From: a virus
Virus record (IMG/VR): IMGVR_UViG_3300022221_000010
Coordinates: 1 to 56,760 of that record
Reading direction: 5' to 3' (one strand)
Length of the DNA stretch: 56,760 nucleotides
Numbering within the stretch: position 1 is the first letter of the stretch; every line of letters starts with the position of its first letter. Below, in pieces: positions 1 to 56,760 of this stretch. The translations under genes were made by a program, and so were the position numbers. The notes beneath the pieces are model-generated. The model was not told where the DNA came from. It made no database searches and saw only the letters and a program-made list of their open reading frames with translations.

Positions 1-42
1 TGCCGGTAAACGTTGGGCTGTTAAAGTCCTTTAATTTAACCT

Positions 43-116
43 AGTTCCTTAGTTTAATGGCAAAACACCGTTGTTACATATCGGAGTCAGAGGCTCGATT
101 CCTCTAGGAACTACCA
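43..116 (+). tRNA. tRNA-Val (TAC)
   Basis: Acceptor strands AGTTCCT and AGGAACT pair 7/7, followed by A and an encoded CCA. The T-arm has a canonical loop. The anticodon loop GTTACAT gives anticodon TAC. The anticodon stem has one T-T mismatch and position 32 is G, so it is slightly degenerate. It is the first of a tRNA series scattered among small genes; the 42 bases before it show nothing I recognise. Confidence 0.85.
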
Positions 117-140
117 ATTTTATTATGGATGGGTATTTAT

Positions 141-494
141 ATGTCTGTTAATGAAGATCAACCGATCAAACCTTCCGATGATTTATTGAAGCTATACAGT
201 ATATCTCCCATTCATTCAATTATATTTGATAAAGAAGCCACTCAATTTGAGGAAGAAGAAGCACCAGAAGGTTGCTATTATGAGGCTCGTATGAAATTCA
301 TCGGAGTGAAAGGTGAAATGGGTGGAACTGAGTCGATGTTCAATAATTGGCTTAAATTCCATCCATCGACTATCGGTTTATGGCAATTAAAAACGGAATT
401 AGAATGCAAATGTATTAAATGGGTTCGATATGTTGAAAAAAACAAAGCCGATTACAATACCTTTCTTAGACTTAAATCCAAATTTGGAGAATGA
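141..494 (+). CDS. hypothetical protein (117 aa)
   Basis: I do not recognise this protein. It is acidic at the N-terminus, with a glutamate run near residues 35-40, and soluble, with no signal peptide or membrane segment. The start at 141 is chosen because a GGATGGG Shine-Dalgarno-like stretch lies about 7 bases upstream; an in-frame ATG at 129 lacks such spacing. It directly precedes a membrane protein gene, almost touching it, and is probably co-transcribed with it. Confidence 0.7.
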   Translation: MSVNEDQPIKPSDDLLKLYSISPIHSIIFDKEATQFEEEEAPEGCYYEARMKFIGVKGEMGGTESMFNNWLKFHPSTIGLWQLKTELECKCIKWVRYVEKNKADYNTFLRLKSKFGE

Positions 495-496
495 TC

Positions 497-1078
497 ATGA
501 AAAACATTTTATTTATTTTTTTGATGCTGATAACATTTAATGTTAGTGCTGAGGTTTCAACGACTGGTTTGACGGAAACGCAGATTGCCGAATTAGCATT
601 AAGTGCAGCTAAAATGAAGGAATCTATACCATCCACTATTACGAAAGATGGTGTGGTGGAAACTTTATCCGAATTTGGATCACTCGGAAAAGAAACTGGT
701 GAAGCAATCAAATATGCATTACTGGGTGTCGTTGATATCGCGGAAAAATTCTCAGATACAGATGTTGGTAAAATTACAATTGCATTGGTGATCTGGCGTA
801 TTGCTGGTGTGGACCTCGTGATGATTTTATTCATGTTTGGTATCATTGTTGTGGTTACAATCCTATTCAGGGTATTATGGAGACGACCTATCGAATCCAT
901 CGAATATAAGGATGATGTTATGTTGTGGGGTTTTCTAACACGACGAATCCCAGACAAGATTGTTTATGATACTTCTGAAGAGGCAATGAAAGAATATGAC
1001 AACCGACAGGCTGTAGCAATTCTTTTCGTAGTTGCTGGGGCAATTATATCGGTTATTATTCTCATTAATTTAGGTTAA
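497..1078 (+). CDS. membrane protein with signal peptide (193 aa)
   Basis: The N-terminus is a typical secretion signal: Lys at residue 2, a hydrophobic core, and a likely cleavage after the residues VSA. There are further hydrophobic segments near residues 95-125 and at the extreme C-terminus (about 172-192), with a basic RR between them. This suggests an inner-membrane protein with an exported N-terminal domain. GGAG at 486-489 has good spacing for the ATG at 497; the ATG at 491 is too close. Function unknown. It lies among other exported small proteins. Confidence 0.75.
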   Translation: MKNILFIFLMLITFNVSAEVSTTGLTETQIAELALSAAKMKESIPSTITKDGVVETLSEFGSLGKETGEAIKYALLGVVDIAEKFSDTDVGKITIALVIWRIAGVDLVMILFMFGIIVVVTILFRVLWRRPIESIEYKDDVMLWGFLTRRIPDKIVYDTSEEAMKEYDNRQAVAILFVVAGAIISVIILINLG

Positions 1079-1083
1079 ATAAA

Positions 1084-1401
1084 ATGATTGGGTTATATAA
1101 ATTCCATTGGGATTGTGGTAGAATGGGAACTCTTGATGGGTTATTTTTTGCTAAGCCTATCGATGTTGAAAAAGCAATTGGTGAAATAATATATTTCGGT
1201 GAAGCTTTAGGTAAGCATTCGGATATTTACGGTTCACTTGAAACTGATGAAATTGAATTAGTCAGTGAAGATCAAAACCTCATTTCAATGTTGATGGCAG
1301 CACTTGAGATAGACCCAACAGAAGAATATTGTGATTGGACAATTTCAGGTCACAATCCTGTTGAATGTCACCTTGAACGATTATCGGATGAAGAAGAATG
1401 A
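1084..1401 (+). CDS. hypothetical protein (105 aa)
   Basis: An acidic soluble protein ending in a DEEE-like tail, not assigned to a family. It follows the membrane protein by five bases, and its last codons overlap the start of the next gene (ATGA), indicating one transcription unit. No strong Shine-Dalgarno is visible, so translation may be coupled to the upstream gene. Confidence 0.7.
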   Translation: MIGLYKFHWDCGRMGTLDGLFFAKPIDVEKAIGEIIYFGEALGKHSDIYGSLETDEIELVSEDQNLISMLMAALEIDPTEEYCDWTISGHNPVECHLERLSDEEE

Positions 1402-1844
1402 AACGTAGAGATTTTTTAAAAATAACAGGTGGTGTCGCCGCTGGAACTTTAACTACATTTGGCTCTTCCGCTGAAACGGGAAGATCAAAGGTTCGGGAAT
1501 TTGTTGTTTCAAAGGATAGACATTCTCGTGCTGTTGTGGAAAATAACCACACCACTTCGAAACGGAATATTAATAAAACAAAACCGTTTGTTTTATTTGT
1601 CAAGATTGAAGAGAAGATATGGAAAGTTAAACCGAGTGGAGGTGGAATCTATGGTGGTCTACCATCTCCAATGATTTATCATGCTAATTGGGTGTATGAT
1701 TTTGAAAATGATGAATTTATTAAGGACCGCAATCTTCTTGGTGCTTCGGATATTAAGTATTTATCTTTTGGTGATGTACCTTGGATGCCGAAAGAAATAC
1801 GAAGTAAGTATACATTTAATTTTAAACCTAAATTGACCGCGTAG
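1398..1844 (+). CDS. protein with a twin-arginine (Tat) signal peptide
   Basis: 148 residues. The first 25 form a textbook Tat signal: M-K-R-R-D-F-L-K, then a weakly hydrophobic Gly/Ala/Thr stretch and a small-residue cleavage region (GSSA). Tat signals direct folded proteins across the inner membrane. The mature part is basic in the middle and has aromatic motifs near residues 75-130 but no family I recognise. The start overlaps the previous stop (ATGA). The 3' end runs ten bases into the tRNA-Cys gene, so processing of that tRNA would cut the message near its stop codon. Confidence 0.75.
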   Translation: MKRRDFLKITGGVAAGTLTTFGSSAETGRSKVREFVVSKDRHSRAVVENNHTTSKRNINKTKPFVLFVKIEEKIWKVKPSGGGIYGGLPSPMIYHANWVYDFENDEFIKDRNLLGASDIKYLSFGDVPWMPKEIRSKYTFNFKPKLTA

Positions 1845-1908
1845 CAAAGTGGTAATGCGCCGGATTGCAAATCCGGTATCGTCGGTTCAAATCCGGTCGC
1901 GGTCTCCA
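1835..1908 (+). tRNA. tRNA-Cys (GCA)
   Basis: Acceptor GACCGCG/CGCGGTC pairs 7/7, with discriminator T and encoded CCA. Anticodon stem CCGGA/TCCGG holds loop TTGCAAA, giving anticodon GCA. The 5' end overlaps the last ten bases of the Tat-signal protein gene. Confidence 0.93.
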
Positions 1909-1913
1909 TTATT

Positions 1914-2096
1914 ATGAATTTATCTGAAGCAGAATCTAATTTAAAAGAAAGTCAAGAATTAATGGCGTCTAAATATTGTCCATTGATGTCTGGCCGTTGT
2001 ATTGATCAATGTATCCATTATTATTCGGGTAAGTTGGTCGGTCCAATTGAAGATCAATATCGAATTATAAATTCCAAATGTAAACTCTGGAAATAA
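1914..2096 (+). CDS. small cysteine-rich protein (60 aa)
   Basis: Five cysteines, including C-x6-C-x3-C near residues 23-34 and another near the C-terminus. This suggests metal binding or a small redox module, but I assign no function. It starts only six bases after the tRNA-Cys CCA and has no visible Shine-Dalgarno, so it may be read from the message left after tRNA processing. Confidence 0.6.
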   Translation: MNLSEAESNLKESQELMASKYCPLMSGRCIDQCIHYYSGKLVGPIEDQYRIINSKCKLWK

Positions 2097-2108
2097 ATTC
2101 TTGAAACG

Positions 2109-2116
2109 TATAAATA
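2109..2116 (+). promoter_or_regulatory. late-promoter-like box TATAAATA
   Basis: An exact match to the T4 late promoter -10 element. It lies upstream of a tiny reading frame and the tRNA-Met/Ile/Leu/His cluster, so it could drive tRNA expression late in infection. Short AT-rich matches also occur by chance. Confidence 0.4.
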
Positions 2117-2119
2117 AAT

Positions 2120-2224
2120 ATGATATATTTTAAAAATGAAATATCAGCAAAAGAATTTGCTAAAATAAAATCGCATTATCGATTTATGACTATTAAAGGT
2201 CGATATGCAGTAAAAATAATTTAA
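2120..2224 (+). CDS. possible small basic protein (34 aa)
   Basis: A short basic reading frame (several Lys, Lys-rich C-terminus) filling the space between the Cys-rich gene and the tRNA cluster. Its stop ends immediately before the tRNA-Met. No clear ribosome binding site; a TATAAATA box sits four bases before the start. It may be real but is too short to judge. Confidence 0.35.
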   Translation: MIYFKNEISAKEFAKIKSHYRFMTIKGRYAVKII

Positions 2225-2297
2225 CGCGGGTGGTCACAGTGACCAACCGAGGCTCATAACCTTGGATAGATCGGAGCGTTACCGATACCCGCTACCA
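2225..2297 (+). tRNA. tRNA-Met (CAT), initiator-like and structurally aberrant
   Basis: Anticodon loop CTCATAA in stem CGAGG/CCTTG gives CAT; CCA is encoded. Taking 5' CGCGGGT against 3' ACCCGCT leaves a C1-T72 mismatch, reminiscent of the unpaired 1-72 position of initiator tRNAs. The D-arm reads GGTC-ACAGT-GACC without the usual GG. The T-loop reads AGCGTTA instead of TTCRA, so normal elbow contacts are missing. An alternative reading uses G2226 as position 1. Confidence 0.7.
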
Positions 2298-2304
2298 AAT
2301 TTAT

Positions 2305-2381
2305 AGCGCATTAGCTCAGTTGGTTAGAGCACTCGGCTGATAACCGGGAGGTCAGTGATTCGAGTTCACTATGCGCTACCA
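2305..2381 (+). tRNA. tRNA-Ile (GAT)
   Basis: Acceptor AGCGCAT/ATGCGCT pairs 7/7, with discriminator A and CCA. Anticodon loop CTGATAA gives GAT. D-arm TAGCTCAGTTGGTTAGAGC is canonical. Confidence 0.95.
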
Positions 2382-2387
2382 AATTAT

Positions 2388-2470
2388 GCGCGACTGGTTA
2401 ATGCAAATTGGCACAGCTACTAGATTTAGAATCTAGACCTTTCTCGGTTCGAGTCCGAGGTTGCGTACCA
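2388..2470 (+). tRNA. tRNA-Leu (TAG)
   Basis: 83 bases with the long variable arm expected for leucine. Acceptor GCGCGAC/GTTGCGT pairs with wobble, then A and CCA. Anticodon stem CTAGA/TCTAG holds loop TTTAGAA, giving anticodon TAG. Confidence 0.92.
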
Positions 2471-2476
2471 AATTAT

Positions 2477-2547
2477 GTTGGAGTAGATCAGGGTATCAAG
2501 TCGGATTGTGACTCCGGCTCTGGGGTTCGAATCCCCGCTTCACCCCA
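2477..2547 (+). tRNA. tRNA-His (GTG)
   Basis: Anticodon loop TTGTGAC in stem TCGGA/TCCGG gives GTG. A C precedes CCA and can pair with an extra 5' G, the hallmark of tRNA-His (G-1:C73). T-arm GGGG-TTCGAAT-CCCC is canonical. The first acceptor pair next to G-1 is mismatched and the D-arm is short. Confidence 0.85.
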
Positions 2548-2567
2548 ATTTGTGGGATATTTATATT

Positions 2568-2816
2568 ATGAAATTATTTCAAATTTATCAATCTAAACAT
2601 GATCAATGCTTCGCGAAAAGTGAATGGGATTGGATCACCGCATTTATTGTGAATGCCGAAGATGAGGATGAAGCTCGTTTGTTGTGTTCCGAACATCCTA
2701 TTGCAATTGATAAAATGAAAAATCCTGATTGCTATCTTAATACTGAATATTTCGCATGTCATGAACTAGACACAAATTCCTCATCCGTATTGTATTGTGA
2801 TGAGGATTCGATGTGA
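2568..2816 (+). CDS. hypothetical protein (82 aa)
   Basis: An acidic soluble protein with a central run rich in Asp/Glu (residues about 28-34) and a DEDS-type C-terminus. Family not recognised. The frame is open further upstream into the tRNA-His gene; I take the ATG at 2568, just downstream of the tRNA, as the start. Its 3' end overlaps the GTG start of the SLOG gene, implying translational coupling. Confidence 0.65.
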   Translation: MKLFQIYQSKHDQCFAKSEWDWITAFIVNAEDEDEARLLCSEHPIAIDKMKNPDCYLNTEYFACHELDTNSSSVLYCDEDSM

Positions 2817-3277
2817 AATACTATGCTGGTATTGGATCACGAATCACACCACAACCAATTCTTGATGAATTTAAACTAATTGCTGCGCAACTGGAAGAAA
2901 GAGGTTTTACCCTTCGTTCCGGTGGTGCTAATGGCGCAGATAAAGCATTTGAATACAGCACGAAGATCAAAGAGATATTCACACATTATAAATGTACTGA
3001 TGCCGCACTTGAGCACGCTTCTAAATTTCATCCAAATTGGAATGCTTGTTCATATATTGCGCAAAAATTGCATGGTAGAAATAGTATGATTATCTTAGGT
3101 GAAAATCTGGATAGTCCTGTGGATTTTGTTATCTGTTGGACAATGAATGGTTTAGAAAGGGGTGGTACTGGTCAAGCATTGCGGATCGCCAAATCATTGA
3201 ACATCGAAGTTTTAAATCGAGGATCAATGAGTCATACGGAATTGACAAATCGAATAGGTTTAATCAATTTAGTATAA
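2813..3277 (+). CDS. SLOG/DprA-like Rossmann-fold protein
   Basis: 154 residues starting with GTG; GAGGA at 2802-2806 is a good ribosome binding site. The motif R-S-G-G-A-N-G-A-D-K-A-F (about 36-47) and the later E-R-G-G-T-G-Q-A (about 115-122) are the phosphate-binding loops of the SLOG superfamily, which includes DprA and LOG. Such proteins bind nucleotides or DNA, and some act as sensors for NAD+- or nucleotide-derived signals. Specific substrate unknown. It overlaps the previous gene. Confidence 0.75.
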   Translation: MKYYAGIGSRITPQPILDEFKLIAAQLEERGFTLRSGGANGADKAFEYSTKIKEIFTHYKCTDAALEHASKFHPNWNACSYIAQKLHGRNSMIILGENLDSPVDFVICWTMNGLERGGTGQALRIAKSLNIEVLNRGSMSHTELTNRIGLINLV

Positions 3278-3289
3278 AAGAGGCAAGGT

Positions 3290-3787
3290 ATGTTTGAAAG
3301 TATATTAGTTTTTAGTACATTAGTTTTATCCTCGTGGTGGTTTTTCATAGCCGCATTTTTCATTATTTTATTTCTTGTTCACCTAGAGCGTGATTTTTTC
3401 AGCTTAGTGATGATCGGTCTTTTCATTATATCGACTAAAATATTATTCGGTTTAACAACTGAAACAGTATTATGGTCAGTATTCCTGTATATTCCTTTTG
3501 GTGTCGGGTGGGCATTGTTTAGATGGGATCGATTCTGTGCGGATATGATAACTAAAATTCAGGGAATTGAAAAGGTCAGAAAGCTTACTAAGGATGAGAT
3601 AATTGAGCGACTATCACCAACTGAGAACAAAAGTAAAATTGTTTACTGGATAACCATATGGCCATTTAGTTTACTTGAACATTTTCTAACCGATTTTATT
3701 GATATGATATTCGATTCTTTTAAAGGCGTATTTACTCGTATATCAAAAAAACACATTGCGGATATGAATAAAGACTATTGGTTATGA
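3290..3787 (+). CDS. multi-pass membrane protein (165 aa)
   Basis: Hydrophobic segments near residues 3-32, 37-55, 60-78 and 115-135, with a basic stretch between about 88 and 112, predict three or four membrane helices. A strong Shine-Dalgarno (GAGGCAAGG) precedes the start. Family not recognised. It is the last gene before a terminator/promoter junction at about 3802-3859. Confidence 0.7.
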   Translation: MFESILVFSTLVLSSWWFFIAAFFIILFLVHLERDFFSLVMIGLFIISTKILFGLTTETVLWSVFLYIPFGVGWALFRWDRFCADMITKIQGIEKVRKLTKDEIIERLSPTENKSKIVYWITIWPFSLLEHFLTDFIDMIFDSFKGVFTRISKKHIADMNKDYWL

Positions 3788-3801
3788 TAGTTGGGTATTG
3801 C

Positions 3802-3830
3802 TTGACGTTTCATAGCTAAACCGATATAAT
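3802..3830 (+). promoter_or_regulatory. consensus sigma70 promoter
   Basis: TTGACG (3802-3807), a 17-base spacer and TATAAT (3825-3830), an almost perfect host promoter for the 78-residue gene at 3863. The -10 box overlaps the left arm of a terminator hairpin. Confidence 0.8.
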
Positions 3831-3859
3831 CCTCTTTCAACTATGGAAGAGGATTTTTT
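3828..3859 (+). terminator. intrinsic terminator overlapping a promoter
   Basis: AATCCTCTT (3828-3836) and AAGAGGATT (3847-3855) are perfect 9-base complements with a ten-base loop, followed by a T-run. Messages arriving from upstream would form the hairpin. Messages starting at the overlapping promoter (about 3837) lack the left arm and keep AGAGGA as a free Shine-Dalgarno. Confidence 0.7.
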
Positions 3860-3862
3860 GTT

Positions 3863-4099
3863 ATGACTACATTGACATGTGATTTTAAAGAGTTTAAGAA
3901 ATCAGCACACAGCTATTTAGCGAAGTTATCAAATGCAAATGACGAAGAAGCTGATAATGGATTTAAATGTTTGACCTTGCTTTATATTGGTTTGAAACCT
4001 GAATCTGATATTGAAGTTGGTTTAGCCGCTCGACTATTGGAAACTGCTGGTGAAAAGCTCACGAGACATTCTGCTGGCTTACCGCTCTGGGATGCATAA
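3863..4099 (+). CDS. hypothetical protein (78 aa)
   Basis: A helical soluble protein with no family I recognise. AGAGGA precedes the ATG at good distance, and a consensus sigma70 promoter lies immediately upstream, so it is probably expressed early. It stands alone, followed by a tRNA-Gly. Confidence 0.7.
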   Translation: MTTLTCDFKEFKKSAHSYLAKLSNANDEEADNGFKCLTLLYIGLKPESDIEVGLAARLLETAGEKLTRHSAGLPLWDA

Positions 4100-4134
4100 T
4101 TATTGATTATTATAAAAAGATAAATACATAATTG

Positions 4135-4142
4135 TATAAATA
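4135..4142 (+). promoter_or_regulatory. late-promoter-like box TATAAATA
   Basis: An exact late-type -10 box about 30 bases upstream of tRNA-Gly, a spacing like that of T4 late start sites. The surroundings are AT-rich, so chance is possible. Confidence 0.4.
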
Positions 4143-4171
4143 AATAAATTACTGTATAATTATTATTTTAC

Positions 4172-4253
4172 GCGGGTGAGTCAACAAGGTGTTGAATCTG
4201 CCTTCCAAGCAGACGCGAAAGCATGGCGAGTTCGATTCTCGTCACCCGCTCCA
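4172..4253 (+). tRNA. tRNA-Gly (TCC) with enlarged variable region
   Basis: Acceptor GCGGGTG/CACCCGC pairs 7/7, with the glycine-typical discriminator T and CCA. Anticodon loop CTTCCAA in stem TCTGC/GCAGA gives TCC. It is 82 bases: the variable region is about 12 bases and can form a GC-GAAA-GC mini-hairpin, unusual for glycine. The D-stem is extended. Confidence 0.88.
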
Positions 4254-4273
4254 AATAAATAATATGGTGATTT

Positions 4274-4531
4274 ATGAAAAAGACTTTTTTAGTAATTTCT
4301 TTGCTGGTTGTGTCGTTTACTGCACAAGCTGGAATATTTAGTGCACTGCGTGATTCCTCACGAGAGCAAATTCCAACTCAGGTCTTGAGTCTGGAAGCGG
4401 ATGGTAAAAACTTTCGTATGTATATTTATCCAGCACCATACAATTCGGATTATATTTGTGTGATGATTGCAGGAACGCAGAAAGGTGGTAATTCGTGCTA
4501 CCCTCGCAAAGATAAAGAATTGTTACAATAG
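4274..4531 (+). CDS. small exported protein (85 aa)
   Basis: Begins with a clear signal peptide: M-K-K-T, a hydrophobic core and cleavage after A-Q-A (about residue 19). The roughly 66-residue mature part has two cysteines (about 60 and 74) that could form a disulfide in the periplasm. GGTGA precedes the start. Function unknown; phage exported proteins of this size often alter the envelope or block superinfection, but nothing here proves it. Confidence 0.7.
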   Translation: MKKTFLVISLLVVSFTAQAGIFSALRDSSREQIPTQVLSLEADGKNFRMYIYPAPYNSDYICVMIAGTQKGGNSCYPRKDKELLQ

Positions 4532-4538
4532 TTTCAAT

Positions 4539-4615
4539 CGGTCAGTATTCTAGTCTGGCAAGTTACCTCGTTTGGGGCGAGGACATCGGGAGTTCGAATC
4601 TCCCCTGACCGACCA
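4539..4615 (+). tRNA. tRNA-Pro (TGG)
   Basis: Acceptor CGGTCAG/CTGACCG pairs 7/7, then A and CCA. Anticodon stem CCTCG/CGAGG holds loop TTTGGGG, giving TGG. T-loop TTCGAAT is canonical. Confidence 0.94.
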
Positions 4616-4621
4616 ATTTAT

Positions 4622-4698
4622 AGTCCTATAGCCAAGCGGTCCAAGGCATCAGGTTTTGAACCTGACATTCGAAGGTTCGAATCCTTCTGGGACTTCCA
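4622..4698 (+). tRNA. tRNA-Gln (TTG)
   Basis: Acceptor AGTCCTA/TGGGACT pairs with one wobble, then T and CCA. Anticodon stem TCAGG/CCTGA holds TTTTGAA, giving TTG. A strong terminator follows at once. Confidence 0.94.
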
Positions 4699-4703
4699 TT
4701 CAA

Positions 4704-4728
4704 AAGCCAGCTTCGTGCTGGCTTTTTT
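4704..4728 (+). terminator. intrinsic terminator after tRNA-Pro/Gln
   Basis: AAGCCAGC and GCTGGCTT form an 8-base stem with a short TTCG-containing loop, followed by six Ts. It closes the tRNA transcription unit. Confidence 0.9.
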
Positions 4729-4740
4729 CGTTATTAAAGC

Positions 4741-4769
4741 TTGCAATAATATATTTAATCTGATATATT
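4741..4769 (+). promoter_or_regulatory. sigma70-like promoter
   Basis: TTGCAA, a 17-base spacer and TATATT, placed just after the tRNA terminator and 31 bases before the gene at 4800. Confidence 0.6.
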
Positions 4770-4799
4770 CTCTATATAAATTAATTGGAGAAGATTATA

Positions 4800-5123
4800 A
4801 TGAACACAGAAAGAAGAGGTATTGGGGCATACGTTTACCGAAGCGGTTTAGGTGATTGCACTAATGGTGGAATTTCCGGAAAGGCTGATCGAGTTATTGC
4901 AACAGGTGACATGATCGAACGTGGAAATGTCCTTCCATCCGAATCCGATGATCCTCATTTCATTATTGTTGAAGAATATCCAACAGGTAAACCAATGCTT
5001 CGTGCATATCCAATCGATCTGTATAAATCGGATAAATGGGTGATGTTTGGTGGTAATTTTCTTTACAGTAGTGATAGTCGGTTTCCTGATATCCCAGTCA
5101 AGATTTTTGATCGAGTGGAATAA
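4800..5123 (+). CDS. hypothetical protein (107 aa)
   Basis: A soluble protein of mixed beta character (many Gly, aromatic and hydrophobic alternations) with no signal peptide; family not recognised. The ATG at 4800 is chosen over 4785 because GGAGAAG sits seven bases upstream. It has its own promoter and leads a short run of three genes to 5551. Confidence 0.7.
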   Translation: MNTERRGIGAYVYRSGLGDCTNGGISGKADRVIATGDMIERGNVLPSESDDPHFIIVEEYPTGKPMLRAYPIDLYKSDKWVMFGGNFLYSSDSRFPDIPVKIFDRVE

Positions 5124-5126
5124 ATT

Positions 5127-5300
5127 ATGAAAACTATGGTAGCCGTACCAAAAAGTATGCTGGATGAATTAGAGCATTCTCGTGTCAAACTATATGAACT
5201 GTTTCCAGATATTACTAATGATGAAGTAATTCGTTTGACTAATATTACAGCTATTATGTGGAAACTCGCCAATACAAATTGGAAGGAGATAGAATCATGA
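5127..5300 (+). CDS. small helical protein (57 aa)
   Basis: A short reading frame between two tightly packed genes, mostly helical, with one Trp-rich patch near the C-terminus. Its last codons carry the GGAAGGAG ribosome binding site of the next gene and its TGA overlaps that gene's ATG, typical phage coupling that supports it being real. Function unknown. Confidence 0.6.
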   Translation: MKTMVAVPKSMLDELEHSRVKLYELFPDITNDEVIRLTNITAIMWKLANTNWKEIES

Positions 5301-5551
5301 GTTTAAAATTACTGGCCAGTGAAGTTGCGGATTTAACGAATCGTAATCATCACACAGATTCATTAATCTTGATTTCTAAGTATCTATTTAAAGATGAAAT
5401 CACGGAAGAGTTAGAGCGTATACGGTCTGAGTCTGATACTTGCATCTCTCCAGATAATTACAACCGACGATATGAGTTGTATTCTGAATTAATGAAAATC
5501 GGTAAAAAGAAGTTTGGATGTGGTTTTGACATAATATATAATTCCCTATAG
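5297..5551 (+). CDS. hypothetical protein (84 aa)
   Basis: The start at 5297 has a strong GGAAGGAG ribosome binding site and an ATGA overlap with the previous gene. The product is a soluble, charged, probably helical protein that I cannot place in a family. It ends just before a consensus promoter. Confidence 0.7.
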   Translation: MSLKLLASEVADLTNRNHHTDSLILISKYLFKDEITEELERIRSESDTCISPDNYNRRYELYSELMKIGKKKFGCGFDIIYNSL

Positions 5552-5554
5552 GGA

Positions 5555-5582
5555 TTGACATTTATTGTCATTTGCGTATAAT
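5555..5582 (+). promoter_or_regulatory. consensus sigma70 promoter
   Basis: TTGACA (5555-5560), a 16-base spacer and TATAAT (5577-5582). It drives the three-gene unit 5613-7496, and its position rules out any upstream start for the first gene. Confidence 0.85.
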
Positions 5583-5612
5583 CCACAAAATCCAAAAAAT
5601 AGGAAATTAATT

Positions 5613-6389
5613 ATGTCCCAAACTTCTACAGCATCACCAAATGTTGGATTTGATTCAATTTTGAATTCTAACCAACAAACCATGCACAACATCGAATCGT
5701 ATCGTAATAAAAAAATTACGAATACACCGAGAAATTTATTATTCGGTGGTGTGGTTATTGGCACATCATTGTTATTCATAATGTTCGCCGCGCAAATCAT
5801 CACTGGCATGTTCGCAATTATTCTAACGGGTGTGACTGGCATTTCTGCATTCTATTTAACCCGACTGCTGAAAAACATGGACCCATACATTCGCCAGAAA
5901 TTCAAAAATGAAGCATTGAAGAAAATGATGAATGAGGCAAAAGACAATGCCATTTATCAACTTGACAATCAGGTCATTAAAAATTCTGAACGTCTGAAAC
6001 AAGCACGCGAAGCTCGAAATAAAATGGGTGCTTTAGTTCAACAACTCAAATCAAGTATTAATCCGGAAAATAAAGGAAAGCCGATTTATGAACGGAAACT
6101 TGAAATGTTGAAAAAGGTTGAAACGGCATATGAAGTGATGGGTGCTAATTTGGAAGCAGGTGCCGAAGCAAATAAAAAATTCAAGGTCAAGGTGAATGAA
6201 TATCGTGACATGAATCGTTTTGCTGATATTGCTGGTGAAGCTATGGCTCTGCTCGGTGCGTCCGGTCACAAAGAACTGGAAGAAATGCTTTCACTGGAAT
6301 CGTTCAACGAAATTGATTCCAATTTTAACAGTGCGATTATTTCAATTGAAAATAGCGCACGTGACATGCAACTTGATCAGGAAATGTAA
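5613..6389 (+). CDS. membrane-anchored coiled-coil protein (258 aa)
   Basis: About 40 polar residues, then two adjacent hydrophobic segments (about 42-62 and 64-82), then a long charged helical region (about 95-215) with coiled-coil character. The plan is a cytoplasmic coiled coil tethered by a membrane hairpin. AGGAAA precedes the ATG. The unit continues with a tiny membrane protein and a TAXI-like solute-binding protein, so the three may form an envelope complex (inference). Family not recognised. Confidence 0.7.
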   Translation: MSQTSTASPNVGFDSILNSNQQTMHNIESYRNKKITNTPRNLLFGGVVIGTSLLFIMFAAQIITGMFAIILTGVTGISAFYLTRLLKNMDPYIRQKFKNEALKKMMNEAKDNAIYQLDNQVIKNSERLKQAREARNKMGALVQQLKSSINPENKGKPIYERKLEMLKKVETAYEVMGANLEAGAEANKKFKVKVNEYRDMNRFADIAGEAMALLGASGHKELEEMLSLESFNEIDSNFNSAIISIENSARDMQLDQEM

Positions 6390-6392
6390 ACA

Positions 6393-6542
6393 ATGTCTGA
6401 ATCTAAATCAACGAAAGTTATGCGAATTATTTCTTATATGCTTTTTGCACTCGCTATCGGTGCTGGAGTGATAGGGATTATGTCTGGTGATAGTGACTCT
6501 GCTAAAAAGTCACCTTCATCTTCTTCAAAACCAATGTTTTAA
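6393..6542 (+). CDS. small single-pass membrane protein (49 aa)
   Basis: One hydrophobic helix (about residues 11-30) between a basic N-terminus and a Ser/Lys-rich tail. It lies three bases after the coiled-coil membrane gene and twelve before the TAXI-like gene, in the same transcription unit. Function unknown; it could link the two neighbours. Confidence 0.6.
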   Translation: MSESKSTKVMRIISYMLFALAIGAGVIGIMSGDSDSAKKSPSSSSKPMF

Positions 6543-6554
6543 ACGAGGTATATT

Positions 6555-7496
6555 ATGAAAAAACTTTTACTATTCATTGCGGTTACCATTTTTAGTTCGA
6601 TGGCGATTGCAGCAAAACCAATTAAATTTGGTACGGGTGGTCCAACTGGAAATTATTTTTCTATGGCCAATGACATTGATCATTATTGCTCAGATCAATT
6701 AGTTGATCGCTCTCTGGAAATTCTTAACACGAAAGGATCAATTGATAATTTACGTGGTATGGGATCAAAGAAATATAGTATCGGATGGGTTCAGGAAGAT
6801 GTGTTACATTATTACGCACGTCAAGACCCAACTAAGGTCAATAAGAATCGATTGAAAATTATTGCCGGTGGTCATGCTGAAACTGTTCATATGTTGATTC
6901 CTAAAGACTACAATCCAACTCCAGCTAGTAGTGGATGGATGGATAAAGTCGGTGGCATGTTTTCATCGAAAGAACAATTACCGCTTGATCTGAATTTATT
7001 GAAAGGTCAAACGATTGGTTCTTATGGTGGTAGTCTGGTGAGTGCTAAAGCTTTGTCTATGTTTATGGAATTGGATTTGACTATTGTCGAAATTCCCGAA
7101 GAACGTCGCGGTAAAGCTGGTGATGTGCCGATTCTTTTAGTTGGTGGTCAACCATATGCGCCGGTTGAACAGTATCTTGCAACTAACAATTATGTTTTGG
7201 TCTCAATTGACGCACGCACATTATCAACTAAAGCACCATTTTATATGGAATCGACTGCGAATTACGAAGTTAATGGTGAAATCGTTTCAATCCCGACTAT
7301 TGGTGTTCGTGCTTTGATGATTGGTAAATCGTTTCGTAAAGAGTCGAAAAACGCTAACATGATTGCATTGGCTGGTTGTATTGATAGTAATCTGGAAGAT
7401 TTAGCAGATGACTCAGATACAAATCCAAACTGGGCATCGGTAGTCGAGTTGGATGAAGCTGGTCAAACTAACTGGTCTTATTTCCCCTTGAAATAA
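6555..7496 (+). CDS. TAXI/TRAP-type periplasmic solute-binding protein
   Basis: 313 residues, close to the usual TAXI length. Residues 1-19 form a signal peptide ending A-I-A. Residues about 25-35 read F-G-T-G-G-P-T-G-N-Y-F, the N-terminal ligand loop of the TAXI family. A later S-I-D-N-L-R-G-M region and I-G-W-V-Q-E-D match the family's second conserved block, and G-Q-T-I-G-S-Y-G-G resembles the hinge loop. Cellular TAXI proteins deliver carboxylates or amino acids to TRAP transporters, but no transporter is encoded nearby. A good Shine-Dalgarno (ACGAGG) precedes it and a terminator follows. Confidence 0.75.
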   Translation: MKKLLLFIAVTIFSSMAIAAKPIKFGTGGPTGNYFSMANDIDHYCSDQLVDRSLEILNTKGSIDNLRGMGSKKYSIGWVQEDVLHYYARQDPTKVNKNRLKIIAGGHAETVHMLIPKDYNPTPASSGWMDKVGGMFSSKEQLPLDLNLLKGQTIGSYGGSLVSAKALSMFMELDLTIVEIPEERRGKAGDVPILLVGGQPYAPVEQYLATNNYVLVSIDARTLSTKAPFYMESTANYEVNGEIVSIPTIGVRALMIGKSFRKESKNANMIALAGCIDSNLEDLADDSDTNPNWASVVELDEAGQTNWSYFPLK

Positions 7497-7520
7497 AATC
7501 TAGTTGAATAAGTAGTAATT

Positions 7521-7556
7521 AAAGGCAATATATTTAATCGATATATTGCCTTTTTT
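7521..7556 (+). terminator. intrinsic terminator
   Basis: GGCAATATAT and ATATATTGCC form a 10-base stem with a seven-base loop, followed by six Ts. It ends the 5613-7496 unit. Confidence 0.9.
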
Positions 7557-7603
7557 ATTGGATGATGTAAAATAAATAAAATATCAAAAGAAATGGGCTA
7601 GAT

Positions 7604-7807
7604 ATGAAAAACGGTGAATTATACGTTAAATTAAGTAAGGTGATTAAATCTTGCGAAACCTTCGATCAATTAACTACGGCAATTCATTACGCGCAATTAA
7701 TTCAAAAAAGATTGCGTATAACAGATGATTGGGTTGGTAAAATAAAAATATCGAAAGCCGTGGAAAAAGATATAACCGAACATATGAACTTTCTTAGACG
7801 AAATTAG
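7604..7807 (+). CDS. hypothetical protein (67 aa)
   Basis: A small basic helical protein with no recognised motif. It follows a terminator, so it needs its own promoter, though none of good quality is visible. It heads a run of three small genes. Confidence 0.6.
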   Translation: MKNGELYVKLSKVIKSCETFDQLTTAIHYAQLIQKRLRITDDWVGKIKISKAVEKDITEHMNFLRRN

Positions 7808-7819
7808 TGGAGAATGATA

Positions 7820-7960
7820 ATGAGTATGAATGAGGCTACCACACTTTCAGGTTTATCATGGGCTGCAATATTTATCGTTTGTATGTTGCTATTGATACCA
7901 GTTAAAGATACCGAATGTGGTTCGGATTTAGAAACAGATTTAACAACAATTAAGAGGTAG
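7820..7960 (+). CDS. small membrane protein (46 aa)
   Basis: A single hydrophobic helix (about residues 10-28) with a short acidic C-terminal tail. GGAGA precedes the ATG. The next gene starts three bases after its stop. Function unknown. Confidence 0.55.
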   Translation: MSMNEATTLSGLSWAAIFIVCMLLLIPVKDTECGSDLETDLTTIKR

Positions 7961-7962
7961 GT

Positions 7963-8169
7963 ATGTTTGATTTAATCGATGATGTAATAGATGAATTAGA
8001 TGAATTAGTCGATGATACTCTGGATGCCGGTCAATCTTTATTGAACGGTGAAATAATGTCAGAAAGTAAAGTGATTAAATTATTTGAAACGGGTATGACT
8101 ATATACGCGATTTCTGATATGACTGGTATTTCTGTGGAATTGATACGAAAAATTGTGACTGAAGATTAG
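7963..8169 (+). CDS. small protein with possible helix-turn-helix (68 aa)
   Basis: The N-terminal 25 residues are strongly acidic (Asp repeats). The C-terminal half (about 35-66) has the pattern V-I-K-L-F-E-T-G-M-T-I-Y-A-I-S, resembling the helix-turn-helix of resolvase-type DNA-binding modules. The acidic part could mimic DNA or contact protein. GAGG precedes the start. Its stop abuts that of the convergent gene on the other strand. Confidence 0.55.
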   Translation: MFDLIDDVIDELDELVDDTLDAGQSLLNGEIMSESKVIKLFETGMTIYAISDMTGISVELIRKIVTED

Positions 8170-8178
8170 TCACAATTT
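8150..8178. terminator. bidirectional terminator between convergent genes
   Basis: AAATTGTGACT and AGTCACAATTT are perfect 11-base complements with a seven-base loop, placed across the abutting stop codons of the genes at 7963 and 8640. A-rich and T-rich flanks allow it to work on both strands. Confidence 0.7.
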
Positions 8179-8640
8179 ATTCAGATCGGATATTTTCATA
8201 TTGTAACTATCACAATGAAATGTAAAATTATTGCTAGTGTCTTTATCTCCCTTTTTATGAAAAACACTTTCCGTAAAATATTGATTTTTTATTTTAAATC
8301 CTAAAATCCATCCGACACTTAAATCTTTTAATATCCTAACGAATATATAAGCATCACATTTTTGGGATGTGTTATATCCAGCAATACTGCATTCATAATA
8401 AGATTTTGGTTGACTGGTACATTGTTTAGTTTTAACATCAACGTGAAATCCTCCCATGGTTAAATCATAATCATAAGTATTGGTACTTTCTCCGTTGTAT
8501 TTATCTCGAACAATAATTTCTCCAAGGAATCCGATTACATTACCTTTACCTTTGGTTATGCTATTATTTAAAACTCCCATTTCACTTGCCATCAATCTAG
8601 CTTCTTGACGTTGTTTTTCGGTTATCATAATCTTTTTCAT
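8170..8640 (-). CDS. PD-(D/E)XK nuclease-like protein (156 aa)
   Basis: Pattern consistent with the restriction-endonuclease fold: G-F-L-G-E near residues 37-41, then Y-D-L-T-M-G-G-F-H-V-D-V-K-T-K at about 58-72, giving E...D-x-K with a hydrophobic strand. Later strands (A-Y-I-F-V-R) fit the fold. It is the only minus-strand gene in this region and has its own late-type box. AGGAAT precedes the start. A degrading or nicking role is inference; such domains also occur in resolvases and repair proteins. Confidence 0.6.
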   Translation of the reverse strand: MKKIMITEKQRQEARLMASEMGVLNNSITKGKGNVIGFLGEIIVRDKYNGESTNTYDYDLTMGGFHVDVKTKQCTSQPKSYYECSIAGYNTSQKCDAYIFVRILKDLSVGWILGFKIKNQYFTESVFHKKGDKDTSNNFTFHCDSYNMKISDLNKL

Positions 8641-8667
8641 ATTGAAATATTCCTAAGAAATATTTAA

Positions 8668-8675
8668 TATTTATG
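8668..8675 (-). promoter_or_regulatory. late-promoter-like box CATAAATA
   Basis: One mismatch from the T4 late element, on the minus strand 28 bases upstream of the nuclease-like gene. The same spacing is seen for other minus-strand genes here. Confidence 0.4.
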
Positions 8676-8687
8676 TGACCAATATAA

Positions 8688-8716
8688 TTGTTTTTTTATT
8701 TAAGATATGCTATATT
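8688..8716 (+). promoter_or_regulatory. weak sigma70-like promoter
   Basis: TTGTTT, a 17-base spacer and TATATT upstream of the HD-domain gene. The -35 is poor. Confidence 0.4.
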
Positions 8717-8752
8717 GTATATATTAAATAATACTCCTAAATATGAGGAACT

Positions 8753-9214
8753 ATGAAAGCTTCAGTTAAAAGAAATCCTAATAAATTATTAGGCAAGGCC
8801 ATTAAAATTGCCGCTGAAGCTTTCGAAAATAAAACTGATCTGGGTGGAGTACCCTATATCATGCATTGTATTTTCGTCATGCGTGAAATGCCGAAAGATG
8901 ATATTGAATTAAATATTATCGCAGTGTTACACGATTTGATTGAAGATACCGATTGGGAAATTTCTGATCTAGCTGCATATGGGTACTCTGACCGAGTGTT
9001 AGACGCGTTAATTTTATTGACGCACGATGATGAATCCTATGATGATTACATTAAAAATATTGCAACCAATCCAGATGCCACGAAAGTTAAAATGGCCGAT
9101 CTTAGACATAATTCCGACATTCACAGAATGAAGGGATTGAGGGAAAAGGATTTTGCAAGGTTGGAAAAGTATCATAGATCATATGATTATCTGAGAAGTA
9201 AGCTTAATGCATAG
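8753..9214 (+). CDS. HD-domain hydrolase, (p)ppGpp hydrolase-like
   Basis: 153 residues. The metal-binding set of the HD family can be read in order: a His near residue 37 (Y-I-M-H), the HD pair in V-L-H-D-L-I-E-D-T (about 62-70) and a distal D in K-M-A-D-L-R-H-N (about 111-118). The motif H-D-x-x-E-D-T together with A-D-x-x-x-N is typical of SpoT/Mesh1-type alarmone hydrolases, which remove pyrophosphate from (p)ppGpp. No synthetase domain is present. GAGGAA precedes the start. Other nucleotide substrates remain possible. Confidence 0.75.
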   Translation: MKASVKRNPNKLLGKAIKIAAEAFENKTDLGGVPYIMHCIFVMREMPKDDIELNIIAVLHDLIEDTDWEISDLAAYGYSDRVLDALILLTHDDESYDDYIKNIATNPDATKVKMADLRHNSDIHRMKGLREKDFARLEKYHRSYDYLRSKLNA

Positions 9215-9329
9215 GGTGGTTCGTGATCAGTGGAAAGAAGTTTATAATGATTTGATTATGAATGCTTATGCTGAATATCTTATTTTTAAGCAAGAACGAT
9301 TATTATACATATATAGTAAAACAAAATGA
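9207..9329 (+). CDS. possible small protein (40 aa)
   Basis: A charged and aromatic reading frame that overlaps the end of the HD-domain gene by eight bases and stops before tRNA-Leu. No strong ribosome binding site. The coupling overlap argues for it, the short length against. Confidence 0.4.
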   Translation: MHRVVRDQWKEVYNDLIMNAYAEYLIFKQERLLYIYSKTK

Positions 9330-9337
9330 TATAAATA
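9330..9337 (+). promoter_or_regulatory. late-promoter-like box TATAAATA
   Basis: An exact match just upstream of tRNA-Leu (starts 9345). As with the boxes before tRNA-Gly and the 2.2 kb tRNA cluster, it may support late tRNA synthesis. Confidence 0.35.
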
Positions 9338-9344
9338 TATAAAC

Positions 9345-9428
9345 GGGACTGTGGTGGAAAGGTATACGCACCAGACTTAAAATCTGGCGACTTCGGTCAT
9401 GTGGGTTCGAGTCCCACCAGTCCCACCA
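9345..9428 (+). tRNA. tRNA-Leu (TAA)
   Basis: 84 bases with a long variable arm. Acceptor GGGACTG/CAGTCCC pairs 7/7, then A and CCA. Anticodon stem CCAGA/TCTGG holds CTTAAAA, giving TAA. Confidence 0.94.
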
Positions 9429-9435
9429 AATTAAT

Positions 9436-9516
9436 ACCCTCGTAATCCCCAGCGCTACGAACGTTGAGTAAGATAACTGGATGAAAATGCAGGTTCGAAT
9501 CCTGTCGAGGGTGCCA
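9436..9516 (+). tRNA. aberrant tRNA-Arg-like gene (ACG)
   Basis: Acceptor ACCCTCG/CGAGGGT pairs 7/7, then G and CCA; the T-arm with loop TTCGAAT is canonical. The middle is unusual. A 5-base stem CAGCG/CGTTG presents CTACGAA, a perfect arginine anticodon loop (ACG), only seven bases after the acceptor, leaving no room for a D-arm. The D-like stretch (AACTGGATG) comes after the anticodon arm. ATCC and GGAT can also close a large D-arm around this hairpin. It may be rearranged or decayed. Confidence 0.55.
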
Positions 9517-9524
9517 ATTTTAAT

Positions 9525-9806
9525 ATGAAAATCACTATTATAATAATATTAATTATGTTATCATTCACTGCAAATGGTGAGGATATTCATAAAGGTGTTT
9601 CCGGATATTTTCTCATATTTGATGGAAATCAATGGTATGGGATTAAGAAGTTAAATCCAAATGATGTTTTTCCTAATTACAAAATTGTATTAAAAATTCC
9701 TGTTATATATGATACGTCAAGGCAGGAATATTTACAGGATAAATTGGATATTGAAGATCGTGAAATACCCAATCATATTCAAGTAAATAATGATTATTTA
9801 AATTAG
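9525..9806 (+). CDS. small exported protein (93 aa)
   Basis: An N-terminal hydrophobic signal (isoleucine-rich core, cleavage near A-N-G at about 19), then a soluble domain of about 74 residues without cysteines. Its stop codon shares a base with the following tRNA-Met. No Shine-Dalgarno is visible; it begins just after the tRNA-Arg-like gene. Function unknown. Confidence 0.6.
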   Translation: MKITIIIILIMLSFTANGEDIHKGVSGYFLIFDGNQWYGIKKLNPNDVFPNYKIVLKIPVIYDTSRQEYLQDKLDIEDREIPNHIQVNNDYLN

Positions 9807-9882
9807 GGTCAGTAGCTTAGCGGTCTAAAGCAGCGCGCTCATAACGCGTTGATCGATGGTTCGAATCCATCCTGACCCACCA
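9806..9882 (+). tRNA. tRNA with CAT anticodon (elongator Met, or Ile with modified C)
   Basis: Acceptor GGGTCAG/CTGACCC pairs 7/7, then A and CCA. Anticodon stem GCGCG/CGCGT holds CTCATAA, giving CAT. The G1-C72 pair makes it elongator type. Sequence alone does not separate Met from lysidine-modified Ile. Confidence 0.9.
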
Positions 9883-9937
9883 TCTAAAATAAATATCGTG
9901 ACATCTCCAATAAAATTGCAATTTAAATAAAAAGTAT

Positions 9938-9965
9938 TTGACATTAATATTTAAATATGCATAAT
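9938..9965 (+). promoter_or_regulatory. sigma70 promoter of the tandem RNA elements
   Basis: TTGACA (9938-9943), a 16-base spacer and CATAAT (9960-9965). The predicted start, about 9972, falls exactly at the first base-paired strand of the first structured RNA. Confidence 0.7.
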
Positions 9966-9971
9966 ACCAAT

Positions 9972-10131
9972 CACGCACCGGCTATAGAAAAACATCCTTC
10001 TATTTGATACCGGAGCCGCAAACGGGGGTTCGAATCCTTCCCTCTCGATACTAACGAGGGGTAGTTTAATGGTAGAACAGCGGCATTACTAAACAGTTTT
10101 TCAACTTTCCAGTGCGTTTTATTTTTTTTTT
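9972..10131 (+). ncRNA. structured RNA element 1, enclosing a circularly permuted tRNA
   Basis: Outer stem P1: ACGCAC (9973-9978) with GTGCGT (10112-10117), plus GG/CC. Then comes the internal motif CTATA, and stem P2: GAAAAAC (9987-9993) with GTTTTTC (10096-10102). The conserved ATCCTTC (9994-10000) follows P2's left strand and AACTTTCC (10103-10110) follows its right strand. A long T-run ends it. The same plan recurs twice downstream. The space inside P2 holds a complete tRNA in permuted order (separate entry). It looks like a roughly 155-base RNA with its own promoter and terminator. I know no family that matches. Confidence 0.7.
10015..10084 (+). tRNA. circularly permuted tRNA-like domain (3' half before 5' half)
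   Basis: In order: anticodon-stem 3' strand GCCGC (10015-10019); variable AAAC; T-arm GGGGG-TTCGAAT-CCTTC; acceptor 3' strand CCTCTCG (10041-10047); linker ATACTAA; acceptor 5' strand CGAGGGG (10055-10061); TA; D-arm GTTT-AATGGTA-GAAC; A; anticodon-stem 5' strand GCGGC (10080-10084). All four helices pair fully (7, 4, 5 and 5 pairs, with wobbles), so the order is genuinely permuted. The acceptor is closed by seven bases and no CCA is encoded. The anticodon would depend on an unknown joining step. It may be a real tRNA precursor or a tRNA mimic. Confidence 0.7.
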
Positions 10132-10133
10132 GA

Positions 10134-10208
10134 ATAGAGGCTATAATCAAGCATCCTTCTAACTAATACTTTGAATGTGCTCTAGCTTGATAACTTTCCT
10201 CTTTTTTA
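10134..10208 (+). ncRNA. structured RNA element 2 of three
   Basis: P1 AGAGG (10136-10140) with CCTCT (10199-10203); CTATA; P2 ATCAAGC (10146-10152) with GCTTGAT (10185-10191); ATCCTTC (10153-10159); AACTTTCC (10192-10199); then a T-run. The insert inside P2 is only about 25 bases. The motifs match element 1 while the stem sequences differ, so the pairing is supported by covariation among the copies. Confidence 0.65.
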
Positions 10209-10213
10209 TTTGT

Positions 10214-10308
10214 ATTACTGGCCATAAATAGTCATCCTTCATCGATGCTGCGAAGCATCAGCCATTTAAGCTGACTAAAAAGAGACTATTAACTCTCCAG
10301 TATTTTTT
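10214..10308 (+). ncRNA. structured RNA element 3 of three
   Basis: P1 TACTGG (10216-10221) with CCAGTA (10297-10302); CCATA; P2 AATAGTC (10227-10233) with GACTATT (10284-10290); ATCCTTC (10234-10240); AACTCTCC (10291-10298); then six Ts. The insert forms a GATGCT/AGCATC hairpin and a CAGC/GCTG hairpin. It ends directly at the ribosome binding site of the TerD-like gene, so at least this copy may act in cis as a terminator or attenuator. Confidence 0.65.
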
Positions 10309-10321
10309 ACGGATGTATATT

Positions 10322-12364
10322 ATGAATAATTACGAAATCGCGATTCAATATCAAAATTCCATTCTGATCGAAAATTCTTCTGATTTTCTCAAGGATCAGA
10401 ATACATTATTAGTGGCGTCATTTAATGCGGAATTAATGAATCTCGGATATGTTCTATCTGAAGATGCGTTTACGTATTTATCCGGTATGCCGAAATCAAA
10501 CATTCTCGATACCATTAATAATACTATTTCTTATTTGAAAAAAGGTCTGGGTGCGGATGTCGTTCATAAACCTATGTATCAGGGTTTCCCTAAAGAGGTA
10601 ATGGACAAATCATATCTGGAATTGTACATGAATGCTATCGTCCATTATTGGACGCGTGGTCATTGGATGCCAGCATCTGAGAATTTACCTCGTGAGTATT
10701 CATTCGAAGAGGTTGAATTTAGACAATTGCGGTTTATGTTTCCAAGTGAATTGTTTGGAATTTTGGGTACTTTACTAGCATCAAATGATTCTTTGACCTC
10801 ACATGCGCGTGAAGCGATTGAATTTATGATACGTGATAACGATGTTATGTCGGGTGCCATATATAATCTACATATTCCCTTTAAAGAAAATATCGCAATC
10901 GTTGGTGCCTATGCGATCAATCAGAATAAGAGCATTTTTCCTTTTGTGAAAACTGCAACTGATATCTTGCGTGTTTTAGCACATTATTCGGGTGGTGATG
11001 CTTCACTGTCTGAGAATACCAAATTTAAATCTTTGCCACGTCCAGCTCGAAAGGATGTTGTTAAATGTCTTGAACGATTTATTAATGATGATGATATCGC
11101 ACGTTATTCAAATGTGTGGATTCGTGTATTCCATATGTTACACATTGGTGAATATAAATTTGCTGTCAAGAGTAATAAGATAGCGAAGAAAATTCGTGGT
11201 AATAAAAAATTGATCACGATTCGTTCAGAGTATGAAAAATTAGTTTCGGATGGTCAATTATCTGAAGCGTTAAAGCTGTTGTCCAAAAGACCGGGGGAAT
11301 CTATTCGTGAAATCGGTAGACTCGAACGTTTGGGATTAACAATTGATCTGGATTTTTTCCGTGAAATATTGCAAGGTGTTTCCACCAAAGTAATTTTACA
11401 GTTTATGGGATACTTGCGAATGCGCTCATCTGATCGTGATTCGAGAATTGTACTTCCCAAAGGATCGGTTGGGAAATCAATTAAGATATCCGGATTGGGT
11501 GCAATGGAATCTTGGATGACTCTACATGATAAATGTATGATAGAAATTCAATCCCGTTCCAATGTGGAAAATAAATTAAAACCAGTATGGATCGATGACC
11601 GTTTAAAAAGATGTCCAATACCATCCGGTATGCGAAGTGCATCTGAGTCGTTGAAGAATCTAACGCGTGGTACTCGTGTTCCTTTTGGTGATAAAGAGGT
11701 TTTACGCTTCTTTATATATTGGGTTGGTCAGGATATCGATCTAAGTGTACAATTTTTTAATGCTGATATGTTACTAGTTGGTCAGAATTCATATACCGCA
11801 ATGAGAAATAGTTATTCATGCCATTCGGGTGATATCACTCGCGCACCGAATGGTGCATCTGAATTTATCGATGTTCGTATCGATGATGCAATACTTCAAG
11901 GTGTTCGATATGTGTTATCGACTGTGTATGTATTCAGTGGTCCTACATTCAAAGAACATAAAGAAGCATTTTTCGGATGGATGACTAGGAATGGTATGGG
12001 TGAAGGTGGTGATATATATCAACCAAAAACTGTTGATCAAAAGATTGATCTTCGTGCGGAATCCAAAGTTGCTGTTCCTGCATTATTTGATTTAAAAACT
12101 CGTGAGATGGTTTGGATTGATTTGAATGCGCAAGTCGTTGGTGAATACAATAATGTGGAATCTACGAGAGTCGAGACTAGTGATCTTTTAAAATCATTTG
12201 TCGATCTATCCGAAACTAAATTATCGTTATACGGCTTGTTTGCGATGAATCATCCGAATCAGGTTGAGGATAAAGAAGATGCTGAATTCACCTTTGGATT
12301 AGATCAATCATGCGATATCACTCCATATGATGTCGAATTAATTCAATCTGAATATTTTAAATAA
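10322..12364 (+). CDS. large protein with C-terminal TerD-like domain
   Basis: About 680 residues. The N-terminal 400 look all-helical, with no clear family. The last 270 follow the TerD pattern: a strand block with F-I-Y-W-V-G-Q-D-I-D-L-S, then S-G-D-I-T-x-A-P-N-G-A-S-E-F-I-D-V, then Y-V-L-S-T-V-Y-V-F-S-G-P-T-F and D-L-K-T-R-E-M-V-W-I-D-L near the end. TerD domains bind calcium and belong to tellurite/stress-response systems. The start at 10322 is preferred over 10313, which leaves no room for a ribosome binding site. Expression is likely governed by the three RNA elements upstream. Confidence 0.65.
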   Translation: MNNYEIAIQYQNSILIENSSDFLKDQNTLLVASFNAELMNLGYVLSEDAFTYLSGMPKSNILDTINNTISYLKKGLGADVVHKPMYQGFPKEVMDKSYLELYMNAIVHYWTRGHWMPASENLPREYSFEEVEFRQLRFMFPSELFGILGTLLASNDSLTSHAREAIEFMIRDNDVMSGAIYNLHIPFKENIAIVGAYAINQNKSIFPFVKTATDILRVLAHYSGGDASLSENTKFKSLPRPARKDVVKCLERFINDDDIARYSNVWIRVFHMLHIGEYKFAVKSNKIAKKIRGNKKLITIRSEYEKLVSDGQLSEALKLLSKRPGESIREIGRLERLGLTIDLDFFREILQGVSTKVILQFMGYLRMRSSDRDSRIVLPKGSVGKSIKISGLGAMESWMTLHDKCMIEIQSRSNVENKLKPVWIDDRLKRCPIPSGMRSASESLKNLTRGTRVPFGDKEVLRFFIYWVGQDIDLSVQFFNADMLLVGQNSYTAMRNSYSCHSGDITRAPNGASEFIDVRIDDAILQGVRYVLSTVYVFSGPTFKEHKEAFFGWMTRNGMGEGGDIYQPKTVDQKIDLRAESKVAVPALFDLKTREMVWIDLNAQVVGEYNNVESTRVETSDLLKSFVDLSETKLSLYGLFAMNHPNQVEDKEDAEFTFGLDQSCDITPYDVELIQSEYFK

Positions 12365-12380
12365 CCAATAGAGAGATAAT

Positions 12381-12626
12381 ATGCCTTTAATGAGAGCAAA
12401 AATGCGGGTAATTGCCATTCAACCATACGCGGATGGATCGGAACACCTGACTTTAGAAGCGGTTTGTAAAAATGAACCTTATGATGAAAATGGATCGGAC
12501 GAAGATAATACGTTTGCGAAATTTACACCATCTGCTAATTTAACGATGTTAGTTAATAATCCTAATTTAAAGGAAGTTATTAATGTTGACGATACTTTTT
12601 ACGTAGATTTCACAAGGGTTGATTGA
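12381..12626 (+). CDS. conserved phage protein of unknown function (81 aa)
   Basis: Carries the block E-D-N-T-F-A-K-F-T-P-S-A (about 41-52), followed by N-P-N-L and F-Y-V-D-F near the end. From memory this pattern recurs in many unrelated tailed phages. The product is small, beta-rich and soluble. AGAGAG precedes the start. Function not known. Confidence 0.75.
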   Translation: MPLMRAKMRVIAIQPYADGSEHLTLEAVCKNEPYDENGSDEDNTFAKFTPSANLTMLVNNPNLKEVINVDDTFYVDFTRVD

Positions 12627-12653
12627 CACTGTAGAAATTATCGTGTATAAATA
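12623..12653 (+). promoter_or_regulatory. sigma70 promoter with overlapping late-type box
   Basis: TTGACA (12623-12628), 17 bases, TATAAA (12646-12651). The same bases read TATAAATA (12646-12653), so both host and late machinery might use it. It drives the NAD+ salvage genes. A hairpin, AGTGGGA with TCCCACT at 12656-12679, would lie at the extreme 5' end of the message and could protect it. Confidence 0.7.
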
Positions 12654-12702
12654 ATAGTGGGAGGAATAAACTTCCCACTTCATTTTTAAGAGGATTTCTT
12701 AA

Positions 12703-13716
12703 ATGAACAAAAAATTCGACACTGCTGTTGTCATAGGCAGATTCCAAATACCACATAGTGGTCACCGCAAAGTATTCGACGAAGCTGCCAAATTAGCAGA
12801 TCGAATAGTTGTTATAATTGGTTCGGTTGGACAACCATCAACTCCAAAAAATCCTTTCTCATTCGAAGAAAGAAAGTCGATGCTTAGATCATTGCTCCCC
12901 GATATTCCATGCGATATTTTACCTGTTCGCGATCAAACCTATAATATCCAGAACTGGATTGTTGACGTAAACAACAAAGTTAATTCAACTGATCCGAAAG
13001 GCTGGACTGATTATCCACCAAAAAGAATTTTAGTCGGTCACCACAAAGATGAAAGTTCATTTTATCTGGATATGTTTCCACGGTGGAAATTTCATGAAGT
13101 TGAATCTGAAATGGAAATTCATGCAACTGATATCAGACAGGCTTTATTTGAAGGTAAATCATTTGATGATTTTGAATTTCTGAATAGTCACGTGAAATTT
13201 TATCTTCAAGGTTGGACTCTTTCAGATGATTTTCGAAGACTACAAGAAGAATATCAGTGGTTAAAGGAATATAAAGAAAAGTGGGGTTCAGGACCATTTG
13301 TTACCGCTGATGCAGTCGTTATTCAGAGTGGTCACATATTATTAGTTCAGCGTGGTGATAGACCAGCTATTGGCCAGTGGGCATTGCCGGGAGGATTCGT
13401 AAATCCTAAAGAAACAGTACGGCAAGCTGCATTGCGTGAATTGAAAGAAGAAACACGTATAAAGGTTCAACCAATCATTTTGGATCGAAATATTAAACGC
13501 TCCAAAGTTTTCGATGCGCCTAATCGATCACAGCGTGGACGTATTTTCACACATGCATTTTTGATTGAATTGGACGCAACAACATTGCCTCGGATACAAG
13601 CCAATGATGACGCCAAGGATGCAAGGTGGTTTCCATTAAATGAAGTTTTCTCGATGGGTGAAGTAATGTTTGAAGATCACCTTGATATCATTCTTAACAT
13701 GACTGGGGGTATGTGA
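12703..13716 (+). CDS. nadM: bifunctional NMN adenylyltransferase / Nudix hydrolase (NadM-like)
   Basis: 337 residues in two domains. The N-terminal nucleotidyltransferase has G-R-F-Q-I-P-H-S-G-H (about 12-21) with the H-x-G-H signature and I-H-A-T-D-I-R at about 141-147; it joins NMN and ATP to make NAD+. The C-terminal Nudix domain has the box G-F-V-N-P-K-E...R-E-L-K-E-E-T (about 230-252), in which the usual last glycine is Arg; it probably hydrolyses ADP-ribose. NadV follows two genes on, giving the two-step route from nicotinamide to NAD+. AAGAGGA precedes the start. Confidence 0.93.
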   Translation: MNKKFDTAVVIGRFQIPHSGHRKVFDEAAKLADRIVVIIGSVGQPSTPKNPFSFEERKSMLRSLLPDIPCDILPVRDQTYNIQNWIVDVNNKVNSTDPKGWTDYPPKRILVGHHKDESSFYLDMFPRWKFHEVESEMEIHATDIRQALFEGKSFDDFEFLNSHVKFYLQGWTLSDDFRRLQEEYQWLKEYKEKWGSGPFVTADAVVIQSGHILLVQRGDRPAIGQWALPGGFVNPKETVRQAALRELKEETRIKVQPIILDRNIKRSKVFDAPNRSQRGRIFTHAFLIELDATTLPRIQANDDAKDARWFPLNEVFSMGEVMFEDHLDIILNMTGGM

Positions 13717-13717
13717 G

Positions 13718-14074
13718 ATGGATAGAAATTATACACATTATACTGAAGTTAGTTATAGTGGTCGAAGATTACTTGAGCAACATCTTTTAAGCGAAAAGGG
13801 AATCTGGGAAGTTCGAGGTGAAGACCCCAATTGCGATATGGGTGGACCACACCATCAACCATTTCTTGGAATTTTTGAAGGTACTCTTGAAGACATTATT
13901 CATTATGCGGTGCAGATGGATGGTTTCTGGCAATGGGGTGGTGGTGGTAGTATCAAAAAAATGGAAATTGTTCCGCTTAAAGACGTGGAACGATTGGAAC
14001 AGGAAAAATTGAAAAAATCAGCATTGTCAAAATTAACTAAAGCTGAAAAAACAGCATTAGGTATAACCGAATAA
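13718..14074 (+). CDS. hypothetical protein (118 aa) within the NAD+ cluster
   Basis: Contains a Gly/His-rich patch M-G-G-P-H-H-Q-P-F (about 42-50), a W-Q-W-G-G-G-G run (about 72-78) and a charged, lysine-rich helical tail. It starts one base after nadM ends, so it is translated with it, and lies directly before nadV. The placement hints at a link to NAD+ metabolism, but no function can be read. Confidence 0.75.
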   Translation: MDRNYTHYTEVSYSGRRLLEQHLLSEKGIWEVRGEDPNCDMGGPHHQPFLGIFEGTLEDIIHYAVQMDGFWQWGGGGSIKKMEIVPLKDVERLEQEKLKKSALSKLTKAEKTALGITE

Positions 14075-14115
14075 TAATTTCATTATTCGTAACATTAAAA
14101 TAGAGGATTTCTATT

Positions 14116-15474
14116 ATGAAAAATATCATACTCAATACAGACTCGTATAAGCTCTCTCACTGGCCACAGTATCCCAAGGGTACTACTGGTGTCTTTTCTT
14201 ACGCCGAAGCGCGTGGTGGCGCATATGATGAGACTGTGGTGTTCAATATCCAGCCTTATATCAAAGAACTGGCCAAAGGTGTGACCATGGCGGATATCGA
14301 TGAAGCTGAAAAGATTGTACTGGCTCACGGTGAACCATTCAATCGCGAAGGTTGGGAATACATTGTTAATGAACTAGGTGGTAAACTTCCTGTTCGAATC
14401 AAAGCGGTGCCGGAAGGTAATGTAGTTCCGATTAGTAATGCTTTGGTTACTATCGAGAACACTGACCCCAATTGTTATTGGCTAACTTCATATCTCGAAA
14501 CCGGATTGCTGCGTGCCATATGGTATGGATCGACCGTTGCCACAATTAGTTGGAATATTAAACAACTGATTATGAAATATTTGAATGAAACCGGAACACC
14601 GGAAGATATCTATTTCAAATTGCACGATTTTGGTGCTCGTGGTGTATCATCATTCGAATCATCTGAAATTGGTGGTGCTGCACATCTGGTGAATTTCATG
14701 GGTACTGATACTGTGTCTGCATTACAATTCATCATGCGGAATTACAATACCGATGAAGTTGCTGGCTTTTCGATTCCAGCATCCGAACACTCGACTATGA
14801 TGTATGGTGGCCGCGAAAACGAAACCAAAGCCTATCGAAATATGCTCGAAGTGTATGGACCAAATGGAATATTTGCTTGCGTATCAGATTCATATGACAT
14901 ATATAATGCCGTTGAAAATATCTGGGGTGGAGAACTTCGACAAGAAGTGATCGATTCTGGTGCGACTGTTGTTATCCGTCCTGACTCTGGTGATCCTGTT
15001 GCCGTAAATCGAAGATTGCTGGATATTCTCGATGATAAATTTGGATCAGATGTTAATGATAAAGGATTTAAGGTTTTAAAACACGTTCGTCTGATTCAAG
15101 GTGATGGTATTAATTATAGCACTATCGATGCGATTCTATCCATGGCAGTCAGTAAGGGATTCTCTGCTGACAATTTCGCATTTGGAATGGGTGGTGCATT
15201 ACTGCAAGGGATGGATCGTGATACTCAACAGTGGGCGATGAAATGTTCCGCGATGGAAATCGATGGTGAGTGGATTAATGTATCGAAAGACCCTGTTACC
15301 GATCAAGGTAAAAAATCGAAGCCGGGTCGATTAGCTCTCGTGAAGAAAAATGATACATATTTTACTGTAAATGAATCAACTGATCTTTCGAATATTCTCG
15401 AAACTGTGTTTGAAAATGGTGAAGTGGTTAAGGAATATACATTTGCCGAAGTGCGTGCTAATAGCGAAAAATAA
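14116..15474 (+). CDS. nadV: nicotinamide phosphoribosyltransferase
   Basis: 452 residues, near the family norm. Visible signatures are T-D-S-Y-K-L-S-H (about 8-15) with S-Y-A-E-A-R-G-G, H-D-F-G-A-R-G (about 174-180) and V-I-R-P-D-S-G-D-P (about 291-299). The enzyme makes NMN from nicotinamide and PRPP; NadM then makes NAD+. In phages this pair can rebuild NAD+ after host NADase defences (established for the NARP2 pathway). AGAGGA precedes the start and a terminator follows. Confidence 0.96.
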   Translation: MKNIILNTDSYKLSHWPQYPKGTTGVFSYAEARGGAYDETVVFNIQPYIKELAKGVTMADIDEAEKIVLAHGEPFNREGWEYIVNELGGKLPVRIKAVPEGNVVPISNALVTIENTDPNCYWLTSYLETGLLRAIWYGSTVATISWNIKQLIMKYLNETGTPEDIYFKLHDFGARGVSSFESSEIGGAAHLVNFMGTDTVSALQFIMRNYNTDEVAGFSIPASEHSTMMYGGRENETKAYRNMLEVYGPNGIFACVSDSYDIYNAVENIWGGELRQEVIDSGATVVIRPDSGDPVAVNRRLLDILDDKFGSDVNDKGFKVLKHVRLIQGDGINYSTIDAILSMAVSKGFSADNFAFGMGGALLQGMDRDTQQWAMKCSAMEIDGEWINVSKDPVTDQGKKSKPGRLALVKKNDTYFTVNESTDLSNILETVFENGEVVKEYTFAEVRANSEK

Positions 15475-15500
15475 ACTTAACAATTTTTGACTATTAAATT

Positions 15501-15528
15501 AAAGGGAGATATTATTATCTCCCTTTTT
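15501..15528 (+). terminator. intrinsic terminator after nadV
   Basis: GGGAGAT (15504-15510) pairs with ATCTCCC (15517-15523), extended by flanking A/T pairs and followed by Ts. Confidence 0.85.
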
Positions 15529-15542
15529 ATTGGGCAATAATT

Positions 15543-15851
15543 ATGACAAATGAAAATAATGTACGTCATCCAGACGGATCGTTTTTAACCGAACAAGAAA
15601 TTCACGATTATATATTGCAACAATTAAGTGATGATGATAAAGCTCACATACGTGAAATGAATTTTGACGAATTGATTATGTTACATCATACAACTGGTAG
15701 ATCAATTCGAAATGATTTTGGATTGTGGGATAAAGATAATCGGTTAGTTGAACACGATCATGCCGATCATCACTATTTTCCTGACCAGATATCACAAAGA
15801 ATTATCGAAAATGTCTGGAAATCCGTCTGTAAAGAACAAATGAGTGATTGA
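15543..15851 (+). CDS. hypothetical protein (102 aa)
   Basis: A soluble acidic protein with the order F-G-L-W (about 58-61), a His/Asp patch E-H-D-H-A-D-H-H (about 70-77) and I-S-Q-R-I-I-E-N-V-W near the end, a layout I associate with a family of small uncharacterised phage proteins. The His/Asp cluster could bind metal. It lies between a terminator and the next promoter. Confidence 0.65.
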   Translation: MTNENNVRHPDGSFLTEQEIHDYILQQLSDDDKAHIREMNFDELIMLHHTTGRSIRNDFGLWDKDNRLVEHDHADHHYFPDQISQRIIENVWKSVCKEQMSD

Positions 15852-15876
15852 CATGATATATTGATTCTGATATAAT
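15848..15876 (+). promoter_or_regulatory. perfect consensus sigma70 promoter
   Basis: TTGACA (15848-15853), a 17-base spacer and TATAAT (15871-15876): an exact consensus. It overlaps the end of the previous gene and drives 15900-17384. Confidence 0.9.
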
Positions 15877-15899
15877 GCACCTATAGATAGAGGACTGTT

Positions 15900-16232
15900 A
15901 TGAAAACTAAAAAACTATATAAAGGTGCATATTCTTTCAAGAATAGTTATAAGATTGAAGGAATCATCTCACTATCCGAACCTGATAATAAATGGGAGGT
16001 GTGTGATCCTTCCGGTACTCCAATCTCTGGAGTTGACAGGTTCAAACAAAAGCGTGATGCCGTTGAATATGCGGCAAATCTGAAAGCACCATCATCATCT
16101 GCATTTAGATGTACTCGATGCAAGACTGTTAATCCGGTTGATCCCGATGATAAAAATGAAGACGGTGACATACTTCTTAACTGTATCAAGTGTGATCTGG
16201 AAGTTGTCGCTGTTCCAATTTTCAGGAAATGA
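15900..16232 (+). CDS. small zinc-ribbon protein (110 aa)
   Basis: The C-terminal half holds C-T-R-C (about 71-74) and C-I-K-C (about 95-98), two knuckles 20 residues apart, as in a zinc ribbon. The N-terminal half is basic. AGAGGA precedes the ATG and a perfect promoter lies just upstream, so strong early expression is likely. Nucleic-acid or protein binding is plausible; no specific role is known. Confidence 0.7.
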   Translation: MKTKKLYKGAYSFKNSYKIEGIISLSEPDNKWEVCDPSGTPISGVDRFKQKRDAVEYAANLKAPSSSAFRCTRCKTVNPVDPDDKNEDGDILLNCIKCDLEVVAVPIFRK

Positions 16233-16233
16233 T

Positions 16234-16428
16234 ATGAAACTCAGTAATATGATTAAGAAGACGGAAACTTTGTTCGATGCACACAATGGTGAAATTGTTT
16301 GTGTCACTAGGGTCGATGACGAAAAAAATATGATCTACGGAAAATATTGCACTGGACCTTACACAAAGAGTGATATGGAATTTCGATTTTGTCCGAATAA
16401 CGATCTTTCATTTTCTCCTAAAAATTAA
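16234..16428 (+). CDS. hypothetical protein (64 aa)
   Basis: Starts one base after the zinc-ribbon gene with AGGAA in front. The frame extends upstream, but 16234 is the first ATG after a stop-linked ribosome binding site. Soluble; three cysteines; family not recognised. Confidence 0.6.
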   Translation: MKLSNMIKKTETLFDAHNGEIVCVTRVDDEKNMIYGKYCTGPYTKSDMEFRFCPNNDLSFSPKN

Positions 16429-16458
16429 TTAAAGCCGCAATGGATGGGATATAATATT

Positions 16459-16680
16459 ATGAGTTCAAAAGATTTATTAGTTCATTTTGCTGTAATTGCG
16501 CATATTGAGAAATCCAGTCGATTGTTAATTGAGTTGGGTTTGATCGAAGGACCATTCACGAAATACGTTAAAAAATATATTAAAGCTAATCCAGAACTTA
16601 ATGAGTATCTTGCTAGTGAAGAAGCTTTATCTGATTTAACAACAACTAAGGAGAAACCCAAATGGAAGCCGCGCTGGTAG
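16459..16680 (+). CDS. small helical protein (73 aa)
   Basis: Helical and lysine-rich at the C-terminus, with no recognised motif. The ATG at 16459 is preferred over 16444, which has no ribosome binding site. The end overlaps the start of the next gene, whose AAGGAGA site lies inside this one. Confidence 0.6.
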   Translation: MSSKDLLVHFAVIAHIEKSSRLLIELGLIEGPFTKYVKKYIKANPELNEYLASEEALSDLTTTKEKPKWKPRW

Positions 16681-17384
16681 AATTGAAAAAAGATATTCGT
16701 GATTACGCCGATAAAGATAGTGAATGCGGGTGGATGGAATTATCTTACGATTTGTGTACACTGAAATTTCCTAAGCGTGCTTTGCTGTGGTATGTGTTTG
16801 GCAAGTCGCCAGCAATTACACCATTGCTTCCACCATATCGACCGTTTTCGATGTCAGGTATCAAAATGTATAATGATAATCCATTCCACACTGATGTGAT
16901 GCTGGGTGCTGGTCTGGATTATTCGAGTGCCTATCGGGAGTTTGATTCATTCGAAGCATCTGCACTATTTGAAGCAGAGCAGAAAATAAAGGATGAATAT
17001 CACGATTTAATTTCTTTTGATTTTGTTATTCTGTCAAACAAATTTCGAAGTAGTGATTTCAATGCTATGGTTTATGAATATGATCCACCATTAAAGAATG
17101 GAGTTTGGTCAAATAGTCATATTAGTTCTTTTGAACGAAAGAAATCAAGGAATATATCCTGTGTAGTGATTCCACATGCTGGAGTTGAATTTGAATTAGC
17201 AACAAAGAATGCAGATGTAATTATTACTGAACGTGGTGGAAAATTATCACATTTAGCAACTGTCACTAGGGAGAAGGGTGAAAAATTATTAATTCGTGTG
17301 GATGATGCAGTTAAAAAATTTCCTGTATTCACACGATTAAACATTGATACGGATAATATGAAAATAAGAATTATGCACGATTGA
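16662..17384 (+). CDS. stand-alone phosphohistidine (PEP-utilising) swivel domain protein
   Basis: 240 residues. The C-terminal third contains D-V-I-I-T-E-R-G-G-K-L-S-H-L-A-T-V-T-R-E (about 184-203), matching the swivelling domain of PEP synthase and PPDK: G-G-x-x-S-H-x-A-x-x-x-R-E, with the phosphoacceptor His. The N-terminal part is not recognised and carries no ATP-grasp or TIM-barrel domain, so a partner must supply chemistry if it is active. AAGGAGA precedes the start. It ends at the promoter of the permuted tmRNA. Confidence 0.7.
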   Translation: MEAALVELKKDIRDYADKDSECGWMELSYDLCTLKFPKRALLWYVFGKSPAITPLLPPYRPFSMSGIKMYNDNPFHTDVMLGAGLDYSSAYREFDSFEASALFEAEQKIKDEYHDLISFDFVILSNKFRSSDFNAMVYEYDPPLKNGVWSNSHISSFERKKSRNISCVVIPHAGVEFELATKNADVIITERGGKLSHLATVTREKGEKLLIRVDDAVKKFPVFTRLNIDTDNMKIRIMHD

Positions 17385-17409
17385 CCGTTTATAAATAGTA
17401 ATGTAAAAT
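17381..17409 (+). promoter_or_regulatory. promoter of the permuted tmRNA
   Basis: TTGACC (17381-17386), a 17-base spacer and TAAAAT (17404-17409), predicting a start near 17416. A TATAAATA late-type box (17390-17397) lies inside the spacer. Confidence 0.65.
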
Positions 17410-17415
17410 AGTTTT

Positions 17416-17790
17416 ATCATTGTATGAAGCGGATGATAGGTTGATAGACGCGGGTTCGAATCCCGCCATCTCCACCAGAAACGTTTGACTCATGTCAAAT
17501 GATCGAAAGATGCACTTATGCACGAGTGCTGCCTAGCCTTTCTAGATGGCGAAAAATGTACAGTAAATGTGCATCAGGGTACAGGGTTCGAATGTTTCTG
17601 ATGGGGATGACTTGGAATCGATGTCGATGCGAAAATATGTGGACAATGTATGTAGATTCATATAAAAAATCAAAAAAACAATAAATGCAAATGATGCACT
17701 TTATGACGGAGATTTCGCACTAGCTGCGTAATTGAAATCTGGGGGTTTGAGACTTCGGTCTGGTGTTCCTTATTACCCAAACACCATCTA
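17416..17790 (+). ncRNA. ssrA: circularly permuted (two-piece) tmRNA
   Basis: The acceptor piece comes first: T-arm GCGGG-TTCGAAT-CCCGC (17450-17466), acceptor strand CATCTCC (17467-17473), A and CCA (to 17477). About 125 bases later the coding piece begins with GGGGATG (17603-17609), which pairs 7/7 with CATCTCC and continues into the tmRNA-like 5' signature (TTGGAATCGA). The tag frame 17687-17731 reads ANDALYDGDFALAA then TAA, very like the E. coli tag ANDENYALAA. A pseudoknot follows: GGTGTT (17762-17767) with AACACC (17780-17785), and GGGT with ACCC. tmRNA rescues stalled ribosomes and tags the product for proteolysis. The exact 5' and 3' ends are uncertain. Confidence 0.9.
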
Positions 17791-17820
17791 ATAATTATTA
17801 ATAATATAGGTGTGGGCTAA

Positions 17821-18063
17821 ATGACAAAGAAGTTTAATCAGCAAGAATTAGAATTTTTAACTGAAAGTACAACCTTATCACTTCACAATCTAAGTAATAC
17901 CTTTAAATTAATGTATGATGAAGATTCACCTGAATCTTATAAAAAAATTCTTTATGGCATAACACTCATGTTGGATGATAAGAATTTTTGTCAAAATATG
18001 ATAGATGTAGCTGAAAGAAGCCAAACTTACTCAGAGGAAATTATTTCGCCGGTAAGACATTAA
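17821..18063 (+). CDS. hypothetical protein (80 aa)
   Basis: A helical acidic protein with no recognised motif. It begins after the tmRNA, with a purine-rich GGTGTGGG stretch upstream, and its stop overlaps the ATG of the phosphoesterase gene, so the two are coupled. Confidence 0.65.
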   Translation: MTKKFNQQELEFLTESTTLSLHNLSNTFKLMYDEDSPESYKKILYGITLMLDDKNFCQNMIDVAERSQTYSEEIISPVRH

Positions 18064-18806
18064 TGGATATTTCATTAATGAGTGACATTCATCATGAATT
18101 TTTTATTTATGATGAAAAAATATTCCCCGAACAAGATGGTGAGGTGTTAATTCTTGCCGGGGATATCATGTCTCTAAATACCGACATAAGGATATTGTGG
18201 TTCGAAAAATACATAGAGATTGCACTTCAAAAATTTAAACACGTTATTATGGTCGCCGGTAATCATGAATTTTATGGTGCGGATTTTTTAACGGTTATAT
18301 CCATTTTGAATCAAATGGATAAACGATATAATAATTTTCATTTCCTGAATCACAAGAGTATAAAAATTGGTGGTGTGAATTTCATCGGTGCAACTCTATG
18401 GTCATCTCCATCCTATGCAAGTTTTGCGAGTATCAATGATGGAAATTACATCAGACTGGGAAATCTACCATTTAATTATAATTTTCTTTGTGAATTAAAT
18501 TCCAGATCAAAAGATTTTATTCGTGAAGAATTAGAAAATAAAAAATCGGAAAAAAATGTAGTCGTTACACATTTTGGCCCTGACCCTTATTTATGTCCAG
18601 ACGAATATAAATCATGTTCCAACAATGATTATTATTTTTCTTCTGGATTTCAATATCATTTTCATCATGCAAATCTCTGGTTATTTGGCCACACACATGC
18701 GTCAATTGATACTAAAATTAACGGTTGTCGCTTTGTTACCAATCCGCGTGGTTACGCTCACGAATTAAATAAAAATTATTCTTCGAATAAAATAATAATA
18801 ATTTGA
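18063..18806 (+). CDS. calcineurin-like metallophosphoesterase
   Basis: 247 residues with the full metal-site series: S-D-I-H-H (about 7-11), L-A-G-D-I-M (about 31-36), A-G-N-H-E-F-Y (about 67-73), V-V-T-H-F-G-P (about 166-172) and F-G-H-T-H (about 205-209). Such enzymes cut phosphodiesters in nucleic acids or nucleotides; the substrate here is unknown. It is coupled to the small upstream gene and followed by a hairpin. Confidence 0.88.
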   Translation: MDISLMSDIHHEFFIYDEKIFPEQDGEVLILAGDIMSLNTDIRILWFEKYIEIALQKFKHVIMVAGNHEFYGADFLTVISILNQMDKRYNNFHFLNHKSIKIGGVNFIGATLWSSPSYASFASINDGNYIRLGNLPFNYNFLCELNSRSKDFIREELENKKSEKNVVVTHFGPDPYLCPDEYKSCSNNDYYFSSGFQYHFHHANLWLFGHTHASIDTKINGCRFVTNPRGYAHELNKNYSSNKIIII

Positions 18807-18819
18807 TTTTTTATTATTT

Positions 18820-18861
18820 TTGTATAACAATGCCTCAAATTTAAATTAAGAGGCAATACAA
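18820..18861 (+). promoter_or_regulatory. 5'-UTR hairpin over a ribosome binding site
   Basis: TTGTAT and TGCCTC on the left pair with GAGGCA and ATACAA on the right, 12 pairs in two blocks. The right arm contains the AAGAGG Shine-Dalgarno of the gene at 18867, so the fold could limit its translation, or end upstream transcription imperfectly. Confidence 0.45.
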
Positions 18862-18866
18862 AAATA

Positions 18867-19163
18867 ATGAGTAGAAAGATTTCAATGAAAGGCAAAGGCC
18901 ATTACGCAATTTATAAAAATGAAAATCTTTGCAGTAAAAATAAAAAGAATAAATTAATTCGTCACCTAAATAAAAATCCATCGGATGATGTAGCACACGA
19001 AGCTTTGTCGAAAGGCAATTTCCAATGTCGTAAAGCACCCTTCAATAATGTTTGGTCCAAAACGAATAAACGTTTAGCCAAATATTTCAAAGAAGTTGGT
19101 TTGCGCGGTAACTCGGTTTTAAATATTCATCCGTTAGAATGGGCCGAACAACTATATAAATAA
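18867..19163 (+). CDS. small very basic protein (98 aa)
   Basis: Rich in Lys/Arg/Asn throughout, consistent with nucleic-acid binding, but without a recognised fold. It sits just upstream of the uvsX unit. A hairpin may mask its ribosome binding site. Confidence 0.65.
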   Translation: MSRKISMKGKGHYAIYKNENLCSKNKKNKLIRHLNKNPSDDVAHEALSKGNFQCRKAPFNNVWSKTNKRLAKYFKEVGLRGNSVLNIHPLEWAEQLYK

Positions 19164-19177
19164 GTAGGTAATAATAA

Positions 19178-19387
19178 ATGTATATTAAAAAAGTAAGACT
19201 TCTTTCGGAAAATTTCGGTGTCGTTATTAATGGTTTCACAGCGGCACTATCTCTGGAAAACGAAGAAACTGTGGTGATGCCATGTGGCGCAAGAATTTCA
19301 TTTGATGAAATTGAATCGATGCCTAGAACTAGTCCTTTGGGAAAAGTATTTTCTAAATTAGCAATAATACAGCGTGGTGCACTTTAA
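19178..19387 (+). CDS. hypothetical protein (69 aa), uvsX-coupled
   Basis: A compact, probably beta-rich protein. Its stop (TAATG) overlaps the start of uvsX, so it is translated in concert with recombination genes. Family not recognised. Confidence 0.7.
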   Translation: MYIKKVRLLSENFGVVINGFTAALSLENEETVVMPCGARISFDEIESMPRTSPLGKVFSKLAIIQRGAL

Positions 19388-20454
19388 TGAGTTTAATCGA
19401 ATCTTTAATGAAATCTACTAATAATGATTTCGCTAATTTAGTTATTGATGGCGTGGTTGGTGATAATGCCGGTTTTATAGATACTGGATCGTATGCATTA
19501 AATGCATTATTGTCTGGTTCAATTTATGGTGGTATTCCCTCAAATAAAATATCGGCCATTGCTGGTGAATCTGGTGTGGGAAAAACTTACTACGCATTGC
19601 AAATTGTTAAATCCTTTCTTGACAAAGACCCTAATAATGTCGTTATTTATTTTGAGTCGGAATCTGCGATAGATTCTGAAGTAGTAAAATCTCGTGGTAT
19701 TGATCCTGAACGCATGGCTATTATATCGGTTGCAACTGTTCAGGAATATCGACATCAGGCGGTGAAGGTCATTGAACAATATGAAGCTGATACGACCGAG
19801 AAAGAGCGCGAAGAACCTCATCTTTTAATTATTCTGGATTCACTTGGCAACTTGTCCACAACGAAAGAAGTTGAAGATATGTCAAGCGGTGCGGAAAAAT
19901 TAGATATGACTCGATCTAAATTAATTCGTGGTGCCTTCCGAGTTTTGACATTGAAATGTGGCAAGCTGAATGTTCCGATGTTGTTAACTAATCATGTCTA
20001 TGAAACTCAATCAATGTACAGCCAAACGGTGATGGGTGGTGGTGCTGGTTTAACCTATGCTGCATCTTCGGTTGTATTTCTGAAGAAGGCTAAAGAAAAA
20101 GATGGTACAGATGTTATTGGTGCACTGATTACCGCATTACTTCAAAAAGGTCGATTGACGATTGAACAGAAAAAAGTTCAAACCCGATTATTTTATGAAA
20201 CTGGTCTAGACAAATATTTTGGTCTGGTTGATATAGCGATTGAAGCTGGTATCTTTGAAAAGATATCAACAAAAATTAAATTACCGGATGGTACAACAAA
20301 ATTCCGAAAACATATCGAAAATAAACCGGCTAATTATTTCACTGATGAAATATTAGATCAAATAGATGCGAATTGTAAAAAAATATTTTGCTATGGTTCT
20401 GATCTGTCGGGAAGCGCTATGGTTGAAGAAGACATGGTTGAAGACGATGGCTAG
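19387..20454 (+). CDS. uvsX: UvsX-type recombinase (RecA family)
   Basis: 355 residues (T4 UvsX has about 390). Walker A is G-E-S-G-V-G-K-T (about 58-65) and Walker B is L-L-I-I-L-D-S (about 139-145), followed by T-N-H-V-Y and a G-G-G-A-G-L loop (about 217-222) near the DNA-binding L2 region. It coats single-stranded DNA and drives strand exchange in recombination-dependent replication. It overlaps its neighbours on both sides and is followed, two small genes later, by the replicative helicase, as in T4 (uvsX-40-41). Confidence 0.96.
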   Translation: MSLIESLMKSTNNDFANLVIDGVVGDNAGFIDTGSYALNALLSGSIYGGIPSNKISAIAGESGVGKTYYALQIVKSFLDKDPNNVVIYFESESAIDSEVVKSRGIDPERMAIISVATVQEYRHQAVKVIEQYEADTTEKEREEPHLLIILDSLGNLSTTKEVEDMSSGAEKLDMTRSKLIRGAFRVLTLKCGKLNVPMLLTNHVYETQSMYSQTVMGGGAGLTYAASSVVFLKKAKEKDGTDVIGALITALLQKGRLTIEQKKVQTRLFYETGLDKYFGLVDIAIEAGIFEKISTKIKLPDGTTKFRKHIENKPANYFTDEILDQIDANCKKIFCYGSDLSGSAMVEEDMVEDDG

Positions 20455-20695
20455 AATGGATGGATTTGAATATGAATTTATGATCGATAAAAATGATTTA
20501 ATTCATATTCTCATCTCAAATACCACACGAATAATTATTCACAAAATTGACTTTGAAGAAAATAAAGATAAAATTCTAAAAGTCGATTTTGATGTAATTG
20601 GTGATGTGGCTAATCCGGATTATATTATCCAGAATTTTATGGATAAAATCGACGACAACTTAACAGTACAGGATTTTGAAAATGCAGCAAAATGA
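20447..20695 (+). CDS. hypothetical protein (82 aa) between uvsX and helicase
   Basis: Starts inside the end of uvsX (ATGGCTAG overlap); the frame is open further upstream but that part duplicates uvsX. Acidic, mixed alpha/beta. T4 has gene 40 at this place; I see no sequence reason to claim homology. Confidence 0.65.
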   Translation: MARMDGFEYEFMIDKNDLIHILISNTTRIIIHKIDFEENKDKILKVDFDVIGDVANPDYIIQNFMDKIDDNLTVQDFENAAK

Positions 20696-21119
20696 ATTAA
20701 AAATAATATCTCAAATATCGGAATCAATATTTATTGTTGAACACAATGGATCATCTTTATCTATTGATGTTTCCAATCACAAAAATTCTAAGAACATCAG
20801 TGGTGTGGTTCTCAAGCGCCCCGAACTTGAAGAGATTACGGGTGCGGTCAAAGAAAAAATAAAAGCTATGATTGTTGAACGAGAATCGATTATAGAACAA
20901 GAAAAAAAGGATATGAATAATTTTTTAAATGAAAAAATTGATGATATCTGTTCGGTCTTGGAACAACATTCGGTTTCGGATAATCTGAGTATAATCGCAA
21001 ATGAATATGTCGTACAATTATCACTTTATTTATACGACCGAGAGCGACCGGAACGTCTCCAACAATTGCAAAACATGATTTCTAAAGCAATTTCGGAGCG
21101 GTTTGACATTGGAGACTGA
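20682..21119 (+). CDS. coiled-coil protein (145 aa) between uvsX and helicase
   Basis: The first ATG in frame is at 20682, overlapping the previous gene. Residues about 50-85 are a charged, lysine/glutamate-rich coiled coil. Its 3' end contains the ribosome binding site (GGAG) for the helicase. It might be a structural or replication accessory factor, but no family is recognised. Confidence 0.65.
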   Translation: MQQNELKIISQISESIFIVEHNGSSLSIDVSNHKNSKNISGVVLKRPELEEITGAVKEKIKAMIVERESIIEQEKKDMNNFLNEKIDDICSVLEQHSVSDNLSIIANEYVVQLSLYLYDRERPERLQQLQNMISKAISERFDIGD

Positions 21120-22491
21120 TGAATTAATCGTACACAATTTAATCAATGATGAATCATATACCCGTAAAGTAATACCATTTTTATTATCTGAATATTTCTT
21201 AGATAAAAAGATTCGAATAATATTTGAATTAATCAATGAATTTTTTATTGAGTATAATACTAAACCATCATATGCATCATTGAGGATTGATACCGAGTCA
21301 TACGAGGGTATGGATCAAGATACTTATGAATCCATACTAAAATTTTTATCACTGTCTGAAGGGACTAATGAATCGGTTGATTTTAATTGGTTAGTTGATA
21401 CAACAGAAGAATTTTGTCAGGAAAGAGCGCTTTCAATTGCTTTATTTACTGCAATTGAAATATCGGAAGATGATAACGAAAAATCGTCATTAACGAAAAC
21501 TGCTATTCCGGAAATTCTACAAAAAGCATTATCGGTTAGTTTTGATACTAATATTGGTCATGACTTTATCGAAAACGCGATTGAACGATATAATTTCATT
21601 CATGATGATGTTGAGCACATTCCGTTTGATATCGACATATTAAATAAAATTACAAAGAATGGTGTTACGCGAAAAACATTAAATGTTTTAATGGCTGCAA
21701 CGGGTGGATTTAAATCTGGTACGTTATGTCATTTTGCCGCACAATATTTTTTAGCTGGTTTGAATGTCGTGTATATTACCATGGAGATGTCCGAGGAAAA
21801 AATTGGTGAACGTATCGATTGTAATTTATTGGATGTTACGTTCGATTCGATGGCTGAAATGTCTCGCGTGGTTTATGAGAAAAAGATCGAACGTATAAAG
21901 GAAAGGAGTCCCGGTAAGCTGATCATTAAAGAATATCCAACATCATCGGCACATGCTGGCCATTTCAGATTCTTACTTCGCGAATTGCGAACAAAAAAGA
22001 ATTTTGTTCCGGATATTGTCATAGTTGATTATTTGAATATTTGTGCATCGTCACGAATAAAGAGTTCAGAGAATTCTTATAATTACGTGAAATCCATAGC
22101 AGAAGAACTTCGCGGCCTTGCTGTTGAATTTAACGTGCCTCTGTGGACTGCTACGCAAACCAATCGCGATGGTTGGGATAAGTCTGATTTATCGTTATCC
22201 AATACGTCTGAATCGGCTGGACTACCGGCAACTGCTGATTTATTTTTGGGTGTTATTGGTGGTGAAGATATGGATATGGCTGGCCAATTAGCATTTAAAC
22301 AATTAAAGAATCGTTATAATGATGTGAATTATTACAGAAAATTCACGGTTGGTTGTAATAAAGCTAAAATGAAGTTGTTTGATTTGGATATAGAACAAAA
22401 TCCTCAACCACCTCCACCCGGTGCAAATCAAGCGGATATATCCAATATGAGAAAATCAAAAACCGAGAAGTTTTCATCGTTCAAAGTATAG
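21103..22491 (+). CDS. 41: replicative DNA helicase, T4 gp41 family (DnaB-like)
   Basis: 462 residues. Matches gp41 in the L-N-V-L-M-A P-loop strand, the strand V-Y-I-T-M-E-M (about 226-232), K-K-N-F-V-P-D-I-V-I-V-D-Y-L (Walker B, about 303-316), the block N-S-Y-x-x-V-K-x-I-A-E-E-L-R and S-A-G-L-P-A-T-A-D. The P-loop reads A-A-T-G-G-F-K-S, with Phe where T4 has Gly before Lys. No ATG fits; TTG at 21103 or 21109 must serve, with GGAG at 21095. It unwinds DNA 5'-3' and partners gp61 primase and gp59. Confidence 0.93.
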   Translation: MTLETDELIVHNLINDESYTRKVIPFLLSEYFLDKKIRIIFELINEFFIEYNTKPSYASLRIDTESYEGMDQDTYESILKFLSLSEGTNESVDFNWLVDTTEEFCQERALSIALFTAIEISEDDNEKSSLTKTAIPEILQKALSVSFDTNIGHDFIENAIERYNFIHDDVEHIPFDIDILNKITKNGVTRKTLNVLMAATGGFKSGTLCHFAAQYFLAGLNVVYITMEMSEEKIGERIDCNLLDVTFDSMAEMSRVVYEKKIERIKERSPGKLIIKEYPTSSAHAGHFRFLLRELRTKKNFVPDIVIVDYLNICASSRIKSSENSYNYVKSIAEELRGLAVEFNVPLWTATQTNRDGWDKSDLSLSNTSESAGLPATADLFLGVIGGEDMDMAGQLAFKQLKNRYNDVNYYRKFTVGCNKAKMKLFDLDIEQNPQPPPPGANQADISNMRKSKTEKFSSFKV

Positions 22492-22496
22492 ATGCG

Positions 22497-22504
22497 TATA
22501 AATA
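22497..22504 (+). promoter_or_regulatory. late-promoter-like box TATAAATA
   Basis: An exact late -10 match 24 bases before the ATG at 22528, heading the cluster whose products carry capsid-targeting-like N-termini. Late expression would fit packaged proteins. Confidence 0.5.
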
Positions 22505-22527
22505 TTATTTAAAGAATAATATTTTTT

Positions 22528-22755
22528 ATGAAGACATTTAAAGAACTTCTCGCCGCGCTACCTGAAGACCTTACGCACGATCCGCAATTCAAAGCTGTGG
22601 ATCGTGCGCTTTCTATGGACACTAATAAGCAGCTTCAGACTGAGTGGTCGAAAGGTAATCTAGATAAAATTATCAATTTATTGAATTCGCGTTTAGATAG
22701 TAAACGTGATGTCAAGTTAGCATTCGACTATATGAGGAACCATGTCAGTAACTAA
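22528..22755 (+). CDS. small helical protein (75 aa), head of packaged-protein cluster
   Basis: Begins M-K-T-F-K-E-L-L-A-A, close to the capsid-targeting peptides seen in several genes downstream but without a clear [IL]-x-E cleavage site. The rest is helical and charged. A late-type box precedes it. The end overlaps the next gene. Function unknown. Confidence 0.65.
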   Translation: MKTFKELLAALPEDLTHDPQFKAVDRALSMDTNKQLQTEWSKGNLDKIINLLNSRLDSKRDVKLAFDYMRNHVSN

Positions 22756-23848
22756 TGCAGAATTACGCAAGTTAGAAACTTTATTAGATCAATTATTTGA
22801 CAAAATTGGTGTCGATATCGTATTCACTAGACATTTTATGGATCGGGTGAATGATGTTCGAAATAGTAGGGAAATTGAAATTGAAGAATTGCGTGATATA
22901 TTTCTCAAAGCCTATCGAAAATATAGCACATATTTTCCGAAAATGCGTCCTGATATCGAAGCGGTTTTAACTGATCTTCAGAGTCAATTAAATATTCCGT
23001 TTGTCATGAAATGGGATAAGCGAAATAGTGAATTTGATTTAGTCTCAAAAACCGTTATGCGCAAGAAAAACTTCAAGACCAGTAATCGAAAACTTCAAGT
23101 CGAAGCACCTGTAATTTATCGCGCACTGTTGACGGCTATTGGTAAAAAGATCGACAAAAAAACTTGGGATGCCGCTACTGAATTTTACAAAAAACAACTA
23201 AAATTAGGTAAAGCAAAAGACCTTTCCATTTCACGTACTGCCAGAACTTTTGGTATAGATTTGAAACCATTCTCACGATACATTAATAATTTAGAATTGA
23301 ATGAAAGTGGGGTTGTAATTATATCTGATTCATTATATAATGAACACAAAGAAACTATTGATGAATATGCATCTGATAATGGAGTTAGTGTTATTATGGT
23401 TAATGAATCTATATCAACTGATGAAGAATTGATGCTTGAAATAGAGCGCGAATTCAAGAAAAAGTTCCCGTTTGGATTTTTCTCCATCACTAAACGTAAT
23501 ATGTTTGGATCACCTGTAATTGGTATCAGTTTAGGTTTGATTGGTGATGTGAACGAGTTAACAAGCAAGATTCGGGACAATGATCCCATGTTTCACTCTT
23601 TCTTAATCGATTTGAAGGCTGAAAACAAATACGAATCAAGAAATAATCGTGGAAGTCTTTCAGTTAATCCGAAAGAACGCCACCTTGCTATGAGTTCTGT
23701 CAAAACCAGTATGCGAAAGACTTCTGGAGATGCTAACAAGATATTGAAAGCTTATATCACTTTCTTTGCGAAATTGAAAAAGATTGTCAAAGAAAATGAA
23801 TCAGACATTTATAGTCGCGACAAATACTCGGATAAATATTTCAAATGA
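22742..23848 (+). CDS. conserved phage protein with DUF4258-like N-terminus (368 aa)
   Basis: The N-terminal 110 residues contain F-T-R-H-F-M-D-R-V-N-D (about 28-38), then I-P-F-V-M-K-W-D and D-L-V-S-K-T-V-M-R-K-K-N-F (about 99-111), a pattern I recall from many myovirus proteins of unknown role and similar to small toxin-like/DUF4258 folds. The C-terminal part is not recognised. GAGGAA precedes the start. It overlaps the gene before it and the capsid-targeting-peptide gene after it, so it may be made late. Confidence 0.7.
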   Translation: MSVTNAELRKLETLLDQLFDKIGVDIVFTRHFMDRVNDVRNSREIEIEELRDIFLKAYRKYSTYFPKMRPDIEAVLTDLQSQLNIPFVMKWDKRNSEFDLVSKTVMRKKNFKTSNRKLQVEAPVIYRALLTAIGKKIDKKTWDAATEFYKKQLKLGKAKDLSISRTARTFGIDLKPFSRYINNLELNESGVVIISDSLYNEHKETIDEYASDNGVSVIMVNESISTDEELMLEIEREFKKKFPFGFFSITKRNMFGSPVIGISLGLIGDVNELTSKIRDNDPMFHSFLIDLKAENKYESRNNRGSLSVNPKERHLAMSSVKTSMRKTSGDANKILKAYITFFAKLKKIVKENESDIYSRDKYSDKYFK

Positions 23849-24279
23849 AAACATACAACGAATTTATTAGTGAGGGAAATGCTGAGTTAATCCGAAATGC
23901 CAAAATTGGCAGTAACGTGATATACAGCGAACCGAACCGAAGAGTGACCCCAATTAACCATCCAAGTGTGAAAAATCATGAAGTGATCGGTTGGTTTTCC
24001 AATAAGAGCAATCCAGCTTTCGGATGGGTCATACATAAATTAGATTCGCATGATATTTCGTGGTTGCGATCTAAAAGTATAAATCCGAAAGGAATTTATC
24101 GGGTTGCTTCTGAACATGGATCAAGGGTTAACACCAGTTTGATTAAATTGAACTTTAAAACAGGTACATACGCATTTCTTGACAACAAATATCTAGAAGA
24201 TACTGATGAAATCAGGTTTGATAAAATGGTGAAAGCGAAGAAAATTGTACTTGATGTATACGCAGAGACCTTAGTATGA
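23845..24279 (+). CDS. putative head-packaged protein with capsid-targeting peptide (144 aa)
   Basis: Starts M-K-T-Y-N-E-F-I-S-E, nearly identical to the capsid-targeting sequence of T4 internal proteins (M-K-T-Y-Q-E-F-I...), with an I-S-E site where a gp21-type prohead protease would cut. The remaining 134 residues are basic and beta-rich with no recognised family. ATGA overlap with the upstream gene. Predicted (inference) to be packed in the head and injected with the DNA. Confidence 0.7.
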   Translation: MKTYNEFISEGNAELIRNAKIGSNVIYSEPNRRVTPINHPSVKNHEVIGWFSNKSNPAFGWVIHKLDSHDISWLRSKSINPKGIYRVASEHGSRVNTSLIKLNFKTGTYAFLDNKYLEDTDEIRFDKMVKAKKIVLDVYAETLV

Positions 24280-24761
24280 TTGAAATTTGTTATTTTGATT
24301 TAGATGGTGTATTGGCTGATTTTGAGCGTGGTGTATTTCAGGCTACTGGTAAACACATTCCGACGAATATGGGTCCGGATGGATTTGAAGAATCAGGATT
24401 GAAATCAGAAGTATTCGAAAATGATAAATTTTTTATTGATTTGCCGTTGATGATTGGTGCGAAAGAAATGTCGAATGAGGCGAAAAATTTATTTCCCTCA
24501 ATCCAAATATTGTCTGCCTATGGATCGATCAATACGAAATCAGTTCAGTCTCAAAAACATAAATGGGTAAAACGGTGGTTTGGAAATCTTCCGGTTACTC
24601 TGGTGCCGAATTCAAAGGCTAAAGGTAAATTTGGTAAACCGACTACTTTGTTAATCGATGATAGAACCAAAGCCACAAATGCATTTAAATCGAATGGTGG
24701 TAACATCATTCTACATACGGATTATAGAAAAACAATTAAGGAAATGGGAAAATTCACGTGA
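24276..24761 (+). CDS. HAD-family phosphatase, 5'(3')-deoxyribonucleotidase-like
   Basis: 161 residues. HAD motif I is F-D-L-D-G-V-L-A-D-F (about 7-16), and L-L-I-D-D-R-T (about 128-134) gives the C-terminal acidic motif. The pattern D-G-V-x-A-D-F with D-D-R is that of phage and bacterial 5'-nucleotidases acting on deoxynucleotides. It is the one gene of this cluster without a capsid-targeting N-terminus, though it overlaps such genes on both sides. Confidence 0.8.
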   Translation: MIEICYFDLDGVLADFERGVFQATGKHIPTNMGPDGFEESGLKSEVFENDKFFIDLPLMIGAKEMSNEAKNLFPSIQILSAYGSINTKSVQSQKHKWVKRWFGNLPVTLVPNSKAKGKFGKPTTLLIDDRTKATNAFKSNGGNIILHTDYRKTIKEMGKFT

Positions 24762-25699
24762 AACAATATAACGAATTTTTGAATGAAGACCTTCTAACCG
24801 AAAAATTGATCAATATCAATCAAGGGAAAAAATACGGTCAAGTAGTATTTCTTGCCGGTGGTGCAGGATCGGGTAAAGGTTTCGCCTCGAAAAATTTCCT
24901 CAATATCGCGGATTTTAAAGTACGTGATGTTGATGCATGGAAACTAACGTTTCTTAAATTGGCCAATTTAACGTCAAAGCATCCGGAATTGAAGGGGTTA
25001 TCATTGAAAGACCCCAAAAATGTTGCATTTGTGCATGAGTATGTTCGAAAATTTAAGATTAAAGATAAAACTCTTGATTTAATGCTTCAGAACATGAGAA
25101 ATCCGAATACTTTACCGAATATAATGTTCGATGTCACGCTAAAGGATATGAGTGACATCAGTAAGGTATTACCTTCTCTAATTACGGCTGGATATAAGGC
25201 TGAAAATATTCATGTCGTGTGGGTACTAACAGATTATTCCATCGCTGTTAAACAAAATCGTGAACGCGAACGTGTCGTGCCTGATGATATTTTATTAGAT
25301 ACCCATATTGGTGCAGCTAATACCATGTGGGATATTTTAGGTGGTAAAGCGCCTAAAGCTGTCAATGGTGGTATATATGTTATTTTGAATAATCAGAAGC
25401 ATACGATCCTGTTCAAAGAAACGGATGGTAAAGATTATCGTCATGCTAAAGATAAATCAGATAATAATATTCGGAAAAATGTTGAGGCGCAGGGATTTGA
25501 TTTATTGAATAAATTAAAGGTCCGTCCTAAGCGCGAAAAACCGGGTAAAGATCGTGTTATTATTAAAGACTTCAAATATCTCACATTTAAATATCCTAAA
25601 AAACCACCTTTATCGGATGCGAAAATAAAACTTCAATTATTTACGTGGGTTACGAATAATGTACCATTTACTGATAAGGTTAAAGCCTTTAAAGAATAG
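24758..25699 (+). CDS. zeta-toxin-like P-loop kinase with capsid-targeting peptide
   Basis: 313 residues. N-terminus M-K-Q-Y-N-E-F-L-N-E with an L-N-E site, and a second L-T-E at about 14-16. Then V-V-F-L-A-G-G-A-G-S-G-K-G-F (about 30-43), a Walker A loop after a hydrophobic strand as in zeta-toxin and related kinases, then D-V-D-A-W-K. Zeta toxins phosphorylate UDP-N-acetylglucosamine; related phage kinases have other or unknown targets. If the leader is functional, this enzyme would enter the host with the DNA. Confidence 0.72.
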   Translation: MKQYNEFLNEDLLTEKLININQGKKYGQVVFLAGGAGSGKGFASKNFLNIADFKVRDVDAWKLTFLKLANLTSKHPELKGLSLKDPKNVAFVHEYVRKFKIKDKTLDLMLQNMRNPNTLPNIMFDVTLKDMSDISKVLPSLITAGYKAENIHVVWVLTDYSIAVKQNRERERVVPDDILLDTHIGAANTMWDILGGKAPKAVNGGIYVILNNQKHTILFKETDGKDYRHAKDKSDNNIRKNVEAQGFDLLNKLKVRPKREKPGKDRVIIKDFKYLTFKYPKKPPLSDAKIKLQLFTWVTNNVPFTDKVKAFKE

Positions 25700-25706
25700 A
25701 TTTATA

Positions 25707-25735
25707 TTGACATCACTATGAATTGTTGCTATGAT
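25707..25735 (+). promoter_or_regulatory. sigma70-like promoter
   Basis: TTGACA (25707-25712), a 17-base spacer and TATGAT (25730-25735), 21 bases before the small gene at 25756. Confidence 0.65.
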
Positions 25736-25755
25736 TCTGTTGAGGTGAAAAACTA

Positions 25756-25956
25756 ATGAAGAAGTTTAAAGTAACACATTATGAGCTGTATGTGCCTGAT
25801 ACTACTGTAAAGGTATATTCCGAAAAGGAATTGTACGAAAGATATAGTAGTGTTGACGTTTTTGAAATGTTCGGTGTTGATGATCTGGAAGTGGGTAGAG
25901 CTTCAAATTTCAGTTATGATCATTACATTGATTTGTGTGTTGAAAGAATCGAATGA
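25756..25956 (+). CDS. hypothetical protein (66 aa)
   Basis: A small acidic protein with many Tyr and Glu residues, not assignable to a family. GAGG lies upstream. It has its own host-type promoter inside the packaged-protein cluster and overlaps the following gene (ATGA). Confidence 0.65.
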   Translation: MKKFKVTHYELYVPDTTVKVYSEKELYERYSSVDVFEMFGVDDLEVGRASNFSYDHYIDLCVERIE

Positions 25957-26546
25957 AAAAATATCGTGAAATTTTAAGTGAATCGGGATTAAGTCGTCTC
26001 TATAATCAATCGAAACAATTTGATTATGGGACGATAACCGCATTCCGTAGTGCACGCGATTGTAACACTGGCGTGCCATATACGAAAGCTGAGAACAAGG
26101 CACGCAATCGCCAGTTACTCAATAAGCTACTGGCCAAAGGTTATAGTGTAACCAAAATCAAAGGTTCATACATTGAGAACTATGGTTCATCAGATGAACG
26201 CGAAGTTGGTGAAAATTCCTTCATAGTTTTCGATATTAAAAAAACTGGGAAATTGAAGAAAGACCTTTTAGCATTGGGTGAAGAATTTGAACAAGATTCG
26301 ATTATTTATTCGGATGCCAGCGGTAAAGCCGCATTAATCGGAACAAATAAATGTCCTAATGGATATCCCGGTTATCATAAATCGGTGTCTCAGGGTGTGG
26401 GTATATTCGGTAAAACGGGTGAATTTATGAGTCGTGTGAAAGGTAGACCATTCGTATTTTCCGAATCATTGGAATATACTAATTATTCCGTTTTACGATA
26501 TCCAACTGAAATTAGAAGTGCGATTGAGTTATCTAAGATAATTTGA
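25953..26546 (+). CDS. DUF3293-like protein with capsid-targeting peptide (197 aa)
   Basis: Begins M-K-K-Y-R-E-I-L-S-E, a targeting-peptide variant with an L-S-E site. The body has the order T-A-F-R-S-A-R, N-R-Q-L-L-N-K-L-L (about 49-57), G-S-Y-I-E-N-Y-G, E-E-S/N-F-I-V-F-D and F-E-Q-D-S-I-I-Y, resembling the small DUF3293 family of unknown function. Probably packaged and injected if the leader is real. Confidence 0.65.
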   Translation: MKKYREILSESGLSRLYNQSKQFDYGTITAFRSARDCNTGVPYTKAENKARNRQLLNKLLAKGYSVTKIKGSYIENYGSSDEREVGENSFIVFDIKKTGKLKKDLLALGEEFEQDSIIYSDASGKAALIGTNKCPNGYPGYHKSVSQGVGIFGKTGEFMSRVKGRPFVFSESLEYTNYSVLRYPTEIRSAIELSKII

Positions 26547-26598
26547 TTTATTGGTCCATATAACATACCATCTGTTTTTTTAAAAAATGGTATGTAAT

Positions 26599-27129
26599 AT
26601 GGATTTAAATGATTTAGCAGAACAAATACACGCTTGGAACTGTCATATTGGTTGGTGGGATGATCCAGATCAATGTTTATTAACGAAAATACAATTGATA
26701 TCAACGGAAATTTCAGAAGCGACCGAAGGTGAACGCAAGAACTTAATGGATGACAAGATACCTACTCGAAAGATGGGTGAAGTCGAACTAGCAGATGCAC
26801 TTATTCGAACATTGGATTTGGGTGCGCGGTTGGACATGTTATTACCGGAGAGGGATGATGATATCGGTGGTTTCTGTTCACCTGAGAATAATATATATGT
26901 GCAACATTTTGGTATTGGTGTCCACATCACAAGATTTGGTATCGACTATTATGACGACGATCCGTTTTTACCGGAAACATATAGTGATCTAGTTCAATCA
27001 ATTATTTGTGTTGCGAAAAATCAAGGATACGATATCATTGGTGCTGCTCTTGAAAAGATGGAATATAATAAGATTCGATCTGATCATAAACGCGAAAATC
27101 GCGAAAAGGAAAACGGTAAAAAGGTTTAA
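26599..27129 (+). CDS. MazG-like nucleotide pyrophosphohydrolase
   Basis: 176 residues. Carries the helix-based metal site of the MazG family: E-I-S-E-A-x-E near residues 32-38, and E-V-E-L-A-D-A near 57-63, spaced like E-x-x-E ... E-x-x-D. These enzymes hydrolyse nucleoside triphosphates to monophosphates. The ATG at 26599 is preferred to 26587, which lies in the right arm of a perfect 9-base hairpin (26563-26571 with 26587-26595). A long acidic insert follows the motif. Confidence 0.72.
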   Translation: MDLNDLAEQIHAWNCHIGWWDDPDQCLLTKIQLISTEISEATEGERKNLMDDKIPTRKMGEVELADALIRTLDLGARLDMLLPERDDDIGGFCSPENNIYVQHFGIGVHITRFGIDYYDDDPFLPETYSDLVQSIICVAKNQGYDIIGAALEKMEYNKIRSDHKRENREKENGKKV

Positions 27130-27591
27130 ATGAATTTAACCCCATTTAGGACATATATCAATGAACGCCAACAGGGAACATATGTTGGTGTTCATTATTC
27201 TCAACGTACTGAGGCATTGCTTCAAGAGTACATGACTTCTATTGGCTATCCGATTAACTTCCGGATACATACGACTGTTGCTTATAGTCGCACTCCCTTA
27301 ACAAATAATTATCAGGCTCTGGGTTATATTGCCGGTGGTGTGGCGATACCTAAAAAACTCGATATTTTAAGTGGTGCACTGGTTTTGATGATCGAATCTT
27401 CATATCTGGTTAAACGACATCACCAATTGAGGAATGAGCATGACGCCGCGTGGGATTATGACTCATACATTCCACATATCACACTGGCTTATGATTTTGA
27501 AGGTGATATTGATAATATTTCCATGGACGCATTTAAGACCATCGATTTTTCCATAATGGAAGAGTATTCTGAAGTATTGAATGATAATTAA
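27130..27591 (+). CDS. 2H phosphoesterase, Acb1-like, with possible capsid-targeting peptide
   Basis: 153 residues. Two H-x-T motifs of the 2H superfamily are present: R-I-H-T-T-V-A-Y (about 44-51) and I-P-H-I-T-L-A-Y-D (about 115-123). Size and motif spacing resemble the phage anti-CBASS protein Acb1 (T4 57B), which cleaves cyclic oligonucleotides; other 2H enzymes act on cyclic phosphates in RNA. The N-terminus M-N-L-T-P-F-R-T-Y-I-N-E ends in an I-N-E site like its neighbours. It begins directly after the MazG-like stop. Confidence 0.72.
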   Translation: MNLTPFRTYINERQQGTYVGVHYSQRTEALLQEYMTSIGYPINFRIHTTVAYSRTPLTNNYQALGYIAGGVAIPKKLDILSGALVLMIESSYLVKRHHQLRNEHDAAWDYDSYIPHITLAYDFEGDIDNISMDAFKTIDFSIMEEYSEVLNDN

Positions 27592-27594
27592 TAC

Positions 27595-27621
27595 TTGACT
27601 CTATATCCAATTTGATATAAT
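27595..27621 (+). promoter_or_regulatory. sigma70-like promoter with short spacer
   Basis: TTGACT (27595-27600), 15 bases, TATAAT (27616-27621). The spacer is two bases short of optimal. It serves 27650-28180. Confidence 0.6.
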
Positions 27622-27649
27622 CTGTCTGTACATCAATTGAGAAATGCAA

Positions 27650-27856
27650 ATGAATGTACGTGATGAAAAGTGGTCGAAATATAGCGATGATGAATTAAAT
27701 TTCTTCTTATCATGCGCAAACGAAGAATTATTGATATTCAATCCTGATACTTTGTTGTGGGAATTTGAAAAACTTCCATCGGATCATTTCTCGCATGATG
27801 AACGAATGATCAAGAATGAATTGTCCATTCGTGCCGACCGTAAATTACTTAAATAG
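27650..27856 (+). CDS. hypothetical protein (68 aa)
   Basis: Helical, acidic, with aromatic residues; no family recognised. The ATG at 27650 has GAGA at proper distance; the ATG at 27644 is too close to it. Own promoter upstream. Confidence 0.65.
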   Translation: MNVRDEKWSKYSDDELNFFLSCANEELLIFNPDTLLWEFEKLPSDHFSHDERMIKNELSIRADRKLLK

Positions 27857-27868
27857 AGGATTTCTATT

Positions 27869-28180
27869 ATGTCAGAAGGTGTCTTAAAATTTGAACGTGT
27901 CGATTTAATGGAAGGCTACGAATCGAACCTCTATGTATATGAAGTTCGTGGTGATTTTATGTATGACATTGAAGTGATTCGTATTTGTAGATCATCCCGT
28001 TCTTCTAGTAAATGGGAAATCAAAGTTCGCGATAAATTCAGTAAATTCACATTGGTTAATTGGTCAGATAATTTTCCATCGCTTAAAGAAGCAAAGATGA
28101 AAGCAAATGCATCTCTCAATCCGAAATACAGATTTAAGCGCGATCTGGATGAGGCATTAGCCGCTTATAAAATGACTTAA
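27869..28180 (+). CDS. hypothetical protein (103 aa)
   Basis: Mixed alpha/beta, basic in the centre (a Ser/Arg run about residues 44-52). The leader AGAGGATTTCTATT is the same as that of nadV, suggesting a shared translation signal. It ends tail-to-tail with a minus-strand gene, overlapping by four bases, with no terminator hairpin between. Confidence 0.65.
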   Translation: MSEGVLKFERVDLMEGYESNLYVYEVRGDFMYDIEVIRICRSSRSSSKWEIKVRDKFSKFTLVNWSDNFPSLKEAKMKANASLNPKYRFKRDLDEALAAYKMT

Positions 28181-28470
28181 AAGTATCCTGTTACGTTAGT
28201 CGAAGATCGATTGACGTTCAAATATGAATTACCATGGCGAAGTAACACAGAATTCTCTTTCTTGTTCTGAGCAAAAAACGTTTTAATCCCGTTCGATAGT
28301 TCGGGATTTTTGTTTAAGTAAGTCTTCCAATGCTGACCTTTCGAACGAGCGTGGTAACATCCATCAAATGTTTTTTGATCACAATCAAAATATGATTTAC
28401 CAAATGCTTTCCCTTTCGGTCCCATAGTTGTTGGGACTGGTGCATTTGCGGTTGTCATTTCTTCATTCAT
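28177..28470 (-). CDS. hypothetical protein (97 aa)
   Basis: A basic protein with an N-terminal Thr/Pro/Gly-rich stretch and a central K-T-F-D-G-C-Y-H-A-R-S-K-G segment (about 32-44). The ATG at 28470 overlaps the end of the upstream minus-strand gene (ATGAATGA) with GGGA spaced correctly; an ATG at 28482 is also possible. Part of a four-gene minus-strand block with late-type promoters. Function unknown. Confidence 0.6.
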   Translation of the reverse strand: MNEEMTTANAPVPTTMGPKGKAFGKSYFDCDQKTFDGCYHARSKGQHWKTYLNKNPELSNGIKTFFAQNKKENSVLLRHGNSYLNVNRSSTNVTGYF

Positions 28471-29044
28471 TATTTTTCCCATAATGTTTAATATTTTCTA
28501 CTGTAAAAAATTCATCCAAACCTGTGATATGGTTCTTAGCCGAATAAATCTCCATACCCATGATGTTCCCAATCGGTGCTTTCTGTTCTCGAACGATTAG
28601 CATGGTGTTATCATCCAAGATATATTTATTTGGTGCTAAAAGGGTTGTCACGTTCTCCATTACATTTGGATATTCAATTTCAAGATTGTTTTTTTCAAGG
28701 CATTCAATCAAATATTGAAGACACAATTTAACATCACTTTCACCTAAATTATATTCTTCTTTGATTAGCCAAAGACCTGCTGCATATGAAGCCAGTTTAG
28801 TTTTACCGCCGGGTATTTTCCCCATTAGACGTTTCATATTTCGAACCACAATATGGAACATTGTCATATTCTTTTTTTCTTCGTCGGTCTTAGCATTCTT
28901 TAATTTTTTGCCATCGCCATCGATTAACCCCAGCTTGAATGCTTCCCATTCTGCAAATGGTTTAGTCATAAGTTGTAGGAATTTAATAGCGATAAAGGCA
29001 TTCAATGCCGAACCTTCAAATATTAAATTGTCTTGAAATCTCAT
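28463..29044 (-). CDS. conserved phage protein, possibly head-associated (193 aa)
   Basis: Contains W-E-A-F-K-L-G-L-I-D (about 33-42) and I-P-G-G-K-T-K-L-A-S-Y-A-A-G-L-W-L-I-K-E (about 77-96), a pattern I recall from uncharacterised T4-type myovirus proteins. The N-terminus has I-F-E at residues 8-10, a possible prohead-protease site, though the rest of the leader differs from the others. Next to a gene with a clear targeting peptide. Late expression likely. Confidence 0.65.
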   Translation of the reverse strand: MRFQDNLIFEGSALNAFIAIKFLQLMTKPFAEWEAFKLGLIDGDGKKLKNAKTDEEKKNMTMFHIVVRNMKRLMGKIPGGKTKLASYAAGLWLIKEEYNLGESDVKLCLQYLIECLEKNNLEIEYPNVMENVTTLLAPNKYILDDNTMLIVREQKAPIGNIMGMEIYSAKNHITGLDEFFTVENIKHYGKNNE

Positions 29045-29367
29045 TATTTAACTAACCAGATATATCCCATTCCACTTTTGGAAACTTTGATGAATTGACC
29101 TTTTTTACTGTATATCGGTTTATCCTTATCCATACCGACCTTTTTCCATTTATTGACAATATCATCTACTATAGATGAAAAATCAAGTTCTCCATCACGA
29201 TCTTCCAAATCATGCAAATCCTTTCCGAAGTCTTGTTTGAACATTTTGGAAATTATTTTATATGATGGATGTTTTAATTGATCAGTCTCGGAAGGTTCAT
29301 AATTCCATCTTCCTGCATGACCGTCCACTAATTTAACTTCATTGATAAATTCAATGTACGATTTCAT
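29044..29367 (-). CDS. putative head-packaged protein with capsid-targeting peptide (107 aa)
   Basis: Begins M-K-S-Y-I-E-F-I-N-E, matching the T4 internal-protein leader with an I-N-E cleavage site. The mature part is acidic then basic, without known domains. A TATAAATA box lies about 32 bases upstream on the same strand. Predicted to be packaged (inference). Confidence 0.7.
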   Translation of the reverse strand: MKSYIEFINEVKLVDGHAGRWNYEPSETDQLKHPSYKIISKMFKQDFGKDLHDLEDRDGELDFSSIVDDIVNKWKKVGMDKDKPIYSKKGQFIKVSKSGMGYIWLVK

Positions 29368-29398
29368 TGCACGATTACCTTATTTTTCGTTGTATCTA

Positions 29399-29406
29399 TA
29401 TTTATA
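29399..29406 (-). promoter_or_regulatory. late-promoter-like box TATAAATA
   Basis: An exact match on the minus strand about 32 bases before the start of the gene ending at 29044, at the distance typical of T4 late genes. Confidence 0.6.
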
Positions 29407-29779
29407 AATTGTGAAGTGCCGTGATTAGAGCGCCATCAGTTTTAATATTCTCTAAAGCCACTTCTGGTATGTGCTCTGGGAGTAGTTCTAAATATATTAA
29501 CACGGTTTTCAATGGTGAGTATACTTCTACATTGCAATAAAAAAATAACATTCTTGTGGTCGCGGTTGGACCAAACACATTATTCAGTATAATAATATGA
29601 TTTAATAACAATCTTTCTTTTATTTCGCCGGTCGATATATATTTTTTTAACAGTTTTTTGACATACACCAAAATTTTGATATCTTTGTTAAGTTCAGATA
29701 CACCAACTGGATCATTACTCTCGTAACATTTACTTGCGTAGAGTAGAAAATTGTTTTCGTTTAATTTAGAAAATAGCAT
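29402..29779 (-). CDS. conserved phage protein (DUF7207-like, 125 aa)
   Basis: Contains L-F-S-K-L-N-E-N-N-F-L-L-Y-A (2-15) and N-H-I-I-I-L-N-N-V-F-G-P-T-A-T-T-R-M-L (about 59-77). From memory this highly conserved pattern occurs in T4-like phages and cyanophages. Function unknown. A late-type box lies 28 bases upstream. Confidence 0.75.
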   Translation of the reverse strand: MLFSKLNENNFLLYASKCYESNDPVGVSELNKDIKILVYVKKLLKKYISTGEIKERLLLNHIIILNNVFGPTATTRMLFFYCNVEVYSPLKTVLIYLELLPEHIPEVALENIKTDGALITALHNL

Positions 29780-29806
29780 ATAAATAATTTTTTAATAGTT
29801 ATTTGA

Positions 29807-29814
29807 TATTTATA
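29807..29814 (-). promoter_or_regulatory. late-promoter-like box TATAAATA
   Basis: An exact minus-strand match 28 bases upstream of the gene starting at 29779. Confidence 0.55.
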
Positions 29815-29838
29815 TTCAATAAATAATAGGAATATTCA

Positions 29839-30027
29839 ATGAGTTTGGTAGTAAAAAAGATCGTCGCGCAAATTGATAATGACAATAAAATAAAAACTAG
29901 TTTGTTATTAAAATGTGCTAGTTGTAAATCTGAAGTAATATCGGATAATGAATATTATGCTGAATGCAAAAAATGTGGTATGTTGCATATCCATATACCG
30001 AAAAAATTTAAATCAATTATTGAATGA
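29839..30027 (+). CDS. small zinc-ribbon protein (62 aa)
   Basis: Two CxxC-type knuckles, C-A-S-C (about 26-29) and C-K-K-C (about 43-46), form a likely zinc ribbon in an otherwise basic protein. It overlaps the primase start (ATGA), so it may serve replication. AGGAA precedes the start. Confidence 0.7.
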   Translation: MSLVVKKIVAQIDNDNKIKTSLLLKCASCKSEVISDNEYYAECKKCGMLHIHIPKKFKSIIE

Positions 30028-31049
30028 GTATCTTCTTAGATAAAAAATATATAGCTGTTTTATCTTTCCATCTGGACAAATTCAGAAAGGTTGATAGTGA
30101 TCGATTTAATTTTCGGTGTCCGGTCTGTGGTGATAGTAAAAAGAGTTCAAGACTGGCGAGGGGTTGGATTTATCCTCATGATGAAAAACCCGAAATGTGG
30201 TTTAAATGCTGGAATTGTTCTATCTCCATGTCATTAAAATATTTTCTCAAATCTTATTTTAAAGATATCTACAAATCATATCTGGTTGAACAATTTGGTG
30301 ATAGGAATAAGCATAAAGAAATTGATGATTATGATTACACACCTGCAAGGAAAATGATTTTCACTGAAACATCTGTTGTCGATCAATTGGAAAAAATATC
30401 AGATTTAGATGAGAATCATAAAGCGGTCCAGTTATTAATCAAAAGAAAAATTCCGAAAAAGTTTTATTCATATTTTTATTACGCGAAGAATTTTAAATCG
30501 TGGGTGAATAGTTGGAATAAAGAGAAATTCGAAAATATTAAACATGATCATGATCGATTAGTTATAGCATATCGTGATAAGGATAAAAAATTAATTGCCA
30601 TTCAAGGTAGATCATTTAGCGATCAGGTATCGCCAAAATATTTAACTTTGAAGGTGGATGAAAGTGTAGATTATATTTTTGGATTAGATCGGGTTGATCC
30701 TTCTAAAAATGTGCAGATAGTGGAAGGTCCAATTGATTCCATGTTTCTACCTAATGCAATAGCTGTCGGATCGGCTGGCTTAAATAATCCCGGTTTTGAT
30801 GATGTGACATATATCTGGGATAATGAGCCGAGAAATGCGCAAATTATCAAACAAACAATAAACAAAATAATAAAAAATACCAATGAAAAATTTTGTATCT
30901 GGCAAAATACAAATAAATTGAAATTTAAAGATATAAATGATCTAGCCGAACACGAAAATTTGTCTCTGGAACAAATTCATGATTTAATAAATATCAATAC
31001 CTTTTCTGGTCTGAAAGCACTACATATAATTAACAATTGGAAAAAATAA
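30024..31049 (+). CDS. 61: DNA primase, T4 gp61-like
   Basis: 341 residues, equal to T4 gp61 in length. The N-terminal zinc motif is C-P-V-C-G-D (about 32-37) with a second pair C-W-N-C (about 62-65). A central Toprim-type catalytic core includes V-E-G-P-I-D-S-M-F (about 234-242). It makes RNA primers and binds gp41 helicase in the primosome. Coupled to the zinc-ribbon gene before and to nrdB after. Confidence 0.88.
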   Translation: MSIFLDKKYIAVLSFHLDKFRKVDSDRFNFRCPVCGDSKKSSRLARGWIYPHDEKPEMWFKCWNCSISMSLKYFLKSYFKDIYKSYLVEQFGDRNKHKEIDDYDYTPARKMIFTETSVVDQLEKISDLDENHKAVQLLIKRKIPKKFYSYFYYAKNFKSWVNSWNKEKFENIKHDHDRLVIAYRDKDKKLIAIQGRSFSDQVSPKYLTLKVDESVDYIFGLDRVDPSKNVQIVEGPIDSMFLPNAIAVGSAGLNNPGFDDVTYIWDNEPRNAQIIKQTINKIIKNTNEKFCIWQNTNKLKFKDINDLAEHENLSLEQIHDLININTFSGLKALHIINNWKK

Positions 31050-32129
31050 ATGACAATTCTTGATACTAAGTTTTTAAATGATGACATTGGTAGCCGTAAA
31101 ATATTCTTTGGTGAATATTCTGGATTTCAACGATATGATGTTTACAAATATCGATTTGCTAAACAAATAGAATCAAGAATGAGAAATGCCTTCTGGAATC
31201 CAGAAGAAATAAGTTTAGTAACAGACAGAATTAAATATCCTGATCTACCGAAGCATATTCAAGAAATACTCACACAGAATTTATTGTTCCAAACGTTAAT
31301 GGACTCTGCACAATCTCGTGGGTTGGATACTGTTTTGTGTTCAATAACTACTAGCCCAGAATGGGAAGCTGTATTCCGCACTCAGGGATATTTCGAACAA
31401 ATTCATTCCCTATCATATTCTCACATCGTTAGGGAGATGTATCCGGATGCAACTGCTGTGTTTGATAAGATTGGTGACTATCCAGAAATACAACAGCGGA
31501 TTGATGAAGAAATCGAATCCTATGCGAATTGTTACGAGATTTCAAACCATATGGATACTAACATATCAAAGAAAATGATATTAGAATTATTAGTTCGAAT
31601 TTTTGCATTAGAAGGTATCAAATTTTATGTTAGTTTTTTGGTGACATATATGATCAATGATGCATATAAAAATTCAATCCAAGGGTTCACTCGCATTATT
31701 AAATTAATTAATTTTGATGAAGATATGCATGTTTCTGTTTTCGGTGGCCTACTAAATATTCTTGCAAAAAATGAGGATGAAGGATTTTCGGAAATAATGA
31801 AAAGTGATTGGTATCACAACATGGTCAAAAATATTTTCGATGATGTTGTTAAGAGTGAGATTGAATGGGGAAAATATTTAATGTCATTTGGTCATATCCC
31901 CGGTTTGACTTCTGGTGTATTAGAAGAATTTGTAAATTATTATGCAAATGATAGAATGAATAAATTAAATATTCTTTCTAATAAATTAAATCCGTCTGAT
32001 ACGGTGACGTGGTTTGAGACGTATAAAAATATTGACCTAGATAATGTTGCTGGACAAGAAAGTGAAGGTCTCGCATACAATGTTGGAATTATAAAAAACG
32101 ATGTACCTGAAGGCAAATTCGAAGTATGA
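31050..32129 (+). CDS. nrdB: ribonucleoside-diphosphate reductase small subunit
   Basis: 359 residues, class Ia R2 type. Two E-x-x-H motifs supply iron ligands: F-E-Q-I-H (about 115-119) and D-E-D-M-H (about 226-230). A Tyr four residues after the first His (I-H-S-L-S-Y) fits the radical tyrosine. It generates the radical used by NrdA to make deoxynucleotides. It starts right at the primase stop and overlaps nrdA (ATGA). Confidence 0.95.
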   Translation: MTILDTKFLNDDIGSRKIFFGEYSGFQRYDVYKYRFAKQIESRMRNAFWNPEEISLVTDRIKYPDLPKHIQEILTQNLLFQTLMDSAQSRGLDTVLCSITTSPEWEAVFRTQGYFEQIHSLSYSHIVREMYPDATAVFDKIGDYPEIQQRIDEEIESYANCYEISNHMDTNISKKMILELLVRIFALEGIKFYVSFLVTYMINDAYKNSIQGFTRIIKLINFDEDMHVSVFGGLLNILAKNEDEGFSEIMKSDWYHNMVKNIFDDVVKSEIEWGKYLMSFGHIPGLTSGVLEEFVNYYANDRMNKLNILSNKLNPSDTVTWFETYKNIDLDNVAGQESEGLAYNVGIIKNDVPEGKFEV

Positions 32130-34468
32130 AAAGAAATAAAATAACGCTAGACAATTTACAGACACAAATTAAAAAGGATAACGAAGTTGATTTAACACAG
32201 GAAGAATCAATCGCAGCATCCAATATCATCATCATTAAGCGCGATGGTAGAGAAGAACCATACAACATACGTAAAATGAAAAAAGTCGTTATGTGGGCGT
32301 GTGACGGTAACAAGTATTTTGCCGATGATTTATTTGCGTCAACTGAAATTAAGTTATATAACAAAATCAAAATCACGGATGTCTATGAAGAATTAATTCG
32401 CACTGCTGCATCAAAAATTTCTCTGATGTATCCACAATGGGAACACCATGCAGCTAGATTGTATTTGTTGCAGCTTTATAAAGAGGCATGGCATATTGAT
32501 AATGGTGATTATCCACCATTGACTGATGTGGTGTCAAAGGCTATTCAACATAATATATATTCTCGTGAGGTTTACGATTCTTATTCGAGTGAAGAATTAA
32601 ACGAACTTGATGGTAATATTGATCCTACTCGCGATCTGAAATTCACATATAAAGGTTTGGTGACATTCAATGACAAATATTGTTTGAACTACAGCAAAAC
32701 CAAAAAATTAGAATTACCTCAACATGTCTATTTGCGTGTCGCGATGTTTATTCATTGGAAGGAAAAATTAAATCGTATTGAAAAGATAATTGAAACATAT
32801 AACTATCTTTCGACGCACGCATACACGAACGGTACGCCTATTACACTGAATTCCGGTACAGGCAATGCACAGCTATCATCTTGCGTTTTAAACGCCATGG
32901 ATGACGATACAGTGAGTATTTTGGACACTAATAAGAACCTTGGAATATATAGTAAGTTTAAGGGTGGTACTGCACTCGATATCACTCGTTTGCGTGCGAA
33001 GGGTTCTTATATTACAGGAAATCAAGGTAACAGTTCTGGACCAGTTCCATTTTTAAAAATTGTTGAATCAACAATGAAAGCATTCAATCAGGGTGGTAAA
33101 AGACCGGGATCATGTTGCATATATTATCAATGGTGGCATATCGATTTTCATGATTTGATTGTTCTTAAATCGAATGGTGGTACAGAAGAATCCCGCGCAC
33201 GTGGATTAAAGTATGCCGTTAAAATAAATCAAATATTGATTGATCGATGGTTGCAAGATGAAGATGTTACGTTGTTTGATCCCAAGGATGTGCCAGATTT
33301 ATTTTCAGTAACGGGTGAAGCATTCGAAGAAAAATATCGCGAATACGAATCCAAATCATGGATAAGAAAAAAGAAAATTCCAGCACGAGATTTATTCTTT
33401 CAGATCATGAAAGAGCGCACCGAAACTGGGAATATATATTTGTTTCATGAAGAAAATGTAAATTCCCATAACATGACAAATCGTTATATCAACAGTTCCA
33501 ATTTATGTACCGAAATATTGGAACCGTCATTACCCTCTATGGTGATCGATGAAGAATTAATTGTTCGCGAATCTGGTGAACGACAAGTTCGTAAAAAATA
33601 TGTTGCTGGTGAAATCGCATTATGTAATTTATCTTCAATCAATCTAATGCATTATTACTATCTATCAGATCATGAGAAAGATGCTCTGATATATAACGTA
33701 GTTTCTGTGATGGATAATACAATTGATGTCGCTAATTATCCAGTGAAAGAGGGTATGAATTCAAATCAACTTTATCGTTATTTGGGAATTGGGGTCAGTA
33801 ACTTCACTAATTTATTAGCATCTGAAAAAATTGTGATCGATACACAAGAAGCATTGGAATTCACGCATGAATTATTTGATGATCTAAGTTATAGAATTTA
33901 TAGTACATCAAATATATTAGCCATGGAGCGTGGTGCGTTTGCAAAATTCAGTGAGACTCGATGGGCCGAAGGAATAACACCAGTTCATTTGGCTAATAAA
34001 TCAGCACTAGCATTAACTGAATATAAACCCGATATGGCCAAATGGGATGCACTCGGTGAACGAATTAAGCGCCATGGTATGCGCAATGCTTTATCTATGG
34101 CCATTGCACCAACTGCGACAAGCGGAAAGGCAATTAATGCAACTGAATCGATATTACCTGTCGTCAATTATTTGTACAAAGATGAGGGTACTAGAAATGT
34201 TGTATCACTGGTCCCGAATTTTCGTCAAAACAATATGTACTATAAAAAAGCATTTGATTGTGATCAATATAAATTAATAGAATTAGCTGGAATTAGACAA
34301 ATATATCTTGATCAGGCACAATCTATAGATACTTATTTCGAGAGACCAGATTCGTATAATGAATTGATGAAATTGCATATTTACGCATTTAATATTGGGG
34401 TCAAAACATTATATTATTTAAAACAATTAAAATCTTCCGATGTGGAAGAGTGTGAAAGTTGCACATAA
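32126..34468 (+). CDS. nrdA: ribonucleoside-diphosphate reductase large subunit
   Basis: 780 residues. An ATP-cone at about 30-115 (R-D-G-R-E-E-P-Y) gives allosteric control. Active-site residues are visible: Cys in A-Q-L-S-S-C (about 248-253) and N-L-C-T-E-I in the finger loop. I-A-P-T-A-T-S-G lies late in the barrel, and the C-terminal C-E-S-C pair passes electrons from thioredoxin or glutaredoxin. With NrdB it forms a class Ia reductase. Confidence 0.96.
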   Translation: MKRNKITLDNLQTQIKKDNEVDLTQEESIAASNIIIIKRDGREEPYNIRKMKKVVMWACDGNKYFADDLFASTEIKLYNKIKITDVYEELIRTAASKISLMYPQWEHHAARLYLLQLYKEAWHIDNGDYPPLTDVVSKAIQHNIYSREVYDSYSSEELNELDGNIDPTRDLKFTYKGLVTFNDKYCLNYSKTKKLELPQHVYLRVAMFIHWKEKLNRIEKIIETYNYLSTHAYTNGTPITLNSGTGNAQLSSCVLNAMDDDTVSILDTNKNLGIYSKFKGGTALDITRLRAKGSYITGNQGNSSGPVPFLKIVESTMKAFNQGGKRPGSCCIYYQWWHIDFHDLIVLKSNGGTEESRARGLKYAVKINQILIDRWLQDEDVTLFDPKDVPDLFSVTGEAFEEKYREYESKSWIRKKKIPARDLFFQIMKERTETGNIYLFHEENVNSHNMTNRYINSSNLCTEILEPSLPSMVIDEELIVRESGERQVRKKYVAGEIALCNLSSINLMHYYYLSDHEKDALIYNVVSVMDNTIDVANYPVKEGMNSNQLYRYLGIGVSNFTNLLASEKIVIDTQEALEFTHELFDDLSYRIYSTSNILAMERGAFAKFSETRWAEGITPVHLANKSALALTEYKPDMAKWDALGERIKRHGMRNALSMAIAPTATSGKAINATESILPVVNYLYKDEGTRNVVSLVPNFRQNNMYYKKAFDCDQYKLIELAGIRQIYLDQAQSIDTYFERPDSYNELMKLHIYAFNIGVKTLYYLKQLKSSDVEECESCT

Positions 34469-34491
34469 AAGAAAAACGAGCATAAAAAAAT

Positions 34492-36018
34492 ATGAGTAGA
34501 AAAAAAAGACCTATGCATTGCGGTAAAAAAATGCAGCTTAATGGAAAAGACGAAAGGGGAAATCAAAGATTTAAATGTTCAGTCTGTAAAACTAAATCAA
34601 AAAAAGCATTATTGAAAGAATCTGAACCTGATATTTCAACAGAATATCTACAGTCATTGAAAGAAGAAAAATCTGTAAAATATGTAATTACCGCTGCACA
34701 AAATAATACCAAAATACACAAGGGATTTGTTGACAATCTAAAAAAATATTGCGCACATCACGATGCTAAATTGATAGTTGTTCCGATTCATTACAAAAAT
34801 ATTTCACTATTCACAGCTTCAGATGAATATAAAAAATGGTGGGATCGTGATATTGAAAATTACTTAGTGGATAATAAATTATCATTGGGTGGGAATGTAA
34901 TGATTCGACCTGAAAAAATTAGTGCGACCGCTGTCAATCCTTTATCTGGATTGGAAGGTATTGGTGCAAGTAGTTGGACAATTTATGGCCACACACAACA
35001 GGCAATGAATCCGGTTGCTACGCCGGGTGGTAAAAAGCCTAAACGAATGTACACAACTGGCGCATGTACTATTAAAAATTATAGTCGAACTAAAGATGGT
35101 GCGAAGGCTGAATTCAATCATGTCATTGGTGCATTGGTTGTTGAAGTTTATAAGGGTCATGCATTCATACGTCAATTGAATGCGCATAGTAATGGAAATT
35201 TCTATGATCTGGATACTCATTATACAACTGAAAAAATCATTCCCAATCAACCAATCGTTGCATTAACGACTGGTGATGAGCATGTTAAATTTATGGCTCC
35301 GAATGTTAAGGTTGCGACATATACGGGTGATGAATCTATTGTTAAAACATTGAAGCCAAAATTCATAGTCAGACATGATGTGTTAGATGGATATGCGGGA
35401 TCACATCACCATTGGAACAATGATCTAATTCAATTTAAGAAATTCCATCAAGGTAATAATGATTATCGAAGAGAGTTGGATGAAGTGGTGCGACATATCA
35501 ATGATACTACTCCAAAAGGTTCGACAAATCTTATTGTACCGAGTAATCATAATGATCATTTAAACCGCTGGTTGCGCGAGGTTGACCCTAAAAAAGACCC
35601 AACTAATGCATTGATTGCTTACGAACTTTTATATGAACAATATAAAAATGTTCTGAGTGACAAAACAACCGATCCTTTGGAAATTTATATATCTAAATAT
35701 CTGAAATGTGCATATAAATTTCTTGATCGAAATACACCATTTTTATTGAACGGTATTGATTATTCACAGCATGGTGATGTCGGTACTAATGGTAGTCGTG
35801 GTAGTGCGCGTGCATTATCTAAGACCACCTACAAAATGGTTATCGGCCACACTCATAGTGCTCGAATTGAGAAGGGTGTATATCAAGTAGGTAAATCTAC
35901 TGCGCGTCTCGAATATGAACGCGGTCTGGGTGATCATACGAATACCCATTGCATTCAATATGCTAACGGTAAACGTTCGTTGATCGACATTTATGGTAAT
36001 GATTGGAAAGCGAAATGA
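34492..36018 (+). CDS. T5 A1-like protein with N-terminal zinc ribbon
   Basis: 508 residues. The first 40 have C-G-K-K and C-S-V-C, a transposase-like zinc ribbon. The body resembles phage T5 A1: P-S-N-H-N-D-H-L-N-R-W-L (about 349-360), G-I-D-Y-S-Q-H-G-D-V-G-T-N-G-S-R-G (about 422-438) and V-I-G-H-T-H-S (about 451-457), the His/Asp/Asn set of a calcineurin-type metallophosphoesterase. T5 A1 is a pre-early protein needed for host DNA degradation and completion of DNA transfer. Here it follows nrdA, not an early terminal repeat. Confidence 0.78.
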   Translation: MSRKKRPMHCGKKMQLNGKDERGNQRFKCSVCKTKSKKALLKESEPDISTEYLQSLKEEKSVKYVITAAQNNTKIHKGFVDNLKKYCAHHDAKLIVVPIHYKNISLFTASDEYKKWWDRDIENYLVDNKLSLGGNVMIRPEKISATAVNPLSGLEGIGASSWTIYGHTQQAMNPVATPGGKKPKRMYTTGACTIKNYSRTKDGAKAEFNHVIGALVVEVYKGHAFIRQLNAHSNGNFYDLDTHYTTEKIIPNQPIVALTTGDEHVKFMAPNVKVATYTGDESIVKTLKPKFIVRHDVLDGYAGSHHHWNNDLIQFKKFHQGNNDYRRELDEVVRHINDTTPKGSTNLIVPSNHNDHLNRWLREVDPKKDPTNALIAYELLYEQYKNVLSDKTTDPLEIYISKYLKCAYKFLDRNTPFLLNGIDYSQHGDVGTNGSRGSARALSKTTYKMVIGHTHSARIEKGVYQVGKSTARLEYERGLGDHTNTHCIQYANGKRSLIDIYGNDWKAK

Positions 36019-36218
36019 CAATATATGCATATAACGAATACGATGAGACAGGTGGTCATATCGTTGAAATTTCGGATACTCAGATTATAAAGGATTATTT
36101 TCCTGCATGGTCTCATAAAATGCGAGAGTGTGGGAAGGAGAATGAAATATCACATGAAAATTGTATCGAAGATTTTTGTGTAATTAATTGGGCGTGGGAA
36201 GAATCCGACGATGAGTGA
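36015..36218 (+). CDS. hypothetical protein (67 aa)
   Basis: An acidic small protein with two cysteines, overlapping the A1-like stop (ATGA) and the next gene's start. An in-frame ATG at 36003 lies inside the A1 gene. No family recognised. Confidence 0.65.
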   Translation: MTIYAYNEYDETGGHIVEISDTQIIKDYFPAWSHKMRECGKENEISHENCIEDFCVINWAWEESDDE

Positions 36219-36822
36219 ACCAACAAAAAACATAATTTCCACAATCAATTATAATCAGGAAGACATTATTTTAGATATAATAAATCTTCACATTCCGAGT
36301 AAAACCATTGATATTGATCCAACTTTTTCGAAAGGGAATTTTTATAAATCTGGAAAAATTCCCTCTCCAACGTTGAAATTCGATTTATTTCCTCAAACAA
36401 ATGAAACGATAGCATCAGATGCAGCTAATTTACCTATTGGTGGAGAAAGTGTTAATTCTATTATGTTTGATCCACCATTTATAGTTGGACATACACAAAA
36501 AACTACTGGAATAATTGCCACAAGATTTAATTCTTTTCGTTATATTCAAGATTTATGGGAATGGTATGATAGATGCTTAATAGAATTTTATCGTATTCTT
36601 AAAAAGAATGGTGTATTAATATTCAAATGTCAAGATACTGTTAGTTCTGGTAAACAATGGTTGAGTCACGTTCATATTATTAACGAAGCTGAAAAACTTG
36701 GATTTTATTCTAAAGATATCTTCATACTTTTAGCAAAAAATAGAATAATTGGTCATAACCATCGGAATCAAAAGCATGGAAGAAAATTTCATTCATATTT
36801 TTTAGTTTTTGAAAAACACTAA
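36211..36822 (+). CDS. putative DNA methyltransferase (203 aa)
   Basis: The motif M-F-D-P-P-F (about 88-93) is the catalytic D-P-P-F/Y of N6-adenine or N4-cytosine methyltransferases. An earlier S-D-A-A-N-L-P region and a strand-helix pattern (V-L-I-F-K-C-Q-D) fit the SAM-binding fold. Shorter than restriction methylases, so probably a solitary phage enzyme that protects or marks DNA, or acts on RNA. Confidence 0.75.
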   Translation: MSEPTKNIISTINYNQEDIILDIINLHIPSKTIDIDPTFSKGNFYKSGKIPSPTLKFDLFPQTNETIASDAANLPIGGESVNSIMFDPPFIVGHTQKTTGIIATRFNSFRYIQDLWEWYDRCLIEFYRILKKNGVLIFKCQDTVSSGKQWLSHVHIINEAEKLGFYSKDIFILLAKNRIIGHNHRNQKHGRKFHSYFLVFEKH

Positions 36823-36839
36823 TATAGAGAATTAACATT

Positions 36840-36986
36840 ATGACAAATAGAATAAGAGTAGCCTGTAACGAATGTATATCTGAATTTATAATCGATTCTG
36901 AAATGGACGCTAAATATCACATAACCCATTGTGTATTTTGCGGATCAGAAGAAATCGAACATGAAGAATTGGATTTATCAGAATGA
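36840..36986 (+). CDS. small zinc-ribbon protein (48 aa)
   Basis: C-N-E-C (about 9-12) and C-V-F-C-G (about 33-37) form two knuckles of a minimal zinc ribbon. The end overlaps the GIY-YIG gene. No specific role known. Confidence 0.6.
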   Translation: MTNRIRVACNECISEFIIDSEMDAKYHITHCVFCGSEEIEHEELDLSE

Positions 36987-37410
36987 AGAAATAAATGAAA
37001 TAGATATTGAAAAATATTATGGATTCGTTTATTGCATCACTAATAATATTACTGGTAAAATGTACATCGGTAAAAAGATTCTAAAATTTAAGAAAAAATT
37101 ACCTCCATTAAAAGGTAAAAAACGCAAGAGAATTAAATATGTTGAAAGTGATTGGAAAAAATATTACGGATCAAGTGAATCGCTTAAAAACGATTTGGAA
37201 GAATTCGGTGAAGGAAATTTCACAAGAGAAATCATTTCACTTCATATTTCTAAAACTTCATGGACTTATGGAGAAGTGGCGGAACAATTCAAACGTGATG
37301 TATTATATGCTCTCTTACCGAGTGGCGATAGGGCATTTTATAATGATAATATTTCTGGTCGTTTTTATCCTCATAGGGATATTTTAAATGAGAGAACAAC
37401 TACAGATTGA
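36961..37410 (+). CDS. GIY-YIG endonuclease
   Basis: 149 residues. G-F-V-Y-C-I-T-N-N-I-T-G-K-M-Y-I-G-K-K (about 17-35) is the GIY-YIG signature. A basic loop and a Glu further on (W-T-Y-G-E-V, about 100-105) complete the expected active site. Free-standing enzymes of this kind in T4-like phages are often homing nucleases (Seg family). No DNA-binding tail is obvious. The ATG at 36961 is the first sensible start. Confidence 0.8.
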   Translation: MKNWIYQNEEINEIDIEKYYGFVYCITNNITGKMYIGKKILKFKKKLPPLKGKKRKRIKYVESDWKKYYGSSESLKNDLEEFGEGNFTREIISLHISKTSWTYGEVAEQFKRDVLYALLPSGDRAFYNDNISGRFYPHRDILNERTTTD

Positions 37411-37825
37411 TTGTGCTTCAATAATGAAATCTGCTATCGCGTTGAACGATCAGTGGAAATCATTTGTATGTAAAGAAGAAGAACAACTGACAAGAATGTC
37501 ACCGCTGGCCTTTATGATGTCATACGCTGTTGTACGTATGAATTTTGGTAGAAAATTTGGATATACAAAATTCATTGGTGACAATGCTACTGAAAATGAT
37601 TTAATTATTATTCCCAAAAATAAACATCGAAATTTATATCCAATGAATATTTTAACGATCACACTTCAAAATGTGTTACGGAATGAATTGTATTTTGCTA
37701 AACCATTTGATCGTATTTGGATAGATAATATTCCTGATTTATATGGTAGTCGGTTGGAAGACATCGTTAGGCCATTTAACCGCACTCGATTTTATTACGA
37801 ACAAAGCTTTATTATTTTTAATTAG
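37388..37825 (+). CDS. hypothetical protein (145 aa)
   Basis: Overlaps the end of the GIY-YIG gene. Helical first half (with S-P-L-A-F-M-M-S-Y), mixed second half; soluble and basic. No family recognised. It ends just before a promoter with a perfect inverted repeat. Confidence 0.65.
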   Translation: MREQLQIDCASIMKSAIALNDQWKSFVCKEEEQLTRMSPLAFMMSYAVVRMNFGRKFGYTKFIGDNATENDLIIIPKNKHRNLYPMNILTITLQNVLRNELYFAKPFDRIWIDNIPDLYGSRLEDIVRPFNRTRFYYEQSFIIFN

Positions 37826-37827
37826 TA

Positions 37828-37856
37828 TTGACATTATATTAATAAAATAGTTAAAT
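37828..37856 (+). promoter_or_regulatory. sigma70-like promoter
   Basis: TTGACA (37828-37833), a 17-base spacer and TTAAAT (37851-37856), upstream of the dCMP deaminase gene. The -10 overlaps an inverted repeat. Confidence 0.6.
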
Positions 37857-37877
37857 GTTGCATGTTTAACTATTTTA
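37843..37877 (+). repeat. perfect 13-base inverted repeat over a -10 box
   Basis: TAAAATAGTTAAA (37843-37855) and TTTAACTATTTTA (37865-37877) are exact complements with a nine-base spacer. The repeat spans the -10 and start site of the deaminase promoter. It could be an operator, or an RNA hairpin next to the start codon, where no Shine-Dalgarno is visible. Confidence 0.6.
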
Positions 37878-37887
37878 TTCTCAAAAT

Positions 37888-38334
37888 ATGATCAGTCATA
37901 ATTCCTTCCTGAATATTGCTCAAGAAATTGCTGAAACTTCCAATTGTGTATCGTTAAAGGTTGGATGTGTTATTGTTAAAGACCAAAGAATTATTTCGAC
38001 TGGTTACAATGGCACACCAGCGGGATATATTAATTGTGGTGATCTATTTTCAGAACGATGTGATGCACACCGACTCTGGTCAATCAATCACGAAATTCAT
38101 GCTGAGATGAATGCAATCATCTTCGCAGCAAAATGTGGCATTCCCATCGACGCTGCTGATTTATATACAACGATATCTCCCTGCAATAATTGTTTGAAAC
38201 ACATGAAGCAATCCGGTATTAAAAATGTTTTTTACCGTGACAAATATTATCGAATGAGTGACGAAGAACACGACAAAAATAAATTCTTCTGTGATGATCT
38301 GGGACTAGGATATTTTCATATAAAAAATGCTTGA
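37888..38334 (+). CDS. dCMP deaminase
   Basis: 148 residues. Zinc motifs are H-A-E-M-N (about 71-75) and S-P-C-N-N-C (about 93-98), with G-Y-N-G-T-P near residue 39. It converts dCMP to dUMP for thymidylate synthesis, alongside the phage ribonucleotide reductase. Unusually there is no visible ribosome binding site, and the promoter region holds a perfect inverted repeat. Confidence 0.93.
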   Translation: MISHNSFLNIAQEIAETSNCVSLKVGCVIVKDQRIISTGYNGTPAGYINCGDLFSERCDAHRLWSINHEIHAEMNAIIFAAKCGIPIDAADLYTTISPCNNCLKHMKQSGIKNVFYRDKYYRMSDEEHDKNKFFCDDLGLGYFHIKNA

Positions 38335-38358
38335 CTCTTATATGAATTTGAATATAAT
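38331..38358 (+). promoter_or_regulatory. sigma70 promoter
   Basis: TTGACT (38331-38336), a 16-base spacer and TATAAT (38353-38358). It opens the long run of small genes 38394-42423. Confidence 0.75.
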
Positions 38359-38393
38359 GTATGTATGTTCAATGAAAAGGAGACAATATAATT

Positions 38394-38717
38394 ATGGCAA
38401 TGTCAGATAAACAATGTGCAGAGCTTTACGAAAAGGCGTATGCCGCTGGTATGGAAGCTGGTGCTGCTGCATATGATGAAGTGAATTGGTGGCCTTGTGG
38501 CTTTGGTTGGGTCGATGTGAAACCAGCCAATTGCAAATTTGCCGTTTGGATGCGTAACAAAGGTTATGCCAAAAAATCGGGTTATAAGCCGGGTGCATAT
38601 ATCTGGGTTGGTGAATTTAATCAGTCCATGGATGCGAAATACGCCTTTGCAGTCGCCTTCGCTGGTGTTCTGAAAGAAGCTGGAGTTAAGGCGGAAGCTG
38701 GTAGCCGAATGGATTAA
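38394..38717 (+). CDS. conserved small phage protein (107 aa)
   Basis: An Ala/Gly-rich helical N-terminus, then W-W-P-C-G-F-G-W-V (about 31-39) and Y-I-W-V-G-E-F-N-Q-S. I recall similar small proteins in unrelated phages, function unknown. A purine-rich AAAGGAG precedes the start and a strong promoter lies upstream. Confidence 0.7.
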   Translation: MAMSDKQCAELYEKAYAAGMEAGAAAYDEVNWWPCGFGWVDVKPANCKFAVWMRNKGYAKKSGYKPGAYIWVGEFNQSMDAKYAFAVAFAGVLKEAGVKAEAGSRMD

Positions 38718-38774
38718 CATTGAAAATCGTGGCATCGACATTGGTGTCACGATTTCTTGACTTGGGAAAGAGAC

Positions 38775-38939
38775 ATGAAAAACAGTAAATTTCAATCTAC
38801 CGATTATCTTTTAACTGAAGAGACTCGCTTGATTAAATTGATCGATGATTTATCCAAATACAAACACGTAATGCGAAGCCAGCGAAGCAAAGCTATTAAC
38901 ACCTTAGCTGTGGTTCAAAGCGAGTTAAACAGAAGGTAG
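38775..38939 (+). CDS. small helical protein (54 aa)
   Basis: A basic helical protein; AAAGAG precedes the ATG at 38775. An upstream TTG (38757) in frame is less likely. Followed by a tightly packed gene. No family recognised. Confidence 0.6.
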   Translation: MKNSKFQSTDYLLTEETRLIKLIDDLSKYKHVMRSQRSKAINTLAVVQSELNRR

Positions 38940-38945
38940 AATATT

Positions 38946-39245
38946 ATGAGCAATTCCTTTCCCCTGAACGATCTTCATTATGCCCAAGAATTTTTTAAAC
39001 TTCAAAAGGCGTATAATGAATTAGTTGAAAAAAACACTGATCTTGAATCTGTGGTCGAACAATTTCTTGATTCTTATGCTGATATAAAAAGTTGTTCTAA
39101 TCATGGATGTGTTATTGCAAATCGAATTGGTATGATGGGAACTAATGGTTCATGTAATTGTCACCGACAACCGCGAATTCAGATATTGCTTCAACGTTTG
39201 TCTGATGTGAAAATCACAGCACAAAAATTAATGGGTAAGGAATGA
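38946..39245 (+). CDS. hypothetical protein (99 aa)
   Basis: A predicted coiled coil at residues about 12-45, followed by a cysteine-containing segment (C...C near 57-62 and C-N-C near 76-78) that could bind metal. AGAAGG precedes the start. Its stop overlaps the next start. Confidence 0.65.
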   Translation: MSNSFPLNDLHYAQEFFKLQKAYNELVEKNTDLESVVEQFLDSYADIKSCSNHGCVIANRIGMMGTNGSCNCHRQPRIQILLQRLSDVKITAQKLMGKE

Positions 39246-39736
39246 TGGGAGTGATGGATAAAGAATATTTACGACGATTGGAATTGGCTGTTCATGAATT
39301 GTGGTCGAAGCCGAATGAAAACCCAATGTCAGCAACTGGAGCTTTCAATCAAATAAAGACTCTAATGGCAAAATCAGAATGCAATTTCTGTGAAGGTCAG
39401 GTTGTGGTGAATGAATCTTCAAATTCATATGCACCATATTTCAAAGAAACTGTTACTGATGTGGAATCTTTGAAAAACTGGCGTATTCAAAACCAAACCG
39501 AAGTAGGTCCAGAATGGATTGAAAAACAATTATATGAAACTTTGGATAAAGCATATAAGTCTGAGTTTGAATTGAGAGCGCAATACGAAACCAGTTATAG
39601 TGAATTAATGTCGGAGTTTTCAAGACTGCGTGATGCGGTGATTAGAGCACAAGCAAATGCATATGATCACTATGGTAGAAAATGGCTTAGGGAAGCAATT
39701 GATGTCATTCCCGAATATCTGAAAAAGGTGCGTTGA
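39242..39736 (+). CDS. hypothetical protein (164 aa)
   Basis: Helical protein with one C-N-F-C motif (about 44-47). The rest is charged and coiled-coil-like. Several ATGs are close together (39242, 39245, 39254); AGGA upstream fits the first two. Overlaps both neighbours. Function unknown. Confidence 0.65.
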   Translation: MMGVMDKEYLRRLELAVHELWSKPNENPMSATGAFNQIKTLMAKSECNFCEGQVVVNESSNSYAPYFKETVTDVESLKNWRIQNQTEVGPEWIEKQLYETLDKAYKSEFELRAQYETSYSELMSEFSRLRDAVIRAQANAYDHYGRKWLREAIDVIPEYLKKVR

Positions 39737-39993
39737 TGGCTACAATTTCATCCAAATTAGAAATCGAATTAACGGTTAATTTAACCCTGTCTGAAATTGA
39801 AGCTAGAGCATTACAGGCAATGACAGTATATGGTGTGGATTCTTTCCTCAAAGGGTATTACAAACAATTGGGTAAGCATCACATCAAACCTTATGAAGAA
39901 GGTTTTCGAATACTATTTCCTTCGATCAATAAACAACTTTCATCTCATTTCGATAAGGTGGATAAGGCTAGAGCACTATGCAATGAAAAATAA
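39736..39993 (+). CDS. hypothetical protein (85 aa)
   Basis: Begins with a beta-like stretch (I-E-L-T-V-N-L-T-L), followed by helical segments. The ATG at 39736 shares a base with the upstream stop. No family recognised; one of a string of coupled small early genes. Confidence 0.65.
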   Translation: MATISSKLEIELTVNLTLSEIEARALQAMTVYGVDSFLKGYYKQLGKHHIKPYEEGFRILFPSINKQLSSHFDKVDKARALCNEK

Positions 39994-40195
39994 AATGATT
40001 GTCGGAAATAATTATAACTGGATTGGTCAATCCGAAAGACTTATTTTCCTTGGACGTAATTTTAGTGGTAATGGTTACTGGAATCAGTTTGCACTTGTCG
40101 AATCTCCAGATATTGTTTGGTGTGAAGTGGTTGACAGTGATCTGCATATGATTGAGGAAACCAAACCAGATGTCATAGGTGCGATTGATGAGTAG
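39983..40195 (+). CDS. hypothetical protein (70 aa)
   Basis: Starts inside the previous gene at 39983; the frame is open further upstream but only as a shadow of that gene. Beta-rich, acidic. No family recognised. Confidence 0.6.
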   Translation: MKNKMIVGNNYNWIGQSERLIFLGRNFSGNGYWNQFALVESPDIVWCEVVDSDLHMIEETKPDVIGAIDE

Positions 40196-40502
40196 ATTTT
40201 TTGTTTATGATCCTAATTGCGGTTATGAAGAATTTGATAACGTAGAAGATCGCGACAAAGCCGCACATGAATATATACAAAACTATCTTGATGATGGCTG
40301 GAATGAGGAAGTTGCCGGTGTGGTCGCTGGTGTGGTTACTCATAATACTGTGCAAGTAAACAGGCAGGAGCGACCGCATAAACTGGATGAGGATGACTGT
40401 GATGAGGATGGACAATATTGGGGTGATTTTGACTATATTTGTGACTATGAATTGCACGCTATAGAGGCGAATGATGAAATACCAAACTCAGACATGGAGT
40501 AA
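40188..40502 (+). CDS. acidic protein (104 aa)
   Basis: Very acidic (runs of Asp/Glu near residues 70-85 and at the end), a composition found in DNA-mimic inhibitors, though no fold can be assigned. The ATG at 40188 overlaps the upstream gene; a GTG at 40179 is possible. Confidence 0.6.
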   Translation: MSRFFVYDPNCGYEEFDNVEDRDKAAHEYIQNYLDDGWNEEVAGVVAGVVTHNTVQVNRQERPHKLDEDDCDEDGQYWGDFDYICDYELHAIEANDEIPNSDME

Positions 40503-40647
40503 AGATAGATGGCTGAGATTGCGTATTTGGGTATGTAATAAATATGGACACAGAAAAGAAACAAACCAATATAGTAATACTAGCGAAAGCTGTTCACGCT
40601 GTGGAGAGAAGATAAAACAACACACTATAAAGGTGAATGATGGATAA
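40474..40647 (+). CDS. small zinc-binding-like protein (57 aa)
   Basis: A basic, Trp-rich N-terminus (R-W-L-R-L-R-I-W) followed by a Cys at about 21 and C-S-R-C (about 41-44), consistent with a small zinc module. It overlaps both neighbours. Confidence 0.55.
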   Translation: MKYQTQTWSKDRWLRLRIWVCNKYGHRKETNQYSNTSESCSRCGEKIKQHTIKVNDG

Positions 40648-40927
40648 GTATATAAGTGGCACGATTGGTGAAATAAATCCCGAATACGTTGCTCAACTTG
40701 AAGAGTGTAATTCGAATTTACAGGCTGAGATTGTTCACATAATTGAACGAAAGAATGTACGTATAAATGAACTTGAAAAGTTGCAAGCTGTGATAGAAAT
40801 TTTTGCATCGGCTAATGCTTGGAATAACTTTGGAGATTGTCGAGCTTATGGTGGTACTGGAGTTGGTTTGTCTCCAGCGGAATTGGATAAATTAGCTGAG
40901 AAACATGTGAGAGAAAAATGGATATAA
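40640..40927 (+). CDS. hypothetical protein (95 aa)
   Basis: Coiled-coil-like centre (residues about 20-50), Gly-rich turn G-D-C-R-A-Y-G-G-T-G and a helical end with L-S-P-A-E-L. The start at 40640 has better spacing to AGGTGA than the ATG three bases before. Overlaps neighbours. Confidence 0.6.
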   Translation: MDKYISGTIGEINPEYVAQLEECNSNLQAEIVHIIERKNVRINELEKLQAVIEIFASANAWNNFGDCRAYGGTGVGLSPAELDKLAEKHVREKWI

Positions 40928-41244
40928 ATGAGCATCTAGCGAATAATGTGATGGGAATGTATATAGACCCAAAACAACCTTATCCGTATGACAATTGGTG
41001 GTTTTCTAACGATGGTCTTCAATACTGCCATGTGGATGACTGGAACCCTCGCGAGAACATAGAGCAAGCGTATATGTGCGCTCTCCTATTAAGTAAAACG
41101 ATGACAATTAACATGGTTTTAGATGGTCTGGAGCCATATGTAGTTATACCCGAAAAGCGAATTTGGGAAGAAAGTGATTCGTTAACAAATTCGCTATCAT
41201 TAGCAATGGCCAAAGCAACAGGTTATTTAGAACCAGAGGAATAA
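40918..41244 (+). CDS. small phage protein, ABA-sandwich-like (108 aa)
   Basis: The order W-W-F-S-N-D-G-L-Q-Y-C (about 24-34), D-W-N-P-R-E-N-I-E-Q-A (about 38-48) and a helical C-terminus resembles the small phage ABA-sandwich domain of unknown function. The similarity is judged by eye and is weak. Confidence 0.6.
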   Translation: MDINEHLANNVMGMYIDPKQPYPYDNWWFSNDGLQYCHVDDWNPRENIEQAYMCALLLSKTMTINMVLDGLEPYVVIPEKRIWEESDSLTNSLSLAMAKATGYLEPEE

Positions 41245-41247
41245 TTA

Positions 41248-41577
41248 ATGCCAAGTTACACGAAAGAAGAAGCCGAAAAACGTGGCAAGGAACTTTGTAA
41301 ACTCATGGGAGCAAATTGGAAGCCGAAAATTTGGGAAAATTTGGGTTGGCATTTTACCGCCAAGTTGGAAATGGATAACGGATATATCGAGATTTATACG
41401 AGGCGCAAATGTTCGAAAAAATATTGGGTTGATTCTAGAATGCCGGGTCAATCATATCTATCAGTCGATGACCCGAAAGAAGGTGTGAAAGAGTTATTAA
41501 GGAGAGCTGAAGCTGATATTGCTGAGTATACAAGGATTGTGGATGTTTTGAAGAAAATGAATAATACTGAGGATTAA
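41248..41577 (+). CDS. hypothetical protein (109 aa)
   Basis: Starts three bases after the previous stop. Helical basic N-terminus, a beta-rich centre with G-Y-I-E-I-Y and a C-terminal coiled-coil stretch. No family recognised. Confidence 0.65.
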   Translation: MPSYTKEEAEKRGKELCKLMGANWKPKIWENLGWHFTAKLEMDNGYIEIYTRRKCSKKYWVDSRMPGQSYLSVDDPKEGVKELLRRAEADIAEYTRIVDVLKKMNNTED

Positions 41578-41580
41578 TTA

Positions 41581-41841
41581 ATGGCGAGTTTTAATATTGA
41601 TTTAGAAGATGGTGACGATCCAATTCATTTTTCATTAAATGGAAAGGATAGTTCGAGATTGATTGATTTTATGTCTCGGAATTACGAAAATGAGATGCGA
41701 ATGAAAAAATTACAAAACGTGATTAATCAGTTAGCATCTAAAAAAGATATTGGTGGAAGAATTGGTGGAACATGGTCGAATGCCGAAGAATTGGAAGTTC
41801 GTATCGCATTGGCACAACAATATGAGAATGGAAAGGGTTAA
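41581..41841 (+). CDS. hypothetical protein (86 aa)
   Basis: An acidic beta-like N-terminus, then charged helices; the end has G-G-R-I-G-G-T-W. It sits three bases after the upstream gene. Function unknown. Confidence 0.65.
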   Translation: MASFNIDLEDGDDPIHFSLNGKDSSRLIDFMSRNYENEMRMKKLQNVINQLASKKDIGGRIGGTWSNAEELEVRIALAQQYENGKG

Positions 41842-41843
41842 TT

Positions 41844-42038
41844 ATGAATTTTGGTTGCTGGCATCGATTTGGTAGATGGCAAACGCCATTTAATTCGTCT
41901 GAAGCTAAGGAGAAGGGAAAATTTGGAGATTACAGTTTAGATTCAGTCGTTATGCAAGAAAGGGAATGCGAAAAGTGTCATATTGTTATTAGTAGAGTAG
42001 TTCGTTCGGGAAAAGTTAGGGAAGAAAGTGATGGCTGA
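41844..42038 (+). CDS. small protein with C-x2-C motif (64 aa)
   Basis: Contains C-W-H-R-F-G-R-W (5-12) and a later C-E-K-C-H (about 42-46), a pattern like half of a zinc finger. It is coupled to the next gene by overlap. Confidence 0.6.
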   Translation: MNFGCWHRFGRWQTPFNSSEAKEKGKFGDYSLDSVVMQERECEKCHIVISRVVRSGKVREESDG

Positions 42039-42423
42039 GAATTGGAAAGAAATTCATAAATGTTCTGGGTATAGATCGTTGAAGGCGGAATATATTCGAA
42101 ATGTTCAGAATGCCGAAGCAAGGCGTAGAAGAGGTCATCGCCCTATGCGTGATAAAGCCGAATATCTAAAACATTTTAATTGGATAATTGGTCGAGCTAA
42201 ACATTATGCTCATGAAACTGGATTGCCGATCACATGGATTTTGAATTTATGGGAAAGTAAGCGTAAATATTGTTGGTTGAATTTTTATCAGAATAATTGT
42301 CAACCTAAATTTCATTCGAAATCGATTAAACGTAGACGCACCAATTTAATTAATGTACAATCAAAAAAATCTCGATGGAGTATGTCGAGAAAGCAAAGAA
42401 TGAAAGAGTTAAGAAATCTGTGA
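42031..42423 (+). CDS. very basic protein (130 aa)
   Basis: Strongly basic, with R-R-R-R-G-H-R-P near residue 33 and a Lys/Arg-rich tail with Trp; likely nucleic-acid or ribosome binding. No nuclease motif is visible. It is the last gene before the structured intergenic region. GTG at 42028 is an alternative start. Confidence 0.65.
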   Translation: MAENWKEIHKCSGYRSLKAEYIRNVQNAEARRRRGHRPMRDKAEYLKHFNWIIGRAKHYAHETGLPITWILNLWESKRKYCWLNFYQNNCQPKFHSKSIKRRRTNLINVQSKKSRWSMSRKQRMKELRNL

Positions 42424-42469
42424 GTTGATCACTCGAAGGGAAAATGAAAATTAAAGTATAGAGTCAAGT

Positions 42470-42630
42470 CTAGAAATTATTTTTAAAGTACCAGATTAGA
42501 GCCGGAGATATTATTAAACTTGAATAATATAATATTATGGCACTTTGTGAAGATTCCATAAAATGTCATTCCTGAAGTCCTTTGGAGCTAACGTGATAAC
42601 AGTTTGATCAACAGGGATGGAATGACGCAA
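42470..42630 (+). ncRNA. candidate structured RNA in a gene-free stretch
   Basis: The 284-base gap has no reading frame. AAAGT-a-CCA (about 42487-42495) pairs with TGG-c-ACTTT (about 42538-42546), enclosing GCC/GGC and an 8-base ATATTATT/AATAATAT hairpin. Downstream, GTCATTCC (about 42564-42571) pairs with GGAATGAC (about 42619-42626) around a loop containing TCC-TTT-GGA. No T-run follows. It may be a small RNA or a processed leader; the pairing is by eye only. Confidence 0.4.
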
Positions 42631-42648
42631 TTTAATTTAAAATAATGC

Positions 42649-42676
42649 TTGTAATTTATATGTAAATAGATATAAT
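42649..42676 (+). promoter_or_regulatory. sigma70-like promoter
   Basis: TTGTAA (42649-42654), a 16-base spacer and TATAAT (42671-42676), upstream of the gene at 42708. Confidence 0.65.
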
Positions 42677-42707
42677 GGTTGTATAGTTAATTGAGTGAGA
42701 GAAAATC

Positions 42708-43274
42708 ATGAGACGAACAATGACCAGAGAATTTTACACTCCCTCCACGTATGATGAAAAGATCGAGCGTGAAGATTTGAACGTTGTCATCTACATCACT
42801 GGTGAAAAATCCGCGATGGGTTTTGGTGGCAAACGATCAGCACCCGATTTTAATTATCGATTCCATTCAACCGAAAGACGTGATCTGCACATTGCAGAAT
42901 ACATCGCAAGTGCTGAACGAAATGCTGCCTATAAAGCTGAACGAAAGGCTGCGAAAAAAGCATTTACCCATGACGTGAAAGTCGGAAGTATTTTTTATGA
43001 TTCGTGGGGATATGAACAGACTAATGTTGATTTTTACGAAGTTGTGAAGATGGTTGGTAAAAAGTCAGTTCTGATTAAATCAATCGGCAAGTCAAGAGAT
43101 GGTGGTGGTTCATATACTGAAGTTGTTGCGGTGCCGGGTAGTTATTCTAACGACGATGAAGGTATGGTCAAAAGAATCGGTGAAGGTAATTACATCAGAA
43201 TGAATTCTTTCAGTTCCGCGAGTCTTTGGGATGGAAAGCCAAAATATGAAACTGGTGCTGGATACGGTCACTAA
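42708..43274 (+). CDS. conserved phage protein (188 aa)
   Basis: A central block D-S-W-G-Y-E-Q-T-N-V-D-F-Y-E-V-V (about 98-113) matches a family I recall from phages and plasmids with unknown function. A basic, Ala-rich helix precedes it (about 63-85). GAGAG upstream, own promoter. Soluble. Confidence 0.72.
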   Translation: MRRTMTREFYTPSTYDEKIEREDLNVVIYITGEKSAMGFGGKRSAPDFNYRFHSTERRDLHIAEYIASAERNAAYKAERKAAKKAFTHDVKVGSIFYDSWGYEQTNVDFYEVVKMVGKKSVLIKSIGKSRDGGGSYTEVVAVPGSYSNDDEGMVKRIGEGNYIRMNSFSSASLWDGKPKYETGAGYGH

Positions 43275-43275
43275 A

Positions 43276-43428
43276 ATGAAAACAGTTCCTGATTATGACG
43301 AATATGCCGTGACATTTAAAAATGGTGTCACGGTTACCATAATCAGGAAATGTTTGGATATCTATTTAAACAGCATAGATGAATCAGTAGATTTCTATGT
43401 TAAAACGATGACGGCGATTGATTACTAA
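43276..43428 (+). CDS. small protein (50 aa)
   Basis: Beta-rich N-terminus and acidic helix. The ATG at 43276 follows the previous stop directly; in-frame ATGs upstream lie inside that gene. Stop and next start overlap (TAATG). Confidence 0.55.
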   Translation: MKTVPDYDEYAVTFKNGVTVTIIRKCLDIYLNSIDESVDFYVKTMTAIDY

Positions 43429-43640
43429 TGAAAGACGATAAACCCAGATTTAAAGATGCGCGTTTGGAAGCTGCATATAGACGTTCATTGAAAAGACCTC
43501 CAACAAAGCGTAATAAGCTATTCATTTTTTTCGATAGAGGTCGCGAGGGGTATCCATTGTGGTACACAGCGGAACGTAATTCGATTGGTCATGCAGCGTG
43601 GGCGGCTGGTGTCGATTCACGAAAGAAATCCAAAAAATGA
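43428..43640 (+). CDS. small very basic protein (70 aa)
   Basis: Lys/Arg-rich throughout with F-I-F-F-D-R-G-R in the middle and K-K-S-K-K at the end; likely binds nucleic acid. Coupled to neighbours by overlap. Confidence 0.6.
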   Translation: MKDDKPRFKDARLEAAYRRSLKRPPTKRNKLFIFFDRGREGYPLWYTAERNSIGHAAWAAGVDSRKKSKK

Positions 43641-44119
43641 ATATATTCCTAGATATTGATGGAGTTATCTGCACTATGCGTGCTTGTATTGCGTCTGGAC
43701 AACGTGGTTGTTGGATGTCTGCTTTTGATCAGACTAGTATGCAATTTTTAAATCGAATCTGCATTGAATTTCCAGAAACAAAAATAATTATATCTTCCAC
43801 ATGGCGTCATGGGAAAAATCGCGAATATTTTTATGTGTTATTTGCATCCGCCGGTTACGGTCAATTAGCAAACGCCATCCATAAAGATTGGAAAACTGAT
43901 GATATTGTCATCTCTAAAAATCAATTCAGGGGATATGAAATTGAAAAATGGTTACTGGATCATGACGCAATAGATGATCCATATATTATTTTAGATGATG
44001 ATTCAGATATGTTGGATTATCAAAAGGATAAATTCGTGCGTACAGATTGTCACGAAGGTATAACATCCAAAAATATGAGACGTATCTTCGAATTATACGG
44101 GGATGTAACGAAAGCATAA
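43637..44119 (+). CDS. HAD-like phosphatase of the RNA-repair-associated type
   Basis: 160 residues. Motif I is F-L-D-I-D-G-V-I-C (3-11), motif II-like is I-I-S-S-T-W-R (about 51-57), and the acidic motif is I-I-L-D-D-D-S-D-M (about 116-124). This set matches the HAD domain found in Swiss-army-knife RNA repair proteins and similar stand-alone phage proteins. RNA end-healing is possible, nucleotidase activity an alternative. The ATG at 43637 overlaps the previous gene. Confidence 0.75.
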   Translation: MNIFLDIDGVICTMRACIASGQRGCWMSAFDQTSMQFLNRICIEFPETKIIISSTWRHGKNREYFYVLFASAGYGQLANAIHKDWKTDDIVISKNQFRGYEIEKWLLDHDAIDDPYIILDDDSDMLDYQKDKFVRTDCHEGITSKNMRRIFELYGDVTKA

Positions 44120-44151
44120 ATATTAATGTTATTAACAACATTGATATTATT

Positions 44152-44547
44152 ATGTACCATCTCAGTAACCGTTCTATATCCCGTTTAGAGGGTGTTCATC
44201 CTGATCTAGTCAAAGTTACCATGCGTGCAATTCAATTGTCTCCTTACGATTTTGGAGTCTCTGAAGGTGTACGGAATATAGAAACTCAGAAACAATATGT
44301 GGCGGATGGTAAATCAACCACAATGGACAGTTTACACCTACCTCAAGATGACGATTTTAGCCATGCAGTTGATATTTACACATTAGTGAATGGTTCAACT
44401 ACATGGGAGCATAAATACTTCAGGAAAGTAATTCAAGCATTCTTTACGGCTGCAATTGAATTAGGTGTTCAAATCGAAGTGGGTGCATTGTGGCGAGATT
44501 TTTTAGATTCACCACATATCCAATTAGGCAGTATTTACAGAAAATAA
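44152..44547 (+). CDS. M15-family endolysin (L-alanyl-D-glutamate peptidase, T5-like)
   Basis: 131 residues, close to the 137 of T5 endolysin. E-L/I-S-P-Y-D-F-G-V-S-E-G-V-R (about 26-36) and zinc ligands in F-S-H-A-V-D-I (about 64-70) and S-P-H-I-Q-L (about 121-126) match VanY/T5 Lys. It cuts the peptide stem of peptidoglycan at lysis. There is no signal peptide, so a holin is needed. The frame extends upstream into the HAD gene; 44152 is the fitting ATG although no ribosome binding site is obvious. Confidence 0.88.
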   Translation: MYHLSNRSISRLEGVHPDLVKVTMRAIQLSPYDFGVSEGVRNIETQKQYVADGKSTTMDSLHLPQDDDFSHAVDIYTLVNGSTTWEHKYFRKVIQAFFTAAIELGVQIEVGALWRDFLDSPHIQLGSIYRK

Positions 44548-44563
44548 TTTTAAAGGAAAAATC

Positions 44564-44812
44564 ATGGCAAAGAAAAATAAAGCAAAAAATAAAGAAGAAG
44601 TTGTTGAAAATACGGCTGAAGTATTAGGCGAAGTAGTTGAAGAAACTCGTGCGGTCGAAGAACATGCAGAAGAATTTGCATCTGTTGAAGTAATAAGTGA
44701 AAATACTGATTCGGAATATTCGCGAAAAGAAATTCGTGCAGCAATGCGCAAATATTCATGCGGTCCGAGAAGTGCGGCTTTACGCTTGGATAAACAAAAA
44801 ACGAAGGTTTAA
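44564..44812 (+). CDS. acidic low-complexity protein (82 aa)
   Basis: A lysine-rich start, a long Glu/Val-rich acidic stretch (residues about 10-50) and a basic C-terminal helix. It lies between the endolysin and GroES-like genes with AAAGGA upstream. No signal peptide or membrane helix, so it is not an obvious holin. Confidence 0.65.
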   Translation: MAKKNKAKNKEEVVENTAEVLGEVVEETRAVEEHAEEFASVEVISENTDSEYSRKEIRAAMRKYSCGPRSAALRLDKQKTKV

Positions 44813-44817
44813 TTTTT

Positions 44818-45087
44818 ATGGTCAAATATAAATTATTGGGTAGTTGTGTTTTATGTGAATTAGTATTTCAAAATTCATCTGATATTATACACATCGAACA
44901 ATCTCTAGAAGATGTTGACAAATTTGGTGTGGTTGTTGGTATCGGTCCTGATGTTGAGGAAATTAAAATTGGTGATAGTGTGTTAATTCCACCTAGTAAA
45001 ACAGGTCGAGAATTAATTGCCGAAGGTGAAAAAAGACTTGCGATTTTTGAAGAACACACCGCAATGTTAATTAAAGAAAATATTTGA
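44818..45087 (+). CDS. GroES-like co-chaperonin (gp31 functional analogue)
   Basis: 89 residues, the size of Cpn10. The segment V-V-G-I-G-P-D-V-E-E-I-K-I-G-D-S-V-L-I-P-P (about 41-61) is the conserved core strand-turn of GroES proteins. The mobile-loop region before it (about 20-35) is hydrophobic. Such phage proteins cap host GroEL to fold the capsid protein, as T4 gp31 does. Cpn10 similarity is clear, substrate inferred. Confidence 0.78.
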   Translation: MVKYKLLGSCVLCELVFQNSSDIIHIEQSLEDVDKFGVVVGIGPDVEEIKIGDSVLIPPSKTGRELIAEGEKRLAIFEEHTAMLIKENI

Positions 45088-45113
45088 CACATTTATATTT
45101 GATCTGATATACT
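45084..45113 (+). promoter_or_regulatory. sigma70 promoter
   Basis: TTGACA (45084-45089), an 18-base spacer and TATACT (45108-45113), overlapping the end of the GroES-like gene. Confidence 0.65.
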
Positions 45114-45146
45114 GTATCCGTTACTTAATGAAACGGAGATATAAAA

Positions 45147-45308
45147 GTGAAAAATGTTGTTTTAGTATTACTCAAAGATGGTTTTGTCGCGCTCAGAAAA
45201 TCCTTCACTGATGAAGAATCGATGATGAAATATGTCGAGAATTCAAAAGATAACAGGCTTTCCAGTGATGATTATGTCATGGAGTTGGAATATGCTAACT
45301 CACTATAA
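45147..45308 (+). CDS. small protein with GTG start (53 aa)
   Basis: GTG at 45147 preceded by ACGGAGA at ideal spacing. Mixed alpha/beta with acidic residues. It has its own promoter. No family recognised. Confidence 0.6.
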   Translation: MKNVVLVLLKDGFVALRKSFTDEESMMKYVENSKDNRLSSDDYVMELEYANSL

Positions 45309-45381
45309 AAACGAATTATTAGTTTTTACCGTTTTCGTATTGTACTTTTTCGAAGCGTGGTTGACCACTAACGGATATTAA
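45292..45381 (+). CDS. possible tiny membrane protein (29 aa)
   Basis: A single hydrophobic stretch (L-L-V-F-T-V-F-V-L-Y-F-F) with short polar ends. GGAGTTGG lies just upstream inside the previous gene, and the frames overlap. It could be a small membrane peptide, but its size makes it uncertain. Confidence 0.4.
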   Translation: MLTHYKNELLVFTVFVLYFFEAWLTTNGY

Positions 45382-45388
45382 TGTTCTT

Positions 45389-45465
45389 ATCCCTGTAGCT
45401 CAATTGGATAGAGCAGTGGATTTCTAATCCATTGGTTGAAGGTTCGAATCCTTTCAGGGGTGCCA
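45389..45465 (+). tRNA. tRNA-Arg (TCT)
   Basis: Acceptor ATCCCTG/CAGGGGT pairs with one wobble, then G and CCA. Anticodon loop TTTCTAA in stem GTGGA/TCCAT gives TCT. It reads AGA, common in AT-rich phage genes and rare in many enteric hosts. Confidence 0.94.
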
Positions 45466-45474
45466 GATAATTTG

Positions 45475-45510
45475 ACGCATAATAATTTAAAAGTTATTAT
45501 GCGTTTTTTT
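45475..45510 (+). terminator. intrinsic terminator after tRNA-Arg
   Basis: ACGCATAATAA and TTATTATGCGT form an 11-base stem with an eight-base loop, followed by seven Ts. Confidence 0.9.
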
Positions 45511-45530
45511 ATATCTGGAATAATATTAAA

Positions 45531-46373
45531 ATGATTATTATTGATTATAGCCAAATAGCTATGGCTAATTTTCATGCGGAACTGGAAGGTAAATTCGAAC
45601 CGGATTTATTTAAACACATGTTGTTAAATTCGATTAGAGGATACAAGAAAAAATTTCATAATGAATATGGGTCAACAATGGTAATTGCAGTTGATTCCCG
45701 CACATCGTGGAGAAAGGGTATTTTTCCACATTACAAAATTCGAAGACATGCAGCGAAAGATAAGGATGATGAAGTTGATTTCGAAAAGTTGTATGCAATT
45801 ATGAATGAAGTCCAAAAGGCTTTATCGGAACATTTTCCTTATTCCGTAATCGAAGTTGATGGTGCCGAAGGTGATGACATCATTGGAACTATTATCCAAA
45901 ATACCAAAGAAAAATCTATTGTCATTTCCACAGATAAAGATTTTAAGCAATTAGGAATCTATCCCAATTTCACACAATTTTCACCGACAAAAAAAGAATA
46001 TCTGAAGGCTAGTGATCCAGCGTTATTTTTAAAAGAACAAATTATACGCGGGGATTCTGGTGATGATATACCTAATGTTCTCTCAGTTGAAAACTCATTT
46101 GCGGATAAAATCCGTCAAAAATCCGTTTATCAGAAAAAACTTGATGAATGGTTATATCAGGAACCTTCAGAATTTCTGACTGAAGAGCAACTAAATAGGT
46201 ATGCGTTAAACACAAAATTAATTGATCTGAGGTGTATTCCAGATCACATATCCAAAGCCATTATGGATCAATTTAATGTTGGACCAAACCCAAATGCAAA
46301 CCCTAGGGCTATCATGGATTATTTTATAAATAATCGAATGAAAATCTTACTTGACTACATTGAGGAATTTTAA
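45531..46373 (+). CDS. rnh: RNase H / 5' flap exonuclease (T4 rnh family)
   Basis: 280 residues (T4 RNase H 305). Active-site acidic residues are visible: I-I-I-D-Y-S (2-7), A-V-D-S-R-T-S-W-R (about 52-60), V-D-G-A-E-G-D-D-I-I-G (about 108-118), S-T-D-K-D-F (about 132-137) and G-D-S-G-D-D-I-P-N (about 180-188). It removes RNA primers and flaps from Okazaki fragments. It overlaps the ligase gene by one base, a natural pairing for nick processing. Confidence 0.93.
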   Translation: MIIIDYSQIAMANFHAELEGKFEPDLFKHMLLNSIRGYKKKFHNEYGSTMVIAVDSRTSWRKGIFPHYKIRRHAAKDKDDEVDFEKLYAIMNEVQKALSEHFPYSVIEVDGAEGDDIIGTIIQNTKEKSIVISTDKDFKQLGIYPNFTQFSPTKKEYLKASDPALFLKEQIIRGDSGDDIPNVLSVENSFADKIRQKSVYQKKLDEWLYQEPSEFLTEEQLNRYALNTKLIDLRCIPDHISKAIMDQFNVGPNPNANPRAIMDYFINNRMKILLDYIEEF

Positions 46374-47716
46374 TGTCATATAATTTCAACCGAAAAACAC
46401 GAGCATATGAAGTTGTTGATCTTTTACGTGAAACACCTTCGACCAATAAAAAAATTGAAATACTGGAAGAGGCAATAATTCGCGTACCACATTTCAAATC
46501 GATTCTTGAATACATGTACAATCCATTCAAGCAATATTATATTCGTGAACTTCCAGAAATGGATGAAAACAATCGTTTTAATCTGGAAAATTATTGGAAC
46601 AAATTCTTTCAACTATTGAATGTTCTTAATAATCGAAGTGTAACAGGTCACGAGGCACTTCGAATGGTTGATCAATATTTTGATTTTCTACCGGGTCGCG
46701 AAAAGGAAGTCGGTAAACTTATTTTCGGACGTTCGTTATCGGCTGGCGTTTCGGCTAAATCGATCAACAAAGCACATCCAGATTTAATTCCGGAATTTAC
46801 TGTTGCTAAGGCTAGATCGTTCACGAAAAAGAACATGGAAAGTATTAAATATCCCGCAATTATTCAGGAAAAGGTGGATGGTGCGCGATGTCTGGCATTT
46901 GTTGATAAAGAATCTGTCATACTCCGTAGTGGAAATGGAAATGTATTAACGACATATGGTGATTTGGAAAATCAGATTCTGGAGCTAAGAAAATCATTTA
47001 CTGGTGATTTTGTGTTAGATGGTGAGCTAATCGCACTGAATAAAAAGGGTGATGGATATCTGAAACGAAGAGCATCTAATGGCCTGTTCACAAAATCAAT
47101 TAAGGGAACAGTCTCAGAAGAAGAATTTGATAAATTCATTTTTGTTATATGGGATGTTATACCTCAAGATAAATATCTAGAGAGAAAATTCAATGTTCCG
47201 TATGCGAAACGTTTGGATATGTTGAATGTTGTGAAAGGATTCCCGAAACTACGTGTAGCAGAAACTCGTATTGTCGATTCTGAATATCAAGCACAACAAT
47301 TTTATCTAGAGATGATTGAACGTGGTTATGAAGGTGCTGTGATTAAAAATCAAGACAGTATCTGGGAACCCAAAAGGTTAAAAACTCACATCAAAATGAA
47401 AGTTGAGAAGGATTGTGATCTGCGTATTTCTGAAATTGTTGAAGGTGTCGGTAAATACGAGGGAAAGTTGGGCGCTTTCATGTGCAAATCAGAAGATGGA
47501 AAATTACTTGTGCGCGTTGGAAGCGGTTTTTCAGATGAACAGCGTGATTTATATTTTACGAGCAATTTAAAGGATAAAATTGTTACGGTGAATTTCAATG
47601 AAGTAATTGAAACTGAAGGTAAAAGAACGTCTAAAAGTCTTTACTTACCTATCTTTGTTGAAATTCGAGATGATAAAGATAAAGCTGATACACTAGAAAC
47701 CATAGAGGAAATGTAA
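46373..47716 (+). CDS. 30: ATP-dependent DNA ligase
   Basis: 447 residues (T4 gp30 487). The nucleotidyl-lysine motif is E-K-V-D-G-A-R (about 165-171). Further motifs are L-D-G-E-L (about 216-220), Y-E-G-A-V-I-K (about 319-325) and K-x-K near H-I-K-M-K (about 339-343), followed by the OB domain. It seals nicks left by RNase H processing and repair. Confidence 0.94.
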   Translation: MSYNFNRKTRAYEVVDLLRETPSTNKKIEILEEAIIRVPHFKSILEYMYNPFKQYYIRELPEMDENNRFNLENYWNKFFQLLNVLNNRSVTGHEALRMVDQYFDFLPGREKEVGKLIFGRSLSAGVSAKSINKAHPDLIPEFTVAKARSFTKKNMESIKYPAIIQEKVDGARCLAFVDKESVILRSGNGNVLTTYGDLENQILELRKSFTGDFVLDGELIALNKKGDGYLKRRASNGLFTKSIKGTVSEEEFDKFIFVIWDVIPQDKYLERKFNVPYAKRLDMLNVVKGFPKLRVAETRIVDSEYQAQQFYLEMIERGYEGAVIKNQDSIWEPKRLKTHIKMKVEKDCDLRISEIVEGVGKYEGKLGAFMCKSEDGKLLVRVGSGFSDEQRDLYFTSNLKDKIVTVNFNEVIETEGKRTSKSLYLPIFVEIRDDKDKADTLETIEEM

Positions 47717-47717
47717 C

Positions 47718-47939
47718 ATGGCATCACCAACATATTCAAACGATGGAAAGGTCGATCTTAGTTCAGGATTTGAAAGCCTTCCACAACTACTCGATCCTGC
47801 TGGGGAATTAGTCACTATTCCAATGTCCGAATATATCTCATTAAAAGAAGATAGAGATTTCCTGAATCGTCTTCAGGCGGCTGGTGTTGATAATTGGGAA
47901 GGTTACGACATGGCATGTGAAGAATTAGATATGGATTAA
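47718..47939 (+). CDS. hypothetical protein (73 aa)
   Basis: An acidic protein following the ligase gene by one base. The middle reads P-M-S-E-Y-I-S-L-K-E-D-R-D-F-L-N-R-L-Q-A-A-G, a helical heptad-like stretch. Short C-terminal E-E-L-D-M-D. No family recognised. Confidence 0.7.
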   Translation: MASPTYSNDGKVDLSSGFESLPQLLDPAGELVTIPMSEYISLKEDRDFLNRLQAAGVDNWEGYDMACEELDMD

Positions 47940-47985
47940 TATAATTAAATGTGTATAATATTGCCCATTATTATGAGGTTAATTT

Positions 47986-48456
47986 ATGATTAATTCGTTT
48001 GATGGGCAATACCATTTCCTGAGTAATTTTTTTCCCGCACCTATCGAATATGAGGGTGTTGTTTGGCCAACTTCCGAGCATTTATATCAGGCAGCTAAAA
48101 CCTTAAATGTAGATGAGATTACCGATATTCTCTCTAATCCGAAACCGGGTGTCGCAAAACGTAAGGGTCAATGTGTCACAAAACGGGATACATGGGAAAC
48201 TGACAAATTTTTATTAATGGTTCGAATTGTTGGTTTAAAATTCGCTCAAAATGAAAATCTGTCAAAATTATTAATCGAAACTGGCGATGAATGGCTGGTT
48301 GAGGGTAATACATGGCACGACAATTTGTGGGGTGACTGTTATTGTGAAAAATGTAAATCCAAAATTGGTAAGAATTTATTAGGCACAATATTAATGAATA
48401 CTCGGTTACTCGCGAAAGGTGGATTAATAGAAACCGAATTCGATATTTGGTATTGA
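47986..48456 (+). CDS. NADAR-family protein (YbiA-like)
   Basis: 156 residues. F-L-S-N-F-F-P (about 11-17), W-P-T-S-E-H-L-Y-Q-A-A-K (about 27-38) and N-L-W-G-D (about 110-114) with G-K-N-L-L-G (about 126-131) are the family's signature blocks. NADAR enzymes cleave N-glycosidic bonds and some remove ADP-ribose from DNA bases, countering DarT-like toxins. The insert C-Y-C-E-K-C is a plausible metal site. It fits the NAD+/ADP-ribose theme of the window. Confidence 0.88.
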   Translation: MINSFDGQYHFLSNFFPAPIEYEGVVWPTSEHLYQAAKTLNVDEITDILSNPKPGVAKRKGQCVTKRDTWETDKFLLMVRIVGLKFAQNENLSKLLIETGDEWLVEGNTWHDNLWGDCYCEKCKSKIGKNLLGTILMNTRLLAKGGLIETEFDIWY

Positions 48457-48480
48457 CAATTATAATCATATCAGTATAAT
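48453..48480 (+). promoter_or_regulatory. sigma70 promoter
   Basis: TTGACA (48453-48458), a 16-base spacer and TATAAT (48475-48480), just after NADAR and before the gene at 48508. Confidence 0.8.
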
Positions 48481-48507
48481 CATAATATAAAACATGGAGT
48501 TTATATT

Positions 48508-48708
48508 ATGAATACTGAATATTTAGAAAGAGCATATGACACAATGACATCTATACAGGCATCGAAAGTCAAAGATTTGGTTAATGACAACGGATGGGAA
48601 TTTTTAAATGTCGATTATGGTGGAATAGTGCGTCTTTCAAAAGAATCTGAAAGAGCTACTGTCAATCGAGCAGGATATGCCACCATGCGTAGAACGTCTC
48701 TTTCATAG
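48508..48708 (+). CDS. hypothetical protein (66 aa)
   Basis: Helical N-terminus then a beta-like centre (W-E-F-L-N-V-D-Y-G-G-I-V-R-L-S). GGAG precedes the start; own promoter. No family recognised. Confidence 0.65.
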   Translation: MNTEYLERAYDTMTSIQASKVKDLVNDNGWEFLNVDYGGIVRLSKESERATVNRAGYATMRRTSLS

Positions 48709-48710
48709 TC

Positions 48711-48941
48711 ATGGATCATGAAATGGTGCAGCATATGCACAAATATCACGATGTCATGGATGACCATTCCTTTAATCGATGTATTGAATATATTCTAATA
48801 GGTCTCCAAAATGATGTGGACATCTATTGGAAATTTCTGGATAAATTCGGTGAATACGAGGCACATATATTAGAAGATATCAAAGCTTCTCTTGATGCTC
48901 TCAATTTAGCCAATAAACGAATTAAAAATAAAACGAATTAA
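48711..48941 (+). CDS. hypothetical helical protein (76 aa)
   Basis: His- and Met-rich N-terminus (D-H-E-M-V-Q-H-M-H) followed by helices. It starts two bases after the upstream stop, so it is co-translated. Function unknown. Confidence 0.65.
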   Translation: MDHEMVQHMHKYHDVMDDHSFNRCIEYILIGLQNDVDIYWKFLDKFGEYEAHILEDIKASLDALNLANKRIKNKTN

Positions 48942-48943
48942 TA

Positions 48944-48971
48944 CTTGCAATTTATATCTAAATCAATATAA
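48944..48971 (+). promoter_or_regulatory. sigma70-like promoter
   Basis: TTGCAA (48944-48949), a 16-base spacer and TATAAT (48966-48971), upstream of the gene at 49003. Confidence 0.7.
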
Positions 48972-49002
48972 TGATTATATAGATTAAAAAGAGGCATTAA
49001 TT

Positions 49003-49773
49003 ATGTTCAACGAAAGATTTTACATTTCATCCGGTAGACTGAATAAGCTCTACACATTGCGTCATGCCTTCAAAGAGACTATGTATTCTCGCAACGGTTC
49101 GTATGTAGTTGATCGTGATCATCATGTTGCATCCTTGTCGAACGATTGGGAAACTGCTGTTAGTAAAGCGACTGCAATGGTTGGTCCTGATGCTAAATTT
49201 TATGTTGGTGAGAAATTTGAATTGGGTGTGATTACGCACCGATCACCTGAAGATGTACTGGCCGAAAGGGTATCAGAAGCCAAATTCTTCAATATTACAG
49301 CCTTCGAACGCAATCGTGATCGATGGATTAAAAGTCCATGGAAATTCGACGGCAAAACAATTCCTGAATTTGCTAAAACTGATCCTGAGAAATTGTTGTG
49401 GTTTGTTGAGAACAAAGATTCTCTATCACATCACGCGAAACGATTTGCGGAATTCGCTGAATTCTACTTAGAAACCAATGAACTTGTCATGCCGGATAAA
49501 GAAGAATGTCCTAACGGCACGCGTGCGACCATTGAAGGTACAATCGTGAATGTTAACACTAAAGAAAATGATTTTGGTGTTCGTTATGTCATGACAGTCA
49601 AGGATGATCGAGGTTTTAATGTTTGGGGAACTATTCCACGTTCTTTGGACGGTTCACTTGATGAGATGAAAGGTAAGCGAGTGAAATTTGATGCTGCTTT
49701 GACTCGATCTGATACGGATGATTATTTCGGTTTCTTTAAGCGTCCAACAAAAGCATCATACCTTGATGGATGA
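49003..49773 (+). CDS. conserved phage protein with OB-like C-terminus (256 aa)
   Basis: The C-terminal part reads R-A-T-I-E-G-T-I-V-N-V (about 174-184), V-R-Y-V-M-T-V-K-D and F-N-V-W-G-T-I-P, then G-K-R-V-K-F-D-A, an OB-fold-like strand order also seen in single-strand-binding modules. The N-terminal half is not recognised. AAGAGG precedes the start. A DNA- or RNA-binding role is plausible but unproved. Confidence 0.7.
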   Translation: MFNERFYISSGRLNKLYTLRHAFKETMYSRNGSYVVDRDHHVASLSNDWETAVSKATAMVGPDAKFYVGEKFELGVITHRSPEDVLAERVSEAKFFNITAFERNRDRWIKSPWKFDGKTIPEFAKTDPEKLLWFVENKDSLSHHAKRFAEFAEFYLETNELVMPDKEECPNGTRATIEGTIVNVNTKENDFGVRYVMTVKDDRGFNVWGTIPRSLDGSLDEMKGKRVKFDAALTRSDTDDYFGFFKRPTKASYLDG

Positions 49774-49942
49774 TTCAACCTTTAACACATTACGCGCAGC
49801 GGTCAACCTCGCTAAAGAATATCAGGTTCAAAAAGTTGATGATCTTCGCGTAATGTTGATCAGTCGGGAATATGAAAGAGATTCAATCGACGCCGCTCTT
49901 TTATATTGGTCGAAGCATATTAATAAACATGGCGTAAATTAA
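49766..49942 (+). CDS. small helical protein (58 aa)
   Basis: The ATG at 49766 overlaps the upstream stop (ATGGATGA). Helical, charged, ending in W-S-K-H-I-N-K-H. The longer frame upstream only shadows the previous gene. Confidence 0.6.
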   Translation: MDDSTFNTLRAAVNLAKEYQVQKVDDLRVMLISREYERDSIDAALLYWSKHINKHGVN

Positions 49943-50044
49943 AATTCTCTGATTATTTGATAAATAATTATTCACAATAATTTGTGTATAATTTAAACAC
50001 TAGATATAATGTTTATTCAAATCAATTTTTAGAGAAATAATTAA

Positions 50045-50395
50045 ATGTCAGAACAAGAATTCGTAGTACGCCACTTTAAATTTAAAAGTGGTGAAGAAAT
50101 AATCGCATGTGTTCATAATGTAACAGATGACGGTAATGGTAATATCTACAATATAATCGAACCTGTAACCATTTATATGAATCCACAAGATCACCAGCAA
50201 TTATCATTTGTTGTGTGGTGTATGTTTGCGAACGAACGCGTATTTAATATCAATTCAGCGGATTTATTATTTAAACCATCTGAAGTAGATGAAGGTATCG
50301 TGGGTGAATATCACAAGCGATTCTTTCAAGATCAGGAAGCATCGAACGATTCAAATATAATAATTCCAAATAATAATATTATATTGACCCAATAA
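50045..50395 (+). CDS. Sm-like phage protein (116 aa)
   Basis: The N-terminal strand pair F-K-F-K-S-G-E-E-I-I-A-C-V (about 11-23) followed by I-I-E-P-V-T-I-Y-M-N-P (about 38-48) resembles Sm/LSm folds found in several T4-like phages. The C-terminus is Asn-rich. It could bind RNA; no direct evidence. AGAGAA upstream. Confidence 0.65.
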   Translation: MSEQEFVVRHFKFKSGEEIIACVHNVTDDGNGNIYNIIEPVTIYMNPQDHQQLSFVVWCMFANERVFNINSADLLFKPSEVDEGIVGEYHKRFFQDQEASNDSNIIIPNNNIILTQ

Positions 50396-50471
50396 TTTGC
50401 ATTTTAATTTTAATGCAAATATAATCCCATCCACTCAAAAGAGTATTTTTTAAATATATAGGAAATTAAAT

Positions 50472-50648
50472 ATGTCAAAACAAAATAAATATAGCGCGAT
50501 GTCTGTTCGCTCCGGTATCATTAATTATATGGGTACTCGGAAAACTCCCCCAACAATCGATCAGATTGTCGCGAAAACTGGTTACAATCGAAAGTCAGTT
50601 GTTAATCGTTATGCAGAAATTCGTCGTGAAATGGGAATTGTTCTCTAA
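50472..50648 (+). CDS. small winged-helix/HTH protein (58 aa)
   Basis: The pattern P-T-I-D-Q-I-V-A-K-T-G-Y-N-R-K-S-V-V-N-R (about 28-47) is a compact helix-turn-helix. Very basic. AGGAAA precedes the ATG, and its stop shares bases with the start of the DsbA-like gene (TAATG). It may regulate transcription. Confidence 0.7.
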   Translation: MSKQNKYSAMSVRSGIINYMGTRKTPPTIDQIVAKTGYNRKSVVNRYAEIRREMGIVL

Positions 50649-50923
50649 TGACGAATTCAATCATTATTCCTTCCGATCCCGAAAGCCGTAGAAAGCTGAA
50701 AGGGTATGTCAAAGAAATTGAAGTGGAATTGTGTCGAATGGATGCTGCACGTCAAAGCATCAAAGACATACTTGAGACTGTTAAAATGGAATCCGAAATT
50801 CCACCAAAATATGTCAAAAAGTGTGCAAATGTTTTTCACAAGCAAAATTTTGAGGCTCAGAGAACCGAGTCTGAAGATTTCGCAACATTGTTTGAAACAT
50901 TGTTTCAGGAGAGTGAGGGGTAA
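50648..50923 (+). CDS. dsbA: DsbA-like late-transcription DNA-binding protein
   Basis: 91 residues versus 89 for T4 DsbA, with the same helical layout and a similar end (F-H-K-Q-N...E-D-F-A-T-L-F-E-T-L-F). Position supports the call: in T4 the order 32-59-33-dsbA-rnh is kept, and here dsbA-33-59-32 runs in the same relative order read from the other side. T4 DsbA binds double-stranded DNA near late promoters. Confidence 0.65.
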   Translation: MTNSIIIPSDPESRRKLKGYVKEIEVELCRMDAARQSIKDILETVKMESEIPPKYVKKCANVFHKQNFEAQRTESEDFATLFETLFQESEG

Positions 50924-50933
50924 TCCCTCGCTC
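50911..50933 (+). promoter_or_regulatory. hairpin at the dsbA stop / gp33 leader
   Basis: GAGTGAGGG and CCCTCGCTC form a 9-base stem with a five-base loop spanning the dsbA stop codon, six bases before the gp33-like ATG. No T-run, so it is more likely to adjust gp33 translation or mark a processing site than to terminate. Confidence 0.5.
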
Positions 50934-50938
50934 TTATT

Positions 50939-51157
50939 ATGATGGCTGTTGACGGTATAACATTCTCGAACACTGTAGTGAAATTTATGGATGAGGATCG
51001 CGACAGTTGGATTTCTGGAATTATAAAAACTGCTGACCATTTCGGTATTGAACTGAAAGATGTTCGCGAACTTTTATCAACCGATGTAATGGAAAAACTG
51101 GAACAGGAAAGCATTACATCAAATTTAATTAAGGTGGAATCTAAATTGCCAATATGA
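50939..51157 (+). CDS. probable late-promoter co-activator, gp33-like (72 aa)
   Basis: An acidic small protein. The assignment rests mainly on position between dsbA-like and gp59-like genes, exactly where T4 gene 33 lies. T4 gp33 (112 aa) bridges RNA polymerase and the sliding clamp for late transcription. This protein is shorter and similarity cannot be judged by eye. ATGs at 50939 and 50942 are equivalent; no strong ribosome binding site outside the hairpin. Confidence 0.5.
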   Translation: MMAVDGITFSNTVVKFMDEDRDSWISGIIKTADHFGIELKDVRELLSTDVMEKLEQESITSNLIKVESKLPI

Positions 51158-51744
51158 CCGGAGAAGAAACATACCAGAATTATTGTGCATTAAAGGCACA
51201 TTTTAATTCAGAAAGTTTTAATTTTCTCAAATATGGCAAAACCAAATATTATAACTGGGATAGAAGAAGAGATAAACCATTTTTCGAATTTATCGCAAAC
51301 AAATTACCATCTTCTGAAATAGTTCCTTTTTTTGTTGCTAACTTTATTCGCAACAATGATATTTGGATTGGAGAAATATCATATAGAGAAGGTTATGATG
51401 TTTATCTGAAGTGGAAAGGTCGGGTAGAATCTTTATCCTACACATTCACCGAGGATATGAAAAATATTAAAGAATTTTTATCAGACAGGAATTTGAAATT
51501 TATTTCTTTGTTTGATATAAATAACAATCATCCGATCATATTTCGATTTTTACTGAGTGATATGATTACGATTGAAACATTTGTTATTATGAATAGTATT
51601 CAAAATTATTTTAATCTGTTTACTAAAAAATTATACGATGATTTACTATGGGAAAAATGGTGCATGATTTGCACCAAATACGATTATTTTCTTAAATATG
51701 ACATGAATAAATTTAAGGAAATACTGAAAAATCAGTTCGTATAA
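51154..51744 (+). CDS. 59: DNA helicase loader, T4 gp59-like
   Basis: 196 residues (T4 gp59 217). Shared landmarks: Y-Q-N-Y-C-A-L-K near the start, R-R-R-D-K-P-F-F (about 38-45), F-V-A-N-F-I-R-N-N-D-I-W-I-G-E-I-S (about 62-78), Y-T-F-T-E-D-M-K-N-I (about 96-105) and S-D-M-I-T-I-E-T-F-V (about 136-145). gp59 loads gp41 onto gp32-coated DNA; its gene precedes gp32 here. Confidence 0.88.
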   Translation: MTGEETYQNYCALKAHFNSESFNFLKYGKTKYYNWDRRRDKPFFEFIANKLPSSEIVPFFVANFIRNNDIWIGEISYREGYDVYLKWKGRVESLSYTFTEDMKNIKEFLSDRNLKFISLFDINNNHPIIFRFLLSDMITIETFVIMNSIQNYFNLFTKKLYDDLLWEKWCMICTKYDYFLKYDMNKFKEILKNQFV

Positions 51745-51747
51745 ATA
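51740..51747 (+). promoter_or_regulatory. late-promoter-like box TATAAATA
   Basis: An exact match overlapping the end of the gp59 gene, about 50 bases before the gp32 start. T4 gene 32 is likewise served by several promoters. Confidence 0.45.
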
Positions 51748-51797
51748 CTACTACATGCAGGTCATGTAAACGTTTAAAAATATTTTGGAGGCTAATA

Positions 51798-52724
51798 ATG
51801 CCAAGTTTTAAAGATTTAAAAAAGAACAGAATGGGTAGAACCCAACTCGCAGATCGTCTAGAAAAGGATGATAAAGGTAAATACCAACAAGACGAAAGAA
51901 TCTATTATCCGGTCCGTGATAAAGATGGCAATGCAAAAGTCGTCATTCGTTTTCTTCCCGAAAAGGAAACTGATCTTCCCCGCGTCAAAACATACAACCA
52001 TGGATTTAAGGGTCAGGGTGGCTGGTTAGTCACTGAATGTCCAACTACCATCGGTAAACCGTGTCCAGTATGTGAAATCAATTCTAAACTGGTTGACGAA
52101 CATGGTGGCAAATTCGATTCATGTCCAGAAGACGTAATCAAAACCGTTCGTAATCGAAAGCGTAAATTATCTTTCTATTCGAATATTATGGTTATTAAAG
52201 ATTCTGCCAATCCTGAAAAGGAAGGTAAAGTTTTCTTAATGAAGTATGGTACAAAAATTAATGCTAAAATCAAGAATGCATTACAGCCAGACTTCGACGA
52301 TGAAACACCGATCAATGTTTTTGATATGTGGGAAGGTGCGGATTTTACATGGATCATTAAAAAGGAAGATGGTCAGACTGATTACAGTCAATCCTATTTT
52401 GATAAGGAGCCTAGTGCTATTTCTGATGATGATACTGTCATGGAAAAAATCTACAATGACATGTATGATCTTAATGAATTTATTGCCGATGAAAGATTCC
52501 AATCCTACGACGATATTAAACAACGTCTAGATAAGGTTCTCGGTGTAGAAAGTTCATTACCAGCATCTAATGAAAACAGTGCGCGTGCTAGTGATGTGTC
52601 AAAATCCGTTGATCAGTCAGATGGTTCAGCGGTGGAATTACCTACAGGCACACTGGTCGATTCGACTGATGATAAAGACAGCTTGTCATTTTTCGAAGGT
52701 CTTGCCGATGACGATGACGATTAG
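51798..52724 (+). CDS. 32: single-stranded DNA-binding protein, T4 gp32-like
   Basis: 308 residues (T4 gp32 301). Zinc ligands follow the T4 pattern H...C...C-x2-C: Y-N-H-G-F (about 70-74), T-E-C-P and K-P-C-P-V-C-E (about 90-96). The core has K-R-K-L-S-F-Y-S-N-I-M-V-I-K-D (about 116-130). The C-terminal 60 residues are Ser/Asp-rich and end in D-D-D-D, the acidic tail that binds gp59, polymerase and UvsX partners. TTTGGAGG precedes the ATG. Confidence 0.95.
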   Translation: MPSFKDLKKNRMGRTQLADRLEKDDKGKYQQDERIYYPVRDKDGNAKVVIRFLPEKETDLPRVKTYNHGFKGQGGWLVTECPTTIGKPCPVCEINSKLVDEHGGKFDSCPEDVIKTVRNRKRKLSFYSNIMVIKDSANPEKEGKVFLMKYGTKINAKIKNALQPDFDDETPINVFDMWEGADFTWIIKKEDGQTDYSQSYFDKEPSAISDDDTVMEKIYNDMYDLNEFIADERFQSYDDIKQRLDKVLGVESSLPASNENSARASDVSKSVDQSDGSAVELPTGTLVDSTDDKDSLSFFEGLADDDDD

Positions 52725-52744
52725 TCAATAAGTTAAGTAACAAA

Positions 52745-52780
52745 CCAACTCCATCATTACTGAGTTTTTGATGGAGTTGG
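52745..52780. terminator. bidirectional terminator between gp32 and tail genes
   Basis: CCAACTCCATCA (52745-52756) and TGATGGAGTTGG (52769-52780) are perfect 12-base complements, between the convergent gp32 and tape-measure genes. The right arm and loop overlap the last codons of the minus-strand gene. Confidence 0.8.
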
Positions 52781-54505
52781 ACCCCTAGTATATATTCCAG
52801 ACGAATTAAAAGTTTTACTATTATCAACATTCATATTAGCATTAGACATAGATTGAATTGAAGCTGGTTCGGATGAAGGTTTATTCATCAATAATCGATT
52901 AAATGCTGATTCCTGTTTTAGTTTTTCAACAGTCGCAGATTTATCCGGAACCATCAGTTTGTAATCTCCCATCACATCCGTTTTAAATGATTTAATATCT
53001 GGGATTTCAATTCCCATCATTTTTAGGAAAGTCTTAGCTCCACTACCAATAGTATCAAAAAATCCAAAGAACATTTGTTTGATGCTGTTAACCTTATCAT
53101 CGAATTCACGTTTAGCACTATCAAAAGCCGATGTGATCCATCCGTCAATTTCAGAAACAATTTTGCTAAATACACCAACAACATCATCAATCATACCTTT
53201 TATTATGACTGGTATTTTGTTTATTGCATCAACGGTTTCTTCTTTAATATTAAATCCGGTGATTTTTGTGATCGATTCATTCATAGATGACAACCAATCG
53301 GTTAAACCCATCATGTCAGAAAATGATGCTGCTGCATTTTTAATCACATCAAAAATTTTACCGAATCCTTCAATGAAAGTTTTCGCCCCATCAGATATTT
53401 TATGTTCGAATTCAGAAAAACCAATTTGACCAGTTAACAATTTAAACAATGTTGATAAAGTTCTAAATGGAGTCATTAATACATCTAATAAACCATTCAT
53501 TAAAGGTGCGACCTTATCACCAACAGTTTTAGCATCGAGCATACCAAAGGAAATAAATTCGAGCACACCACCTAGGAAATGACTTATCGCATTACCCATA
53601 TTGCCAGATTTAGCATATTCCTTCAATGCATCATCAATACCACCAAACAGTGAACCGATCAATGCGGTTATTACACCACCTTTCAATAAACCTTTAAATA
53701 ATTTAACAGGTAATGAAGATGCCGCCGCTCTAGCTCCACCCTTTAATGCTTCACCACCCGCTGAAGCCATAGCCAAATCAGCACCCGTAATTCCACCACC
53801 ATCTTTTTTCATCAGATCGTGAATTAATTCTAGCCACATAACCGATTCTTCAACATGATCAACTAATGCATCAGATGAATCTTGTTGTTTTGCGGCTGCA
53901 ACTAAATTTTCTCGACGTGTCTCCATGTCTTCTTTTTCGGATTTTTCTGGACGGTCTAATTTCTTTTCGATTTCTTCGCGCACGCCTTGTGCAAAATCTG
54001 CTAATTGTGATTTTTCGGCTGATCGATTTTCTAATCCTTCTTTTAACTTACCAATTCCACCCGCTGTTACTGCTGCCAAAAGTGGAGAATCTGCAACCAC
54101 ACCGACAATAACACCAGTGATCGAGTCGATGTGTTTCGTTAATTTTTCAGTTAAACCTTTAGTGAAGGTATTATTTTGGCTGATACCCTTTTTAGTTTCC
54201 GCAACTAAAGCTGTCATTTCTGCACGTTCTTTGTCATCCTCAATGGCTGACAGAGATTTCTCAAGGATTCTTAATTGCTTTTTGCGATAGACTAATTCAG
54301 ATTTGGTCGATGAAGATACGCCTCTATTCAGCGTTATTAATTCATCGCGAATTTTCATGGATGTCTCATCAGATGAATCATTTCGATTCTTTTCGATTTC
54401 AGCTAATCGATTCTTCTCATCTTGCTCCAAACGTTTACGATAAGATCGCTCAGACGCACCTACGCGCTCTGCTGCTTGTCTTATTCCATCATCGTTATTG
54501 GCCAT
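52757..54505 (-). CDS. tail tape-measure / baseplate hub protein (gp29-like)
   Basis: 582 residues (T4 gp29 590). The N-terminal 220 residues are charged coiled coil. The middle has repeated Gly/Ala hydrophobic segments (about 255-340) and further amphipathic helices to about 490, ending in a Ser/Asn-rich tail. This composition and the position after gp26- and gp51-like genes point to the protein that sets tail length and sits in the tube. Sequence identity was not checked. Confidence 0.65.
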   Translation of the reverse strand: MANNDDGIRQAAERVGASERSYRKRLEQDEKNRLAEIEKNRNDSSDETSMKIRDELITLNRGVSSSTKSELVYRKKQLRILEKSLSAIEDDKERAEMTALVAETKKGISQNNTFTKGLTEKLTKHIDSITGVIVGVVADSPLLAAVTAGGIGKLKEGLENRSAEKSQLADFAQGVREEIEKKLDRPEKSEKEDMETRRENLVAAAKQQDSSDALVDHVEESVMWLELIHDLMKKDGGGITGADLAMASAGGEALKGGARAAASSLPVKLFKGLLKGGVITALIGSLFGGIDDALKEYAKSGNMGNAISHFLGGVLEFISFGMLDAKTVGDKVAPLMNGLLDVLMTPFRTLSTLFKLLTGQIGFSEFEHKISDGAKTFIEGFGKIFDVIKNAAASFSDMMGLTDWLSSMNESITKITGFNIKEETVDAINKIPVIIKGMIDDVVGVFSKIVSEIDGWITSAFDSAKREFDDKVNSIKQMFFGFFDTIGSGAKTFLKMMGIEIPDIKSFKTDVMGDYKLMVPDKSATVEKLKQESAFNRLLMNKPSSEPASIQSMSNANMNVDNSKTFNSSGIYTRGPTPSKTQ

Positions 54506-54632
54506 TGGCTTTTTCCCTTTCGTCCTGTAGACGTTTAATAAGTAGGCTTACGTATATATCCCGCTCCCACGGAACCATATTTTCAATTTCTGTTAAAGTG
54601 TATGTGTGGTCATTGACTAGCTGAGAATTCAA
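54495..54632 (-). CDS. gp51-like baseplate hub assembly protein, non-ATG start
   Basis: The frame reads Y-T-L-T-E-I-E-N-M-V-P-W-E-R-D-I-Y-V-S-L-L (central part), the conserved signature I recall for gp51-type proteins after gp26 in T4-like phages. There is no suitable ATG: TTG at 54632 gives 45 residues, and ATT at 54671, which would overlap the gp26-like stop, gives 58. It overlaps the tape-measure start by eleven bases. Confidence 0.55.
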   Translation of the reverse strand: MNSQLVNDHTYTLTEIENMVPWERDIYVSLLIKRLQDEREKANGQ

Positions 54633-54661
54633 TTGAAAATAAGATTGAAGATTTTCTTCGG

Positions 54662-55366
54662 CTAGTCCAATGCTAAAAAAGATTTCAAGCCACTCAGTTT
54701 AACAGTTGATTCATCCTTACAAGCTGGACATTTGATCTTTTTATTCCATACCAAACTAGGCATCTTTTTGAAAAAATTATCAATTTCTTTAAATTTATCT
54801 TCAGAGATGGATTCCATGAATTCATCTAAAGCTTCTTCACTACTATCTTCCGATTTAAATACTTCATCTTCAGTGAAAATACAATCGATAGAATCTCGAA
54901 TCATTTTGAATTGATCATTAACTGTCATATCTTCGGACAACGATTCGACGGTCCTGAATGATGGATAGTTTAAAATGATTCCGATGTCACCTTCTATCAT
55001 AATTTTATTCTCAGGCATTTTGCCAGATATTTTGACATCATCCAGATTAATATTCATTTCAGAAGTTGCATCACATTTAGGACACTTTCGAACAAGATCG
55101 ACGGTTTCACCTTTGGATTTTTTTCTTAATTCAAGGAATAACCACTCAACGTCAACCACAGGTAAATCATTCACATTCAACAATCCAAACGTACAGTTTT
55201 CAATAACGTTTTTAATGGCCTGAATCATATCTTCAGTTGATCCAGATTCGATAGCCAGTAGGAATATCTTTTCTTCTTTCACAAGAAATGGTCGATACTC
55301 TATTTTCTCATTAGAAGATGGTAGAGTTGTTTTATATTTCGTTACTGATAATGTCGGTAATGTCAT
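54662..55366 (-). CDS. baseplate hub protein, T4 gp26-like, with zinc motifs
   Basis: 234 residues. C-P-K-C (about 94-97) and C-P-A-C (about 217-220) form an apparent split zinc site. The N-terminal part (Y-R-P-F-L-V-K-E-E-K, about 26-35) is the typical opening of the T4 baseplate protein family of gp26. It probably helps assemble the baseplate hub. It follows the tube-fold gene by nine bases. Confidence 0.72.
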   Translation of the reverse strand: MTLPTLSVTKYKTTLPSSNEKIEYRPFLVKEEKIFLLAIESGSTEDMIQAIKNVIENCTFGLLNVNDLPVVDVEWLFLELRKKSKGETVDLVRKCPKCDATSEMNINLDDVKISGKMPENKIMIEGDIGIILNYPSFRTVESLSEDMTVNDQFKMIRDSIDCIFTEDEVFKSEDSSEEALDEFMESISEDKFKEIDNFFKKMPSLVWNKKIKCPACKDESTVKLSGLKSFLALD

Positions 55367-55375
55367 TTGAAATCC

Positions 55376-56131
55376 TTAATTAATTCTTGATTGTGATGTA
55401 CCTTCCTTGTTGATTGACGATGCTCCGGCAATTAATTTGCGGGTAATTAAATCATCATATTGGGTATTTCCATGTATGCCCAACGAATTCTTAACGAATC
55501 CAAAAAGTTCACTAGGTAGGCTCTCAAATGCCGTAGACAAATTGAATAATCCTTCTCTAGACTCAAAGTATTTATACGTCAAAGAAACATTGAATGTTGA
55601 TATAGTATCCGATGATTCATATGCCATTCCAATTTCACTGATTGATATAGGATAAGCTTCTTTCAATGTCACGATTCGAGTTTTTTTACCTACCATATCT
55701 ACTTGAGCAATTTCGATATCGGTTGTGAAACGAGAATAATATTCCATATATTTTGATTTAATAATTTGAGGTGGTATACCATCTTGAATATCATCTGAAT
55801 TTCTCGAATCAATTTGTTTTTCTGTAATATTGTTCATCCATGTATTAAATACTTCCCATTCGCGCATTTCGGCATCTAAATAAAATGACATGGTAACAGG
55901 TTGATAAATTCGATCATATGGAACTTTAACTAAAGGACCAGTGATACGATCATCAATCGTTCCAATATTACGCGCTGGCCAAGTAACCGAATTACAATTA
56001 AGCGCTACCTTTCTAGGGTCTTTTAATTTATCCCAATCCACAATTTTAATTGGAAGAGAAACAGCATATCTATTTGGTCGCGCATAATCGTTAACCGCTG
56101 CTTTAAAATTGTAAATAGTATTGATCGACAT
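55376..56131 (-). CDS. tail-tube-fold baseplate protein (gp54/gp19-like)
   Basis: 251 residues. D-Y-A-R-P-N-R-Y-A-V (about 14-23), K-V-P-Y-D-R-I-Y-Q-P-V-T-M-S-F-Y (about 68-83) and W-E-V-F-N-T-W-M (about 92-99) match the pattern of myovirus tube proteins: a beta-sandwich with an 'R-P-N-x-F/Y' opening and an 'F-x-x-W' helix. The longer C-terminus than gp19 favours a tube-initiating baseplate protein such as gp54. A late-type promoter lies 30 bases upstream. Confidence 0.6.
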   Translation of the reverse strand: MSINTIYNFKAAVNDYARPNRYAVSLPIKIVDWDKLKDPRKVALNCNSVTWPARNIGTIDDRITGPLVKVPYDRIYQPVTMSFYLDAEMREWEVFNTWMNNITEKQIDSRNSDDIQDGIPPQIIKSKYMEYYSRFTTDIEIAQVDMVGKKTRIVTLKEAYPISISEIGMAYESSDTISTFNVSLTYKYFESREGLFNLSTAFESLPSELFGFVKNSLGIHGNTQYDDLITRKLIAGASSINKEGTSQSRIN

Positions 56132-56160
56132 TTATTTTTAATGTATTATTAGAATATTAA

Positions 56161-56168
56161 TATTTATA
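56161..56168 (-). promoter_or_regulatory. late promoter TATAAATA of the tail block
   Basis: An exact T4 late -10 match on the minus strand, 30 bases before the first tail gene. Given function and spacing this is the best late promoter candidate in the window. Confidence 0.7.
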
Positions 56169-56183
56169 ACTAATCAAAAGTAT

Positions 56184-56363
56184 ATGCCAAAAAATGAAAA
56201 ACAAATGAATAATAAAGATCAAGAAATTAGACTTCTGGACGCACCTGAATATGTTGGATTTTGGAGGCTTAGTGATATTAACTTTCAAACTAAGGTTAGA
56301 CCAAATCGATTTCATCAATTTTTTTGTAAACTGATACTAGGAATTGAATGGTATGACCGCTAG
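56184..56363 (+). CDS. hypothetical protein (59 aa)
   Basis: Divergent from the tail block. A polar N-terminus, then aromatic-rich W-R-L-S-D-I-N-F and F-H-Q-F-F. It overlaps the next gene by eleven bases. No family recognised. Confidence 0.55.
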   Translation: MPKNEKQMNNKDQEIRLLDAPEYVGFWRLSDINFQTKVRPNRFHQFFCKLILGIEWYDR

Positions 56364-56511
56364 AAAAATCGCAGAAGCCGAATTAATGAAAGAACGTTTT
56401 CGAGAAGAAGTGGAACTTGAGAAAGCAAAGCTGCGCCGGAAAAGGAAATACATCTTTCCATGGCGTATTCGTGTTAAAATTATCAACTTAAACGATGAAG
56501 GTAATAAATAA
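56353..56511 (+). CDS. small basic helical protein (52 aa)
   Basis: A charged helix (residues about 5-33), then K-Y-I-F-P-W-R-I-R-V. It overlaps the gene before and abuts the gene after (TAAATG). Possibly peripheral to membrane or nucleic acid; no family recognised. Confidence 0.55.
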   Translation: MTARKIAEAELMKERFREEVELEKAKLRRKRKYIFPWRIRVKIINLNDEGNK

Positions 56512-56703
56512 ATGACTAGTAATGTAACATCAATCGAGAAATCGGCAAAGGATATTGCAGCGGAAGAACTTCGCGCTGAATCCATGAAAGAAAATGTCAG
56601 GAAATTGAAAGACAAAATGCGAACTATCGAGAGCACTAAAAGGATTCTTCGCAATCTTGAGCGTGAACTGGAAGCGCTTGAAGAAGAAATGGATTTATTA
56701 TAA
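56512..56703 (+). CDS. small coiled-coil protein (63 aa)
   Basis: Heptad-like Leu/Glu/Lys pattern through most of its length, a likely dimeric coiled coil. Starts immediately after the previous stop. A hairpin follows at the window end. Function unknown. Confidence 0.6.
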   Translation: MTSNVTSIEKSAKDIAAEELRAESMKENVRKLKDKMRTIESTKRILRNLERELEALEEEMDLL

Positions 56704-56726
56704 GTGGCAATTGCCAGTGATAGAAG

Positions 56727-56760
56727 AATGACGGTCTTCGATCCGAGGATCGTCATTCAT
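56727..56760 (+). terminator. hairpin at window end, probable terminator
   Basis: GAATGACG and CGTCATTC pair, with inner complementary bases (GTC...GAT region), after the coiled-coil gene. Any T-run lies beyond the window, so the terminator call is provisional. Confidence 0.55.

What the first reader, a model, noticed from the sequence alone, without database searches (positions are those of the whole stretch)
9972..10131. Complete tRNA in circularly permuted order inside a structured phage RNA
Seen: between 10015 and 10084 every tRNA helix can be formed, but the 3' half comes before the 5' half, with only ATACTAA joining the two acceptor strands. All 21 helix positions pair (with wobbles), the T-loop is TTCGAAT and the D-arm is glycine-like. 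The permuted tRNA's anticodon stem opens into stem P2 of a larger RNA. Known: permuted tRNAs are described in some algae and archaea, where a splicing endonuclease joins the halves; bacteria lack that enzyme. Inference: either the surrounding RNA or a phage ligase joins the halves, or this is a tRNA mimic (decoy for anticodon nucleases, synthetases or RNase P).
Basis: partly seen in the sequence, partly recalled or inferred. Interest (0 to 1): 0.9.

Follow-up and report, generated by a model that had tools for sequence, protein, structure and literature searches.

The report
Phage tRNA-mimic RNA beside TerD-domain protein
A phage carries small RNAs, one holding a tRNA fold whose halves are in swapped order, next to a gene for an uncharacterised TerD-domain protein; the same RNA-gene pairing occurs across many phages and bacteria and looks like a Y RNA system with a different protein partner from the known one (Ro60).

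Summary
Positions 10015-10084 form every tRNA helix in permuted order. A covariance model built without this window finds it at 46 bits (E about 1e-11), and all four helices covary across other loci. It is not a tRNA to be spliced. It is an optional apical domain on a short RNA core: P1, CUAUA/AACUUU internal loop, P2, AUCCUUCUA. Two more core RNAs follow at 10132-10210 and 10214-10305, then a 683-aa gene (helical N-terminus, TerD-like C-terminus), a RING-less relative of the MXAN_6230/SCO0854 family. The same core lies beside this gene's homologues in phages, Streptomyces, Paenibacillus, Planctomycetes, Verrucomicrobia and others, and Rfam has no family for it. Most copies carry no tRNA domain. 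One carries the tRNA in normal order with a UUCG loop instead of an anticodon.

The closest known RNA is bacterial Y RNA (YrlA), whose tRNA-like domain is permuted in the same way. Ro60-linked Y RNAs read here share the P2-U[AC]CUUC-tRNA layout. However, the partner here is not detectably Ro60, and the internal loop differs. I read it as a Y-RNA-like tRNA mimic in a RNP with the adjacent protein, perhaps for RNA repair or decay. Family and gene linkage are shown; function is inferred.

The parts
9938..9965 (+). promoter-like site TTGACA-16-CATAAT, 7 nt before the first RNA
   Evidence: 11 of 12 consensus positions; sites of this type are not rarer in shuffles of the region
9972..10131 (+). RNA1: core RNA (P1 9974-9981/10109-10116; internal loop CUAUA 9982-9986 / AACUUU 10103-10108; P2 9987-9993/10096-10102; AUCCUUCUA 9994-10002) carrying the permuted tRNA-like domain; ends in a U run
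   Evidence: fold; descriptor and motif hits with 0-2 hits per shuffled window
10015..10084 (+). tRNA-like domain in circularly permuted order (3' half first, acceptor strands joined by ATACTAA, anticodon stem opening towards P2)
   Evidence: held-out covariance model 46 bits, E 1.1e-11; covariation in relatives
10132..10210 (+). RNA2: sibling core RNA with a short apical loop, no tRNA domain
   Evidence: descriptor 10136-10202, score 30; fold
10214..10305 (+). RNA3: sibling core RNA with a hairpin insert, no tRNA domain
   Evidence: descriptor 10217-10301, score 29; fold z -3.3
10313..12364 (+). 683-aa (or 680-aa from 10322) protein: helical N-terminal part, TerD-like C-terminal domain; RING-less relative of MXAN_6230/SCO0854 family; presumed RNA partner
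   Evidence: NF041916 E 1.3e-96 but below cut-off; phrog_33734 E 5.6e-70; AF2 pLDDT 88; Foldseek TerD 3ibz E 4.3e-6

Best explanation
The element is the tRNA-mimicking apical domain of a Y-RNA-like small RNA. The phage makes three such RNAs from an array just before the gene of their protein partner. The shared core (P1, the CUAU(A/G)/(G/A)(A/C)UUU internal loop, P2 and the U(C/A)CUUCUA strand) is the probable docking site for the 683-aa protein. The variable apex (loop, hairpin or tRNA-like domain) projects from the complex. The tRNA-like copy offers a tRNA elbow and acceptor stack but has no anticodon and usually no CCA end, so it would recruit or occupy a tRNA-binding enzyme (by analogy with YrlA, PNPase and tRNA-modifying enzymes; possibly tRNA repair or anticodon nucleases) without being charged or decoded. 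Shown: the RNA family, its structure and covariation, its tight linkage to the gene, and the layout shared with Ro60-linked Y RNAs. Inferred: transcription, binding to the adjacent protein, the tRNA-binding target, and a role in RNA repair or decay during infection.
For: A pairing-blind sequence motif finds 135 core RNAs on the gene's strand and 4 on the other; P2 pairs 4.87 of 6 positions against 2.71 when 3' halves are dealt among instances. In phage loci with a located gene, 51 of 51 lie within 1.5 kb of it; in bacterial loci 66 of 74. In 61 Streptomycetaceae genomes the exact motif occurs 5 times, always beside a RING-less relative of NF041916 (6 genomes have that form) and never in the 11 with the RING form. 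The RNA lies upstream in some loci and downstream in others, so it is not a leader. Permuted tRNA domains sit in the same core in L130, L132, L134, L153, L167, L183, L234, Weasels2 and others. One core holds a tRNA in normal order with a UUCG anticodon loop. The same model finds the tRNA domains of TROVE-linked Y RNAs, of which 24 of 26 have U[AC]CUUC just 5' of them. Rfam YrlA matches L153's RNA at E 9.4e-9 and the window's at E 0.073. In a Verrucomicrobiales genome (L183) tRNA-like RNA, this gene, rtcB and rtcA are neighbours, like the rsr-yrlBA-rtcBA operon (PMC7790460).
Against: No RNA or binding data exist for this phage. The partner has no detectable Ro60/TROVE similarity by profile or in the listed fold matches, so the Y RNA analogy at protein level is unproven. 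RtcB/RtcA neighbours occur in only a few loci. Most core RNAs lack the tRNA domain, so tRNA mimicry cannot be the core's main role. The window's match to Rfam YrlA is below its gathering score.
Confidence: 0.66

Rival explanations
1. It is an ordinary Ro60-type Y RNA (YrlA) of the phage and the neighbouring protein is a very diverged Ro60.
For: Same permuted tRNA layout and U[AC]CUUC strand as TROVE-linked Y RNAs; helical N-terminal part; RNA-protein gene neighbourhood as in rsr loci; phages with Rsr and abundant nearby ncRNAs are reported (PMC12282133, PMC7824862, PMC7765460).
Against: No TROVE match in the window or by Pfam; hhalign against 14 TROVE proteins E 0.36-0.53, probability below 1%; no Ro60 among the 50 best fold matches listed; TerD-like instead of vWA domain; internal loop differs from the UGCGC.../CUUGAUCU of Ro60-linked RNAs.
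Confidence: 0.15
2. It is a genuine permuted tRNA gene: the acceptor loop is removed by RNase P and Z, and the anticodon halves are joined after excision from the larger RNA by a ligase.
For: All helices and tRNA-type T and D loops are kept; a few copies have ACCA after the acceptor strand (L132, L070, L071, L130).
Against: Acceptor loops of 4-6 nt including UUCG; no conserved anticodon or CCA; a normal-order copy with UUCG in place of the anticodon; most siblings in the same core have no tRNA.
Confidence: 0.04
3. The array is a cis-acting leader that controls the downstream protein gene, for example by sensing tRNA-binding proteins.
For: It stands directly before the start codon here and in many phages.
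Against: In many loci, including Streptomyces, the RNA lies downstream of the gene; up to eight CUUCU strands in one array; each RNA is closed by its own P1.
Confidence: 0.06
4. The mimic is mainly a decoy for host anticodon nucleases or for another tRNA-acting defence.
For: Phage setting among tRNA genes and an NAD-salvage pair, which counter such defences; PMC7790460 raises the same possibility for YrlA.
Against: The anticodon loop, the usual target, is missing; bacteria have the same system; most core RNAs have no tRNA domain.
Confidence: 0.09

Closest known systems
YrlA, bacterial Y RNA with tRNA-like domain (Rfam RF02553), partner of Rsr/Ro60 and PNPase (PMC8394870)
   Same: 5'/3' end stem, internal loop, second stem, and a tRNA-like domain in the same permuted order; in Ro60-linked RNAs read here also the U[AC]CUUC strand after P2
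   Different: partner gene is not Ro60; internal loop CUAU(A/G)/(G/A)(A/C)UUU; most family members have no tRNA domain; below Rfam gathering score
rsr-yrlBA-rtcBA RNA repair operon of Salmonella (PMC7790460)
   Same: tRNA-mimic RNA next to an RNA-binding protein gene, with rtcB/rtcA neighbours in L183
   Different: no rtcBA beside the phage copy; different partner protein
Listeria phage CKA15 Rsr-like protein and abundant ncRNAs near tRNA genes (PMC12282133)
   Same: phage RNA-binding protein gene near tRNA genes with strongly transcribed unannotated RNAs nearby
   Different: 57-kDa protein matching Deinococcus Rsr; no Listeria phage was returned as a homologue of this protein
MXAN_6230/SCO0854 family (NCBIfam NF041916)
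   Same: same protein superfamily over the C-terminal two thirds
   Different: scores well under the cut-off, no CxxC motif of a RING, and only the RING-less form carries the RNA in Streptomycetaceae
Permuted tRNA genes of algae/archaea; permuted tmRNA (RF04321)
   Same: 3' half of the tRNA fold precedes the 5' half
   Different: no tag frame, no conserved CCA or anticodon, acceptor loop often a stable tetraloop

Membership tests
YrlA / bacterial Y RNA (RF02553) | permuted tRNA-like domain (D arm, T arm, acceptor stack, anticodon stem) | tested here: met
   held-out model 46 bits; same model finds Ro60-linked Y RNAs
YrlA / bacterial Y RNA (RF02553) | long stem of paired 5' and 3' ends with an internal loop | tested here: met
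   P1-loop-P2 fold and pairing
YrlA / bacterial Y RNA (RF02553) | score above the Rfam gathering threshold | tested here: not met
   20.5 of 69 bits, E 0.073; relative L153 43.2 bits, E 9.4e-9
YrlA / bacterial Y RNA (RF02553) | encoded with a Ro60 (TROVE) protein | tested here: not met
   no TROVE in the window; the record is a fragment, so absence from the phage is not shown
YrlA / bacterial Y RNA (RF02553) | binds Ro60 and tethers PNPase | not testable with these tools
   needs biochemistry
Ro60/TROVE protein (for the 683-aa gene) | TROVE domain by sequence or profile | tested here: not met
Ro60/TROVE protein (for the 683-aa gene) | HEAT-repeat ring closed by a vWA domain | tested here: inconclusive
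   model has helices plus a TerD-like domain; no Ro60 in the 50 best PDB matches shown
MXAN_6230/SCO0854 family (NF041916) | score above the curated cut-off | tested here: not met
   324.7 of 600 bits
MXAN_6230/SCO0854 family (NF041916) | RING domain | tested here: not met
   no CxxC motif in 20 of 21 relatives checked; the translation of the window protein shows none
Functional permuted tRNA gene | anticodon loop and CCA end after processing | tested here: not met
   short stable acceptor loops, no conserved CCA or anticodon
Permuted tmRNA (RF04321) | tag reading frame and tmRNA model match | tested here: not met
   the window's tmRNA is at 17385-17822, not here

The most novel reading that the evidence does not exclude
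A second Y-RNA-type ribonucleoprotein system, independent of Ro60, exists across bacteria and phages: a RING-less TerD-domain protein with its own small RNA family, in which the tRNA-mimic module of Y RNAs is an exchangeable apical cassette that can be inserted in permuted or normal order.
Probability: 0.6. Interest if true: 0.8.

Novelty: new variant of a known kind. Interest (0 to 1): 0.64.

Why it matters
Bacterial Y RNAs are studied as partners of Ro60. Here an RNA family with the same layout, absent from Rfam, travels with a different protein in several bacterial phyla and many phages. That makes testable what the tRNA-mimic domain does, since it comes and goes on a constant core, and it gives a named gene class of unknown function a probable RNA partner. 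It may also explain how some phages manage tRNA damage.

Tried and rejected
Rfam at permissive E-values gave only YrlA as a sensible match. A search with the single protein in viral contigs found nothing, and the nine-sequence alignment had no usable stretch; a four-sequence alignment worked. The pattern TCCTTCTA...GGTTCGANTCC mostly returned ordinary tRNA genes, 93 of 123 sites. A structure-only core descriptor was too loose and was replaced. A first alignment of permuted domains was split in the acceptor strand and discarded. My first motif count on Ro60-linked Y RNAs was too strict, 13 of 26, and was redone. Homology of the partner to Ro60 was tested and not found. PADLOC has no model for the protein. 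RtcB/RtcA linkage is real in L183 but rare. The alanine-identity G3-U70 pair of tmRNA is not conserved in the permuted domains, against a charged two-piece RNA. Burroughs and Aravind 2016 and the Wolin reviews were not held, so an earlier mention of this pairing there cannot be excluded.

Full report
What is there. The segment 10015-10084 forms all 21 tRNA pairs with the 3' half first; this is exactly its minimum-energy fold, although energy alone is only z = -1.9. ARAGORN does not call it. It lies in an RNA bounded by P1 (9974-9981/10109-10116), an internal loop CUAUA/AACUUU, P2 (9987-9993/10096-10102) and the strand AUCCUUCUA. A TTGACA-16-CATAAT site ends 7 nt upstream, and a U run follows. 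Two more RNAs of the same plan follow at 10132-10210 and 10214-10305, without a tRNA. The next gene, 10313-12364, encodes 683 aa.

More than chance. My permuted-tRNA descriptor scores 52 here; the best of 100 shuffles of the whole window is 37, and no other place in the window reaches 34. The descriptor demands pairing, so pairing counts on its own hits are partly circular. I therefore built a covariance model from 11 domains of other loci, window excluded. It finds 10015-10084 at 46 bits, E 1.1e-11, with the next window hit at 21.8 bits. In that alignment 96.5% of cells pair against 64.9% when shuffled and 33-49% when slid, with changes on both sides in 17 of 21 pairs. The 11 sequences were themselves picked with the descriptor, so these percentages lean upwards; the held-out hit in the window does not depend on that.

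The RNA family. Homologues of the 683-aa protein were collected from annotated phages, IMG/VR contigs and bacterial genomes. The same core RNAs stand beside them, often as arrays. A motif chosen without regard to pairing gives 135 sites on the gene's strand and 4 on the other; P1 and P2 pair far better than when 3' halves are exchanged, 3.67 against 1.94 of 5 and 4.87 against 2.71 of 6. In phage loci all 51 located sites lie within 1.5 kb of the gene; in bacterial loci 66 of 74 do, upstream or downstream. In 61 Streptomycetaceae genomes the exact pattern occurs in five, each time within about 250 bp of a RING-less relative of NF041916, a form carried by six of the genomes; none of the 11 genomes with the RING form has it (by my arithmetic about one in a million by chance). 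Rfam has no family for it.

The tRNA domain is an optional cassette. Among descriptor-found cores 129 have no tRNA (median insert 24 nt), 16 have a permuted one, and one (L134 3394-3522) has a tRNA in normal order whose anticodon loop is a UUCG tetraloop. The no-tRNA class was counted only in loci with the gene, so these are not frequencies. Acceptor loops range from UUCG to long loops; a few begin with ACCA. What is kept is the elbow, acceptor stack and anticodon stem, not a charging end or an anticodon. This fits a mimic and argues against splicing.

The protein. AlphaFold2 gives a confident model, pLDDT 88. The C-terminal domain matches TerD structures, best 3ibz at E 4.3e-6. The helical part folded alone has no significant PDB match. 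Comparison with 14 TROVE proteins is not significant, and the window has no TROVE match. NF041916 matches at E 1.3e-96 but below its cut-off.

Relation to Y RNA. YrlA is a known bacterial tRNA mimic of the same permuted order, tied to Ro60 and PNPase (PMC8394870; Rfam alignment). I read loci with true TROVE genes. Their Y RNAs are found by the model built from the TerD-linked set and have U[AC]CUUC just 5' of the tRNA domain in 24 of 26 cases, against 19 of 188 background stretches. The same strand therefore follows P2 in both groups, which suggests common descent or module exchange. The internal loop next to P1 differs, as expected for a different partner. Rfam YrlA matches a phage relative at E 9.4e-9.

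Function. A role in RNA repair or decay is inferred from the Y RNA analogy, from rtcB and rtcA beside the system in L183, from a tRNA nucleotidyltransferase gene beside it in two phages, and from the phage setting among tRNA genes. A phage with an Rsr-like protein near strongly transcribed unannotated RNAs by its tRNA genes (PMC12282133) is a parallel, not a homologue. No expression or binding was tested here.

Novelty. Phage Y RNAs and Ro60 are already reported (PMC7824862, PMC7765460, PMC12282133), and permuted tRNA mimicry is known from YrlA, so the tRNA order itself is not new. I found no description of this RNA family or of its linkage to a RING-less TerD-domain protein; several key papers were not readable.

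Noticed in passing
window 17385-17822: A permuted tmRNA gene (ARAGORN tag ANDALYDGDFALAA; Rfam RF04321, 106 bits). Phages RpAliso and RcXuper (L004, L005) also carry a permuted tmRNA, next to their core RNAs.
   Followed up: no
window 12703-15474: Two-gene NAD-salvage module: nucleotidyltransferase-Nudix fusion (12703-13716) and nicotinamide phosphoribosyltransferase (14116-15474), just downstream of the finding.
   Followed up: partly
window 9430-9520: Between the tRNA-Leu and tRNA-Met genes lies a sequence with matching acceptor-like strands ACCCTCG/CGAGGGT and a T arm (GCAGGTTCGAATCCTGT) that ARAGORN does not call; perhaps a degenerate or unusual tRNA.
   Followed up: no
L260-L286 (TROVE loci): Ro60-linked Y RNAs of Actinomycetes and Bacteroidota occur in several copies per locus with a conserved U[AC]CUUC strand after P2; in the five loci scanned, none reached the Rfam YrlA gathering threshold.
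   Followed up: partly
L134 3394-3522: A tRNA in normal order, with UUCG instead of an anticodon loop, inserted in the same core RNA as the permuted ones.
   Followed up: yes
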